A DNA stretch of 64,000 bases from Polytrichum commune (lineage: Eukaryota; Streptophyta; Polytrichopsida; Polytrichales; Polytrichaceae), in NCBI GenBank assembly GCA_950295325.1, contig OX485806.1, forward strand, positions 26,536,001 to 26,600,000, written 5' to 3'. Numbering within the stretch: position 1 is the stretch's first letter; every line of letters begins with the position of its first letter. Shown piece after piece: positions 1 through 64,000 of this stretch. The notes under the pieces were generated by a model that had not been told where the DNA came from, made no database searches, and saw only the letters and a program-made list of their open reading frames with translations. Both the position numbers and the translations under genes were made by a program.

Positions 1-480
1 AAACAGTGTTTTGTCAATATGAGCAACATTATATGCTGCTCACTACGAATGTCTCAAAGGGCTATAAGGTAGATGTGCCTAATTCGGTGTTTGTTCTTCA
101 ACGGACACCATATTTGAGTGGTATATGGATGGGTGTGAATCTAAGAACGGACACCAAAGAGACATGTGTCAAGAAGAGAATGGACTACGTGCTCAGAATT
201 TCTTAACCTTTCTAAGCTTAATAGTCAACATAATTGGGGACCTATACGATCATTCAATAAGAAAGAGAATATTCACTTGGACAATGAATAAGATATTCAT
301 AGCAGCTCCAAAAATTATCAGGGGCACGATTTGGATTTACTAATCGTCTCAAAATAATTGAGTGTTTCATATCCTACAAAAAGTGGGTGCAGAGTGAAAA
401 GTGTATGTTGAAGGCCTGCTTACCTTACTACTACAGAATTAATGACACCACCATGTTTATCACATGGGGATTTCCAACTA
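1..480. repeat. Interspersed repeat A (copy with core at 85-375)
   Basis: This stretch carries the most abundant repeat of the window, called repeat A here. Its recognisable core is a run of phrases around 'ttgagtggtatat', 'ggacaccaaagacatgtgt' and 'agaagtgggt'. Related stretches, in both orientations, are seen near 5800-6260, 8620-8705, 9115-9290, 20970-21110, 28750-28870, 36960-37160, 39420-39500, 40320-40460, 42700-42870, 43340-43510, 43690-43800, 49430-49660, 50125-50330, 56090-56190, 57010-57190 and 59640-59790. No reading frame is conserved between copies. It looks like an old non-autonomous element of unknown class. Confidence 0.6.
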
Positions 481-527
481 CTGATCTATTTTATTACGAG
501 AAGTTTGTGATGGATTATGATGAGTAC

Positions 528-824
528 CCTAATTTTCTTCCGGCCCAGCGGGTGGACTTTTGGAGAGCAATCTGCTTCGGAATGCAGTTTTAGTGCCATC
601 GTGTCCAGCGCCGCGGGAGCTGACATGCAACACTTGCATTTCTCGTACTCCTGGTCCCCCGTGTTACTTTGGCTTTGTGCACAGAAATCCTCCGACACCA
701 TTGGACCACTCGCTTGCATCTCGCTCCAAGACCGGCAATGCCTTCCATATGCATACCCAAGAGCCAGACACCCTGCTCCCACCAATATTGGCTGGTAATG
801 CACCATTCCGCTCAGAAAGTCCAT
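528..824 (-). CDS. Putative first exon of a membrane-anchored peptidyl-tRNA hydrolase 2-like protein (partial gene)
   Basis: Seen: 99 codons open from an ATG at 824 down to a candidate donor (AGG|GTACTC) at 528, phase 0. The start reads MDFLSGMVHYQP, then a hydrophobic segment ILVGAGCLALGYAYG (about residues 13-27), then a polar Cys/Ser-rich linker ending GRKKIR. Family knowledge: PTH2/Bit1 proteins begin with a short transmembrane anchor of this glycine-rich kind, followed by a linker and the catalytic domain. Inference: this is exon 1 and the catalytic exons lie left of position 1. No catalytic residue is visible here, so the name rests on the anchor alone. The exon is GC-richer than its flanks. 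A tandem array begins about 10 bases upstream of the ATG. It could instead be another single-pass membrane protein. Confidence 0.35.
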
Positions 825-1900
825 CTAATTCTTCCAGCTCTCTTCGAGACCATCAACTTCTGAGCACCGATTCCACGACATGGTATCAACTTTCCACTAA
901 GTCCATTTGGGCGTGTAACTTTACAGAAAAGAAAGCATCCCAACATCAACCAACACATGAACTCTTCGAGACCATCAACTCCTGAGCATCGATTCCACTA
1001 CATGGTATCAATTTTCCACTTAGCCCATATGGCGCCTAACCTACAGAAAAGAAAGGATTCCAACATCAACCCAACACAAATTATTCACACATTTTTTCAT
1101 TTTTCTCAAGCTCTTCTCGGAGATACATACCGGAGTAAGTGATTCAGATGCCCGAATGTCCAGAAACACATTTGCTCTTTCTGCTCAAGAAGTCAATTTA
1201 ATTCTTCCAGCTCTCTTCGGGAGTATCAAATCCTCCTGAGTACCAATTCCACGACATGGAATTTATTTTCTACTTAGCCTATTTGGTGCCTAACCTTACA
1301 GAATTGAAATCATTCCAACATCAATCCAAACAAAATCCATTCATGCGTTCTTTCATTTCTTTAGCTCCGATCGCACATACATACCGAAGTAATGTGATTC
1401 GGATGCCCAATACCCAAACAATTCATTCACTCGTTCCGCTCAAGAAGTCCACCCAATTCTCCCATCTCTCTACGGGACCTGTACCAATACCATGACAATG
1501 TATAAGTTAATTTCCACTTAGCCCGCTTGGTGCCTAACTTAACAAAAAACAAAGCATTCCAACATCAACCCAACACAAAGTATTCGGACATTCTTTCATT
1601 CCCTCAAGCTCTGTCTCGGAAGTAAAGTGATGCAGTTGCCCAATACCGAAATTCCATCTAACTCTTCCAGCTCTCTTCGGGACCATTAACTCCTGCATAT
1701 TTACCAATTCCACGACATTGCACAATAACATGCCATTGGCGCCTCCTAACCTTATAACAACAAAAGAAAGCATTTCCAACATCAACCCAATACAAAAACA
1801 AAATCGTACATTCATGCATTTCCATCAAGATCTCTCACATACATACCGAAGTCAGTGATTTAGATGCCCATATCCAAACAGTCCTTCACTCATCCTTGCA
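814..1900. repeat. Degenerate tandem array, unit roughly 210-250 bp, about 5 copies
   Basis: The phrases 'ttccagctctcttcg', 'ccaattccacgacatgg', 'ccacttagcccatttgg', 'cattccaacatcaaccca' and 'cacatacataccgaag' recur in the same order about five times. Unit starts are near 831, 960, 1206, 1457 and 1668. The first unit is short. Units differ by many substitutions and small gaps, so the array is not recent. Short frames inside it are shadows. It lies immediately upstream of the minus-strand exon starting at 824, so it would be that gene's promoter or 5' leader region. Confidence 0.8.
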
Positions 1901-1904
1901 CCAA

Positions 1905-2395
1905 TTAGGTCCACAGAGGTCGCATTGGATGCCAATTCTGCCCGTCACCATGAGATTCTTTCAACAAATTCGCTTCCAAACGGGAAATGGATGGAACTCT
2001 CTTGGAGATGACAACGTCCATGGGTCGCGGAAGCATGCAACCCATGGCTGCAACCATGATGACAGCATCAGCAGCGCCATGGAGGCTCCAGGAGGCGTGA
2101 GGAGTTCCTCCTGCATGTTGCTTAACCTTTCGGTATCCTGAATCCTCCAAAGCAATAGAGACGCGAATTCGAGCACCGCATCGGAGATAAGAGAATCGTG
2201 GTCGTTCCTGAGTGGCAATTTTCATGGATTTTCTTTCTTTCCATGCCAGGGCTAATTGATTGACAGCGGGCGCAGGGTGTGAATCGACGTGAAGCCCCCT
2301 CAAACGTTCCTTCTTAACGGCCCGCTTTCTTCTGGGAACGGAGGGCCGCAGCCGCGCGGGCGCGTCGGCCACGTGGTGCCTGCCCACATTTTCTT
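1905..2395. other. GC-rich island with overlapping open frames on both strands (possible first exon)
   Basis: Base composition jumps here compared with both flanks. The minus strand is open for 160 codons (2387 to 1905) and is Arg/Lys-rich with no recognised domain. On the plus strand a 37-codon frame begins at ATG 1989 and reads MDGTLLEMTTSMGRGSMQPM, then Ala/Thr/Met-rich sequence, ending at a good donor (GGC|GTGAGG) near 2097. That resembles a plastid or mitochondrial targeting peptide encoded by a first exon. No downstream exon could be found. Either frame may be fortuitous; I do not assign a product. Confidence 0.25.
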
Positions 2396-2399
2396 TCTA

Positions 2400-3890
2400 A
2401 CATGAGTCACGGCACTGACATTTTATCAGCATTTAAGGTAGATGGGTTAATTGGTTTATTGGTTTATTTTCCTCCTAGGACATGAAATACACTCTAAACT
2501 CCATAATATCATGCTTTGCGGCAATTAAAGTGCACGTGATATTAAGGAGTTATGTAGAGTTCTAGGACGTCTATACGTGCATTACGCAGGGCCGACAATG
2601 TGGATAAATTTATAGGGCCAATAACGGGATTGGTTGGCGGGGAGGGCATAACTATTACCAAGTTTGCTAGGGTGGTGGAGCGACAACTGGCCCAGTGTGG
2701 GTTTGGAAAGTGGTTCACAACTTGGGAAAGTGAGTTATATGGAGTGAACACATGACAAGGTAAGTTATCTAGAGCTGCAAAGATAACTTATCCAAAGTTT
2801 GGAAGGTGAGTCTGCATGGCGATGGCGTCTGCAGTGAGCACACAAAGAGTTTATGCATTTTATTTTTGTGCTCTGAGATCAGTAGAATTTTTTCTACGTT
2901 GTGGTGTCTATCTGTCCACATTAATTCTTTTTTGAGTAGAATTTTTGTCATGCCTTCAAGGATGCGTGCTCTTGCTCAATCTCCAAGGCAAGAGCAACAT
3001 CGCGTTTGTTTAAAGTATGTTGAGGCTTCAGTGGCGATTGCAGTGGGAGGCATGGATGTGGGCATTGCGCTCCTTGTGAAATTGAAGAGGATTATAGAGG
3101 AGCGATGTATTGCCAGGTTGTGTTCCGAGGAGAAGGGTGGGGTGTTGACCAATAAGCATTTCCAAATGGTGGTGGAGGGGAATTTTGCTAGTCTTCCAGT
3201 GTTGAAAGAGAACCAAGGTTTGTATAGGATGGGATGAAAGTACACCAACGAGTCATGTTAACTCATGCAAGAATTTAAGGGATACCTTCAACATTTTGAG
3301 TTTGTTCTTTGTAATGTATTGGTGGAGGACATGAATGATGGCAAAATAGAGTATGTGAAGTTCAGCAAGGCGGGTTTGAACAATCTTGTCAGTCTATCTC
3401 ATAACAACATTTTGCAAAAGGCACATAAATGGGCACGATTTTCGTATGGAAAAACACTGGGATGTTACTCTTGCCGGTACTCTGTACAGCATGTGCAAGT
3501 GTGGGCAATTCTACCTGAATCCAACATGGATGATCCCATTGAGGTCCGTTGGAATGGATGTGAAATGGGCGGTGTTCATTTGGAATAACATGATGAACCC
3601 ACATGAAATTCAAATGGAAGACATGTCCAATGTTTTTTTTTGGACACCATCACAAAGGTGTCCAATATGAGATATTTTAACGCATAACAAAAATGCAATT
3701 GACCATCATGAGGAGGAGAGAGAAATCAATCGTGCATTACGCAACGGTATTGTTATAGAGGGTGATGGGATAGACCCGGAATTGGTGGCTTTAGAATGGA
3801 CTTGGATGGCGGACGACGCTCAAGCTAGGGTTACTAAAACTACTAGTGGATGAGCACATGTGTTGATTATGGGGTTGTTGAGTAGTGTTC
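2400..3890 (+). pseudogene. Decayed transposon region, several broken plus-strand frames
   Basis: Plus-strand open pieces follow one another in different frames: 2806-3237 (143 codons), 3265-3588 (107 codons) and about 3687-3853. The last reads an acidic stretch with EEEREINRALRNGIVIEG and later VALEWTWMADDAQARV before a stop. None matches a family I can name with confidence. The order, strand and proximity to the hAT dimerisation domain just downstream suggest that these are the remains of the body of the same or a neighbouring transposase gene. Frameshifts and stops separate the pieces. Confidence 0.4.
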
Positions 3891-3894
3891 AATA

Positions 3895-4320
3895 TTGAAG
3901 TCTTCAACACTTGTCAAATGCCATTTTGGCCATCAAAAAAGTTTTTTGGGGGGGAACTTCGCAAAAATGTGCTCTGCAAAGTTTCCACCCTTCACAGTGA
4001 AGGCCTCTCCAAAAATTGCTTGTCACAAAATATGGTGGTTGCAATTTGCAAATAGAAATATAGCTGGACTCCAATTTTGGCACTCTAGCAGACACTTCCA
4101 AATTCCAATAACTCATGCAATTTCAACTCTACAACTTCGACTCGTCACTAACTACAACTACAGCTTGGCAAGCACAACTACATGTGAACGTGAATTTTCC
4201 AAACAGAATTGGGTGAAGAGTGATCACAGAAGTCGATTGAAACTTGAAACATTGGATACATTGATGTGAGTGTCATTATGCGGTCTTCCGATGGAAAATA
4301 TGGATTGGGCTGGAATTTTT
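3895..4320 (+). pseudogene. hAT-superfamily transposase C-terminal dimerisation domain (remnant)
   Basis: Seen: the plus frame 3895-4269 ends with SLASTTTCEREFSKQNWVK and then SDHRSRLKLETLDTLM. After the stop the same frame continues VSLCGLPMENMDWAGIFD. Family knowledge: hAT transposases end in a dimerisation region with the pattern 'P.S.A.CER.FS..N.IK...R.RL....L..LM', followed by an acidic 'L.G....E..DW..IF' motif, and this matches well. The stop after LM, the lost start and upstream frame breaks show that the copy is dead. It resembles the animal and plant ZNF862/TTF-type hAT relatives more than Ac itself. Terminal inverted repeats of the element were not found. Confidence 0.75.
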
Positions 4321-4700
4321 GATACTTGAAAATTGACCGAAAACCGGAGGGTTTTGCCTTTGGAGTTGGATGATGATTAAGTGCATTATGTAGGGAATTC
4401 AAGTAATACTAGTGCATCATTTTATTGCATGTACTTCTTCAATATAGTGAGACGTCATATTATTTTCATGTTCAATACAAAACGGCCAATATCAAGTTTC
4501 CTTTTGTGAAAGTGTTGCCAAAAAAGTTTGAAAGTTTGAGTGAAGTGTGATTATTCTGAAGCCCTTTACATTGAAATGCATGTGCACACTTCAAACTTGA
4601 ACACGGCTGCTGAGGCTCTTGCACGGTGTCTGTCAAAGTCACAAAGCGAGTGGGGCCAGCAACATGCCAGTGCCTTTATATGTTCATGCCCATGGTCTAA

Positions 4701-5199
4701 GGGCCACTTCACACACGAGACTGAGAGCCCGTGACCATTACACTTCAAGCACTCTCATTGGTGGAAAAGGCGGAGCCGGTCCAAGTTCGCTTCACACTAC
4801 GCTTGAGGGACCAACGGAGTATGTGAATGCAAGATGGATGCAAAGTCTACATGGATTCCTACATGGCATTGAATGGGTCATGTTTCATGGTCACTTGGAC
4901 TGTTTTCAAAAACCACCTCTTGGAGGTAGGCCTAACACAAAACCGGGAGACCAAGGCACTCCGAACTCTCATAATTATTGATTTATTCTATTTTATCATG
5001 TGTGAGAACCCGCATGAATAGACATTCATTGGAAAAAGCATTTGGTTGAGGGCTCGGTTACATATGACTTCACACTACACTTGGGGTTCGTGACCACACT
5101 ACACGATTTTGGAGGTGTGTTGGGACGGCCTTTGGACACTTTCTTTTCGGCTCTCACGATTACATGGTCACGGCTCTTGGCTCATGTATGAAGTGGCCC
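4701..5199 (+). mobile_element. Tourist-like MITE, family T1, copy 1 (499 bp)
   Basis: The ends are GGGCCACTTCACACACGAG on the left and, inverted, CTCATGTATGAAGTGGCCC on the right. The trinucleotide TAA flanks both sides (4698-4700 and 5200-5202), the target-site duplication typical of PIF/Harbinger-derived Tourist elements. There is no transposase. Other copies of this family are at 31002-31707 and 41383-41881, with a diverged one near 60240-60661. Frames inside it also appear in the other copies and are not genes. Confidence 0.9.
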
Positions 5200-5369
5200 T
5201 AAGGGAGCATAGCATAGAGGAAGCCTTCTGAGGTTGTGTAAATGTTAAATTAATTAATAAGGTTGTCAGCTGGTTACTGCCAAACTGACTTGTCTTTTTT
5301 TGTGCCAACTTTTTGGCACAGTTCCTCTTACCCCACCCCCACTACATTAGTTGATCTCCCAAATATACC

Positions 5370-5650
5370 CATAGTTCAAATGGATGCACGATATAAGAGA
5401 ATTAGTGTAGGATTTGACATCGCGGGATAACACAAAGCCAACATTTGCAATAACAACAATAATTCCAATGATAACATCATGATGCATGCAAGCACGTGGT
5501 TTGAATTATATGGGAGGAAAGCATGGCAACAAAGAGTGAGATTTAAATTGAAAACATCCGTTCCCTAGGGTTTCAGGATATAAGAGAAGGACCGACATGA
5601 AGGGGGTTGATATTATGGAGTTCAGAGTGTACTCTATTAGTACGAGATGG
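5370..5650 (+). repeat. Interspersed repeat B, copy 1
   Basis: Shares ordered blocks with 53130-53440: 'gagaattagtgta', 'acaataatt...atgaca', 'gcatgtggtttgaattat', 'aaaacatccggtccctagggtttcaagatatgagag' (given here as a consensus of the two copies, in pieces) and 'gacattatggag'. Both copies are in the same orientation. Noncoding; class unknown. Confidence 0.55.
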
Positions 5651-5673
5651 TTAGCAAATCCAAATTGAGGATG

Positions 5674-5716
5674 TACACTAAATAGTAAGTGACACTAAAT
5701 GTCATATAGTGTAGTC
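5674..5716. repeat. Isolated CACTAAAT terminal palindromes
   Basis: Two short blocks with ACACTAAAT/ATATAGTGT dyad symmetry lie next to each other. They are the same as the palindromic termini of the CACTAAAT MITEs (see 8715-9086) but have no element body between them. They are probably a remnant left by internal deletion. Confidence 0.5.
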
Positions 5717-5719
5717 ACT

Positions 5720-6290
5720 TTCCTCGTAAGCTCGTTATCAAACTGAAGATTTCCATGCTCATTAAATGGCCATATATTATAGGTCCTCCCAATATTGTTA
5801 AAGACTACTGAGTTTGGAATGCTTGTCGTAATTGGAGCATGTAATCCAATCTCTTTTAAGCACGTGTCCTTTAAATACCTGTTCATGAAGGGGTACCAAA
5901 CCACATACCACTTGGATTTAGCGGTCCCATTAAGATAAGTTCTTGAATCAGGCAAATGTTACTCTTGATTCACCTTTGCTTCCAATATTGTAGTGACAAT
6001 ATGGTGAGGTTAGGTACTCAGGGTGGGTTTACATCAGGGATTGGGTCCAAGAAATTTGGGATCCATAGAAACCTCTTAATGGACCTTATTTTATAGTCAA
6101 GACCAGTCCCAAGTACTTGAAGATTGGTTTCTTAAACCAGCCATATGAGCTCCGAAAATTATGAAGCAAATTTCTACACGCGCAACTTGTATTTTGCTAA
6201 TTATCTCACGCTATTTGCGTCTTTCATATCCTACGAGAAGTGGGTGAAGAAGAGAGAAAAGTAATCAAATAACACACATCTACCTTGCAT
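5720..6290 (-). repeat. Interspersed repeat A, diverged copy
   Basis: Minus-strand relative of the repeat at the left edge, recognised by 'tgtaatccaatctcttttaagcacgtgtc' (paraphrased across 5846-5875), 'ggggtaccaaaccacatacca' and 'cctacgagaagtgggtg' (6230). Noncoding. Confidence 0.5.
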
Positions 6291-6299
6291 GCACGAGCA

Positions 6300-7110
6300 T
6301 GCTTGTTTTTTTCTGTTGACACCTGATCAGAATTGGAAAACAGCATATTTATATATGTAAATGTAACAAATGTACTGCACTACATGCGGACAGCAGGACA
6401 TGATGATATCCCACATTCATAAATTCCTAACCTAATATTGAAAGAGCTCAGTAGGTATTGCACCTCAAATCAGTTGACACCATTGTTGCAATCCCACAGT
6501 ATACACATTCTGTTACATCCAATACTTACACCGCAACCTGCACAGGAAACATGATGTCTAAGGTGACCAGGACATCCTGAAGCCTTCCATCTTACATTTT
6601 ACACACCCAAGTAGTCACCCTTAAAGGTCCAAGGAGGTCCAAGAGGCCCATATATGGACCTTTAAGATGTCATACAGAGGGGTTTAAGGATACCATTTCT
6701 TTATTATAAAATTTCAGCTAAAAGTGCCAAAAGTGACCCCTATCTACATTTAGCCCAATTATCATATGCAGTATTCCAATTGGAGCATGCACATATATTG
6801 TATTATAGGGGGATTTGGACTCGTATAAACATAGACTCAAATACATACCACATATATCTACTAACCGCTGTCACATATGACTTTATTTTCTGCTTCCTCT
6901 TTGTGCTAGGTTGTGCTAAATATGCATTCAATATCACAGACGCCCAAAAAAACATTGTATCAATACTTGTTTAAGATTTGTACAAATTTTGAAATGTATC
7001 CCACGTACAACAACACACCCCAGTCCTTTGAGGTTTAAGCCAATGAGTTTGCAATCATTGAAACTGCAATATTGGAGGTAGACATCTTACCGGCTAGGTG
7101 GGTGTGTGTG
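6300..7110. other. Intergenic, downstream of the nucleotidase; no gene seen
   Basis: AT-rich sequence with only short chance frames. Because the nucleotidase is on the minus strand, this is its 3' flank and would contain its 3' UTR and polyadenylation region. I see no repeat that recurs elsewhere in the window. Confidence 0.5.
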
Positions 7111-7114
7111 ATAT

Positions 7115-10100
7115 TTAGAGAGTGGACGAGTTCCAACTTGCGTCAACAGCTGCAATAATTTTGCTGTGTAGAGTCTTCCCACAACATGCTATGATTCCAC
7201 GATCCAAGCCTTCAAGAAACCGTCCCTTGGAGAAGTCGAGTGGGCAACCACCTGCATCCGTTACTACCCCACCAGCTTCTTGAACAATAAGTACACCTGC
7301 TGCATGATCCCAAATCTTCTCTTTATATCCTGCCTTAGCAAACTTCATAAAAATTTCTGCATCGCCCCGTGCAATCGCTGCATACTTGGCCATGCTGTAG
7401 ACTCGTAAAGGTTGATTCCTGGCAGACAGGATGATCAATTGTCATAATGATTTTTGCAAGTATTCAGCACCACAGCATAAAGGGGTAAAAACTGATCATC
7501 TGAAATCTACATTAAACAGTCCATGCTGGAGTGAATAAATACCCTTACTAACTGCTGACCAAGAGATTTTAGTAAATAATCTCACTGTATTCTCAATGTT
7601 AATCCTTCAAAGGACCAATGGGCTCAACGTACAACCTATATAATCAATTTCTAAAAGCCTCACCACGTCTCCAAAAAATGTTTTTAATGTTTATGGATTT
7701 GAAACTTTATTATCTCATTAACTTATGTCAAAACTAAATTAAAATATCCACATGTGATATCCACATAAAAATATCAAAATGCCAAGCATGTATCTGCATC
7801 AAGGGCACCCACACTGAGTTTGAACCCAAAGCTTCAATAACTTTAAGGTATTCAAGTCATTTGAAAAGTGCACTTGAAAAATGAGTTGAATTTAGATAGG
7901 GTCACAGTTAACACAATCAGCACAAATTATAAGTATGTAGCTCAAATACACGTTTTGTGTGCATGGAGAGGCCCAGATTAATGGTTCAGATGCTTAGTGG
8001 TTAAGCAGCTATGCTCATAGGAATAAGAGTGCTGCTAATCGTCCAAATCTCCTAAAGGCAAACAACCACATTTTCACAAAATCTTACCTCTGAATTCATA
8101 TAGGACATGTAGATCAATGAGCCTTAGCAGAGGAGAGTTTCTAGCACTAATGATTATCACAGCCCAAATTTCAATCTCTGTGGATAAAAATGGAAGACAT
8201 GTACTTGTATATAGAAATCATGGAGGAAAAGCTAAGATAAAGATCTCCTATGCTTGATGTCAGGGTTTGGGATTTGGCTACCTCAGACCAAGCGTGTCAG
8301 CAAGGCCAGCCGTGAAGGAATGACTGGAATTTCCTTTCTCAACCGGCTCACAGAAAGTTGCATATGCAGGATCAACAATTTTTGACACAGAGACCTTGGA
8401 AGGAGGATGAGGACTGTTGAAAGTTTTGCCATTGAAAATCATAGGTTGCATCCAAGCATGGCCCTCTCCCTTTTGGGCAGTCAGGACACAACCTCTGTGC
8501 CACATGCTGGGGTCTGGTGGTGAGAGCTTCATAGCCATTCGATAATACCTGCATAAAGAATCATCAGTAAGGTAAGCGGGCCTCATTTGGTTACTAATTT
8601 GTCCTCTTAATTAAACACCTATATTTGAGCAATGTGTTGGTTAGGTGTGGATCTAAGAGCGGACACCAAAAAACGTCATGTCTTTGTAAGAGATTGACTA
8701 AGTGCTCAAAACTACACTAAATATGATATTTAGTGTCACCAATTCTAATTGTCTTGCTCAATACTACTTGTGAACCGTGGTGTCGTGTCACCAACACTAA
8801 ATGTTAACCCCACATTATTCGTCATTCCTTGTAAATTTTTTAAGGAATTATAGATTTACAGTGTTGCAATTACTGTCACTTACCAACTGAATTTCCATCC
8901 AAATCTCAATCACCCCTGACAATATTTCATCACAAGTTGCTGACAAGAGAAGGTAGGGTTTTGGCCAATGGATGAACTCATCCACCATCCATGACAATAT
9001 TTGTTCACTTATTCATAAGTAGTGTCATCCAAAGAGTTACCATAGTGACATAAAATACCATATGACACTAAATACCATATTTAGTGTAAGTTCACATTCT
9101 AGCTTAAGAGTGAACATGATTGGGGGGACGTATGAGGAAAAAGTCTATGGCCTGGAGTTGGACTCCCTGATCGTCTCGTCCCAATCGTATGTTTAGTATT
9201 ATAAGAGAAGTGGGTGCAGAGATGATAGAGTCCATTTTAGGCCCACTTACCTTACCATTCAAAGCCCGGTGATAACCAAGATGGAAAACCATATTAAACG
9301 TTATATTGACTCTTGAGATTAGAGGTATCTACTATTGATATTTGCAACTTCACAACTAAACAGTTAACAATACCAACATTTTTATGTGAAGTTTTCTATG
9401 TGGAAGATATCAATATTGGTTGGTTATTTGAAACTTTTGAGACAAGTGAATAACTATAATCCATACCGCATGATAACTGGGTTGATAACCAGCATGGTCT
9501 GTATAACCAGCCAGCACCAGCAAAGACATAGCACGCACACTGGATGAGAAATCATTAGATTGGAAGTATATAACTTACTTGTGATGGTAACCTAGCCAGG
9601 CAGTCCGCATTGGGAAATTTGGGCATCCAAGAACTCCAAGCACCACTTCTCCATCATCTACCAAAGCAAGTGCAACCGCATACTGATCACCTCGAACAAA
9701 GCCAAGTGTGCCATCCACTGGGTCAAGCACCCAGTGTCGCCCTTTCGCCCCACCAAGTGCAGTTCCCTTGTTGATCAGTTTGAGAACTTCATAGGAGCCA
9801 AGAGGTTGCTTTGGGGGCGCTATACCCACCACGGATGACTCAAATAAGCATTCGTTTACAGCATTCACTACCCTTTGCGACATAGCAATGCCATTTTCAC
9901 CTCTCAAGCCCTTTGTATCTTCTTCGGCTACCAACGAGATCTCTTCCCCTTGAAACGATTGAGAAAGAACCCAGCTCACAACTGCCTGCACACCCCAATC
10001 TGCCCGCCCCAAGTGTCAGTGTTTTGAGTTCCAACACCTCTTGTTTGCCTTGTTGTCATTTATGTATCAAGATCAAAAATCTCTCAAGTCCAATAATACA

Positions 10101-12148
10101 AGAATGAGCTAATACACTAATCCAACCTCAGTGTTCAGGATAAAACTTCATAAGTCTTCGAGAAAACTCTAACGCAAAGGTTGACGTTAGATACATTACA
10201 GGGTTCATACCGGCGTGACCCGCCACGATGAATAAATCAGAAAATGGGTAAGCATACCATGATGGTTTTCAGTAATCAACCAATAAAACTTCAAGCCCTT
10301 TCAATAAGACATACTTTGGGGCTTTAGAATCCCATGTCAATTTTCTAAATATAGTCATTTGAAACTTTTGTATCTAATAATAGAATATATGTTCAGCACT
10401 TAAAATGACAGTTTTAGCACCATTATCTTACCTACAAGTTGATGAAACACAAGGGAAATGTACCTGCAACAGTTACAAGTGATTTGTCCTTCTTCGACTT
10501 CGCCTTCTCCTCGTCCCGTAGCAGCCGCTCCTGAACACGTTGGCTCAGCATGCAGGCAAGCTGGACTGCCTGCACAGCCACTGCCAATTCTCTCCCATAT
10601 TTCCCCTGCACAGCTGGTTTAAACTTGATTCGACTCTCTTGAAGCTCACTCGGCCACCATTCCCACTCCTTCACGGGCTCCTGTTCTTCAATTCCCTCTT
10701 TTTGTTCTGTGTTGACAGCCGCTGCTACTGGCTGCTGGCCGTCGAATAATCCCACGGTCTGTGACAACAGGTCGGGGTGGATGGTCACAACATCTTGTGG
10801 AATAACCTCCAAAAAAACCGGCTCGTCTTTCGCTTGTGATGATCCACTAACAATAGCACAAGTAGCCCCTGGCATCGTGTCCGATGCCCGAGACATTTCT
10901 TTTCTGTCTACAGCACTAAAATGAGAAGCTGCATCATCTGTATCAGGTGCTGAAGAAGAATCATCTGACACCATCTCGTGCACAGCGGCCTCCTCGATGT
11001 GTGGTTCATCAGCATCCTGGATGCCATTTTCAGTGAAACTCAGTAACTGAAAGTATCAAGTCAGGGCAGGATGGCAAAAGGTGTGGGAAGATGAAAGCAC
11101 TTGATGGACATCTCTGCATTATTGGAACAAGTTCATGTTACTTCGTCATTGACTGGAGCAATGGCAGGATGGTTTGCAAGCAATGTTCTTGTGATAATTG
11201 CAGTGTGGACCCGCAGAGGTTACCTTTTGCAGAGCACAAGACAAAAGGCAAAATCCTCTCTGTGGCCATCACCTAATTCTTACTACGTAGCTTCTTAACA
11301 GACGACAAAACCCTCTTAGTCTGGCCATCACCTGATCCTTACTGCATAATTTCTTGACAGAAGAAAAAAGCACTCTTAGTGTGTGGTCATGACCCAATTC
11401 TTTCTGCACAATTTCTAAGCAGAAGACAAAACCCTCTCGATACAGCCATGACCTATTCTCACTACAGGCTCTCGACAGAGGACAAAATCCTCTCAGTATG
11501 GCCATGGCCAAATTCTTGCTGCACAATTTCTCAACAGAAGACAATACCTCTCAGTGTAGCCATCACCTAATCCTTACTGCATGATTTCTCGACAAAAGAC
11601 AAAACCCTCTCAGTGTGCCCATGACCTGATTCTTGCTGCACAAACTCCTGACATAGGACAACTTCTGTACCAATCTGCAGAAAAGCACTCTCAATGCATG
11701 TCAAAATGACAAATGTGTTGCTCTGGAAAGCATTTCAAACCTGCTGGCGAGTGAATTTGCCATTCTCCTCATCGGAACCCGGCGGACGTCCCCCTCTTCC
11801 ATCTGGCTCCTGTAATAATCTCCCTAAAGCGGACAAATGCACCGCCAATTCCTCCCCGTCCCCTTCCTTGATCTCTATCCTGCCTTCGCCTTTCACTCGA
11901 TTCGAGCCCGTGTCATTCGAGCCCGTGACATTTGACGATTGCCAACGCCGTACTCCGCTTCGGCCCCCGGCGTTCCTAACCCTAACCCTCTTGGCAACCC
12001 GGTTCGAGACCTGGCTCCAACCTCCATGATGCAATGTGATGCTTCCTGAGTAAAATTTCGAGGAGAGCAAAGTTGCGCAGGGAGGAGAGCACAGAGGCAT
12101 GCGGCGACATCCACAGAAGGCCATCGAATTGTAAAGAACTTTTGCCAT
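7115..12148 (-). CDS. SAL1: 3'(2'),5'-bisphosphate nucleotidase, SAL1/HAL2-like, 5 exons, 660 aa
   Basis: Exons on the minus strand: 12148-11741, 11046-10464, 9999-9579, 8548-8282 and 7418-7115. All introns are GT-AG and all phases agree. Role (family knowledge): Mg-dependent, Li-sensitive removal of the 3' phosphate of PAP in sulfur metabolism and in plastid retrograde signalling; many relatives also act on inositol polyphosphates. Seen: the metal-site signature of the family is complete, with Asp331 (VTVADW, built across intron 2), SLVAEED at 352-358, LDPVDGT at 422-428, WDHAAG at 596-601 and EAGG just after. The start MAKVLYNSMAFCGCRR followed by basic/Ser-rich sequence looks like an organellar transit peptide. 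Odd: the conserved fold begins only near residue 300, after about 280 extra, mostly acidic and low-complexity residues; plant relatives are usually 350-410 aa. The residue after the DPxDGT motif is Leu where plant homologues usually have Lys. Intron 1 holds a 65-bp minisatellite and intron 3 holds a MITE. Confidence 0.9.
8715..9086 (+). mobile_element. CACTAAAT MITE, copy A (372 bp), in nucleotidase intron 3
   Basis: Both ends are short palindromes of the form CACTAAATAT..ATTTAGTG. The element is flanked by TA on each side (8713-8714 and 9087-9088). The body is shared along its full length with 61368-61745 and with the truncated copy at 63855-64000. A diverged inverted copy lies at 43827-44200. 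No coding capacity. TA duplication and size fit a Tc1/mariner-mobilised MITE, although the terminal sequence is not the classic Stowaway one. Confidence 0.85.
11230..11690. repeat. Intronic minisatellite, period about 60-65 bp, about 7 copies
   Basis: Within intron 1 of the nucleotidase, the phrases 'cacctgattcttactgca', 'aatttctcgacagaagacaa' and 'aaccctctcagtgtggccat' recur about seven times with substitutions and small indels. The longer frames over this region on either strand simply reflect the repeated unit. Confidence 0.85.
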
Positions 12149-12299
12149 TGTAATATTAAAGAGGACAACTGCTCACGGAGAGCAATTCCTCCCATGGCAG
12201 AGCAGTTCCTGCGATGATGTGGTGCGACCTTGCAATAAATTTGATGCTACCAAGTCTTGCAATGCGATTTTACGAAAGGTGGCCATTCTCTCTGCGCCT

Positions 12300-12930
12300 C
12301 TCTCTGCCCGCCTTGCTGCTAATCTACCATCCTCTTACTCCTCCACCACACATGTCACACACATTCAAATTCCTTCTCCAGCTGCGAGGAGCGAGGTTAT
12401 AACCCACCAATTCACGTGTTCCAGAGGCATCCTCTTACTCCTCCATACACATAAGACATATCCGAATTGATTCTCCAGCCGCGAGGAGTTTATAACCCTC
12501 CCATCAATCCACCAATCCACATGCTCCAGAAGCATCCATCCTCCTCCTCCACAAATGCGACACACATCCCAATGAATGCACCAGCTGCGAGGACTTAGCT
12601 TATAGCCCTACCAAATCCCCCTGTTCCAGAAGCACGCAACCTCCTCCTCCTCCACACATGTGACACCCGAATTCTTCAGCTGCGAGGAGCTTATGTCCCT
12701 ACCACTCCATCAATCCACCGTTCCAAAAAGCATCCGCATTATTTCTCCAGCTGCGAGGAGCTAGCTCATAAACATACCACACCACCATTCCACATGTTCA
12801 AGAAAGCATGCATTCTCCTTACTCCTCTACACATGTGACACACATCCGAATATCAACTCTCCAGCTGCGAGAAGCGCGCTTATAACCCTACCAATCCACC
12901 TCTTCCAGAAGCAGAGGCAAGCATTATACC
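12300..12930. repeat. Tandem array upstream of the nucleotidase, unit about 105-115 bp, about 6 copies
   Basis: The blocks 'ctccagctgcgaggagc', 'ttataaccctaccaatccacc', 'ttccagaagcatcc', 'tcctcctcctccaca' and 'catgtgacacacatccgaat' repeat in order about six times with divergence. The array begins about 150 bases upstream of the nucleotidase start codon at 12148, so it lies in its promoter or untranslated leader. No transcription-factor site can be assigned with confidence. Confidence 0.8.
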
Positions 12931-13506
12931 AAACTCGGAATCATCGCAAATTGCCTTACACAAAGTTTCTGCTCCAATTGCGCTCCAAAATCTCAAGGCT
13001 CCCGAGTTGGAAATGAGAGGAAACCTCTTTTCTCTCCTCTCATCTCATGTTCGGCACGATGAATTCTGCCTGTCCGGGGGGGGGAGAGAGAGAGCACTAC
13101 TTACATCATGTTTTTGAGTGGAATTTTGGCAGGGTGATTGCATTGGAGATGATGCGATGAAATTTTGTGTAGACTGACGAAATTCGGCACAGATTTAATG
13201 AAGATTATTGTGGGGGAGAGAGAGCGAGAGGCGGCGCCGGATCAATGTGATAGCCATGGCCATGGGGAAGAGACTACGTCGTCCGGGAAGAGTAGTAATA
13301 ATAAGTTCCCCTTTTGGGGCCGGTTGGTGACGTCATCCGTCATCCGTTTGTACCCCCTCTTACCTTTTCGTAGCTTTCAGGGGCTTGTTAAGGGGCTTGT
13401 TCAAGAGTAGAGGGACCCATTTCCGAACCAATCTTAATTTATGTAGAGCCCCCTAAAGCCGTGAGCTTCCACACGTGTAGCGTTATTTTTTATGGTGACG
13501 GAATAA
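12931..13506. other. Intergenic, moderately GC-rich; no gene called
   Basis: Contains a GA-rich low-complexity patch after a run of nine G (13076-13097) and another near 13214. An 81-codon plus frame at 13165-13410 has no recognisable domain. This could be 5' flanking sequence of the nucleotidase beyond its tandem array. Confidence 0.4.
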
Positions 13507-14013
13507 GGGGCGGTTTACACTATGGACCATGAAGTCGTCCCACGTAAGAGGTCTATTTTGCGTGGGACGACTTCATGGGACGACTTCCATGGTCCGAGTT
13601 ACTAAAATATTAGTTTTCATGGTTCATGGGCCCTTCACTAGGTGTAAACCGAATGTGGACCATGAAGAATGACCATGCGGCAAGAAGTGGATGTGCTGAT
13701 TTTTTTAATATAAGCCCAAAAAGGGCAGTTTTGGGGGAAAATGAAGTTTGAGCATTTTGTTGACTTCAATTTGCCTTCACTTGCCTACACATGCCTTCAC
13801 TTATCTTGTCAATTAGTTTTTTCTTCTTTTCACCTTAAAGTTTGATCATTCTCTTGTCATCTCTCGGGCTTCAACTGTCTTCACTTTTTGTTAAATGTGT
13901 CGAAGATGTGGCTTGCAAATCTTCTCACAACAATTTTTACAAAAAAAAAATGAGCGATGCAATTGTACATGTTCAATGTAATTTACATGTGACATGTACC
14001 TTGTGTTTCACTA

Positions 14014-14034
14014 CACTAAATAGGATATTTAGTG
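14014..14034. repeat. Isolated CACTAAAT palindrome
   Basis: A 21-base palindrome (CACTAAATA..ATTTAGTG) preceded by TA, identical in form to the left terminus of the CACTAAAT MITEs, but without the rest of the element. A similar solo palindrome is at about 42490-42514. Confidence 0.6.
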
Positions 14035-14114
14035 TTTGATTATATCTGATGTTGTTACCACCCAACCTTCCTCAACACTAAATTTCAATTCTTTGATAAT
14101 TAATGTTAGAAGAT

Positions 14115-14345
14115 TTCCCATTGCGCTTCTTTTGACCACCCTGATCTACAGTCACTAAACGACTATGTATTTTCTTATTTCTTTTTCAACTGTATGTTTT
14201 AAACATTTTGGAGCGTGTAATATACCGTTGGAAAGGTATTTTCAAGACCTTTCCAATGGTATATTACACGCCTCCAAATTCCAAACATTGCAGCTGGTAG
14301 ACCAAAAAAACAAATCTGCACTTGAATTCTTGAGTTCTAGATGTC
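14115..14345. repeat. Relative of foldback family F3, with a strong hairpin at 14207-14278
   Basis: Shares 'ctgatctacagtcactaaac', 'acctttccaatggtatatta..cacgcctccaaattc' and 'gaccaaaaaaacaaatctgc' with the element at 58677-58912. Here the segment 14207-14237 pairs with 14247-14278 over about 31 bases with very few mismatches, giving a hairpin with a loop of about nine bases. The 58.7-kb relative has only one of those two arms. Confidence 0.65.
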
Positions 14346-14822
14346 CCGCGTTGTTTGATGAAACACGTGTAAGCGGGTTTAAAGGGTAGGGCAAGGTAGT
14401 GCTAGTATGTCTCATGGGCTATAATATAATTAAGGCACAAAAAAGCTAGATTCATTAAAACATTCGTGAAATGGCATTTCTCTGACATGGGCCCTTGCCT
14501 TTTCCTACCAGACCACCTCTTTTGCCTCTCTCAACGAAAAACCCGTTGGACCATGTCAGTGCATTTATTAGGCCTTAAAAATTATATTTTGGGGACCTCA
14601 ACCTCCGTGGTCCCTCTGCCATTTTTTCCTTAGTGTAAACCGAAGTTGTCCCGGGACAACTTCAAGAACCAATCAGCTGCCTTGCAGAGCCCTGGTCCAA
14701 CTTCATGGTCCATAGTGTAAACCGCCCCTAAGTCATGAAGAATCGCACATGTAGTCGTCTCGGTCGGCATGAGAAAAAAAGTTAAAAGGACATAGATATG
14801 GATTCTTTGAAAAGGAGATCTA

Positions 14823-15375
14823 GGGTTTGTTTCCACCACAGACCATGAGGTCGGATCATGGAAGATGGCTTTTTTTGCATGGTCCAATTTCTTAAAACAT
14901 CAATTCACAAAGCCTTTGGGGCCCCTCACTAGGTGTAAACCGAAGGTAGATCAAGAGGAATGACCGTGCACCAAAAAGTGAATGTGTTGATTTTTTTTAA
15001 ATTAATGCCCAAATAGGGCAGTTTTGAAAGGAAATAAATTCAAGTTTGACCACTCTCTTGTTTTCTCTTGTCTTCATTTTCTCTTCTCCGAAAAAAACTC
15101 ATTGAAATTTTATTAGAACCTTATTTCTCTACCATGGGCCCCTGCCTTTTTTCTACCAGAGCACCTCTTTTGCCTCTCCCACTGCAAAACCCGTTGGACC
15201 ATGTCAGTGGATAATGTAGGCCTTAAAACATGTCTTTTGGGGACCTCGAACTCCATGGTCACTTTGACATTTTTCCTTGGTGTAAACCAAACTGGTCCCG
15301 AGACCAGTTCAACATCCAATCACATATTTTACAGGGCATTGGGACAACTTCATGGTCCATGGTGTAAACAACCCC
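14823..15375 (+). mobile_element. Tourist-like element, family T2, copy 2 (about 553 bp)
   Basis: Shares with copy 1 the blocks 'cactaggtgtaaaccgaa', 'ggcagttttg', 'tgggcccctgcct', 'acctcttttgcctctcc', 'aacccgttggaccatgtcag' and 'acttcatggtccat.gtgtaaac'. The ends are diverged: GGGTTTGTTTCCACC on the left against GGTGTAAACAACCCC on the right. The flanks are TA- and TTA-like. Only about 95 bases separate it from copy 1. Confidence 0.75.
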
Positions 15376-15379
15376 TTAA

Positions 15380-17095
15380 TTGTACTCAAGTTTTCCGTCT
15401 CTCATTTTATCGGAAATAGGTCGACCTATGTTGTGAACATGGGTTGGGAGAGAATCTTGCCTTTGAAAATCTATAGTAGTCTCCAAACTTGGAAATACAT
15501 TGTGATATCAGTTTCCAAACCAATGAAAAATTCACTCCATGTAATACACTTATGCGAAATTTCTTCAGTTAATGAAAATAGGTTTGTCTATTCTAACACA
15601 CAAGTGGTAGTTTGCTACTCCTCTTCATGTGAGCAATGAAAAAGCAAATTATTGATAGGTCACATGACTATGCAACGTGTCTCCATGATAGTTTTAACAA
15701 ACTACGTGGTCATGGTCAATTTAACCATTCCTTTCTTTAAATGCTCAAAGGAGGAGGTTAGGGCTAGACATAGGCCCACCTCTTTGATGAGGCTCCTAGC
15801 ACTATTACACAAGGTGAAAAACCTAGTCCACCTTACTAGGAGAGAGGGAGATACCTTGTATACAACAATTATCTCTCTATCCATTTTAGTATAGCATCTA
15901 GAATAACCTTTTTAGATGATGATTGACCCCATGAATAGCATCCGAGGTTGTGAATTAGTCCAAAGGTATATTTTACTCGAGATTAATTAACCACGAACCT
16001 ATGGGGATGAGGTTTGAACCTTTCCTTTCTATCCTAGGAGGTCATTCTTGTATTCTAGAAAACTACATGAGAACAAATGTAGGCTCCACTTTAAAGTTGC
16101 GACCTACAAATCATGAAACATGTACTTGTACAAAGGCCAAATTATATATATTCAACTCCATAGTGTAAATAAATTAGGGTGTTTACAAATGGATCATGTT
16201 AGAGAAATTTTGAAACTAACATACCATAGGGTTCAATAAGGTGGGGAATTAAAGTACTATTTATTAGGGCCCCACACTATGGATGAGCACCATTGGATGA
16301 CGTCTCATGGATGTATTTTGGTAGTTGAATGTAATATGTCGGGTTAGATGCAAGAAAGGGTCCCAACAAGTTTGGGCATTATGTTTGGCTTTCTGAGTTG
16401 GCAATTAGGGTTTGCAAGAGCTTTGCAAATTTTTCATGTTTGTGCATACTCTTACCTTCTTGTGAACTTGGCAAATGTTGATGGTTGATTGTTGAAGGTT
16501 GCTTTGTAGGTGCACTCACGTAGTTTGTGCTCCTCAAATGTGCTCATCCCAAACTTCGTATTTCATAATTTTAGTGTTTTGCACACTTGATAGGTGGGTA
16601 GGGTTTAGGGTTTTGACTTCTTCTTGTGATTTTTCACATTTATGAGGGAGCATTGTCGATGCTAAGGAAGGGGCGACATTAGTAGGATGTGTTCATGTAC
16701 TCGATTCTAGTGAAGTTGTTGGTCACAAACCAAGTTTGCAATGTCTATGAAGTTGAAAGTGTTCATATTTGTTGATTCCAATGCTAGTCCATGATTTGTT
16801 TGACCTAGCGAGCGATGAGGGCGACACATTTGCCAGACTCGGACCACTACTTGAAGGTATTCATCTTGTAGATGGCCCTATCAATTCTTGATATTGAGAG
16901 TAGATACATGATTAGCTGCAAGTTTGAGGGGCTCAATAGAGTTTCTTCGGATGTAATGTTATGCCCTAGTTGTTCCCAACCTTGGATCTAGAAAGTGCAT
17001 GCATGTGATTGACCTAGATTTTGATTCTAACTCCCAACAAACTCAAAAATGCATAGCATAGGAGGTTGAAATTAAAGATCTTACACCTCTAGATG
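15380..17095. other. Gene-poor stretch; no supported feature
   Basis: Only short chance frames up to 95 codons. Text-like degeneration and AT-richness suggest old transposon sequence, and 16200-17090 has a plus-strand character continuous with the zinc-finger pseudogene that follows. I could not recognise a family. Confidence 0.4.
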
Positions 17096-17101
17096 ACAAT
17101 T

Positions 17102-17880
17102 GGTCAGCCATTGCCTCCACCTGTTGGTTCTAGAGTTAATGGTGAGAGCACTTACCATGTGGCAGTTGACAAGAAGTCCACATTGGTGAGTGCCAAGGTT
17201 ATGGCTAGATACTTGTTGGCCAAAGAGAAGCTTACTAGGGAACATTTGAAACTAATAACCATGTAGGTTCACCAATGGCACTTGAGGTCTTCGAACCATG
17301 ATTATGTGGGTGTAGTAAAGGTGTATTGTGTAGCATGCTATACAGAATTTGAATCCACCAGTGGAGATCTTTCCAAGAACACAATCCACAACCTCTTTGT
17401 CAAAAAAAACTCTAAAAAATTAAAATTAAATCACTTCATGTCTAACATACATATTCAAAATTGGTGACGAAGAAAGGGAATCTAATCTAGTGATCATCAC
17501 CAATCACATGCCTTTAAAGGGAAGTCTATTGCCTTCACCGCATTTAATCATCAAGCACTAGTGGTTGAAGGCATTCATATACTAAGTGTAGTAAATGAAA
17601 CTTGGGCTGATGAGAGAAAAAAACAATTTTCTCTAGTCGGGGATCCTAAATCGAAGGAAGTCAAGTCCTTTTGGTATAAGGTTTGTTGTACTTATTGTGA
17701 GGATTATTTTCAGCTTTCTCCTCCCATAAAAAACATGGAAGCAAATCTACCCATTAGCTAAATTGAATGTCATTAGTTAAAGGTTCTAGAAGATGCCCTA
17801 TTCGATTCATACTATAATGTGAAGGTGAACTATAAAAATGTTTTGTACGAGGAGATGCAATATTGCAAACCCCTAGTTGC
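17102..17880 (+). pseudogene. Decayed reading frame with two C2H2-like zinc fingers
   Basis: A single plus frame stays recognisable for about 250 codons, interrupted by in-frame stops near 17262, 17466 and 17760 and a few more. Readable pieces include STLVSAKVMARYLLAKEKL, HDYVGVVKVYCVACYTEF, LVVEGIHILSVVNETWADE and SFWYKVCCTYCEDYFQL. The first finger has CVAC followed about 30 residues later by HFMSNIH (CX2C...HX5H). The second has CTYC followed by a decayed His region and LKVLEDAL. Keeping one frame through several stops indicates a once-coding gene that died by point mutation. BED-like DNA-binding parts of transposases or a lineage-specific zinc-finger family would fit. I do not recognise the family. 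Confidence 0.55.
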
Positions 17881-17884
17881 TCAT

Positions 17885-18895
17885 TGAATTGTTTTGGGTA
17901 GTTTTTAGGTAGAGGTTGTGGCAATGTTTTGGCATATTGTACAGTTTGCATTGTTGGGGTTAGAGTTAGGGTTTGGACTTTGTGTCTTAAACAAAAAAAA
18001 GTTGAATGTGTGTGTATTGAGTGGTTATGAACACTTGAACTTGAACAATGACACAAATTGCTATATATTTGAATGTGTAAAGACTAAACAAATTTTATGA
18101 TTGGTGTTGGTTGGTTATGTTCTAATGCTACATGCATGTATGCAATTGTGTTTCTAAACACAAACTTTGAAAGCATTTGGGTGTGATTTTTGAACACAAG
18201 CATTTAATCATCATTTTCATGTGTGTATGTCTTGAATGAGAAGACTGCATACTATGAAGCTAAAATGTGTGCATGTTGTGTTAATGTGTGAATTATGATC
18301 TTGTATATGTAAGTGTTAGATTTTACACGAGATAAAAAAAAACTATAATTTATAACTACTATATGCTCATGTAAAAGAAGAAGAAACATCAAGTTTACCT
18401 ACTCAAAGGGTCCTCAAAAATAGTGAAGCTTAGAAAATTACATAATAATAGGATCCACAATATTTACCTTCTCCAATATAATTACCCCCCCCCTCCAGTC
18501 CCCCCCCCCCCTAAGATCCTTTTACCACATATAATAGTGATGGGGTCCCAACCTAAAGAGGTGGGTATCTAGCCACTGGCATAGCCGAGGATCACTCAAG
18601 GGCTCAATGTACAACACATTGGGGAAAAGGGAGAAAAAAACAATGCCGATGTTTACCAACACAAACATTTGCCCCGTTGACAGGCTGGGGCGAACCAACT
18701 CATACATTGGTTCCTTGGATGCAAGGGTTGAGGCAACAAGGAACGAGTGTAACGGTTGGTTCGCCCAAACCCTTTTGACATGGGCCCTTACCACGACTAC
18801 CCAAGGTGGGAATATACTCCATAATAGTAAAGCATGTGGAATTGTTTTTAGATGACTTGACTACAAAAATTAGCATCAGAGGCCCTGGGAAGTAG
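17885..18895. other. Gene-poor stretch with C-run
   Basis: AT-rich sequence with low-complexity C tracts at about 18484-18511. Near 18540-18600 there is a short relative of the sequence around 40320-40360 and 57130-57190 ('aaagaggtgggtatctagcc'). No gene seen; the 82- and 90-codon frames on opposite strands at 18522-18855 overlap each other and look fortuitous. Confidence 0.4.
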
Positions 18896-18896
18896 T

Positions 18897-19668
18897 ATAC
18901 AATCTAACCTCATTAATACAACACTCATTTATACGACACCCTCGATATTACAATACATTTTTACGAGACCAAACTTTTTAGTTCAAAACTCCCTCTTTTA
19001 TACGACTATGACACTCAATAATGCGACATTTAGAATCTTCGTTTTGTCGTATTAAAGAGGTAGTTGATGCTAAAATTCCTTTCATCTATGTTATGTACAT
19101 CTACAATACATCCATTTTCACTTAGGAACTACTTGGGAACTTCACTTATCATTGGGAACTTAATGAGAATTAGGGTTGCTAGTGTACAATGGACATGGTT
19201 AGGGTTAAGTTGGCCTTCTGCCTAGCATGATGCCTTGTACACGGGTGATATAGTATCACCCGTATCTTAATGCTAAACGTCATGCATCATTGTTGTTTGG
19301 TTTCTTATTAGAAAACTCTTTATATTTTGGTGGTAATGAAATTATTAGTTTTCAAAAGTTAGTAGGGAATTTAGATAAGTTGGCAGTTGCTAACTTGCGT
19401 AGGCAACACCATAGATCTTTGGACTCCTATTTCAAGAGTTCTTGAGAATGTTTGTATTTGTTTGGAGTTATAAAATATTATTTCATACCATTTATATTGC
19501 TTAAACTCGTTGTATATGTATTTTTAAGTTCATATTGCTTATGTTTTTGTATTCCCTCGATAATACGATAACTTTACGCCATTTGTCATATTAACGAGAA
19601 GACGACACCTCGATAATACGACCTTTTTGTGTTTCCCAAACATGTCATACTAAAGAGGGAGAACAATA
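18897..19668 (+). mobile_element. Pogo/Tigger-like Tc1-mariner element, decayed
   Basis: The left part is an array of phrases such as 'cctcattaatacaacac', 'tttatacgacaccctcgata' and 'ttacgagaccaaac'. The right part has the inverted equivalents 'ccctcgataatacgata', 'cacctcgataatacgacc' and 'catactaaagaggga'. Such degenerate 'ctcgataatacgac' arrays next to the termini are typical of pogo-group elements. In the centre, 19371-19446, the plus strand reads LDKLAVANLRRQHHRSLDSY followed by FKSS and a stop. This matches the way pogo/Tigger transposases end, in a short basic stretch and a 'SFFK/SYFK' tail. The rest of the transposase is lost. Confidence 0.65.
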
Positions 19669-19689
19669 GCGGTATTCACTTGAGATGAG

Positions 19690-20740
19690 ATTGACCGTAA
19701 ATGTCGCAACCCTTGCTAGCCCCCCTTGACAATCTTGCCAATTTTCAATTCTAGCAAAGGTTATGAGCGCTAACCATTTGCATTCCGCCATGCTAATGGT
19801 TAGCTCCTCCTACCCCGGACCTTATAGTTCATAGGAGGAAACCAACCCTCCTACTTTGCTTTCGGGACTCACCCCTTAATCGGTAACCCATTCCTAGATG
19901 TGGACTTCCGTCCATGGAAGTCCAATCCCATGTTGATCATCGTGTTGCCGGAGCAACACTACAACAACCCGAACCATACTAGGCAACTATGGCCTCACAA
20001 TGGGCCAATGCCCATGGAGGCCGAGCCGTTCAGCCTCGGGTGGGTGAGGCCACACCACCTCACCCATATAAGCCTCTAGGACTTCACGCGGGGCCCCTAC
20101 CCCACCGTCAACCAACCTCTTGTCTCTCTACCAAGAGTTGGGGCCAAGTGGACATTTTCCTTTAGCTGCTGGGCCTAGAACCCCCTAGCAGCTTCAGACC
20201 ATCATAACTTCCTTGTATGATGTCTGATCATAACAACCAACCACTCCATCTTCATCTACGCTTCACGTAGATGCCGATGGACTCCTCACTTGGCCCATTT
20301 GGGCAAGTATTGAGGAAGTTATGCCTGTTTGAACCTTGGCAGTCCCGGGAATCACTCCCAGGCACTGCTGTACCAGGGCGCTGTCTCGGGACAGCGCCCC
20401 ACTCAAATGGCCATAACTCCTAGCTCACACCTCCGATTGAGGTGTTCTTGAGCTTTCTAGAATCACCACGCCATGAGCTACGCATAACTCATGGCCTTAC
20501 CCTTGTGCCTCCTAGTCTTCGTGGGTGGGAGGCGTTCCCAACGCCCGGGGCCCTCACCCACATTAGGATCACTTGGGCCCTCTCACCAACGGCGCCACAA
20601 GTCCCGGGTGTCACTCCGGGGTCCCCCTTGTGCCCATGGTGTTTCGGGCACTCCTCATGGAGAGGTGCGCGACAGTAAAACTATGGGGACGAGGTTCTTA
20701 CCATACCCCCTTCACCTTGGTAATAATTGGGGGGGGTAGC
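19690..20740. other. GC-rich 1-kb block, unclassified (LTR-like composition)
   Basis: The block is clearly more GC-rich than its surroundings and contains short internal repeats ('catgagctacgcataactcatgg', 'gggacagcgccccactcaaa', 'cataactcctagct'). A TATA-like 'cccatataagcctc' lies at about 20062. Frames of about 80 codons overlap in it and have no domains. It begins near a TGTCGCAACCC and could be a solo long terminal repeat, but I could not find matching ends or a target duplication. Confidence 0.3.
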
Positions 20741-20959
20741 TCAAAGGGGTAATAATGGGGTAGTTCATCCTTTTCTTGGTACTATGTTTTTTTTTAATGC
20801 CCACATAGCAATAGCTTTTCAGTATAAATTATATATGTATGTTCTTCAAATGATCAATAAGGGAAACTCTATGTTTAGCTCTACATGTTTTACAACAATT
20901 TCCTCCTACAAATCAACTGAGCCCTATATTTTAATTCATCAAGTTTCCGTACTTTTCTA

Positions 20960-21115
20960 AGCGTCACCCAAAGATTAAGTGACTATGGGCACGAATTGGA
21001 TTTACTAAGCTTCATCACCTCGCACTTATTGTAGGTTTCATGTTCAATGAGAAGTGGGTAAAAAAGAAAAGTGTGTGTCTAAGACATGCTTACTATAACA
21101 TAACCAAACAATGTG
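20960..21115 (+). repeat. Interspersed repeat A, copy
   Basis: Recognised by 'gggcacgaattggatttacta' (split here), 'atgagaagtgggta' and 'aagacatgcttac', as in the left-edge copy. Noncoding. Confidence 0.5.
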
Positions 21116-21149
21116 CATTCATTATGTGGGTCTTGAGGATGTAATCATG

Positions 21150-21440
21150 AGATGCACAAACCCTATACAAGGAGATTGAACCTATGATCGGGGAGAACCG
21201 GCAGTTCGTTACAGATGAGCCGGTTGAGTTTGAAAAATAACCGGTTGAAGTTCAAGACTTCAGGAAAATTACCGATCATTTTAGAGGAATTTATAGAATA
21301 TACCCCAGTTTAATAAAGGGAGACCAAAGGATGTCAACATGTGACCGGTTGGACTTGCAAACACTAGGATCTCAACTGATTATGCCTAAAAATCTCCCCG
21401 ATCACTGGATTGAACTCACATTTAAGTATAATTGGACAAA
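21150..21440 (+). repeat. Interspersed repeat C, copy 1
   Basis: Plus strand reads, with one stop, ENRQFVTDEPVEF then VEVQDFRKITDHF then CDRLDLQTLGSQLIMPKNLP. The same peptide-level pattern returns on the minus strand near 59360-59575 (62-codon frame), 57280-57560, 30490-30860 and split at 41310-41368 plus 42019-42160. DNA similarity is also clear ('accggttg', 'tttagaggaatttatagaat'). Function and class are unknown. Confidence 0.6.
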
Positions 21441-21449
21441 TGGCTTGTT

Positions 21450-22172
21450 CATAACTAATAAGGGATGAGTACTTGTGGGGATAAAAAATACATTAAATGA
21501 TAACCACAAAAGCAAGAACACAACAACCACAACTCCGAATGTATGTATTCCATGTATGTCAACCAACATATTTGTGTAGTTGTGTGATCTAGTGTACTGT
21601 ACATCATAATTGGCAGTTGAAATTGTTCAAAATTCATGCATAAATCCAAATATATTGAAATCCCACCTCACTCATATTCATAATGTGCTCGCAACACCCC
21701 ATGGTTATATTCCCATGGCCCATATTTGCTTAGTAATGTTATGACCTTAATATGTAACTAGTTGCATCAAAATCTTGCACATTGCAAATTGCACTTGACC
21801 TAGACACCCGTCAACTCTTAATTCGTGAGTTGTTCATACATCGGTATTTTGTTGGGTGATTGTTGCATATTTACTCACAAAAAAGGAAACAAGGTAGTAA
21901 GAAACTAACATTGGTCACCATCTCTATAGCATCAAATTGTTTACAAAATTGAGAATGGTATTTCAGTTGTAACCTATTGTGTCAAGACTCAAGGTCAAGT
22001 TAACAACTCAAATAAAGACCTAAAAGTTGAGATTTTTGTTGTATTTTGTATTCTTTAGAATTGTTATAAAAAAAGTCACTGCTTTTTCATTCCACAAGAA
22101 ATAGAAAGTTAAATTTTGATTATGTGCTCCATATCGTCGGTGGGATCAAGCTCGTATTCAAGTGACACTTTT

Positions 22173-22211
<39 letters not shown>

Positions 22212-22465
22212 CAAGAGTTCTTTGGGTGTTTCAATGCTATGGGCATAGTCAATGATTTGAAAATCATTCTAGATAAGTCACATCTAAGATTGTATATCCT
22301 CAACGTTTCAAAAACAATTTAGTGTTGACTCGTTCTTATCTTTTTGTCATACAACTCAATCAAGTTGTAATGAACTAGATTAGGCTTTGGTCCAATGTTA
22401 CGTAGTAAAGAGTTATGGTCAACCTAATTCAACCAACTTTCAACACTCTATGAATGTTTCTCAAC
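21450..22465. other. Gene-poor stretch with a 31-base poly-T tract
   Basis: No gene seen. A T homopolymer of about 31 bases lies at 22176-22206. It could be the poly-A tail of a minus-strand retroposed copy, but no body could be recognised next to it. The last few hundred bases are the 3' flank of the F-box-like frame. Confidence 0.4.
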
Positions 22466-22469
22466 TACT

Positions 22470-23978
22470 TTAGCCTTCAACTTGAGCATGGATGGCGGGC
22501 TCAAATGCCCAATTTCCGAGGTGATGTGTTTTTGACTTCTCATTTTCAAGCTTCATCGAGGTAATGTTACTCCATCTTCCCAACCTCACATTGAAAAACA
22601 TGACCATGCATTGGTTGGGGGAAGCGACCCACAAGTTCCCCGTTCCCGACACGCAATTTAGGTGCAATGGCAATTCATACGGGTACAAGTTCCGAGGGTA
22701 GTTCATGTGGAAGTAGTGGTTGGGCATGGGTCTCCCATGCTTCACAAATTTTTGTGCTTGAATGCCATCGTCTCCTTGGAAGGTAACGAGTTTGTGGACT
22801 TGGATGAAAGCTCGTGTGCCTTCGAAGCACCGGGCCACGCCAAAGAGATCGTTGTCGCACACCATAATTGTTGGTGGGTCAGATCGCATTAGTGGTGGAT
22901 CTGACGGCACAGAGGGTGGGAGAGGTTGATCTGGGATCCATGGGTGCAGATTCCATTGTAATGTACGAAGGTTGTATGATACTATGGCATATTTCAACTC
23001 AAGGGGTTTCTCTGGATCCGGTGCGTGCTCCCCCACCGTATAAAGAGTCACACTGTTGTGGACTTTGTCTTTAACCAATGGAAGTATCTTGTCATAGTCT
23101 TGTTTGAATGGTGGCTGACCAATGGACTGCACAAGCCGACAAGGCTTGTGATGCTCGAACCATGATTTCTCACTCGAGATGTAATATACAAGGCGAAGCT
23201 CCAACTCGTTCATGGGCACGTCAGTGCGGCGATACCAACCCATGAGGTGAATGGTGTAGTTGTCTGAACATCTAGAGACGCTCATGTGGGCTGATATGAA
23301 CCGGAGGGTAACACTAACTGGGGGTAAAAAAACATGTTGCCGAGTGATTGGATTACATATTATGAGGAGGTGTTGAGGGGGGTTTGCATGTGATAATTGG
23401 GGGTGATTCCACGGTGGTGTGTGGAACGTACAAGTGTGTTGTGGTTTGGGTTTTGCATTGCCGTAGAGTAGTAGTAAACCTCCTTCTCCTCCAAGCATCC
23501 CAACGATGTCAATTGGGAGGTAACATAAGTCGGGAAACCGAATCCACTTCATTCGTTTTTGGTGGAACGCGTAGAAAGAGTTATGCCCACCCGGTTCTAC
23601 GGTGAAAGCCGTTGGGCAATACTCCTTGTTGTGTTGGAGTGAATGTTTCAAGCGAGGGTTTTTATATGCAACCATTAACCTTTCCCGAAAATACTTAGGC
23701 GGCCAACCCACAGCGAATAACTTTGCCATGGGAAGGTTAGACAAGATCAAATCTCGGACTTTATTTTTTGTGGTCTTTCCAAATGGGAAACGTGTGCCTT
23801 GCCACCATTGCTCAATATCCTCTATTGGAAACTTGTATAAGCTACTCATACATTCGGGTGGACAACTATACTTGGTCTTCTCTTTTTTTTGCGAAACTTC
23901 AACATGAACGGGTGCTAAGCCCCAAGCTCCAAACTTATTATTTGCAAGAAGTTTATCATAAGGTTGGAGTTTGAATTT
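22470..23978 (-). CDS. F-box/kelch-like protein, intronless frame of about 500 codons
   Basis: Seen: a long uninterrupted minus-strand frame ending at 22470. Around residue 75 it reads DLILSNLPMAKLFAVGW followed by FRERLM, which matches the second half of an F-box ('..ILS.LP...LF....VC..WR..L'). Later motifs are typical of F-box proteins with kelch-like C-terminal regions: YAFHQKRMKWIRFPDL, VGMLGGEGGLLLLYG, LLIICNPITRQHVFLPP and NLWVASPNQC. Family knowledge: such proteins are substrate adaptors of SCF ubiquitin ligases. Start: an in-frame stop lies about 18 bases upstream of 23981 and no ATG follows it before residue 45. The true N-terminus is therefore either supplied by an upstream exon (an acceptor-like aaatag is at about 23992) or begins at an internal Met. 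The first half of the F-box is weak. It may be one of a large lineage-specific family. Confidence 0.65.
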   Translation of the reverse strand, partial: KFKLQPYDKLLANNKFGAWGLAPVHVEVSQKKEKTKYSCPPECMSSLYKFPIEDIEQWWQGTRFPFGKTTKNKVRDLILSNLPMAKLFAVGWPPKYFRERLMVAYKNPRLKHSLQHNKEYCPTAFTVEPGGHNSFYAFHQKRMKWIRFPDLCYLPIDIVGMLGGEGGLLLLYGNAKPKPQHTCTFHTPPWNHPQLSHANPPQHLLIICNPITRQHVFLPPVSVTLRFISAHMSVSRCSDNYTIHLMGWYRRTDVPMNELELRLVYYISSEKSWFEHHKPCRLVQSIGQPPFKQDYDKILPLVKDKVHNSVTLYTVGEHAPDPEKPLELKYAIVSYNLRTLQWNLHPWIPDQPLPPSVPSDPPLMRSDPPTIMVCDNDLFGVARCFEGTRAFIQVHKLVTFQGDDGIQAQKFVKHGRPMPNHYFHMNYPRNLYPYELPLHLNCVSGTGNLWVASPNQCMVMFFNVRLGRWSNITSMKLENEKSKTHHLGNWAFEPAIHAQVEG

Positions 23979-24405
23979 CACCTCTATTTGAAGTGTTCAA
24001 CATAATCAAGTTTCCATTAGGTTTCCGTTTTTGTTATTTGTCATCATGATTTATGGATTGATTCATGATGTAAGTTGACAATGACAAGTTTTCTCACAAA
24101 CTATCAACTTATCATGTAAGCAAGAATGAGTTGTATCCATAACGCAACTTAATTAGCTATTGTTGCATGTCAAACATATAGTTAATTGCTATCTAGATGC
24201 ACGTAAAGTATAATTTCTAGGTTGCAAGGCATGTCTACCCCACCTATTCAAGTCAAATTTTATAAGCCATCCTTTCTATGGGGGCATGATTTTACATGAT
24301 CCAAATCAATGATGTACACAAAACGATGAACATCCAGTTGGGATTTTTACATGTTGTTTAACATAATTTGGTAGTATGCATTGCAATTATGTTGTTGCTA
24401 AAGAA

Positions 24406-25260
24406 TCAATTTATCTTGACATTAATTATATTTTTGATTTTATTAAGAGCTCTACAACAAACCTTGACATGAAGCTCAACTAAAATACATGCCTTGGATT
24501 TCTCGGCATGCATTTCATCCAACCCAAATTTTAATAACATTGAAATTGATGTTTTGTTGGGGGCATTACCTGCTTTGTCACTTGCTCCAGTACTAGGATT
24601 TGTGCTTTCTTTGTAAAAACTATTATTGGCATTGCTAAACAACCATTTTATCTTGACATTATTGTTTTTCCCCAAACCCAACATGGGATCTGTGGCAAAC
24701 CTCGACACATAGTTCAATCGGCTCCTCGGCCCTTTCACCCCCACCTTCGTGAAATCGTATGGCGATGTTGCCCGCCGGTGGTCACGAATCGGGATCCCAT
24801 CATTTGCAACTGGTCCGATGGTGAGCAACCTGGGCATGGAGGTGCTACGGGGCCTCTCGTCACGCCTTCTTGGGACACCGTCCCAACCGATCGAGGTGCC
24901 CGTAGGGTTGAGGTTTAGTTTCACCTTGTCAGGAGGGCCCAACTCAATGTCCACAAAGTCATGAATGCTACACTTGCGTTGGTATGTCAATTCCACCTTC
25001 GGGTCCAGTGTCACCACACATTTTACTACCTCCGGTGCAGCTTGGGGGCTATCGCGCTCGGCCACTATGGCTAGAGTGAATAGGTTATGCAAATTCTCAT
25101 TGCGATCTAAGCGCAACACTTCGGCCAAAACCTCCTCCTCGAACGATTGGCCCAACTTTTCATCGAAAGTTGTTGCCTCACGGTGGGTTAAACTTGGATT
25201 ATTTTGAAGCCAATAGGGGTTTGGCCGCTTCCGTACACGCTTACTCCTCATCCGCCTCAT
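24406..25260 (-). CDS. Orphan hypothetical protein, 284 codons
   Basis: The frame is open from the first ATG at 25260 to a stop at 24406. The start is very basic (MRRMRSKRVRKRPNPYW). The middle is acidic to mixed with EEEVLAEVLRLDRNENLHNL, VVKCVVTLDPKVELTYQRKC and IHDFVDIELGPPDKVKLNLN. An Arg/Pro-rich stretch (GVPRRRDERPRSTSM) follows, then a lysine-rich tail ending KIKNIINVKIN. GC content is high over the first 200 codons and falls at the end, so the last residues may be read-through into an intron. No domain is recognised. It lies 430 bases upstream of the F-box-like frame on the same strand and could be an exon of that gene, but no donor/acceptor pair gives a consistent phase. Confidence 0.4.
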   Translation of the reverse strand: MRRMRSKRVRKRPNPYWLQNNPSLTHREATTFDEKLGQSFEEEVLAEVLRLDRNENLHNLFTLAIVAERDSPQAAPEVVKCVVTLDPKVELTYQRKCSIHDFVDIELGPPDKVKLNLNPTGTSIGWDGVPRRRDERPRSTSMPRLLTIGPVANDGIPIRDHRRATSPYDFTKVGVKGPRSRLNYVSRFATDPMLGLGKNNNVKIKWLFSNANNSFYKESTNPSTGASDKAGNAPNKTSISMLLKFGLDEMHAEKSKACILVELHVKVCCRALNKIKNIINVKIN

Positions 25261-25269
25261 ATTGCGCAC

Positions 25270-28200
25270 ACATTACTATTAGGCATTCAAATTATGCGCA
25301 ATGTGTCTCTAAAAACACTACAAGCGGTAAAGAAACCAATTAGACAAAATTCAAATGTGATGTGCTTGATTTGTAACCTTCAAAGGGTTTGAATGTGCCG
25401 CAAACGAACACTCAACATCAATTGGATCAAAATTATCATAAGCATGTAGTTTTTAGCTATTATTCTTCACGTCCAAAAGCTTGATCGCATAATGTCAATC
25501 AATATCTTCTATGTCTTATGAAGCATTCACGTCTTCCAAAGTAACTTAGCTACCTTGTCTGCAAGAACCTTGAATTTTTTGCAACCTTCCACATGGTATT
25601 TATAGTTCTAGCCTATCACATTAAAAAAATTTCAAAACAATGAGATTTGTGTTTAAGATGTATTCTTAAAGTTAATAGTTATAGATATACTTAGGGGTTT
25701 TTTAAAATTTGAAAAAAAAAAACTTCAATTGTTTTGATGTAATCCTTTGATGTTGCCTCACATGTTGCCTTTTGTGACAAATATATGGAAAAAAAACCCC
25801 TCGTATTATTGTCTTCACAACACATCTAAGAATGTACAATAAACTCTTGTCCTCGAGGGTTGATAACACACAACAAGTGTTATTTGTAGTTACTTTCCTC
25901 AAATCTTGATATGCTTGACAATTGGAGAAATCCTAGTCAATCTAATAATACAATATAAAAGAGTGCTTCCACAAAGTTAGTAGCAAGTAGAGGCAATTCT
26001 TCAATGTCGCATTGCTTGAATGTATGCTCGGCATTGTGATCTTTAATTTTCATTGTGTTCTCCTCCAAAAGTTTTTACATCATTCCCAAATTTGTATGTC
26101 TCACAAGGCGATTTGACACTATTAGAAGAATTCTTGTCCATTCCAACCAAGTTGGCAACCAAAATTAGGGGGTGGGAAGTCCCCCTAGGACCTCTATTTT
26201 GAAGTCTTCCCATCACCCTTTTCATTGCCAAGTAATTATAGCTTGGTTGGAACCTCTCGACAAACGCTTGTTAGAAATATGGCCACCATGTACCAAACCA
26301 TGTAGCACCCCTAAACCCACGTAGGCTAGATTGTGGGCACATGAATACAAGCAACACAAATTTTGACATATGAACCTTATGGCAGGACACTGGTATCCCA
26401 TAATACACCGGATAAACCCTAAAGCCCGTGTCGACATCAAAAATGATCAGTTGAAGGCGATCAAAGCAATGTTGAGATTATCTCGACATCATGTACATGC
26501 TTTGATGTTCGAAGTTGGTTTCTATGTTTGATCACTTACAACCACAAAACCAATCATCAAGGAGACTCCAATTTATTTGGGACACCGGTGTCCCGCCATA
26601 AGGTTCATATCCCAACATCCCACCAAATTTAGTACGAGACAATTCTCAATCCTTGCTCAAGTGAATTGGCTTCCGTACTTGGAGAGAGAGCACTCAATGA
26701 GTGTTAATATCGAGCAACAACACGTTCGTACAAAACCACACTATACTATACTTAAAAATAAGATGATCCAAATATCGCACTCTCATGCAAAAACCTCTAA
26801 AAGAAATCATATTGACAATTGAACTACCTTGCACCCGGGATTGTTTTGTTTTCTACACAACAAAGCGAAACTCGAAGCACATTTGGAGACGGAAATCTTC
26901 AAAGAAACAAAAGAAACCTTGATTCATATATTTCTAGCTATTTGTGATGCACAAAACTAACCAAATTTCCAACCCAACAACACTCACCGATGGCAATTTG
27001 TGTTGTTCGAACTCCAAAACCACATTAATGCCGCAACTAAAGTGTTAGAACTTTACCTAGTAGATGTGATTGAACAATGAAAAACACACACCGGCTTGTA
27101 AAGGTTGTGAGGTGCGTAGTAGGAATGTTGTCATACCAATCAACTTGTTAACTAAAGTGTTGCTTATTAGGGGGTCGCAACTAGTTGTGGCTGCAAACAA
27201 AGGAGTTAGAAAGACGTGATGATCACGAGAAGCTTTATTTTCAAAGTCCAAATGTCAAACAAAGTCGAAGGATGGAGAACATAAAGGATGTTAAATTCTT
27301 CCACGGTTTGCCCGTTGCTATTGCGGTGATGAAGCGCCAAATCGAAGCCATGATCCTCCTCCTAACGATTTTGGCTCCTCCCCACAAACCCTAACTTAAG
27401 TTAGTAGACGTGGTCTCTCTCCTTGCAAGCATTCGAGAAGGAATCGGCGTTCGAGGTGCTTCATGTGAATTAAGTGAGCCTCCGAATCTTCATGTGATAG
27501 GGGAGGAGCTCAAAGTCAAGGGGTGTGACCCTTCAACCTCCAATCCTCTTTCTTCATTCTTCTTCTTGATTGGGTTAAATATGAAACCACTCTCTCATTC
27601 ATGCCTTGACCACACCAAACTTTCCGTTCGGTTCTAGCCGTGAAATTGATGGGGATTATGTTGAGAAAGAGATGTTGGCCCACCATTTTTCACACTACCA
27701 CAGCCGGAGGCGCCAATGGATGGTGTCTGAATTGGCCGGTGTGATCAACCCCTGGCATTATATCATTATTTATGGTATATAATGTCATCAACCCAGTAGT
27801 TTCATTTATCCAATATTGAAGTTCATGTATAAGTGAATTCAACTTCAAAGATAAAGATCACCTTTGACATGTTGCATAGGTACTCGACCCATAGTTGTAA
27901 AGGATAGCCATGTTCCATAAACTGGCCTCATGTCACATACGAGTATGTGTTTATGACCACACTTCCATATGCCATCCTTTTTGGCAAAGGAAATTAGACT
28001 TCACCGTTGTCATCAAATTATAGACGTGGTTTCCCAATATTTGCTTGTCATGAATTCTCATGTGGAGTTGGGCGGGGGGGGGGGGGGGGTAACATATGAG
28101 AGAGTATATTTATCAAGTTTGGCAAACATGCAAGTTGGAATGTGCTTGTCATCCTATTCATCCATTTTGAATGTTGTATGAATACATATATTGAGTTATA

Positions 28201-28745
28201 TATTTTGACATATCACGACAACTTCAAGGCATACTTGGGTAATAAGAATATGCCACCTAAAAATATACCTTAGTGGAAAAACACAAAACAATTATGAGTC
28301 CATACCAACAAGTTTATGCAAGTTAGTCATTTTCTCCCTCAAACAAGTCAATGTTCAATGTGGGAATGGAGAGGCAACCAAGTCCCCTTCCTCAAAGTTC
28401 AAATTCCCTCTACAATTGTGTTGGCCACCAAATCTCATTCTTTGGGTAAAAACTTAGCACTGTCCATGTGGATGGGGGTGTCAAAATCTTTATCATGTGG
28501 CGGTTTTTGCTTACTTGCTTGACACATGGAAATGTGACCTAAAATTGGGTTTAGAATTATAAATCACTAAGATGTCCTCATAAAAACTATTGATGAGCAT
28601 TTACGTAATTTGATTATCATTATTATAGCATTAAAGAATTGCATCAAAAAATGATGATATCATATTTATGATTTTTTAATATAATGTATAATTCAAAATT
28701 TATCTTCCAAACAATTAGGTGTTCTTAAACTTTAAACAATGATGA
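25270..28745. other. Gene-poor stretch
   Basis: Only short frames. Two adjacent minus-strand pieces (26440-26222 and 26231-26043) look like one old coding sequence broken by a frameshift, but no family is recognisable. An inverted pair at 26363-26394 and 26577-26608 is described separately. A G homopolymer of about 18 bases lies at 28073-28090. Confidence 0.4.
26363..26608. repeat. Inverted repeat with 32-bp arms
   Basis: The left arm starts tatgaaccttatggcaggac at 26363 and the right arm ends gtcccgccataaggttcata at 26608. They are reverse complements with about three mismatches over 32 bases. About 180 bases of unrelated sequence lie between them. The arms could be the ends of a small foldback element; no target duplication is evident. 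Confidence 0.55.
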
Positions 28746-28749
28746 TAGG

Positions 28750-28880
28750 CATGGAGAGGTCTCCCACATGTGGTGGGTCTTGAACACGTGTCTTTTTGGT
28801 GTCCATTCTTAAGTATGAGCCTTGCCATATACCGCTCAATGGGTGTCCCATTTGTAAGAACGATTACAAAAGGTCCACAG
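28750..28880 (-). repeat. Interspersed repeat A, copy
   Basis: Recognised by 'gtgtctttttggtgtccatt', 'cttgccatataccgctcaa' and 'gggtgtccc'. Noncoding. Confidence 0.5.
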
Positions 28881-29381
28881 ATAAGGCATGTGCGCTTATT
28901 TCAGTTTTGTGACCTACTGTGGACACCTAAAATATAGGGTATAGTTGATCCTCTAGAAACAAAAATACCGAGTTGCAACATAGCATCGATTACGTGCACA
29001 CACACTTTGTCCATCATGTAGCACATGAACAAGTGAGTGGAGGTTGTAACAAAGGCAAGGCATTGGATTTGCCAATTTAACAATTTAACAAACTATATAC
29101 AAGGCATTGAAAGCAAGTGTGACATGTAACTTGTGGTCCCACATTCTCACAATCATGAGGTGCTAGGCAAGATCATAGTAGGTTATATAATCAAGCAATA
29201 ATTGAATGCTAGTGTGCAACCACAATGGGTAACGGAGACTTTTCACTTTTAAAATCATTGACAACATGTAATATGATTCAAATAGTTTGAGTTGCATGGC
29301 TTCCTCAACACTAGGGTGTTGCACCTCTAGTGCCAAAAAAATCGATCATTTTAAAAGGACAACACCTTGCTAAGTATGTTG

Positions 29382-29442
29382 GGCCACCTTCGCAAAATGA
29401 ACGGTGCTAAGCCTTAGCATCGTTCATTATGTGAAGGTGGAC
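29382..29442. repeat. Near-perfect hairpin, about 28-bp arms
   Basis: The segment starting ccaccttcgcaaaatgaacg is followed, after only one or two bases, by its reverse complement ending cgttcattatgtgaaggtgg. Few mismatches. Such a long stem with almost no loop suggests a small foldback transposon or an RNA stem. No other copy is seen in the window. Confidence 0.6.
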
Positions 29443-29511
29443 TGACAACCACGCCTACCTCTGGAATGTTATACTAAAACTTAAAGTAAAATAGACTTAA
29501 GTTTTGTGTGC

Positions 29512-29729
29512 TACATAACATTATTTAGATCCATAACAATGTTCAGTGGGACTGACAATATTCCACAAAATATTCCCCATGTCAGACTAAATATGCGAAT
29601 ATTATGTGGAACAATGTCAATCCCACATAATATTTCCCGTGTTCATACTAATATAAGGGAATATTTTGTGGAATATTGTTAGTCCCACATAACAATGTTA
29701 TGGATTTGAATAATGTTATGCTAGCAAGT
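29512..29729. mobile_element. Foldback MITE, family F1, copy 1 (about 218 bp)
   Basis: The ends CATAACATTATT and AATAATGTTATG are inverted, and the whole element is a long imperfect palindrome with 'gatccataacaatgtt', 'tgggactgacaatattcca' and their complements. CTA flanks both sides, a possible 3-bp target duplication. The closest relative is at 62270-62405. The foldback split at 41369-41380 and 41882-42018 has the same outer ends. Confidence 0.75.
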
Positions 29730-29734
29730 GTACG

Positions 29735-30480
29735 TTCATCCTACCTGTTAGCCACATGGGGGGCTAAGCACAAGATGTCATGCTTGTCAAATCCTAAGGG
29801 ATAATGTGAGTAGGATCGTATGTCGGCTTCAATATACCGTAGCTCTCTAGCAACTTGGGCACCTTTATGCCTAATAATTAATTAAAATGCGAAAGTAAGT
29901 TAGGCATCCCAAAAAACAATATTCTAAAATTGGGCATATTCAAAAAGTAATTTCAAACAAGTTAAACATTCATTCATGCTTGCTTGTCTCATTCCCGTTT
30001 TTATGGTAGTGTGTCTGCAAGACTTGTGGAGCAAAGTAATGCTTGTATTGTTTTTTTTAATCATGAGTGAGATTGATGCCGAGTGAAGACATTGTTCAAG
30101 TTGTTTGATGCTACTTTGTTGGATTTTAGCAAATCTCACTTATATTATTGTGGTTTCAAGCACTCCTTGATTTAAATTGTTTTTTTTGACACTAAACAAA
30201 TTTAACTTCCCATAAATTTAGGCACCTCCAAAATCAATCATTTTCTGCCCCAATTGCTAGAAAGCTACAGTATAAGCATAGACAACCCTTTTTAAGAAAG
30301 ATAGTAAGGTCCTATGCATGTATAATGTCATGTGCAATTGAACCCTCTTTGAATTCCCAATCCCATGAAATAAGAAACATCTAAATTGCCACATCCAAAC
30401 TCCAAACATCCAAACTCACCAAAGCGTCCACAATAAGTGCAGTTATTTTTATACCTTAGCTCATGCTTTGGAGGTGCTTG
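29735..30480. other. Gene-poor stretch
   Basis: AT-rich with only chance frames of up to 71 codons. Nothing recognised. Confidence 0.4.
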
Positions 30481-30489
30481 AAGGTACTC

Positions 30490-30860
30490 ATAATATCCTT
30501 GCTATATCCTATTGAAAGGTTGCCGTAATGGAGGATCTTCAAAAACGGACACCTTCCACCATAGATGGATAATATTAATCCGGTCAAACTTGAAGAGGAT
30601 CGTTACATAATGATATATATTATTCATATATTCTCCACAATGCCCGGGGAGATTTGTGGACATAATTGATCGAGATCCTAGTGTTTCTAACTCCAACCGG
30701 TTACATGTTAATATGCTTTGGTTTTTCTTTATTAATTTGAGCTATATTATCTAGATTTCTTTAGAACGATCAATAATTTTCATGCAGTCTTGAACTTCAA
30801 CTGGTGATTTCTCAATTCAACTGGTTGATTTGTAACCAATGTCAGATTTCCCTTGTTTAT
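30490..30860 (-). repeat. Interspersed repeat C, copy 2
   Basis: Minus strand reads LETLGSRSIMSTNLPGH, matching LQTLGSQLIMPKNLPDH of copy 1, and 'aactggtgatttctcaattcaactggttgatttgtaac' (described, spans 30798-30835) matches its other half. It preserves the uninterrupted sequence 'ggttacatgttaatatgc', the empty version of the site filled at 41369-42018. Confidence 0.55.
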
Positions 30861-31001
30861 TGTTTCTCCAACTATTTTTGAAAGTATCAATATTAAGATT
30901 GAGGCATCTATAACCGATAAATAAGAAAGGTTGCATCTATCTAAGAGGATCCATGTCATACTTGGGACTTAGGACTCGGGACCCTGTGTGAATTGGCTTT
31001 A

Positions 31002-31707
31002 GGGTCACTTCTCACACGAGCCAAGAGCTGTGACCATGAAATTGCGAGAGCCCAAATTAAAGAAAGTGTCCAAAGACCGTCCCAAGACACCTCCAAAATC
31101 ATGTAAAATGGTCACGCACCCTCGGGTGTATTGTGAAATCATATGTGATTGGACCCTCAACAAAACACTATTCCAATGAATTTCTATTCATGTGGGTCCT
31201 CTTACATGATAAAACAGAATAAATCAATGCTTGTGAGCGTTCAAAGTGCCATGATCTCCCGGTTCCGTGTTAGGCCTACCTCCAAGTGACCGTGAAACAT
31301 GATCCATTCAATGCCATGTAAGAATCCATGTAGACTCTACATCCATCTTGCATTCACATACTCCGTTGGTCCCTCAAGCGTAGAGTGAAGTGAACTTGGA
31401 CCGGCTGCGCCTTTTCCACCAATGAGAGTGCTTGAAGTGTAATGGTCACGGGCTCTCTGTCTCGTGTGTGAAGTCGCCATGATCTCCCGGTTCTGTGTTA
31501 GGCCTACCTCCAAGTGACCGTGAAACATGATCCATTCAATGCCATGTAAGAATCCATGTAGACTCTACATCCATCTTGCATTCACATACTCCGTTGGTCC
31601 CTCAAGCGTAGAGTGAAGGGAACTTGGACCGGCTGCGCCTTTTCCACCAATGAGAGTGCTTGAAGTGTAATGGTCACGGGCTCTCAGTCTCGTGTGTGAA
31701 GCGGCCC
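31002..31707 (-). mobile_element. Tourist-like MITE, family T1, copy 2, with internal 228-bp tandem duplication
   Basis: Inverted ends (GGGTCACTTCTCACACGAG and CGTGTGTGAAGCGGCCC), with TTA on both sides (30999-31001 and 31708-31710). The segment starting gccatgatctcccggttc is present twice in tandem, at 31248-31475 and 31476-31703, with only a few base differences. This explains why the element is longer than its 499-bp relatives. The element ends within tens of bases of the pyrimidine-rich leader upstream of OTC. Confidence 0.9.
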
Positions 31708-31710
31708 TTA

Positions 31711-31899
31711 GTCGCAAGCGACAGTGGCAGAGAAGGTGCGAATCCTCTCTGTCTCTCTCTCGCCACCTGCCGCGCTCTCCTCCGCCACGAGTATTCCGTT
31801 TCCTCTTGCTTGCTTGCTCGCCCATCCCCATCCCTCCCACCCTAGCACCATCAAAACAAAACGAACAAGCCAGCAGCAAGAGCATCTTCCACCCCTCGT
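31711..31899 (+). promoter_or_regulatory. Candidate promoter-proximal region and 5' leader exon of OTC
   Basis: CT-rich sequence ('cctctctgtctctctctcgcc') typical of plant leaders, without ORFs on the plus strand, ends at a consensus donor (CTCGT|GTAAGT at 31900). Downstream, 31900-34380, behaves as leader intron(s) with further CT-rich and CTTCC microsatellite tracts. No clear TATA box is visible. Inference only; transcription has not been shown. Confidence 0.35.
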
Positions 31900-32850
31900 G
31901 TAAGTCACTTTGGTTCGTGCATATCTGCTGCTCTGCTCTGCTACTTATGCTAACTTAACTTACTAGCTTTACTTACATAGGTGGTGCTCCTCGCTGCTGC
32001 TTCACATTCCCCACCGCTTCCCACTCAATTCCCATCCTTCCATCTCCCCCAACGGTCAACCCTCACTTCCCTTCTCATCTCCCCAACACACACACACGCA
32101 CGCACACACATTCACTCTCCTTCCATTCGATTCCTTTCCTTGCCACTGCATGCACAAACGCAGGTGGGTAACAAACAACGTTGTGCTCAACCAACACCAA
32201 CTCCTCAGATTCGCATTCTTGATCGCGTAGTCTTTTTTTTCTTTTTCTTTTCTTAATTTCCTGGGTTTCCACTGCGCCATGCCCATTCTTTCTACCTATT
32301 TCGGATTGTGGGGGTGTCGTCCCTCCCTTGTGTTCGATTGGGTTTTGGGTTTTGATTGGGTTTGGTTGAGTTTGACTTTACTTTGTTGAGTTCCTGGGAT
32401 TGGGGTGGAGATTCTTGCTAAATTTGAACATGGTCCGGTGTAAGGGAAGTGTGATGAGGTTATGTAGTAGGGGAATTTGAGATAGTGAGAGTGATGATGA
32501 ATGCGATCTCGTGATGAATTTTGGTTGGGATTTGATTCTCGCCAGCGATTTTCTTTGCAGTGGCGACATACATTGTGTCTTAACCTAGGCCTCCTGCAAA
32601 TGGCTCCAGAGGTTGACCTACCTGCGACCACTTTGTGTTTCTTTCGTTATCTTGTGTTTTAAATTTTTTTCCTTCCTTCCTTCCTTCCTTCCTTCCCAGC
32701 CATCTTAGACAGCAAGTATCGGGAAGAAGGTGGAGGATAGGATAAGGTGCGGGGTTGATGATATAAGGAAGAGGGAGCACTGTATATTGACTGTAGGCAA
32801 GAGCTTCTTTCTCCCTTTCCCAATTGAAGACGTGCATTGGATCTATAGAG

Positions 32851-33595
32851 GGGTTTATTACGTTGTCCCTTTTGGAAAGACACCAAGTGGGTTGACATCC
32901 GCGTGTCGGAGATTTTGGATAGAGAATTTTGGAAGGTTGCTCAAGTAGGATTGAATACAATGCCAGACATGAAAGCAAGCTTGCAGTGGGAGCATTACCT
33001 ACCCTAGTGATCGACCTTGTGACCTGCTGCTGTCTAGTGGTGTCAATAAACCTTGTAATTGGACTCTCTTTTGCCATCCATGAGAGGGTGTTCTGTTGGA
33101 GGTTATGGAAAACCTTGTCATGTCATGTCACAAATGAATCTGTGGCATTTGGAATTAATTGTTTTGGGCTTGGTATGTATGGCTTGCACCTATGGTTGCA
33201 GGAACTGCAATTTCAAGTTCATCACATAGTTGTTTGATTCTATCATTCATGCCCTTCTGCACCTCTTTAGCCCTTCTTATCGTCCCGGTAGAGAGGTTTA
33301 TACTGTCCTTGTTGGAAATGTATCAAGTGGGGTTGACTTCCAAGTATTGGAGATTTTTGAAGTGTTTCTTATGCCGGTCATGGAGAAGAGAGAGAGAATC
33401 TGGGCAGATTGCTCAAGTAGGATCAAATTGCAATGGTGCCCATGAAAACTTGCAATACATAGAGAGCATTACGCCAGTGACCGACCTTGTAACCTGCTGT
33501 CTAGAGGGTTCAAGATACCTTGTAATCGGACTGCCTTGTGCCATCCATGAGAGGGTGTTCTGTCGGAGGTTATGGGAAACCTTGTCATGTTACAA
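32851..33595 (+). repeat. Diverged tandem duplication in the OTC leader region, about 300-bp units
   Basis: The blocks 'agtgggttgaca', 'ttgctcaagtaggat', 'gagcattac', 'cgaccttgt', 'acctgctg', 'ccatccatgagagggtgttc' and 'aaaccttgtcatgt' occur once at 32851-33125 and again in the same order at 33293-33590. The unit is noncoding; the overlapping frames are not conserved. A (CT)n run follows at 33601-33627. Confidence 0.7.
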
Positions 33596-33975
33596 GAAGG
33601 ATCTCTCTCTCTCTCTCTCTCTCTCTGCCACATTATGCTTGCCTAGGAGACCTTTGTGGACGGATCACTTTTTCTTTTTACTCAAGAGATTGATGCTTCC
33701 CACTGCAGGAAGAGGCATACACGACTAGCTGCTCCCTTTGCCCTGACAGCCCAACGGCTTCCGGTTATGGCTTTCCGGCCTGCATCAGATGACTGTTGGG
33801 TGGCGGGAGCAACCATGTTTTGGGCTTCTTTCTCCCCCTGTGTTACTTGCAGAAAGTATACAAATCTTTGGGTCTCACCGTTTCTTTTTTCTATATCTCT
33901 CCTTCATCTTTATCTCGTGTTCATGTCTCTTGTACACTTGTGTTTTTATCTGTATAGTCATTCTACCTTATTTTC

Positions 33976-34425
33976 TATGTGGGGTTATGCTGATGTCTGC
34001 TCTCACCAGTCTGATGTAATTCAAGTGGAAATATGACGAAAACCCGGGTTGATTTGCCAACACATGTTCGGACTATCGTTACATCATTCACAATGTGCAA
34101 TTTTTGTAATCTCCTCGTAGAGAAATTGTTTGAACATCCTGTGCTTGCAGGGAGGAGTTGCTGGAAGGAAATTGCTACTACCACCTGTAAGCCATTCTAT
34201 GTTGTGTTCTATGTGGGGTTCTGCTGATGTTTGCTTTCATCAGTTTGATGTAAATTAAGTGGAAATATGACAAAATTGGGTTTGATTGGCCTTCCACCAA
34301 CACTTGTTACATCGATGCACAATTTGCAGTTCTGAAATAAACCTTTGCAGAGAAGTTGGTTTTAACAATCTGTGCATTGTAGGGAGGAGGAGTTGCTGAA
34401 AGGGGATTGCCACTACCACGTGAGT
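33976..34425 (+). repeat. Tandem duplication carrying a leader exon with splice sites, about 220-230-bp units
   Basis: Unit 1 (about 33976-34208) and unit 2 (about 34209-34425) share 'gtggggtt.tgctgatgt', 'aagtggaaatatgac', 'gttacatc' and the exon-like block 'ggaggagttgctg.aagg.attgc.actaccac'. In unit 1 this block (34151-34186) lies between an acceptor (gcttgcag) and a donor (cct|gtaagc). In unit 2 it starts after ttgtag at 34383 and runs on into the OTC start codon at 34442. The duplication has therefore created a possible alternative or additional 36-base leader exon. Confidence 0.6.
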
Positions 34426-34441
34426 GTTGAAGACAGACGTC

Positions 34442-38586
<4,145 letters not shown>

Positions 38587-38589
38587 GAA

Positions 38590-40320
38590 CTCAATCTGGG
38601 TCAACAAAATGGCTATTTGTCTCTTTTCACGATGAGTGTCTGTTTTGAGTTGAGCTGTCTGTGTATGCGGCGGAGATTGGTTTATGTCATGGAAGAGAAT
38701 CAAACACCAGTTTTTTACAGTGTGGTTGATTGCAGGGAGAAAGTAGGTTGAGGTAGTAGAAGCTACTTGATTGTTAGTTTATCAAGGTTCTGCAGTGTAC
38801 TTTTATTTGAATGAGGTTATTCATGGCTGCTTTTGTCCATAGAGGAGAAATGAGTGCAACTTTGTCTAAACGGCAATATGGGCAAGGCAAATTGTCCAAG
38901 ACCAAGGTTGCAAATGTTTAATTGTTTTGTTACCTCACTGTCTCAATCTTTCAAGTCATTATTTGCTATATACTATGATTGTTGTGATTTCTAGGCCTCG
39001 ATATTGTGGAGACAATGTGGAAGACCAAGTGTGTTCTTGTTCAAGTTGTGATGATAGGAATGTTGGACCTAGATAACACCTCATCTTCAATGTGTTTCAC
39101 ACTCAAGGTTAAATGCATCATGCCTTTCGATTCACATCCTATTGCTATGAAATATTCAGAAATTTAGTGTGCACTTGTGAGAAGGCTACCATGGTCGATC
39201 AAGTCCAAGGTACGTGCATGGTATCCGGTTCCCTTTTCTTGTTCACCATCTTCCATTGACCAGTTTTACGTATTCAAATTTCTGTTGCATTACCTAATCT
39301 ACGATGACACATCAACAAATACCAGTTTGAAAATTGGGCCTTCCATGATTTAGTTACAGTTATCAGAAATGTAACTAGTTGATTCCTTGAATACACAGGT
39401 TCACAATCGAGTGTGTAGTTACTAAAATTTGAAGACGTAGTCCAATCTCTTTTAAACATGTGTATTTACTGTGTTTGTTTTTTCATCCTCACGTAACCAC
39501 ACACCAATCAAATAGGTGTTGAGAAAGCAAAGTGACTGCATAACTGTAGCATACCTTACCATTCACTCTTAGAGGCTAACTCAGACCTGCTGACATGTTG
39601 AAGAATTACAAGATTTTGCTATGCAGGATTGACCAATTCCTATTCTGGCATGTTAAAATCGGTCTGTGGGTGCCTCCTGGTGATGGTTGGTTGAAATTGC
39701 AGGTTAAATGGTAATAAATCCTTCATACATACCATGCTTTGAACGCAGGCCACGAAAGAGAAATCAGCAGGTGATCCTTAAATGCCCTAAAATTAGATTA
39801 TATGCTGGGGAGTTATAAATTTATAAACTTTTTTTTGGACAGATGAGCGATCGAGAATCATGGATTTGTGGTGCAAGTATGAGCAGGAATCTGGGCCTCA
39901 GCAGATGAGGATGCCCGGATACATGATCAGGAAGATATCAACATGAGTTCCTTAACTTATTTGCACTGCTCGCTGCAAGAATATAGAAGGCCAGCCTTGC
40001 GTAGCAAAGTGACTCAATGGTTCTCAATTTATCCAAGTTTTTTTAAGGTGCTTGTAATGACTATGTGAACCTTAGAATGTGGTCACTTTTCTTAATCAAG
40101 GCAATCACTTTGAGCTGGGCTCCCACCACTATTACCAAGGTAAAGGGGGTCTAGTAAGAACATGATCTCGTTAGGTTTCAAGTTCATTCATCTCAAGTGG
40201 GTCTCTGTAGTCTAATTTGAGGCTTTTGATGCTAATTTTGGGGTCAAGTTGTGTGAAAAAAAGGATAGATATATGTTATAGTAGAATGGCATGCATTTTC
40301 ACCTTGGGCAATAATGGCAT
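38590..40320. other. 3' flank of OTC and gene-poor sequence
   Basis: The first few hundred bases are the OTC 3' UTR region. A short repeat A copy lies at 39420-39500. No other gene is seen. Confidence 0.45.
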
Positions 40321-40619
40321 GGGCCCACTCAAAGTGGCGGGCATCTAGCCCTAACCCTTTATCAAACACCTAAATTTGAGTGGCATATGGCAAGAATGTA
40401 GTTAAGATTGGACGCCAAAAGACGTGTGTTAGGATGAGATTAGACTATATGCTCAAATTTACATCAATCACTCTAGGTTCAATAATTAACACAACTGTTA
40501 GTTGAGGGTTTGGCCTATTTGAGAAAATAGTGTTAGGGAGTCTCAAGTTTTTCTTCGAATTGGGCCATCGAGTTAATATTAGCCTTTATCTCACGGAGGT
40601 TACTGCAGTCTGCTACTTT

Positions 40620-40862
40620 AAGGAACTACACTATTTTGTCTAATTAGTGTGGGTTATCATTGGAGTTACGCATTGCTATGACATTTTACCAAGAGTATCA
40701 TTACTAACCCAAGTAACATAAGTAGTTCGTATGCACACCGAAGAATATGATATAACTTAGTTGGTAAAAAAACAATAATGTCGGCAAGAAGTTATGGCAT
40801 CACATCACTCCGAATGGTAACCCACACTAAGTAGACAAAACATTGTAGCCATCTTGGGTTAA
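40620..40862 (+). mobile_element. Inverted-repeat element family F2, copy 1 (carries the empty MITE site)
   Basis: The left end 'ctacactattttgtctaatt' plus 'agtgtgggtta' is mirrored by the right end 'taacccacactaagtagaca' plus 'aaacattgtag'. The sequence between is shared with 61265-61365 and 61746-61873. In this copy the stretch 'cataagtagttcgtatgc' is continuous, whereas in the other a CACTAAAT MITE interrupts it. Noncoding. Confidence 0.7.
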
Positions 40863-41368
40863 TTGTAGTCCCATGAAGCCTTTTGACTTCCCAACCTCTA
40901 AAATCAACTTCAATTCATTCCACTAGGAGGACCTATGTGATCAATTGGAAAAGTAAGAGAATCTTCATTCTGAACACTTACGACATTTGCATCTCAACTC
41001 TGATTTTGAAACTTGAAAAAACGGTCTTCGTGACTTGCAATTAATAATATGATGACACAACTTCCAGTCTGATCCAACAACCAAAAAATCGTGTGCGAAG
41101 TTGGAAGAAGTGCCCACAATAGAGCCACATACCTTAAGCATGTTTCACATGGTCTTCACTCCTTTGTAAGACTCCTAAGATCCAAATGGTATGCAACCCA
41201 AGCAAGTAACTTGCCCAATGAGATACCCCCGGCCACTAATTTTATTCAAGTATAATTAATTGAGATATGATCTTAAGAAGGCATGCATCCCTCACAATAA
41301 TCATGTTTGAGGAAGTTTTTGGGCATAATTAGTCAAAATACTAGTGTTTCCAAGGTCCAACGGTTACA

Positions 41369-42018
41369 CATAACATTACTTGGGGCCACTTCACACACGA
41401 GCCAAGAGCCATGACCATGAAATTGTGAGAGCCCAAAAGAAAGTCTCCAAAGGCCATCCCAACATATCTCCAAATTCATGTAGTGTGGTCACGGACCCTC
41501 AAGTGTAGTGTGAAGTCATATGTGACTGGGCCCTCAACCAAATGCTATTTCAATGAATTTCTATTCACGCGGGTCCTCACACATGATAGAATAGAATAAA
41601 TCAACGGTTGTGAGCGTTCGGAGTTCCATGGTCTCTTGGTTTTGTGTTAGGCCTACCTCCAAGAGTTGGTTTTTGAAAATAGTCCAAGTGACCATGAAAC
41701 ATGATCCATTCGATGCCGTGTAGGAATCCATGTAGACTTTACGTCCATCTTGCATTCACATACTCCGTTGGTCCCTCGAGCGTAGTGTGAAGCGAATTTG
41801 GACCGGCTCCACCTTTTCCACCAATGAGAGTGCTTGAAGTGTAATGGTCACGGGCTCTCAGTCTCATATGTGAAGTGGCCCTCAACGCCTTCATGGTGTT
41901 TTGGGGGCCATGGTTGAGATTCTAGAATATTTTGTTAGTTTTAGTTTGGTCTCACAAACTATTTTGGAATCTCAACCATGACCCACATAACACCATGAAG
42001 GCGATGAGTAATGTTATG
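41369..42018. mobile_element. Foldback element (F1-type ends) interrupted by a Tourist MITE
   Basis: The outer ends are CATAACATTAC (41369-41379) and GTAATGTTATG (42008-42018). The right arm, 'ctcaaccatgacccacataacaccatgaaggcgatgag' (described, spans about 41971-42007), pairs with 41882-41935. The left arm is cut between 41380 and 41882 by the 499-bp Tourist copy. Removing that copy gives one continuous hairpin of about 150 bases with arms of about 65. Confidence 0.7.
41383..41881 (-). mobile_element. Tourist-like MITE, family T1, copy 3 (499 bp)
   Basis: Full-length copy with ends GGGCCACTTCACACACGAGC and CTCATATGTGAAGTGGCCC, the same length as copy 1 but in the opposite orientation. The flanking triplets (TTG and TCA) no longer match perfectly. 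It sits inside the left arm of a foldback element. Confidence 0.85.
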
Positions 42019-42489
42019 CATGTTGTGATCTTTCCATTTTTCTTTATTGATTTGAAGTATATTCCATAGACGCATCTAAAATGGTGGATAATTTTCCTAA
42101 CGTCTTGAACTTCCAACCGGTTATTTCTCAAACTCAAGCATGTCATCTGTAACTGCACTTAATATGATATTCAATGCCACTATTTGGATTTACACAGTGC
42201 TTATATCTTTTTATTATTGATGTAATTTCTTGCCAAGTAAAGTTGATAGTGTTCTATAATGTCCAAAGAACTAATATAACACTTGTTGGTATAATATGAG
42301 ATATACAAAAACGCAGTGGATGAGTGGTGGCAGGAACGGAGGAGATCAGGGGAGGAGGGTTACATCGGTCAAATCCGACGGTCGAGAAAGCACATGCAAC
42401 ATGGCCTCACCAGAAGCTAGAAGCTGCTTTCATTGCCCATAGACTTCTTCTCGATTAGACATAGCACTGTTTAATTCCAAATAGTGAGT

Positions 42490-42514
42490 GACACTAAATA
42501 CCATGTTTAGTGTA
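42490..42514. repeat. Isolated CACTAAAT terminal palindrome
   Basis: The sequence 'gacactaaataccatgttta' followed by 'gtgta' is the same as the right terminus of the CACTAAAT MITE at 8715-9086, but there is no element body around it. Probably a deletion remnant. Confidence 0.5.
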
Positions 42515-42699
42515 GGAGCTGGTTCTGCCCGGTCATTGACTGACTAATCAATAAGGTCCTGTGGGGTTTGGAGAGAGGGGATTTATCCCATAAATAGGGG
42601 ATGCATCTAAATGTTTTATTTTATTTTATTTGTATAATAATTTTAATTTTAATTATTAAATAAATAATCAAAAATACCTTCCCCGACTACATTGCCCAC

Positions 42700-43510
42700 T
42701 TCTCCTAGGACATAAAACATGCCATAAGTATGAGACAATTAGAAAATTATCCATATCGAGTCCGCAACCAGTTTCCTTGTGTTTTTGGAGCTCAAATGAA
42801 TATCATGTTCATTACGGGAGTGAAGATTATTGTGCTCATTTAATGGTCATATGGGTCTTCCCAATTGTGTTGACTACTGTAGGTTGATAGCAGGTTGGGT
42901 GGATTTTGTAAATTGATTCATTAATTTCAAGAGAAGGGCTTAGGTAGTATGTAGAAACATTTATGAAAACTTAGGCAAACATGCATACGTATATATAATC
43001 ATTCAGGCACATAACATATCCTACATGTATACAAATCCATGTACTATAACTTATTTCTCATTCATTCATGGTGGCTAAGTACGTGATGTTAGCCTTGAGG
43101 ATTTAGGTTAAGTTGCCTTAGTGCGCTAATTAGGGTTGTGAACAATTGTTTTTGTTGTTGTTGTTGTGCTCATGCTCAATAGAGGTTGTTTGAACACACC
43201 AAATTTCCTCAATTTTATGCATCTCATTAATAAAATTTTAATTTAGACCATCTAGCCTAGTAATTTCCAAAAAAAATCAGGCTTCATTATTTTGAAATTA
43301 TTTTTGCGCCCAGCCTACTATCAACCTATGGTATTGAGCTTAGCATACTTATCGTGCTTTGAGCACGTGGTCCGGTCTCTTCTAAACACGTGTTGTTTTG
43401 GTATCCGTTCTTGGAGCGATATCAAAGCACGTACCACTCAAATAAAGGTGTCCAATTTAGATAGGCACTTGAATCATGCACGTCTGCCTTACCTCTCATA
43501 CATCCAACAT
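42700..43510. repeat. Two repeat A copies
   Basis: Stretches at about 42700-42870 ('cacttctcctaggacat', 'aatggtcatatgggtcttcc') and about 43340-43510 ('gtggtccggtctcttctaaa', 'gtaccactcaaataaagg') are relatives of repeat A. A third lies at 43690-43800. No gene is supported in them. Confidence 0.45.
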
Positions 43511-43826
43511 AGAAAATTGACCCCAAGATTATAGGTTTGTGACCGAGTCATATCAAATGGCGTGGACTAGACTAATTCGGGATCTTTAATGCTTATTTCG
43601 GTGTCAACCAACCAACCAACCATCGGGTTGTAGACTATTTCAGGGCACACAAACATCACTCTCTCTCCATGGAGTTTGTGTGGTCACTCTCCTTATTTAG
43701 ACACTGATGTTTGAGTGACATGTGAGACTGCTTATAGTACTGAATGGATATCCATAAGACACATGTCATGATGAGGTTGGACTTTGCGCTCTGATACTTA
43801 TTAATACACGGCATGTTATGTTGCTA

Positions 43827-44200
43827 CACTATTTATTGTATCTAGTGCCATATGGCATAATATTTATCATATTTATGTCATTGTGGTAGCTTTTCTAATG
43901 ACACTTTCTTATGAAAACTTTACAAGTACTGTCATCCTCACTTATCCAATTTATGCCAATTACTGAAACAAAATTTGGTACATTCTGCATCCAAACGTCT
44001 CTGAATTGAAGAATTGTCATGGACGATTTGAGATTTAAATGAAAATCACAATAATGAGTGACAGTAATTGCAACATCGACAATCTATAATGTCCAAATTC
44101 TTTTACAGGGATTGACAACTAACGCTAGGTTTACAAGTAGTGTTGGTGGCACTACTACTGTAAGGGCAGGTTACAATTAGAAAGGGAAATGGAATTAGTG
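43827..44200 (-). mobile_element. CACTAAAT MITE, copy D, old and inverted (374 bp)
   Basis: On the minus strand it follows the whole order of copies A and B ('caccaacacta', 'cattatagat', 'gttgcaattactgtcact', 'ccaaatctcaaat', 'tccatgacaattcttcaat', 'catagtgacataaata', 'gacactttc'), but with many differences. TA is present at both flanks (43825-43826 and 44201-44202). Oldest copy in the window. Confidence 0.65.
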
Positions 44201-44204
44201 TAGT

Positions 44205-47200
44205 ACAACTCCACACCATTTGAAACAAAACTGATTGACTTCGTTCACTAACAACGTGTTTCGGTGGACCTTGAAGTTTTCTTTTGTTTAAATAAAATTT
44301 ATTATTTGATGAAAATAATGAGGTTAATGAGACACCAAGTTATGAGACTTGTAATTCTTGTCAACCTGCTTAAAAGCTCAAGTCATTGTTTCAATCCCAT
44401 AATGAGGTCTCCAACTCATAGTTTATGATGCACCTTTGTTTCAAGTTGGGACCCATGCATCTCGAGACTAAGGGTAACCCTTAAGGACCCACAAGGACTT
44501 GTTTTGCACCTAAATTTGTCGCATGAAGGTGTCTATTTTGATCAAAATCTAGGATTTGGGAATAAAAAACCCCACCTAAATTTAGCACCACCAATGAATT
44601 GCGATTGACCAATGGGAGCATACAAACCTAACCTACCCACTAGTTGACCCATTCCCGACTAGTTAAGTAATTTAGCGTATCTGCGGTTTAGGTCTGATCC
44701 CCATGTAGAGAGAAGTAGAAATACAAAGAAATTTTGTTATTTTTTTTCAAAATTTGTTTTCGCAACAACCAAATTACTATGAGTTTTCCAGGTGGATATT
44801 CTCTTTGACCTATACTTGTGATACAAGCTACTCTCTTTCCGATCGCCGATAGGTTACAAGATTGAGAGTGCTTGATCCCCGCAATCGATGACTGTGGCAC
44901 CCAAATAAGCTTGCAAGCTAAACCCAACTGTGATCTTAGCCCCTGCCATTTGGCTAAGTTGGATTCCGACCATGACATATCAACATTGTTCAAAGATTAA
45001 TATTGTGTTAAATGAAAATAGGTTGGCCTAAGCTGCAAGAATTGGTGGTTGTCAAGAATGGGCTAGCTACCTTAAATCTTGGAAAATGTGATTTCAAGAC
45101 TTGGTGAGGACTTGTTAAAGATGTGTATATAGGTCGTCCATTGAGCGCCTTAACCCTAAGCATCTAAGAGATACTTTTTGGTCTCTTCACCCTTGCAAGA
45201 GTTGGGGGTCCAAGGGTACCTTTGAAGTGGTCGGGGTTTTGTTTGTTTGTTTGTAGGTTAGGACGAAGGTCTTATTTAGTTCTTAATGGCTCGTCAAGAT
45301 TAGGCACACCACATTTTTGTAGTGGAGCAGGAGTGTAGCCAATAACAAAGGATATTGACACAAATGACAAATTTTGACACGTGTAATAATTTCCCTTGCG
45401 ATTTTTGATGACACAATATTCTCGTGTATAGGATAATAATGAAAAAAAATGCACTAGAAGATGTCTACAATATATTTGTGACATAGTTTAGATGATGGCC
45501 CTTTTTGAAATGCCCAGATATATTGCAAGCTTCATTCTAAGTACCACCGTATGAATTAGTGTATAAATCATTTATGAACAGTTCTTTCTTAAGATGTATT
45601 CTCTTTCATAGAGAGAGGCATGCTTCTTATCATGGATTTTGAAATTGCTCAAATCCTCAAGTGTTTAGGGGTTAAGTAGACCCTTAACCCCTAATTCTTA
45701 GAGGCATGTTTTGGGCTTATGAATGACTCTTGAAGGCAAATTCATCCAAAAGGAAGGTGCCAAGAAGGTCATTGATAGGTAACGTTGTGTTTCTCATGAA
45801 ATGTCCTTGCCAATGGTGATGATCCCGTCCCAATACAAAAGATGCTTGTTCACATTAAAGTTTTAAAGTCAAGAATGAACCATTGTTTTCCTTTGTTGAT
45901 AAATTTCTATATATAGTAACTTCATATTATTTTGATTGAAAATTGTCCATTCTCTATGGACTCTTTTTCTCACCTCAAATTGTATATGTGTGTGTATATA
46001 TATATATATATGTATATATATTCTTAACATAATCTTGAAATTTTGGACTATAATTTTATTGCATATATTAAAAAGAATATTTCTTGAATTTTGATGATAC
46101 TAAATAGATTATAAACAAATAATAGAATTTACTAAATATTTCTACCGTATTGATGTGATTTGAAAATCACCAACAACAACTTTCTTTTAGGTACAGTAAA
46201 AATTGAGCTCCATAACGCTTACTCTTAAGATGCTCTAATGAAACCACAATACGCTCTAGAAAGTTAAGGGTTAAGGGTTAACAATTAACTAGCCAATCCT
46301 AATTTGGAGTAGAATCCGAGCATGGTGAAGGGTAACCAACCTAACCGCTTCTTCTTCCCCCCTACCTTGGCGGCTATGGCCATATTACCTTCCGGCTTTT
46401 TAGGGCCTCTTCACTCTCTCTCTCTCTCTTTCACTTTATCACTCTCCCTCTAAATGTGCACGCTTTACATTTTTCTTATTTGATCCAAAAGCCAACACTA
46501 AAGAGGCTTTCGATTCAGTACAAGCAAATAATATTTCACTAAACACAAGCACTAAATGCAAAGCTTATTTTGAATTTTTGCTAAACATAATCACAAATTG
46601 CAAGACTTTAGAGGTGTTGCTCAAAGGATGGGAGTTATTATTTAAAGTTTGGAGTTGAATCTTGTCTTCTGTGTGTTAGGATCAAGAACTATCCAGTTCC
46701 AGCACATATTTTGGATATAGCTTAAACATGCCATGTCCACCAACCTCGTGGCTCTCACATCTGTTTTTTCAAAATTCTAACATAATAGAGGCAAGCTGAA
46801 TTACAATAAAATAGAGTTGCATATGACACTTGAGATTTGTTTTCAATCGATGTTACACTCTACGCCTGTAATCTCAAGCACATGCTTTGGGTTCCCTTTC
46901 TTTCCTCGAGTCATCGAGTTTAGAGTTTTACGCATGTTTCTCGTCTCCCTAAATTATTTACTTGAACTCCTCCTTCCTACGATTTTGGATACCTTGAGCT
47001 TCGTAATGAGGAGTTAGCTCCTTCTAGGGTTTTGCAAGTTCAAGAGATTTCACCAATTTTTTCATTGTAATCAATGAAGCCTAAAGTTTGATGGATTACG
47101 AGGTTCAAATACGTGCAAAATGATGGAGACTTGAGCATGTCATCTATGGATGAGTTGAGGTTCATCGAAGTGTAACATTGGAGGTGGAAACTCTTGGGTT

Positions 47201-47390
47201 TCTAGTGAAACACTAACAATTTTATTTTTAATTGAAATTTTGTCTTGTCATTTTAATTTTCCCGAAACTTCAAAAAGTTGATGCTAACCCCATCAATTTT
47301 ATAGAATGCCGTGAGAGTCGTGTGTGATATATATATATATATGTATATATGGCACCGTTTTGGCTTCTTGGCCCTCTCAATTGAGAAAAA
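44205..47390. other. Gene-poor stretch upstream of the axonemal gene
   Basis: AT-rich, with frames up to 101 codons but no recognised domain. A (TA)n tract lies at 45995-46022 and another at 47325-47340, just before the gene. A (CT)n run at 46413-46428 and a short TTAAGGG doublet at 46265-46280 are also present. The promoter of the following gene should lie at the right end of this stretch, but I can identify no element in it. Confidence 0.4.
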
Positions 47391-47396
47391 TTGAAG

Positions 47397-50095
47397 ATGA
47401 CAAGCAAAGCGAGCGTGAAGTTTGCGGAGGGTAATGTGAAGCTGGCAACAAGAGCTTCCGATGAGGAGGAGCTTGAGTCAAATGGCGGATCATCGTGTCC
47501 GTTGGATCAAGAGATGGAGGATCCGATGGAGGATGAGATACCGTGGCATCCTTTAATGGGGGATTTTCCGGGCGTGATTACTTGTCATTTGTTGCTTGGA
47601 CTTATCAACGACGCCATAACCATGTTGCGGTATCAATGTCGCAAACTAAACTCATTTTGCTCTTTTGATTATATATTCGTTGTTTGATGGAATTGTATGT
47701 TGTAAGTTGGTGTCGACTCATGTTTGTAAAGATGATCTCTAACTCTCTCAAGCATGTTCACCTCCCATCCGCGAGTTATATGTGTGTGTGAGACACCAAT
47801 GGTGGAGATATTAGAGTTATTTTTCTTGTACTCAACATGCCTTTGGTAGTTTTCGGTGCATGCTTGGAGGTAGCATGGAGATTTGAATGAAGAAATGTTA
47901 TTTTATATTGGTTCAGTGAGGGTCAAACTCATTTTGGCATGCTCAAAAGCGTTCAAATGAGTCTGACCCTCAACGAACTGAAATAGGTTGTTCTTCATTA
48001 AAATTCAGTTTGGCAATGCTTAGAAGTGATCAAAGAAAGAGTTCGGCTCTCACCAACCTAAAATAGCTTGTTTCTCATTAAAATTCAATGTGGCATGCCT
48101 AGAGATGCTAGAAGTGAGTTTGACCATTTGACCATTTGACCATTTTGGTCATGCCATAAATTTTAGAAAGTTGGCAACTTTTCCCATAATATGTTTTATG
48201 GTTGACAAATGAGCTACTCCCAAAATTTTAGAAGTTTTTGAGTAAATTTAGATGAAGTCCATCACCCTCAAAGTTGGAGGGTCACATGAGGTCATTTTGG
48301 GGGGATTTCTCTTTTTCATGTAGCAAGCAATATGTGCACTAATTGTTTTCCAAATCCATCCGGTCAAGTTGTGCACAACTGTCTCCTTGTCCTGTGGGAA
48401 AAACCCCACCCAAATTGGGCATCATATATGAAAGATTTTGGCTCCTAGATAGGGACAGTTCATGGGAGCACCTTCCAAAACAAGCAAATATCAATCTCAC
48501 AAAAAATTCATGCATGCTTGGAGCATGAGAATTCTTTACATGTTATTTTGGTTAGCATGGTAGTGGGCAACACCCTACACGAGTAGATACCTTCCATCCA
48601 CGTAGATTGCCACTTGATGGGTCACAAACCCCATTAGAATATGAGATGGCGACCCATTTCGGATTGCATGAGTCCTTAGGGGTTAAAGAGTAACTCGATT
48701 GCCTTCTCTTTCTCTCTCAAAGTCTCTAACTTAGCTCCACCCCATATGTCTCACTCTATACCAACAATTGGAACGTTTAGTCTCATTCAAACTTGCTTTG
48801 GAACCCATCTAAGTAAAAACACCAAGCTAGCTAGTCCCATGGACTCAAAATGTTGCACTTTCATAGCAAAAGAATCTTAACAAAGAACTTCGTTAAGAAT
48901 TGGTCATGCCACTGTAAGAAAAGAAAAAGAAAAACCAACGTCAGGCAATCTGACATGAATTTGAGCCCGTTCACCCTACCCTGCTCAAGAATCCTCTTGA
49001 TGTAGGGTGGGGTTTACTGCGTACCTTGCGGAGTGCAGTTGTCATATACCTGGAAGTGCATGTGCTATAAACCCAACTGCAAGTCGTGGAAGTCGAAGTT
49101 AAAAGCATTTTGAAAGTTCCATGATGAGTCTTCCAACAACCTTATGTGTCTCGTTCACCGAGTCGAATATCAAGATTTAGGGTTTTGTCACCTAGAATGT
49201 GAAGCTCTAAGACTCATTGGGACTCTTTATAAATTTCATCAGGACGCTAGGATTCGTCACCGAGGATTTGCTTCATTGTGAGGATCCCGATCCAAGGGAC
49301 GGTGCAGCGGATAACGAACCTATTTATCGCCGGCTCGACAAATTAAAAGACAAACTCGATAAGGTACTAATTTGATGTTGTGCCTACACGGTAGTCGTGT
49401 GTTATTTGGATACTTTTTTTCTCTCTTCTTCACTCACTTCTCGTAGGATATTAAACATGCAATTAGTGCGAGATGATTGGCAAATCCAAATCAGGCCCGT
49501 GGTCATTTGTCTCATAGTTTTTGGAGCTCATATGAATATCTTGTTCATACTCAAAGTGAAGATTCTCATGCTCATTAATCAATCATATAGGTCCCTGCCC
49601 CCCCCTCCCCCTCCAATCATATTGACTATTGAGTGTAGAATGGTTAGCATATTCTGAGCACTTATCTATCTATCTATCTATCTACTCCCTCCGTTTCAAA
49701 ATAAAAGCTACGTTTGGACGTAAACTGCATTACGAAACAAAAGTTAGATGTGGTGAAATTTCTCTCAAACTTCGCCAAACGAACTGGAATGTTGTCAAAA
49801 TCAATGTAAATGTTGTTGCTGATGAACTACCAAGTCAAATAACAATTTACACTTGTTTAACAATTGATATTTGGACTCGATGGCGTCGACGCACATCAAT
49901 GCGGTTTTATGTGTGAGATCAATCGGTGTCAATCGTCAATGGCGATGAACGGGTGTTACTATGGACACCCCTAGCTCGCCAGAAAGCGCTCAGTGAGAGC
50001 TATGCGATGCACGCAACTTCGTGCTTAAAGTGCGAAAAATGACCTTAAGCCCACGGATTTTCTAAAACGTAACTTTTAATATGAAACGGAGGGAG

Positions 50096-50130
<35 letters not shown>

Positions 50131-53100
50131 TTGGGTGTCTGTGCTTAGATCCGCATCTTACCACATACCACTCAAATACATTATGTGTCTAAATTATTGC
50201 TACGTTGAATTTAGGCACGCCTACCCTATATGCCTCACCAAAGATTTTCTTGGCCAAGTGTCTCACTTGATGATGATGCAAGGGCCTAGGGAGTTCACTA
50301 CCTATAGGGTTCATTAAGCATATTCACTAAAGGAGTACTTTATGGGGGTTATAATATAGTAGCAAAATATTCCACCAATTTAGATGATATAATGGAAATA
50401 TTCTAGTATTGTCATTTTCTTTTCTTTTCTTGAAACACCGTAAGTTACTTAACACCTTCTTCATCAAATTGATGGCTAATTTTTATATATATATATTATT
50501 TTGATCATATATACCGCCAATAAATTGAATAGACCTTATAATTGATCATTGATGACCTCCCCTAGTGCTAGGGAAAGTTGATATGATTGTAAATTACAAA
50601 ACCTTCCATGTTAAAATATAGCATCCCAAAATTTTATTGGAGAATATAAATAAATAAATACATAGGTACCCAACAATGTGACAAAGAAATTTGTAAGTAA
50701 CATAGGTTGTTCTATAAAAATTAAATCTAATGGTCATTATTAAAATAATTCCATTCTATCCTTTGAATTGCTAAAACAATCTTAGAATATTTTACTATAT
50801 TATAGCCCCCCATAATATGTCCTTAACACATACGGTTAGTGAGCCCCTATAGGTTGTGAAATCCCCAGGTGATGATGAATATGTTAAGAGTGTATGTTTC
50901 AAGAGGAGGTGTTGCTTACTGCACCTCGAACCATAGACATGCCTTTGCAACTCATCGGTGGTCAACTAAGTCTAGAAATCACAAATTTGGCCACCTCTCC
51001 TTTGACAATGTAGCTGAACCCCCCTAGGTTTGTAATTATGTATATATAATTTTGATAGAATTTAGGTAATAAAAAATAACATTTGTGCAAATTGTACATT
51101 GACGTGAAAGGGAGCCTGTTCTTCCTTACACTCATCATGTTTTTGCGAAGCTTCAAGATAGAGTTACTTCCTTTCATTTTAATGTGGTTATGATATATTT
51201 GGTACGACAATTTTGGGTAAGGAGGGCAGGAGCTATTGGAGAGGTTGAAATACCATGCTGACCGGAGAAAACAATGGAAGGAGGCTATAGATGATGTTGA
51301 AGAGTTTGAAAAGGCGACCAAGAAGCTGACGACATCCGCGTGGTCGCTATGTTGCTACTTCATTGTGAGGAGTCTCACCCAAGCAATTATGCCAAGGTTC
51401 TTGAACACGAACCTCTTTGTCAAAGCAATGCAATTTCGTAGTGATACCGTAAGAGAAATTTAATCTAATTTTGGGTGATTAATACGATGAGTTCTTTTTA
51501 TATAACATCACTACAAGCATATTACAAGTCCTGGGTGATTGACTTGCATTAGTGGAAATTCTGCAGATCTACTACAATAGTACTAGATTGGCATATTTCG
51601 TCCAGTGACGCATGATGATTGCCGATCGAGGATTCATGTGCTAGAGTTAGTGAATTGATGCTTTAGTGTAATTATAATGAATTAATGTAACGTCCATTGT
51701 TTAACACAAAAGGATCAAACTCAAAATCAAGTTCAAGAAAATGTGGTGGAAACACCACTCTAGATGCATTATTTTTTCATCCAAAAATGACGTACAATGC
51801 ACATGCTACACAAACTTGTTCACACAAGAGATGGATTTCACATCCATCACTAGTTTTTGCCATTTGAAAACTAGTGTTTGCGTACAATTTCAAAATGTCA
51901 TTTTTTTCCTTTTCTTTTTTGCTTGCATAAGTTTAGATTTTCTTTGAACATGGTTTGTACTTGAATACATGGGTATATATTTGAGATAAAGTTGTATTGG
52001 TTGTTGGTTTTAGGCGAATGAATATGCAAGGGATCAACTAGAGCAACTACAAATTCAACAACCTCCTAGTTTTCTATACATGTGTGAAGGTCTAACGAAG
52101 GTAACTCTTAGACAAGAGAAATGCCCTTTACACTAAGTTTTTGAACAACGTCCGTGAATTCAAAATGACCTAGATAAAGACATCTAGATAACTAGACTTG
52201 GGTTATTCTTCACCCTCCTCAAAAGTGACATAACTTGTATTTAAGAACATTGGACCAAGGCACAATCGACGACCATACCCCTTGATGCAATGACCATCGA
52301 AAAAGGTCAATTTGGAAGATCTTATCACGTCAAAGAGTTCAAAATCTGAAAACATGTCCAACTTTACTTAAACATGAATTTCATCAAGCATGACGTTTAG
52401 TATTATTAGTACTATTAATAGTATTAATAGTATTACGTTTATTATCATTACAATAAAAATTTTTGTGGGTCCTTCTAGTTGATGTTTGTGTTCAACCACA
52501 TGAATGTTTCAACCACATTTCACTGATGTCTATGGGCCATCATTTTAGATGCGAACTGTGGCATTGAGGAGATTCTCTACTTCATTAGAAGAGGAAAAAG
52601 CAATTGAAGATTACCGAATGCATTGCTTTTGGCGTGAAGAACAAGTGAGAGCACCTTCTCACATAATATTTAGACAACATTAGTTGATGTCAAGTGCATG
52701 GAGGCTCTTCACACTTCCGTTGTGTGCTTAAAAATAGGGGAGACAACCTTCCGGAAACGACATTATAGTATTATCCTCACCACGAAGCTCCATAAAACCA
52801 TGATGCGTGTAACATGAGAATGGTCTCCCATTCATGTTGGTGAACGAGACACCGGTGCTTATTTTTTTTTATAGTAACTCATTCATGCTTGAAAAGTTTG
52901 CATGAGGATGTATAAATCTCAATTAGGACTAAGTGAGAGGGTGAATGTGAAACTTTGCAGGCCAAGAAAATGGAGGAGGCGGTGGCTAGAGATCTCAAGG
53001 ATGACCAACAAAAACGCGCAGATGATCACGCCCAATACCTCAAGAATGAGCGCCTCATTCAACGTAGATATTTTTGTCCACAGTGCTACACTCTAACCTC

Positions 53101-56100
53101 CCCAATAGCACACCTGTGGCAACCAAAGTGCACATGATATCAAGGAGGTCTGCAATGTTCACATGGATGCGTGATAATAGAGAATCAGTGTAGTGTGTGA
53201 CAATTTGAGACAACACTACGTCAATAATACAATAATGACAACGTGATGTGTGCGAGCATGTGGTTTGAGTTATTTGGTGGGTAGTTTTGATGTCGAAACC
53301 CATGTTCTATGGGAGCTAGGGATACACAATAACAAGGAGGGAAATTTAGACTGAGCACATCCGGTCCCTAGGGTTTCAAGATATGAGAGAGGAAGTGACG
53401 TTATAGAGGGTGACATTATGGAGGCGAGGGAGTAAATGTTTTCAAGTAGATGTGATGAAACTTATGAGTTTCAAAACACATCAACAACGGATGCCACATT
53501 CGGTTTTGATTTACAGATCGGTCGTCATTTAGATATATGCGTCATCATATTATCGACCCCTAAATGCCTGAGGGTTTTGAGCAATCTCAAAACCTAGTAT
53601 GAAAACATTCCTCTCTCTATAGAAGAGAACGCTTCCCAAGCCACGTACATGGCTCCGGGGACTGATTTGTAGTTTGAAACTAATCAATCCGTAGGAATAC
53701 GTAAGACTAGTTAACTAGTTCGAAACTTGTCAATCGAAACAAGTGCAAACCTGAAGATCATCCAATGCACGCTGCTAGTTGACGTACACTATAGGAAAAT
53801 TAGTTGACACTAGAGGGAATTAGTTAACCTTCGTGTTGGCTTTGTCTTGCATACTTTTTTTCTCGAGGTTTGTGTTGATTCCAATGTGGGAATTGGGTGA
53901 CTTTGTGGAAATTGCAGAGGAGAAGGAAAACTCGGTGATCCTCGCGAAGCAAATGGACGAGCAACTGAAAATCGATTGTGCCATATTGGAAGGTCAAGAA
54001 ATCGCCGTTTTTGATGCTGAGGTGAGCATTCTTGCACTTGATGACATTAAAGAAAGTTACCCCGTGCCCGCCCTCCCTAATAACCACACAACTATGGGTA
54101 GATGGTGGTGAATGGACATTGCACGTCAATGTCTAAACACTGAAGTTTTTTCTTTTTCTTGTGATAAGGCGACTTTTAAAGTCGTTTTCTTGTCTGTTCT
54201 TTGTTGTGACATCAACACTGTACGTGAATAGTTGGACGAAGTCATGGATGAAAGACCTCAAGTCTTGAGTATATGCTAGTAGGAAAGGAAAGGGGGGGGG
54301 GGGGCATGTGAAATGACAAGGAGCTGAGTGTAGAAAATTGCAAGTGATTGCATTGTTGAAGTTCTAAGGGAGTCTAGCTAGTAAGGAGCTCCTCGACATT
54401 CTATGAGATTTTGGAGACAAAACTAGGTCACTTGTTGTCTCGAGACCACGCTTGCCATAGTCTCTATGTTTGTGCCAACGCCAACCAACCTTTGGCGTCG
54501 ATTGCCTGATTGTGAGGCCATTTCCAAGGGTGGTTCACGGCAATCTAGGCTTTTGGTCATTTGTAGCTCTTGAATTTGGATGATAGGTTCATCCCTTAAA
54601 GAAATTGAGGTGTTGGAGTTTCATCATGTTCTCACAACCAAGTCCTATCACTAGGGAGGGAGGGTTTTACAAATAGCAATGTCCTTCCAAGAGGGACAAA
54701 ACTCAAAGTTTGAGCCTCTTTTGAGTCCATTTTACAAACAACTTCATTGTATGGAAAGGAAGGACATAACATCACTCAACAAGGTCGGCCTATTCATGTT
54801 TATAGGGAACATTTATTGAAATGAATTGAAATATTCTTGCACAAATCTCAAACTACATCTTGAAAGTTCAAGGTACCTCAAAATGAAATGCTCACGTGTA
54901 TAGAATGTTTGGGGGGTTCAAGGGAAGACCCAATGATGAGCATTATCGATTAATATAGCACTACAATGTTTGGAGAGGTTGTACCAAAACTAGAAAGATG
55001 GTGAATAAAGATATGTTAACAATTCTATGATGTACATGCTCCAAAGGCCAAACATGTGAAACCTATAACGAAATTATCATAAAAACATATCATGAAAAAC
55101 TGCAAAATCCCATGACATGAAATCTTACATAGCCATGCACAATAGCTCCAACATATTTTGGTTTGGAAGGATTTGTATAGATCCACTCTAAGTGCATTAG
55201 AAGCCTTTCTAAGGACTAGTATGGTATATGAAGAAGTCGGACTAGTACAAGAAGGCTATGTCTGGGCAATGACTAAACTATTGGCATGGATCTTTCTTTT
55301 GAAGGATAGAACAACGTTTTGTCTCTCGAGAACAACAAAATGGATGAGGCACTTCTCGAATTACAGGTTCTTGTTTTGGCAATTTCTTCTTCAATCAAGT
55401 TGGTAACACATAATCACTTCTATTGATGACATATTGACTCAACAGAGCCCACCTCCCGAAAGGTAGGAAGTACGCCTACCCTGACACCTGGTAAAACGGG
55501 ATCAAGGTCAGGAAATACGAGCTCTCATTCACGTCGATGCAAATCAAAAACACCTATGTTATATTTATTTTGATTTTATTATGACATCAACTTTACGTGC
55601 ATTCATGACACGTATAGAGTTCCACAAGTTCTTGGAATCCTAATTGACTAACTGAATTGAGTCACGTTGAAGAGATTTCACAGATTCGGAACTAAATTTT
55701 GATTTTAAATTGCGGACTTCTGATTGTTGCAAATTGATGAGTTTCAGAATAAGCATCGAGATAAGGAGCTACAAATGCGAGGTAAAAAAGGGCAAAGCAT
55801 TGAAGAAGTTGAAGACTTGCTTTGGGAGTATGAGGATGACATCACCACCCGAACACAAAAACTTAATGAACTCATTGTAAGGCCATTTTCATAACATTAC
55901 TCACAAGTTCGCACTTGCACCGTGTGGTTTTGAATAAAAAGGGGCATAAGGCCGCTTTTATGTTGGGGTTTCCTTACAAATTGAGCAGTTTCGGAGTTTG
56001 AATTTTGTTCATCCTCACAAAATTTTGAGCTTGGATTGCATTGGCAATTACTGAGTCATGTTAGCAATTGCGAGACATAAAGATGATCATTTCAAGGTTA

Positions 56101-59100
56101 AGGATCATAGTTGAGATGCAAACATTATAAGAGGTCAAAGTGAAGATTCTCTTTCTTTCTAAGTGATCACGTAGGTCCTGTTGTGGAAATGAAATGCAGT
56201 TGTTTTCAAAGTCCAAGAAGTTCAAAGCCTTATGCAACTTAAAGTCTACAAAGTTGTCTAATTCCCTAAAGTAGTGGAGTGCACTATCCTTTGTGAGATA
56301 GAGGTTGTGTGGGATTTGGAGAGAGGGAACTTGAGACTCCCTAGCTAGAGAAGAGGCGCTCATAATTGACCACTTAAGAGATTTTGTGCCAAATATGGAG
56401 AAGTATAAGGTGGTGCAAATTTATCATGTGTAGGAAGATAGAATTCAAGAGGACTGCAATGTTTTTTTTTTGGTAATTTTTATCCTTAAATTGAGATTAT
56501 TGTTGATTTTTTAAGCCAAAGTTTGGCTCGAACACATTACTCATGTCTAGAGTTTGCCATAATCGTGCATTTTGAGACGAATTCCTCGTCACCTTAGCAC
56601 TCAAAACTAGGGACATGTGTCATGATATTATCAATTCCTTGGTGATACCATAATTGAAGTTGGAGACTTAAGGTTAGTTTCCATGTAGGCCGCTTCGCCC
56701 ACCAAATTCTAGTGGAAGTGCAAATTCCACCTAGTGGCATCTACTAGAATTTGATGGGTGAAGCGGTTTACATGGAAACTAACCCTTAGAAACCGTGAAA
56801 TGTGGAACCTTATTTTAATAGTCCACAAAAAACAATTACAAAAATCAGTCCTAGCATGATCAAAATTATGGCACCCTATAAATTCCCAATGGTCACTTGA
56901 TCAGGATAGGTGGTCCAACTCTACTACTACATTCTCCAATAGGGAAGGGAGCTTATCTATACTAGAGTTGTAGAGGAGAGACTATCCAATAATAGTTGTG
57001 TTAATTATTGAACCTAGAATGATTACTGAAATTCGGGCATGCACTTTGATCTTATCATAACATACGTCTTTTGGTGTCCATGTTTAGTTACATTCTTGCC
57101 ATATACCGTTCAAATTCAGGTGTTTGATTAAGGGTCAGGGCTACACACCCACCTCTTTGAGTTGGGCCCATTATACTGGCGTCTAGCCCTAGCCCCAATT
57201 AGGAAGAGTGACCACATTATAAGGTCCACATAGTCACCTTATAAGTTAAATGCCTTAAAAAGCTTAGATAAATCAAGAACCATTGAGCCACTCATACTCT
57301 TGCTCATAGCCTCATACGTACACCACAAATAGATTATTCTCGACAAGTGTGTGGGGAGATTTTTGGGTATAGCCGGTTGAGATCCTAGTGTTTCCAAGCC
57401 CAAGCGGTCACATGTTGATATCTTTGGATTTCCTTTATGAATGGGAGGTATATTCAATAGATTCCTCTAAAAGGATGGGTAGTTCAATGAACTTCAACTG
57501 GTTATTGCTCAAACTCAACTGCTTCATTTGTAACTAACAGCCGGTTCTCCCCGTTCGTTGAAATGAAATGAGACTGATTTTAAAGTCCGGGAAATCAGAA
57601 AGGCTAATGGGGCTTATAGTACATTAGGATGGTTCCAAACCTGCTAATTCTCTAGGGTGATAGAGTGCATTAGCTTCTTGTGAGATAAAGGCTAATGTCA
57701 ACTCGATGGTTTAATTGAAAGAAATACTCGAGGGTCCTTGAAACTACGTTCTCAATTGGTGATCATGAAGACTTATCTCTAATGGGGTTATGTAAGGGAC
57801 ATTCCAACACAAAATGTGCCTCATTTAAATTGTATTATAAAAGGAAAAGTGGCATAGTCTAATGGTATCATTGATAGTCATTGATATTTCATTCAACCAT
57901 CAAGTTGAACATGTCGCACCCACAGACCAATTTTGAGTTGCTACAATAGGAATTAGAGTTATCCTTTAATTCAACCGGAGTTCTGGTTGGGAGTTGGTTA
58001 ATTTGCATACAAAGCTTTCCATGTTCAGTAAGTCTTCAGTGTATGATTTGAGTTAGCATGGGACTTTGAAAGAAGACCATTCTATATCGGCTCATTGGGG
58101 GCCAAACTCATTTTTAGCACCTCTTGGCATGCCGAACTGAATTTTGACCCTCAATGTACCAATATAGAGAGTTTCGGACCACAACTTCACTTGATTTGAA
58201 GGATAACGTTGTTATTCTTACCTTGAAGTTTGGTAAAACATGATCAATCTAATCGGAGCGGTCTCCCATTCATTGTCAACATTGCTTTTATATTTCATAT
58301 ATTGATGGGTCATAAAGTCAAACGTGAAACCTAACCGATTCATGTATTGCCTACATATTTGGGTAGGAAGAGCATAGAGTGGTTGATGCGCACTTGGAAA
58401 TGATGCATGCATACTTCGTCGAGAAAGCACGTCTGGTACAACTCTAGCCTCTACTTAATTCGAGCGATTATGTTTACATGCATACTCTCTTATACTACAC
58501 TAATTGCAACTCACGGCGAGAAAAATGTATTCATAAATAAGTTTGGCTATCAACTGGAGATTTATGGTTTCATTTTTTGGACAATCGATTATCAAACGCT
58601 TTAAATCAACAACCATGATGATGAAGTTATGCGTTTCCTTGTCATGACACTAGTCGAAAACTATGCCCCAAAAAATCGCAGCTGAAATCATCTGTGGTTC
58701 TTCGACCAACCTGATCTACAGTCACTAAACGACTACAGATTCGTCTTTTTCATTCCGCGACCGCCGCAGTTCCAGGACCTTTCCAACGGCACATTACACG
58801 CCCCCAAATTCTTAAAAAAATTCCAGTCGCTAAACCAAAAAAACAAATCTGCTGTCATTTAGCGACTACATATCAAGTTGGTCAAAAGAACCGTAGCCGA
58901 TTTCAGCTACGGCTATTATTGGCCTAGCTCTCTACCAGTGTGAGTTGCAATGGACAAGTTGCAACAAATGACTGTAATCAACAAGTTTTCATGAAGCGAA
59001 GTGTTTACTTTCCCTTTATGCTTTTCCTGTTGCGACACACCAATTTGAATGCCACACTAAATCAGATGTTTATGAGGAACGGTTGAAACCCTAAACCCAA

Positions 59101-61020
59101 AACCCTAAACCATGGCTGCAAGACTCTCTACTAACTCTGAGCTTGTAATTTGTATGGACAGGCTGCCATTAGAGCCGAGGAACTGAGGGTATATCAAGAA
59201 GCAGCTGTGGTATGTTTTCATTACATTCTTCACAAGTGCATTTTTGTGCTTTGTAGTTTAAATGGAATATACCAAGAGGCCAGTGTGTGTGTGTGTGTGG
59301 TTTTTTTTTGTTTTTTAAAATTAATTTTTGTTTTTTAATTTTTTTTAATTTTTAATAAATGTTTTTAGTGGCCATAGTCGGTCAAAATTCTGGTGTTGTC
59401 CAAGTCCAACTGGTTACGTAGTGTGATCATTATGGTTTTTCCATCATAGACGATTTGAGGTATATTCTGTAGATTCCTCTTAAATTGATCCATAGTTCTC
59501 CTGATGCCTTGAATCTCAACCGGTTCATCTGTAACTAGCAGTCGGTTCTCCATGTTTATCGTAAGAGACTGAATGAAAAGGGAAGAAGTTCTGGTTGAAT
59601 TTGTTGTGTCATGCGGTAAGTTAGTGAGGGTATGGCAAAATGAGGAATGTCATCATTTGATGATGAATAAGATATTCATGTGAGCTCTAAAAATCATGAG
59701 AAAAGTGGCTATGACCTCAATTAGGATTTGCTAATAACCACCTCATAGGAATCATGTGTTTCATATGCAAGGAGAATGGGCTATTTGGTGGGGGGGGGGG
59801 GGGGGAAACAACCATCTAAGATCCATCTACCCTTATATATATAAGAAGGATGAATAGGTCTCTCACAATGAAATGAGAATGAAATTGATTTCAAAGTCCC
59901 GGAAGCCAAAAGGTTGAGGGAATTGAAAGTACATCAAGATGGTTTCAATTCCCTAGAGTGGCGGAGTGTGGTAGCCTCCGTGAGATAGAGGCTAATGTCA
60001 ACTTGATGGTCCAATCGAAAGAAAGACTTGACAATGACAAGATGTGACATCCTTTCTTGGTGGCTGATTAGGAATGGTGAAGTTAGTATTTTTTGGGCTG
60101 CCTGAAGGGGTAGGGAGTTACTAAAATATGGTTAACATCCCGGTCAATTTCAACTGTATTTGCCTAATTGACAAAGGCACCACTTTATACTAGAGCTTGA
60201 GGACCCTCTTGACCCATGATATATAAATTATGTGATTGGTCGAGAATCTGGATATGGTCCAAGTTCACATTACACTAGACCTTGAAGGCACGAGGGACCA
60301 AAGAAGCTCAAACGGATGAAAATCTTGTATGGCGTCTTACATGGCAGCAAGTGGACAGTGTTTCATTATCTACCAGATATTGCTTAAGGTCCAGCAAAAA
60401 GAGGTGGGTCTAATGAAAAACTAGGGGCCGTGGGCATTCATTTAAATTGCCATTGGGGGTCCTAGAAATATCATATTGTCATGGTGGAGATCCAAACCTG
60501 AACATATGTTAGTGCCTCTCCACATTTTTGCTTTACACTAAGCTTGAGAGCCCATCAATTGCAAAGTTGGATTTCTATATCCCACAGTACGGCCTTTGGA
60601 TGATTTTTGAGGGCCCTCAAATTTTCATGGTCACAACTCTTGGCCCGGTGTAAAGCGACCCTAAGTGTCCACTAGTTAAATCTAGACTGGATTTGTACAA
60701 ACCAAAGACTACACTAATTACCCTACATAATGTGTGTTACTATTCAAAGTTACGCAGTGCTATATCTATTTAATGAGAACGTAATATTCTACCAAACAAA
60801 TGTCATTTATGTTCTTCAATCTCTAGACAACTTATTAAACTTTTGTTAGTAGAAATTGAAATCCTGAGTAAGACGTTATTGCATTGCATTGCATAACCCC
60901 GAACAATAACATGCACTATTTGGGATAATTAGTGTAACATCAATCAACCTCCAGAGAAAGATAGCATGCTCTTATTTTAATTCATTATTTTTTCCTTCTG
61001 CAAAATAAAAAATAAAGAAC

Positions 61021-61051
<31 letters not shown>

Positions 61052-62871
61052 ACCCCTAGCCATGTGACAACCTTGAGGATGTGGAATTTGTTATGATAGG
61101 CCAAAAGGAGGGCCAAATGGCTGCCTCACGTGTCGGCTAAGCGCATCCAAAGCTATTGGAAACGATACTTGGAACGAAGGAGACTTGCACTAGAGCAAGC
61201 CAAGAAGGTGAGATCATTGGAGCAAAGAGGCTCTTTAGTAGTTATGCTTGCTTCTTCACGGTGCTACAATTTTTTGGGTCTAATTAGTGTGGATTAGTAG
61301 TTGGAGTTACGCATTGTTGTAACATGTTAGGTCGAGAGAATCATCTTATACCCAAACAACATGAGTACACTAAATATGACATTTAGTGTCACCAATTCTA
61401 ATGGCCTTGCTCAATACAAATTGTAAATCGTGGCGTAGTGTCACCAACACTAGATGTTGAGCCCACGTTATTTGTATTTCCTTGTAATGTTTGGGGGGCA
61501 TTATAGATTTTCAGTGTTGCAATTATTTGTTACTTACCAACTGGTTTTTCATCCAAATCTCAATCATCCATGACAACGTTTCATCACAAGTTGCTCACAA
61601 AGAGTAGTAGGTAGGGTTTTGGCCAATGGATGAACTCATCAATCATCCATGATAAAAGATTGTTCACTTACTCATAAGAAATGTCATATGAAAAGTCACC
61701 ATAGTGACATAAATTACCATATGACACTTGATTTCACATTTAGTGTAGTTAGTATGCACACCGAAGAATATGAATTAACTTAGTTGGTAAAAAATGATAA
61801 TGACGGTTAGAAATTCATAGCCACATGTAACTCGGAATGGTAACCTGCACTAATTAGACAAGATTGTGTAGCGTATCTATCTATCTATCTATCTATTTAT
61901 CTATCTATGTTGATCATCGGATCGATGCTTTCTAATGAAACTTGTGTTAAATAAGAGATCCATTTGCGTTGTAATGTTGGAAGATTTTTTTGAAATTTTT
62001 TTGTGTGTGTGTATATACCATGTGTTTCTTTTGTTTATATATAAGTCTATATTGAAGTATAAGGAAAGTGCGCTTCACGAGCGCATTTTGGTTTGTAAGA
62101 GTCATGGAGACAAGGGAAACTCCCTCCTAGTTCATGAAAATCTAGTCATGATGTCCCACAAATGGCGGGATGTCCCTTGCAAAAACCGTAAGGCCTTGTG
62201 TGAGGGTGGACATTGATTATTAGTGCCCAAAGAGGGCCCTCAAAAAACTAAATAAATAAGATTGGTGGGTTTCAAGCATAACATAATTCAGATCCATAAC
62301 AATGTTATGTGGGATTGACAGTGTTTCCCAAAATATTAATATCCGGGAATATTCCATGGAATACTGTCAGTCCCACATGACATTGTTCTGAATCTGAATT
62401 ATGTTATGAATGAATGCATAGATTCTTCCATTATACCTAATCCAATTTTTTTTAGTAATCCCTCCGTCCTAAAATGATTGTCCTAGATCCCGGATTTTTT
62501 TTGTCCCAAAATTATTGTCTAGTTTATCTGCCCGGCTGAAAATTTGAGGCTCAAAGTCAAATATTTTTGCATCAAACTTCCTAAATCAAGGAGTGTTTTG
62601 GCTCCACAACTTCCAGCGGCGTTTCGGAGTAATTGTTTTTTTTCTATTTTAAGGGTCATACTGACAACTATTGAGTCAATGGTCAGCGGGCCTTAATCTC
62701 GCCAAAGTTAGGAACACGGACAATCATTTTGGGATAAAGGGAGTACCAATTTGTAGTTGTAGACACTAAATTGATGCTCGCTTTATTTTGTAGGACAAGA
62801 AGGCTGGGAGGAAGCCAAAGAAAAAGGAAGGGCCCAAGAAAAAGAAAGTGGACTGGATTGAAAAGAAATGA
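47397..62871 (+). CDS. IQ-motif coiled-coil axonemal protein, nexin-dynein regulatory complex subunit DRC9/DRC10-like, 11 exons, 441 aa
   Basis: Exons: 47397-47629, 49243-49363, 51230-51448, 52014-52100, 52549-52644, 52961-53063, 53918-54021, 55748-55876, 59162-59209, 61100-61207 and 62794-62871. Every intron is GT-AG and every phase fits, giving one 441-residue frame. Seen: an N-terminal acidic region, a helical region (LLGLINDAITMLR into TLGFVTEDLL), long charged coiled coil (residues about 105-380), the segment EEVEDLLWEYEDDITTRT near 340, an IQ motif at 395-406 (RIQSYWKRYLER) and a lysine-rich tail (KKAGRKPKKKEGPKKKK). Family knowledge: DRC9/IQCG and DRC10/IQCD are about 440-450 aa, coiled coil, with a C-terminal IQ motif and Lys-rich end, and sit in the nexin link of motile cilia. 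I cannot choose between the two. The gene implies flagellated sperm. Introns reach 3.3 kb and hold two Stowaways, a CACTAAAT MITE, foldbacks and repeats A, B and C. Exon 9 (16 codons) and exon 4 (29 codons) are the least certain. Confidence 0.85.
47890..48115. repeat. Foldback-type repeat in intron 1 of the axonemal gene
   Basis: The sequence 'ggttcagtgagggtcaaact' is followed by its inverted form 'gagtctgaccctcaacgaactg' after about 30 bases. The pattern then repeats partly ('cattaaaattcagtttggca', 'cattaaaattcaatgtggca'). A related hairpin is at 58070-58180. Noncoding. Confidence 0.55.
49430..50330 (+). repeat. Repeat A copy split by a TCTA microsatellite and a Stowaway MITE
   Basis: The left half (49430-49660) ends 'gaatggttagcatattctga' and the right half (50125-50330) resumes with 'tttttgggtgtct' and 'taccacataccactcaaata'. 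An uninterrupted relative at 37000-37160 shows that the two halves belong together. Confidence 0.6.
49685..50095 (+). mobile_element. Stowaway MITE (411 bp) inside a TCTA microsatellite
   Basis: The left terminus CTCCCTCCGTTTCAAAATAA and its inverted right counterpart (ending ATGAAACGGAGGGAG) are the classic plant Stowaway ends. TA duplications flank it (49683-49684 and 50096-50097). Before it lie about five TCTA units and after it about seven, so the target TA was within one tetranucleotide array. Located in intron 2 of the axonemal gene. The internal frame of 95 codons is not a gene. Confidence 0.92.
53130..53440 (+). repeat. Interspersed repeat B, copy 2
   Basis: Same ordered blocks as 5370-5650, here in intron 6 of the axonemal gene. 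'catccggtccctagggtttc' is the best conserved block. Confidence 0.55.
56673..56787. mobile_element. Short foldback MITE with TTA flanks (about 110 bp)
   Basis: The left arm 'ggttagtttccatgtaggcc' (continuing gcttcgcccaccaaattcta) is the reverse complement of the right arm ending 'tttacatggaaactaaccct', with few mismatches over about 40 bases. TTA flanks both sides. It lies in intron 8 of the axonemal gene. Confidence 0.75.
57240..57560 (-). repeat. Interspersed repeat C, copy 3
   Basis: Minus strand reads CDRLGLETLGSQPAIPKNLP, matching copy 1, preceded by the less conserved half. Intron 8 of the axonemal gene. Confidence 0.55.
58677..58912. mobile_element. Foldback MITE, family F3 (about 236 bp)
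   Basis: The left end 'cgcagctgaaatc..ctgtggttctt.gaccaac' is mirrored by the right end 'gttggtcaaaagaaccgtag' plus 'ccgatttcagctacg'. 'agtcactaaacgactac' near the left end also has its inverted counterpart near the right end. Relative at 14115-14345. Intron 8 of the axonemal gene. Confidence 0.75.
59086..59112. repeat. Telomere-like CCCTAAA motif pair
   Basis: The sequence 'gaaaccctaaacccaaaa' followed by 'ccctaaacc' holds two plant-type telomere units plus a degenerate one. It lies 50 bases upstream of exon 9 of the axonemal gene. It may be chance, a telo-box or a short interstitial telomere insertion. Confidence 0.5.
59360..59580 (-). repeat. Interspersed repeat C, copy 4
   Basis: Best-preserved frame of this family: 62 open codons on the minus strand beginning MENRLLVTDEPVEIQGIRRT and ending ILTDYGH. 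Lies in intron 9 of the axonemal gene, antisense to it. Confidence 0.6.
60240..60661 (+). mobile_element. Tourist-like MITE, family T1, diverged copy 4
   Basis: Blocks shared in order with copies 1-3: 'ggtccaagttcacattacac', 'tgaaggcacgagggacca', 'tcttacatggca', 'ggcctttgga' and the right end 'tggtcacaactcttggccc..gtgtaaagcgaccc', followed by TAA. The left end is not clear. Intron 9 of the axonemal gene. Confidence 0.55.
61265..61873 (+). mobile_element. Inverted-repeat element family F2, copy 2, interrupted by a CACTAAAT MITE
   Basis: The left half (61265-61365) and right half (61746-61873) match the continuous element at 40620-40862. The outer ends are 'ctacaattttttgggtctaa' and 'attagacaagattgtgtag'. 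Intron 10 of the axonemal gene. Confidence 0.7.
61368..61745 (+). mobile_element. CACTAAAT MITE, copy B (378 bp)
   Basis: Same palindromic ends and body as copy A. TA flanks at 61366-61367 and 61746-61747. The related empty site in the F2 element at 40.7 kb has a single TA, which confirms a 2-bp target duplication. Confidence 0.9.
61879..61907. repeat. TCTA microsatellite
   Basis: About seven TCTA units with one TTTA variant, in intron 10 of the axonemal gene, directly after the F2 element. Other simple repeats in the window: TCTA around 49667-49684 and 50098-50128, TA at 61027-61050 and GT at 59284-59299. Confidence 0.8.
62270..62415. mobile_element. Foldback MITE, family F1, copy 2 (about 140 bp)
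   Basis: Ends CATAACATAATTC and GAATTATGTTATG, with 'gatccataacaatgttatgt', 'gggattgaca' and 'tgtcagtcccaca' inside, as in the copy at 29512-29729 but shorter. Intron 10 of the axonemal gene. Confidence 0.75.
62458..62743 (+). mobile_element. Stowaway MITE, second copy (286 bp)
   Basis: The left terminus ATCCCTCCGTCCTAAAATGA and inverted right terminus (ending TTTTGGGATAAAGGGAG) are Stowaway-type ends, with TA at 62456-62457 and 62744-62745. It lies only 50 bases upstream of the acceptor of the last axonemal-gene exon at 62794. It is a different subfamily from the 49.7-kb copy. Confidence 0.88.
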
Positions 62872-62874
62872 TTG

Positions 62875-63850
62875 GATCAAAAGAAAAGTTTATGTCATTT
62901 CCCACCATTTTTATTTTTATGTTCATTGTGAAGGTAAATAAAAATGACTTTTTATCCGATAGGGATGCCAAATCCCTAGGAAAGAGAATATTCTCTTGAC
63001 AATTCAGGTGTCAATAAGAGAATATTCATGAGAATGCAAGTTTTAAGGTTGGATTTTAGCATGTAGCAACCGCGTAAAGGAGCTTTGGGGTTTTAGGGAG
63101 GACCCAACAATGACCATTGGTTGAACACTATAGAACTAGAGTGTTCGGAGAATTTGTACTAGGATTAGCATTGAGAATGAACATTGAGCTCTTAGGAATG
63201 CCATGAAGAACGTATTGTGGCTGCAATATTGTATAGTAGACACTAAACACGGATTAAAGTACACATGAATAATATGAAATTGAAGTGACATTGTTTTATT
63301 GTAAACCGGTAGTAACCACAAAGAAGTTGAAGAATAGAAGGGAGGATTCTACTCACCTCATGAGGTGAGTGATCTATTGTGGACACTTGAGCATTTTGGA
63401 ATATGTCGGGCTTGAAATCTTTATAAGACTTATATGAGCACATGATTAGTTTTTGGCTCAAATGAGGAACGTACATTGATTCTCAAAACTAAGCCAGTGA
63501 CTCACCACATAAATATTCACACACAATGTCAGGCAAATAAAAACAAGAACATGTAAACTTTCACTTATGTAAGTTCATAGTCATAGTCTAGTCTATCATA
63601 TGTGAAGTCTTGTGTTTACCGCAAAAGTACACATGGAGAAACAATAATTTGAAGAGAACTATATACATTGACTTAGTTTTTTAACCTACATCTACTGATA
63701 AATCAATATCTTGTCCACCCTCCCTTGAAAGCTAAAACGGCTTGGATACGATTGGGCATGCTTTTTATAGAACTTTTGACACTGCTCAAGATTGATGAAA
63801 TGGAAAGAAACTTGAAAACACAACTAGGATTAACCTTTACAATGGGAGGA
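62875..63850. other. 3' flank of the axonemal gene; no gene seen
   Basis: The first few hundred bases are the likely 3' UTR. The stretch 63060-63215 resembles 54890-55040 in intron 7 ('agggaagacccaatgatgag', 'tagagaatttgtacta'-like phrases), so it is another interspersed repeat. An inverted pair 'actcacctcatgaggtgagt' at 63352-63371 is a perfect 20-base palindrome. Confidence 0.45.
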
Positions 63851-63854
63851 TCTA

Positions 63855-64000
63855 CACTAAATATGACATTTAGTGTCACCAATTCTAATTGTCTTGCCCA
63901 ATACTAATCGTAGACCTTGGTGTAGTGTCACCAACACTGAATGTTAACCCAACATTATTTGTCATTCCTTGTAAAGTTTTTGGAGGAATATAGCCTTACA
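63855..64000 (+). mobile_element. CACTAAAT MITE, copy C, cut by the window end
   Basis: Begins with the same palindromic terminus after TA (63853-63854) and follows copy A closely to the last base of the window. The right end is outside. Confidence 0.85.

Follow-up and report, generated by a model that had tools for sequence, protein, structure and literature searches.

The gene at positions 47397-62871 (+) of the window, that is, of the whole 64-kb stretch of DNA analysed (C4:26536001-26600000), very probably codes for DRC10 (IQCD), which in the sperm flagellum forms part of the nexin-dynein regulatory complex, as judged from profile comparison with proteins of known structure. This gene, here called locus A, corresponds in its exons to two further loci, B, which lies in tandem with it, and C, on another contig, and the genome thus holds at least three copies rather than the single gene of which an earlier note on this DNA had spoken.

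Locus A is a real gene on the plus strand, running from the start ATG at 47397 to a stop whose last base is 62871, with long introns and, in the final model, 13 exons encoding 455 aa, every one of them open and with AG/GT borders. Start and stop were seen again when the exons were re-read, and exon translation bore out the earlier description of short exons sharing a single reading frame, but the count of 11 exons and 441 aa was replaced after comparison with the paralogues B and C. The exons, together with two MITE-like elements, are as follows.

47397..47629, +, exon 1: ATG, N-terminal motif LLGLINDAITMLR; present in both B and C
49243..49363, +, exon 2: present in B; not resolved in C
51230..51364, +, exon 3: donor GTGAGG; 84 nt less than in the first model
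52014..52100, +, exon 4: from reading by eye and paralogue comparison
52549..52644, +, exon 5: from paralogue comparison; judged by eye, within the stretch most alike to 8glv DRC10
52961..53063, +, exon 6: from reading by eye and paralogue comparison
53918..54021, +, exon 7: from reading by eye and paralogue comparison
55310..55366, +, exon 8: 57 nt; length and phase shared with B and C; likeness to C weak
55748..55876, +, exon 9: from reading by eye and paralogue comparison
58367..58435, +, exon 10: 69 nt, EEHRVVDAHLEMMHAYFVEKARL; present in B and C; missed by the earlier and the 12-exon models
59162..59209, +, exon 11: from reading by eye and paralogue comparison
61100..61207, +, exon 12: carries the IQ-like motif (roughly 61130-61186)
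62794..62871, +, exon 13: stop, preceded by the Lys-rich tail (12 of 25 residues are Lys)
49683..50097, no strand assigned, MITE-like element in intron 2: 33-nt terminal inverted repeats
62452..62749, no strand assigned, MITE-like element in intron 12: terminal inverted repeats of 39 nt that are 77% complementary

Twelve exons, encoding 460 aa, were read by eye, and dropping 55310-55366 from this set leaves exactly 441 aa, from which we infer that this exon was absent from the earlier 11-exon model, whose exon list was not given. Three mends therefore separate the two models, namely the addition of 55310-55366, the addition of 58367-58435, and the removal of 84 nt of intronic sequence from exon 3. 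The end of exon 3 was moved from 51448 to 51364 because the corresponding exon of C (132 nt) stops where A has GTGAGG and because a 1-nt indel separates B from A beyond this point. Exon 8 has counterparts of identical length and phase in B and C, with a clear score in B (57) and a weak one in C (12). Exon 10 was exposed by the sole collinear A/B blastn piece to lie clear of all exons in the 12-exon set (58373-58448 against 13730-13805 of B). The exon encodes 23 aa in phase 0, and its counterparts, which share length and phase, score 61 (B) and 49 (C), whereas the best rival candidates in those introns reach 9 and -1. A scan of the 11 introns common to A and B, which admitted only YAG acceptors, GTR donors and frame-keeping lengths, revealed no further exon pair scoring above 23; in two of these introns no candidate pair arose. 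The protein sequences used in the comparisons are identical to the translated exons.

The N-terminal motif lies in exon 1, the coiled coil was read by eye only, and the IQ-like motif is present, as the earlier note had claimed, with a PF00612 score in A below the cut-off (16.8 versus 20.3 bits); all three paralogues match PF00612 at E<=1, the best at 0.0054. The Lys-rich tail was likewise recovered, with 12 Lys among the last 25 residues. The agreement of 441 aa with the length of DRC9/DRC10 was partly luck. As for the many transposons ascribed to the introns, two sites were checked, in introns 2 and 12, and both proved MITE-like.

Elsewhere in the window, an ornithine carbamoyltransferase gene occupies 34424-37743 (+), in which PF02729 and PF00185 are matched by the open frames 35483-35890 and 37402-37743, and 34424-34900, which has no Pfam match, looks by eye like the first exon. 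A gene of the inositol monophosphatase family with at least two exons lies at 7115-10015 (-), with PF00459 in two open frames; an open frame of 508 aa without a Pfam match is found at 22470-23996 (-), and two 228-bp units with 98% matches stand in tandem at 31244-31701. An Rfam search of the 64-kb window gave no match.

The paralogues were delineated in a genome of 408 Mb in 64 contigs by taking, for each exon of the 12-exon set of A, the best frame-consistent AG..GT exon. B begins at C4:26602405, 19 kb past the start of A, and C, which is more diverged and dispersed, spans C2:7342635-7355701. Acceptable exons were obtained for 11 of the 12 in B, all but the last, and for 11 of the 12 in C, all but exon 2; likeness in C is low at exons 8, 11 and 13 in the final numbering (scores 12, 16 and 20). 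In the final set, lengths equal those of A in 9 of 12 exons of B and in 9 of 12 of C, the differing ones being exons 1, 3 and 12 in B and exons 3, 12 and 13 in C, and phases agree. Exon 2 of C was sought by exon search and not found, and neither exon search nor blastn recovered the last exon of B or a Lys tail there; C has a Lys/Gly tail at the same place as the Lys tail of A. Comparison of A with B by blastn yielded 16 pieces, of which 10 cover exons 1, 2, 3, 4, 6, 7, 8, 9, 10 and 12 and six are not collinear. Judged on these alignments, the exon-by-exon agreement is more than chance.

Differences between A and B fall on codon positions 1, 2 and 3 in the numbers 88, 58 and 148 over 11 exons (exon 3 in its longer form, exon 10 left out), and the NG86 method gave dS 0.92, dN 0.21 and dN/dS 0.23 over 402 codons (with the corrected exon 3, without exon 10). 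Purifying selection on both A and B is indicated by their coding sequences; in the A-C and B-C comparisons, silent sites are saturated. The four-codon last row of the per-exon A/B table is an alignment edge and was not read as an exon. These values bear on the proposal that A is a decaying pseudogene and that C or B is the working DRC10, for which the presence of at least three copies and the long introns, two of them holding MITE-like elements, might speak; given that 13 of 13 exons are open with AG/GT borders and that dN/dS against B is 0.23, we regard this as very improbable.

The assignment of A within the DRC9/DRC10 family, which the earlier note had proposed correctly, was narrowed to DRC10 by a PDB profile search and shuffles. 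When a profile of A, B and C (13 exons) was searched against 177,635 PDB sequences, five matches were obtained, of which the top three are all DRC10 chains: 8glv_Ey (E 1.2e-5, 27.6 bits), 9fqr_Oj (E 0.0075) and 8j07_10 (E 0.17), the last closely followed by two DegQ chains (E 0.19 and 0.52). We take 8glv to be a Chlamydomonas structure and 8j07 a human one. The alignment with 8glv_Ey is collinear, running over profile positions 165-434 of 439 and chain residues 86-355 of 356, and the IQ region and basic tail of this chain lie at the same place as in A. The reversed profile, used as a control, found one unrelated match, a G-patch protein at E 6.3. Without exon 10, the profile had 8glv DRC10 as its sole match (E 0.032), and the addition of this exon raised the best DRC10 score from 16.3 to 27.6 bits.

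Scores were further compared with those of targets, taken as pieces of chains, that had been shuffled with heptad positions kept. With the 13-exon profile, the DRC10 scores of 8glv, 8j07 and 9fqr were reached by 0 of 500 shuffles each and that of 8th8 by 4 of 500; a further DRC10 chain, 9y6s_8I, was not above background (487/500). Among DRC9 targets, from which the DRC9 chain of 8th8 was left out, the corresponding counts were 58/500 for 8j07, 10/500 for 9fqr and 332/500 for the 8glv fragment. The profile without exon 10 gave, per 200 shuffles, 0 for each of 8glv, 8j07 and 9fqr, 1 for 8th8 and 105 for 9y6s on the DRC10 side, and 192 for 8j07, 22 for 9fqr and 93 for the 8glv fragment on the DRC9 side. 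By score, A is thus nearer to DRC10 than to DRC9. That A might instead be DRC9 (IQCG), with which DRC10 pairs and to which it is distantly related, would accord with the same layout seen by eye (N-terminal motif, coiled coil, IQ motif and Lys tail) and with the few shuffles that reach the 9fqr DRC9 score, as expected of a distant homologue. This identity is nevertheless very unlikely, because no DRC9 chain appears at E<=10 in the 13-exon profile search, not even 8j07 chain 9, whose layout by eye is like that of A, while three DRC10 chains stand on top, and because the DRC9 scores of 8j07 and of the 8glv fragment are reached by 58 and 332 of 500 shuffles.

Single sequences carry less of this signal, and the 8glv DRC10 chain, which scores 27.6 bits by profile, is hardly matched by A as a single sequence. 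The 12-exon A alone had no PDB match at E<=10; the 13-exon A alone had 15, with MsbA first (E 0.098), 8glv DRC10 second (E 0.13) and 9fqr DRC10 last (E 8.6). Since coiled coils and IQ motifs yield background matches, and since A by itself fits MsbA no worse than DRC10, one might consider A an unrelated plant protein with a coiled coil and an IQ motif, such as a binder of cortical microtubules. There is very little to commend this, as DRC10 chains top the PDB list and are not found by the reversed profile, and as the 8glv_Ey match is collinear. Similarity above the coiled-coil background is seen for DRC10 by profile, by the reversed-profile control and, for the chains other than 9y6s_8I, by shuffles; for DRC9 it is not seen.

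DRC10 is to be expected in this genome, given its matches to other axonemal proteins and to LEAFY. The dynein heavy chain domain PF03028 has 13 genome matches, 12 over the cut-off, grouped into eight places; DRC4/GAS8 is found in three pieces at one place, over the cut-off, whereas four control genomes gave matches that fell below it; RSP3 has four matches at two places; and PACRG has eight, at sites including C1:29.97-30.12 Mb and C2:45.72 Mb. All four families, dynein heavy chain, DRC4, RSP3 and PACRG, have matches over the cut-off, and on their strength the source organism is one with motile axonemes. The LEAFY domain has four genome matches, on C1 and C7, a family not known outside plants and their algal kin. 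The earlier view that the gene constrains the lineage thus holds in direction, through the axonemal and LEAFY matches, but does not rest on a single gene, as there are at least three copies. PF14772, which we take to represent DRC1/2, had no genome match, and its control was also silent. Neither the 8glv DRC9 piece, in an insensitive search, nor the 8glv DRC10 piece found anything in the genome at E<=10; these blanks say little, since the DRC10 piece also missed A, B and C, which are there. As PACRG and the LEAFY domain, too, are found in more than one place, DRC10 may not be the sole multi-copy gene related to sperm.

According to the part of the Cycas genome paper (PMC9023351) considered here, non-seed land plants all depend on swimming sperm, which cycads and Ginkgo retain among seed plants; Ginkgo has no RSP3, and many flagellar genes have been lost in Gnetum, conifers and angiosperms. 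In that same part, the terms DRC and dynein do not occur. The genome of Cycas measures 10.5 Gb; taken with the 408 Mb and the RSP3 matches found here, these statements favour a bryophyte, lycophyte or fern as the source, a streptophyte alga being less likely. Among the titles and abstract openings listed in a literature search, none announces a survey of land-plant DRC10, although one may exist.

Because A belongs to a known family, its role would be like that of DRC9/10 in Tetrahymena, where, in the portion of PMC10504270 drawn on here, the two proteins form a coiled-coil dimer on DRC1/2, are predicted to bind calmodulin, contact DRC3, DRC7 and CCDC96/113, and may act as a hub that regulates dyneins g and e. 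By analogy, the coiled coil of A would pair with DRC9, and the pair would stand in the linker of the nexin-dynein regulatory complex; its IQ motif would bind calmodulin, and DRC10 may relay signals to the inner-arm dyneins, leading to coordinated bending of the sperm tail. With regard to the expression confined to the male germ line that the earlier note predicted, the motif of DUO1, RRCSGTT in the part of PMC6290024 consulted, occurs once within 2 kb upstream of A, three times upstream of B, where a site at -61 was counted on both strands, and not upstream of C. This count is uninformative when set against the window as background, where 125 overlapping pieces of 2 kb average 0.74 motifs and hold at most 5.

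Most likely, A is an ordinary gene, a member of a known family expected in a plant with swimming sperm. Unlike what is seen for the 8glv DRC10, this plant gene has at least two paralogues, and the modest novelty lies in the three diverged DRC10 genes of one plant. It is conceivable, if rather unlikely, that DRC10 has split into three selected genes whose versions, differing in the presence of the Lys tail and in their first exons, serve in different nexin links, for instance along the axoneme or between the flagella of a single sperm cell. Plant flagellar genes are readily mis-modelled, for two of the 13 exons were overlooked by eye, and one of these, exon 10, supplied a large part of the signal by which the family is recognised. 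With three copies to compare, it can be asked whether plant nexin links are uniform.
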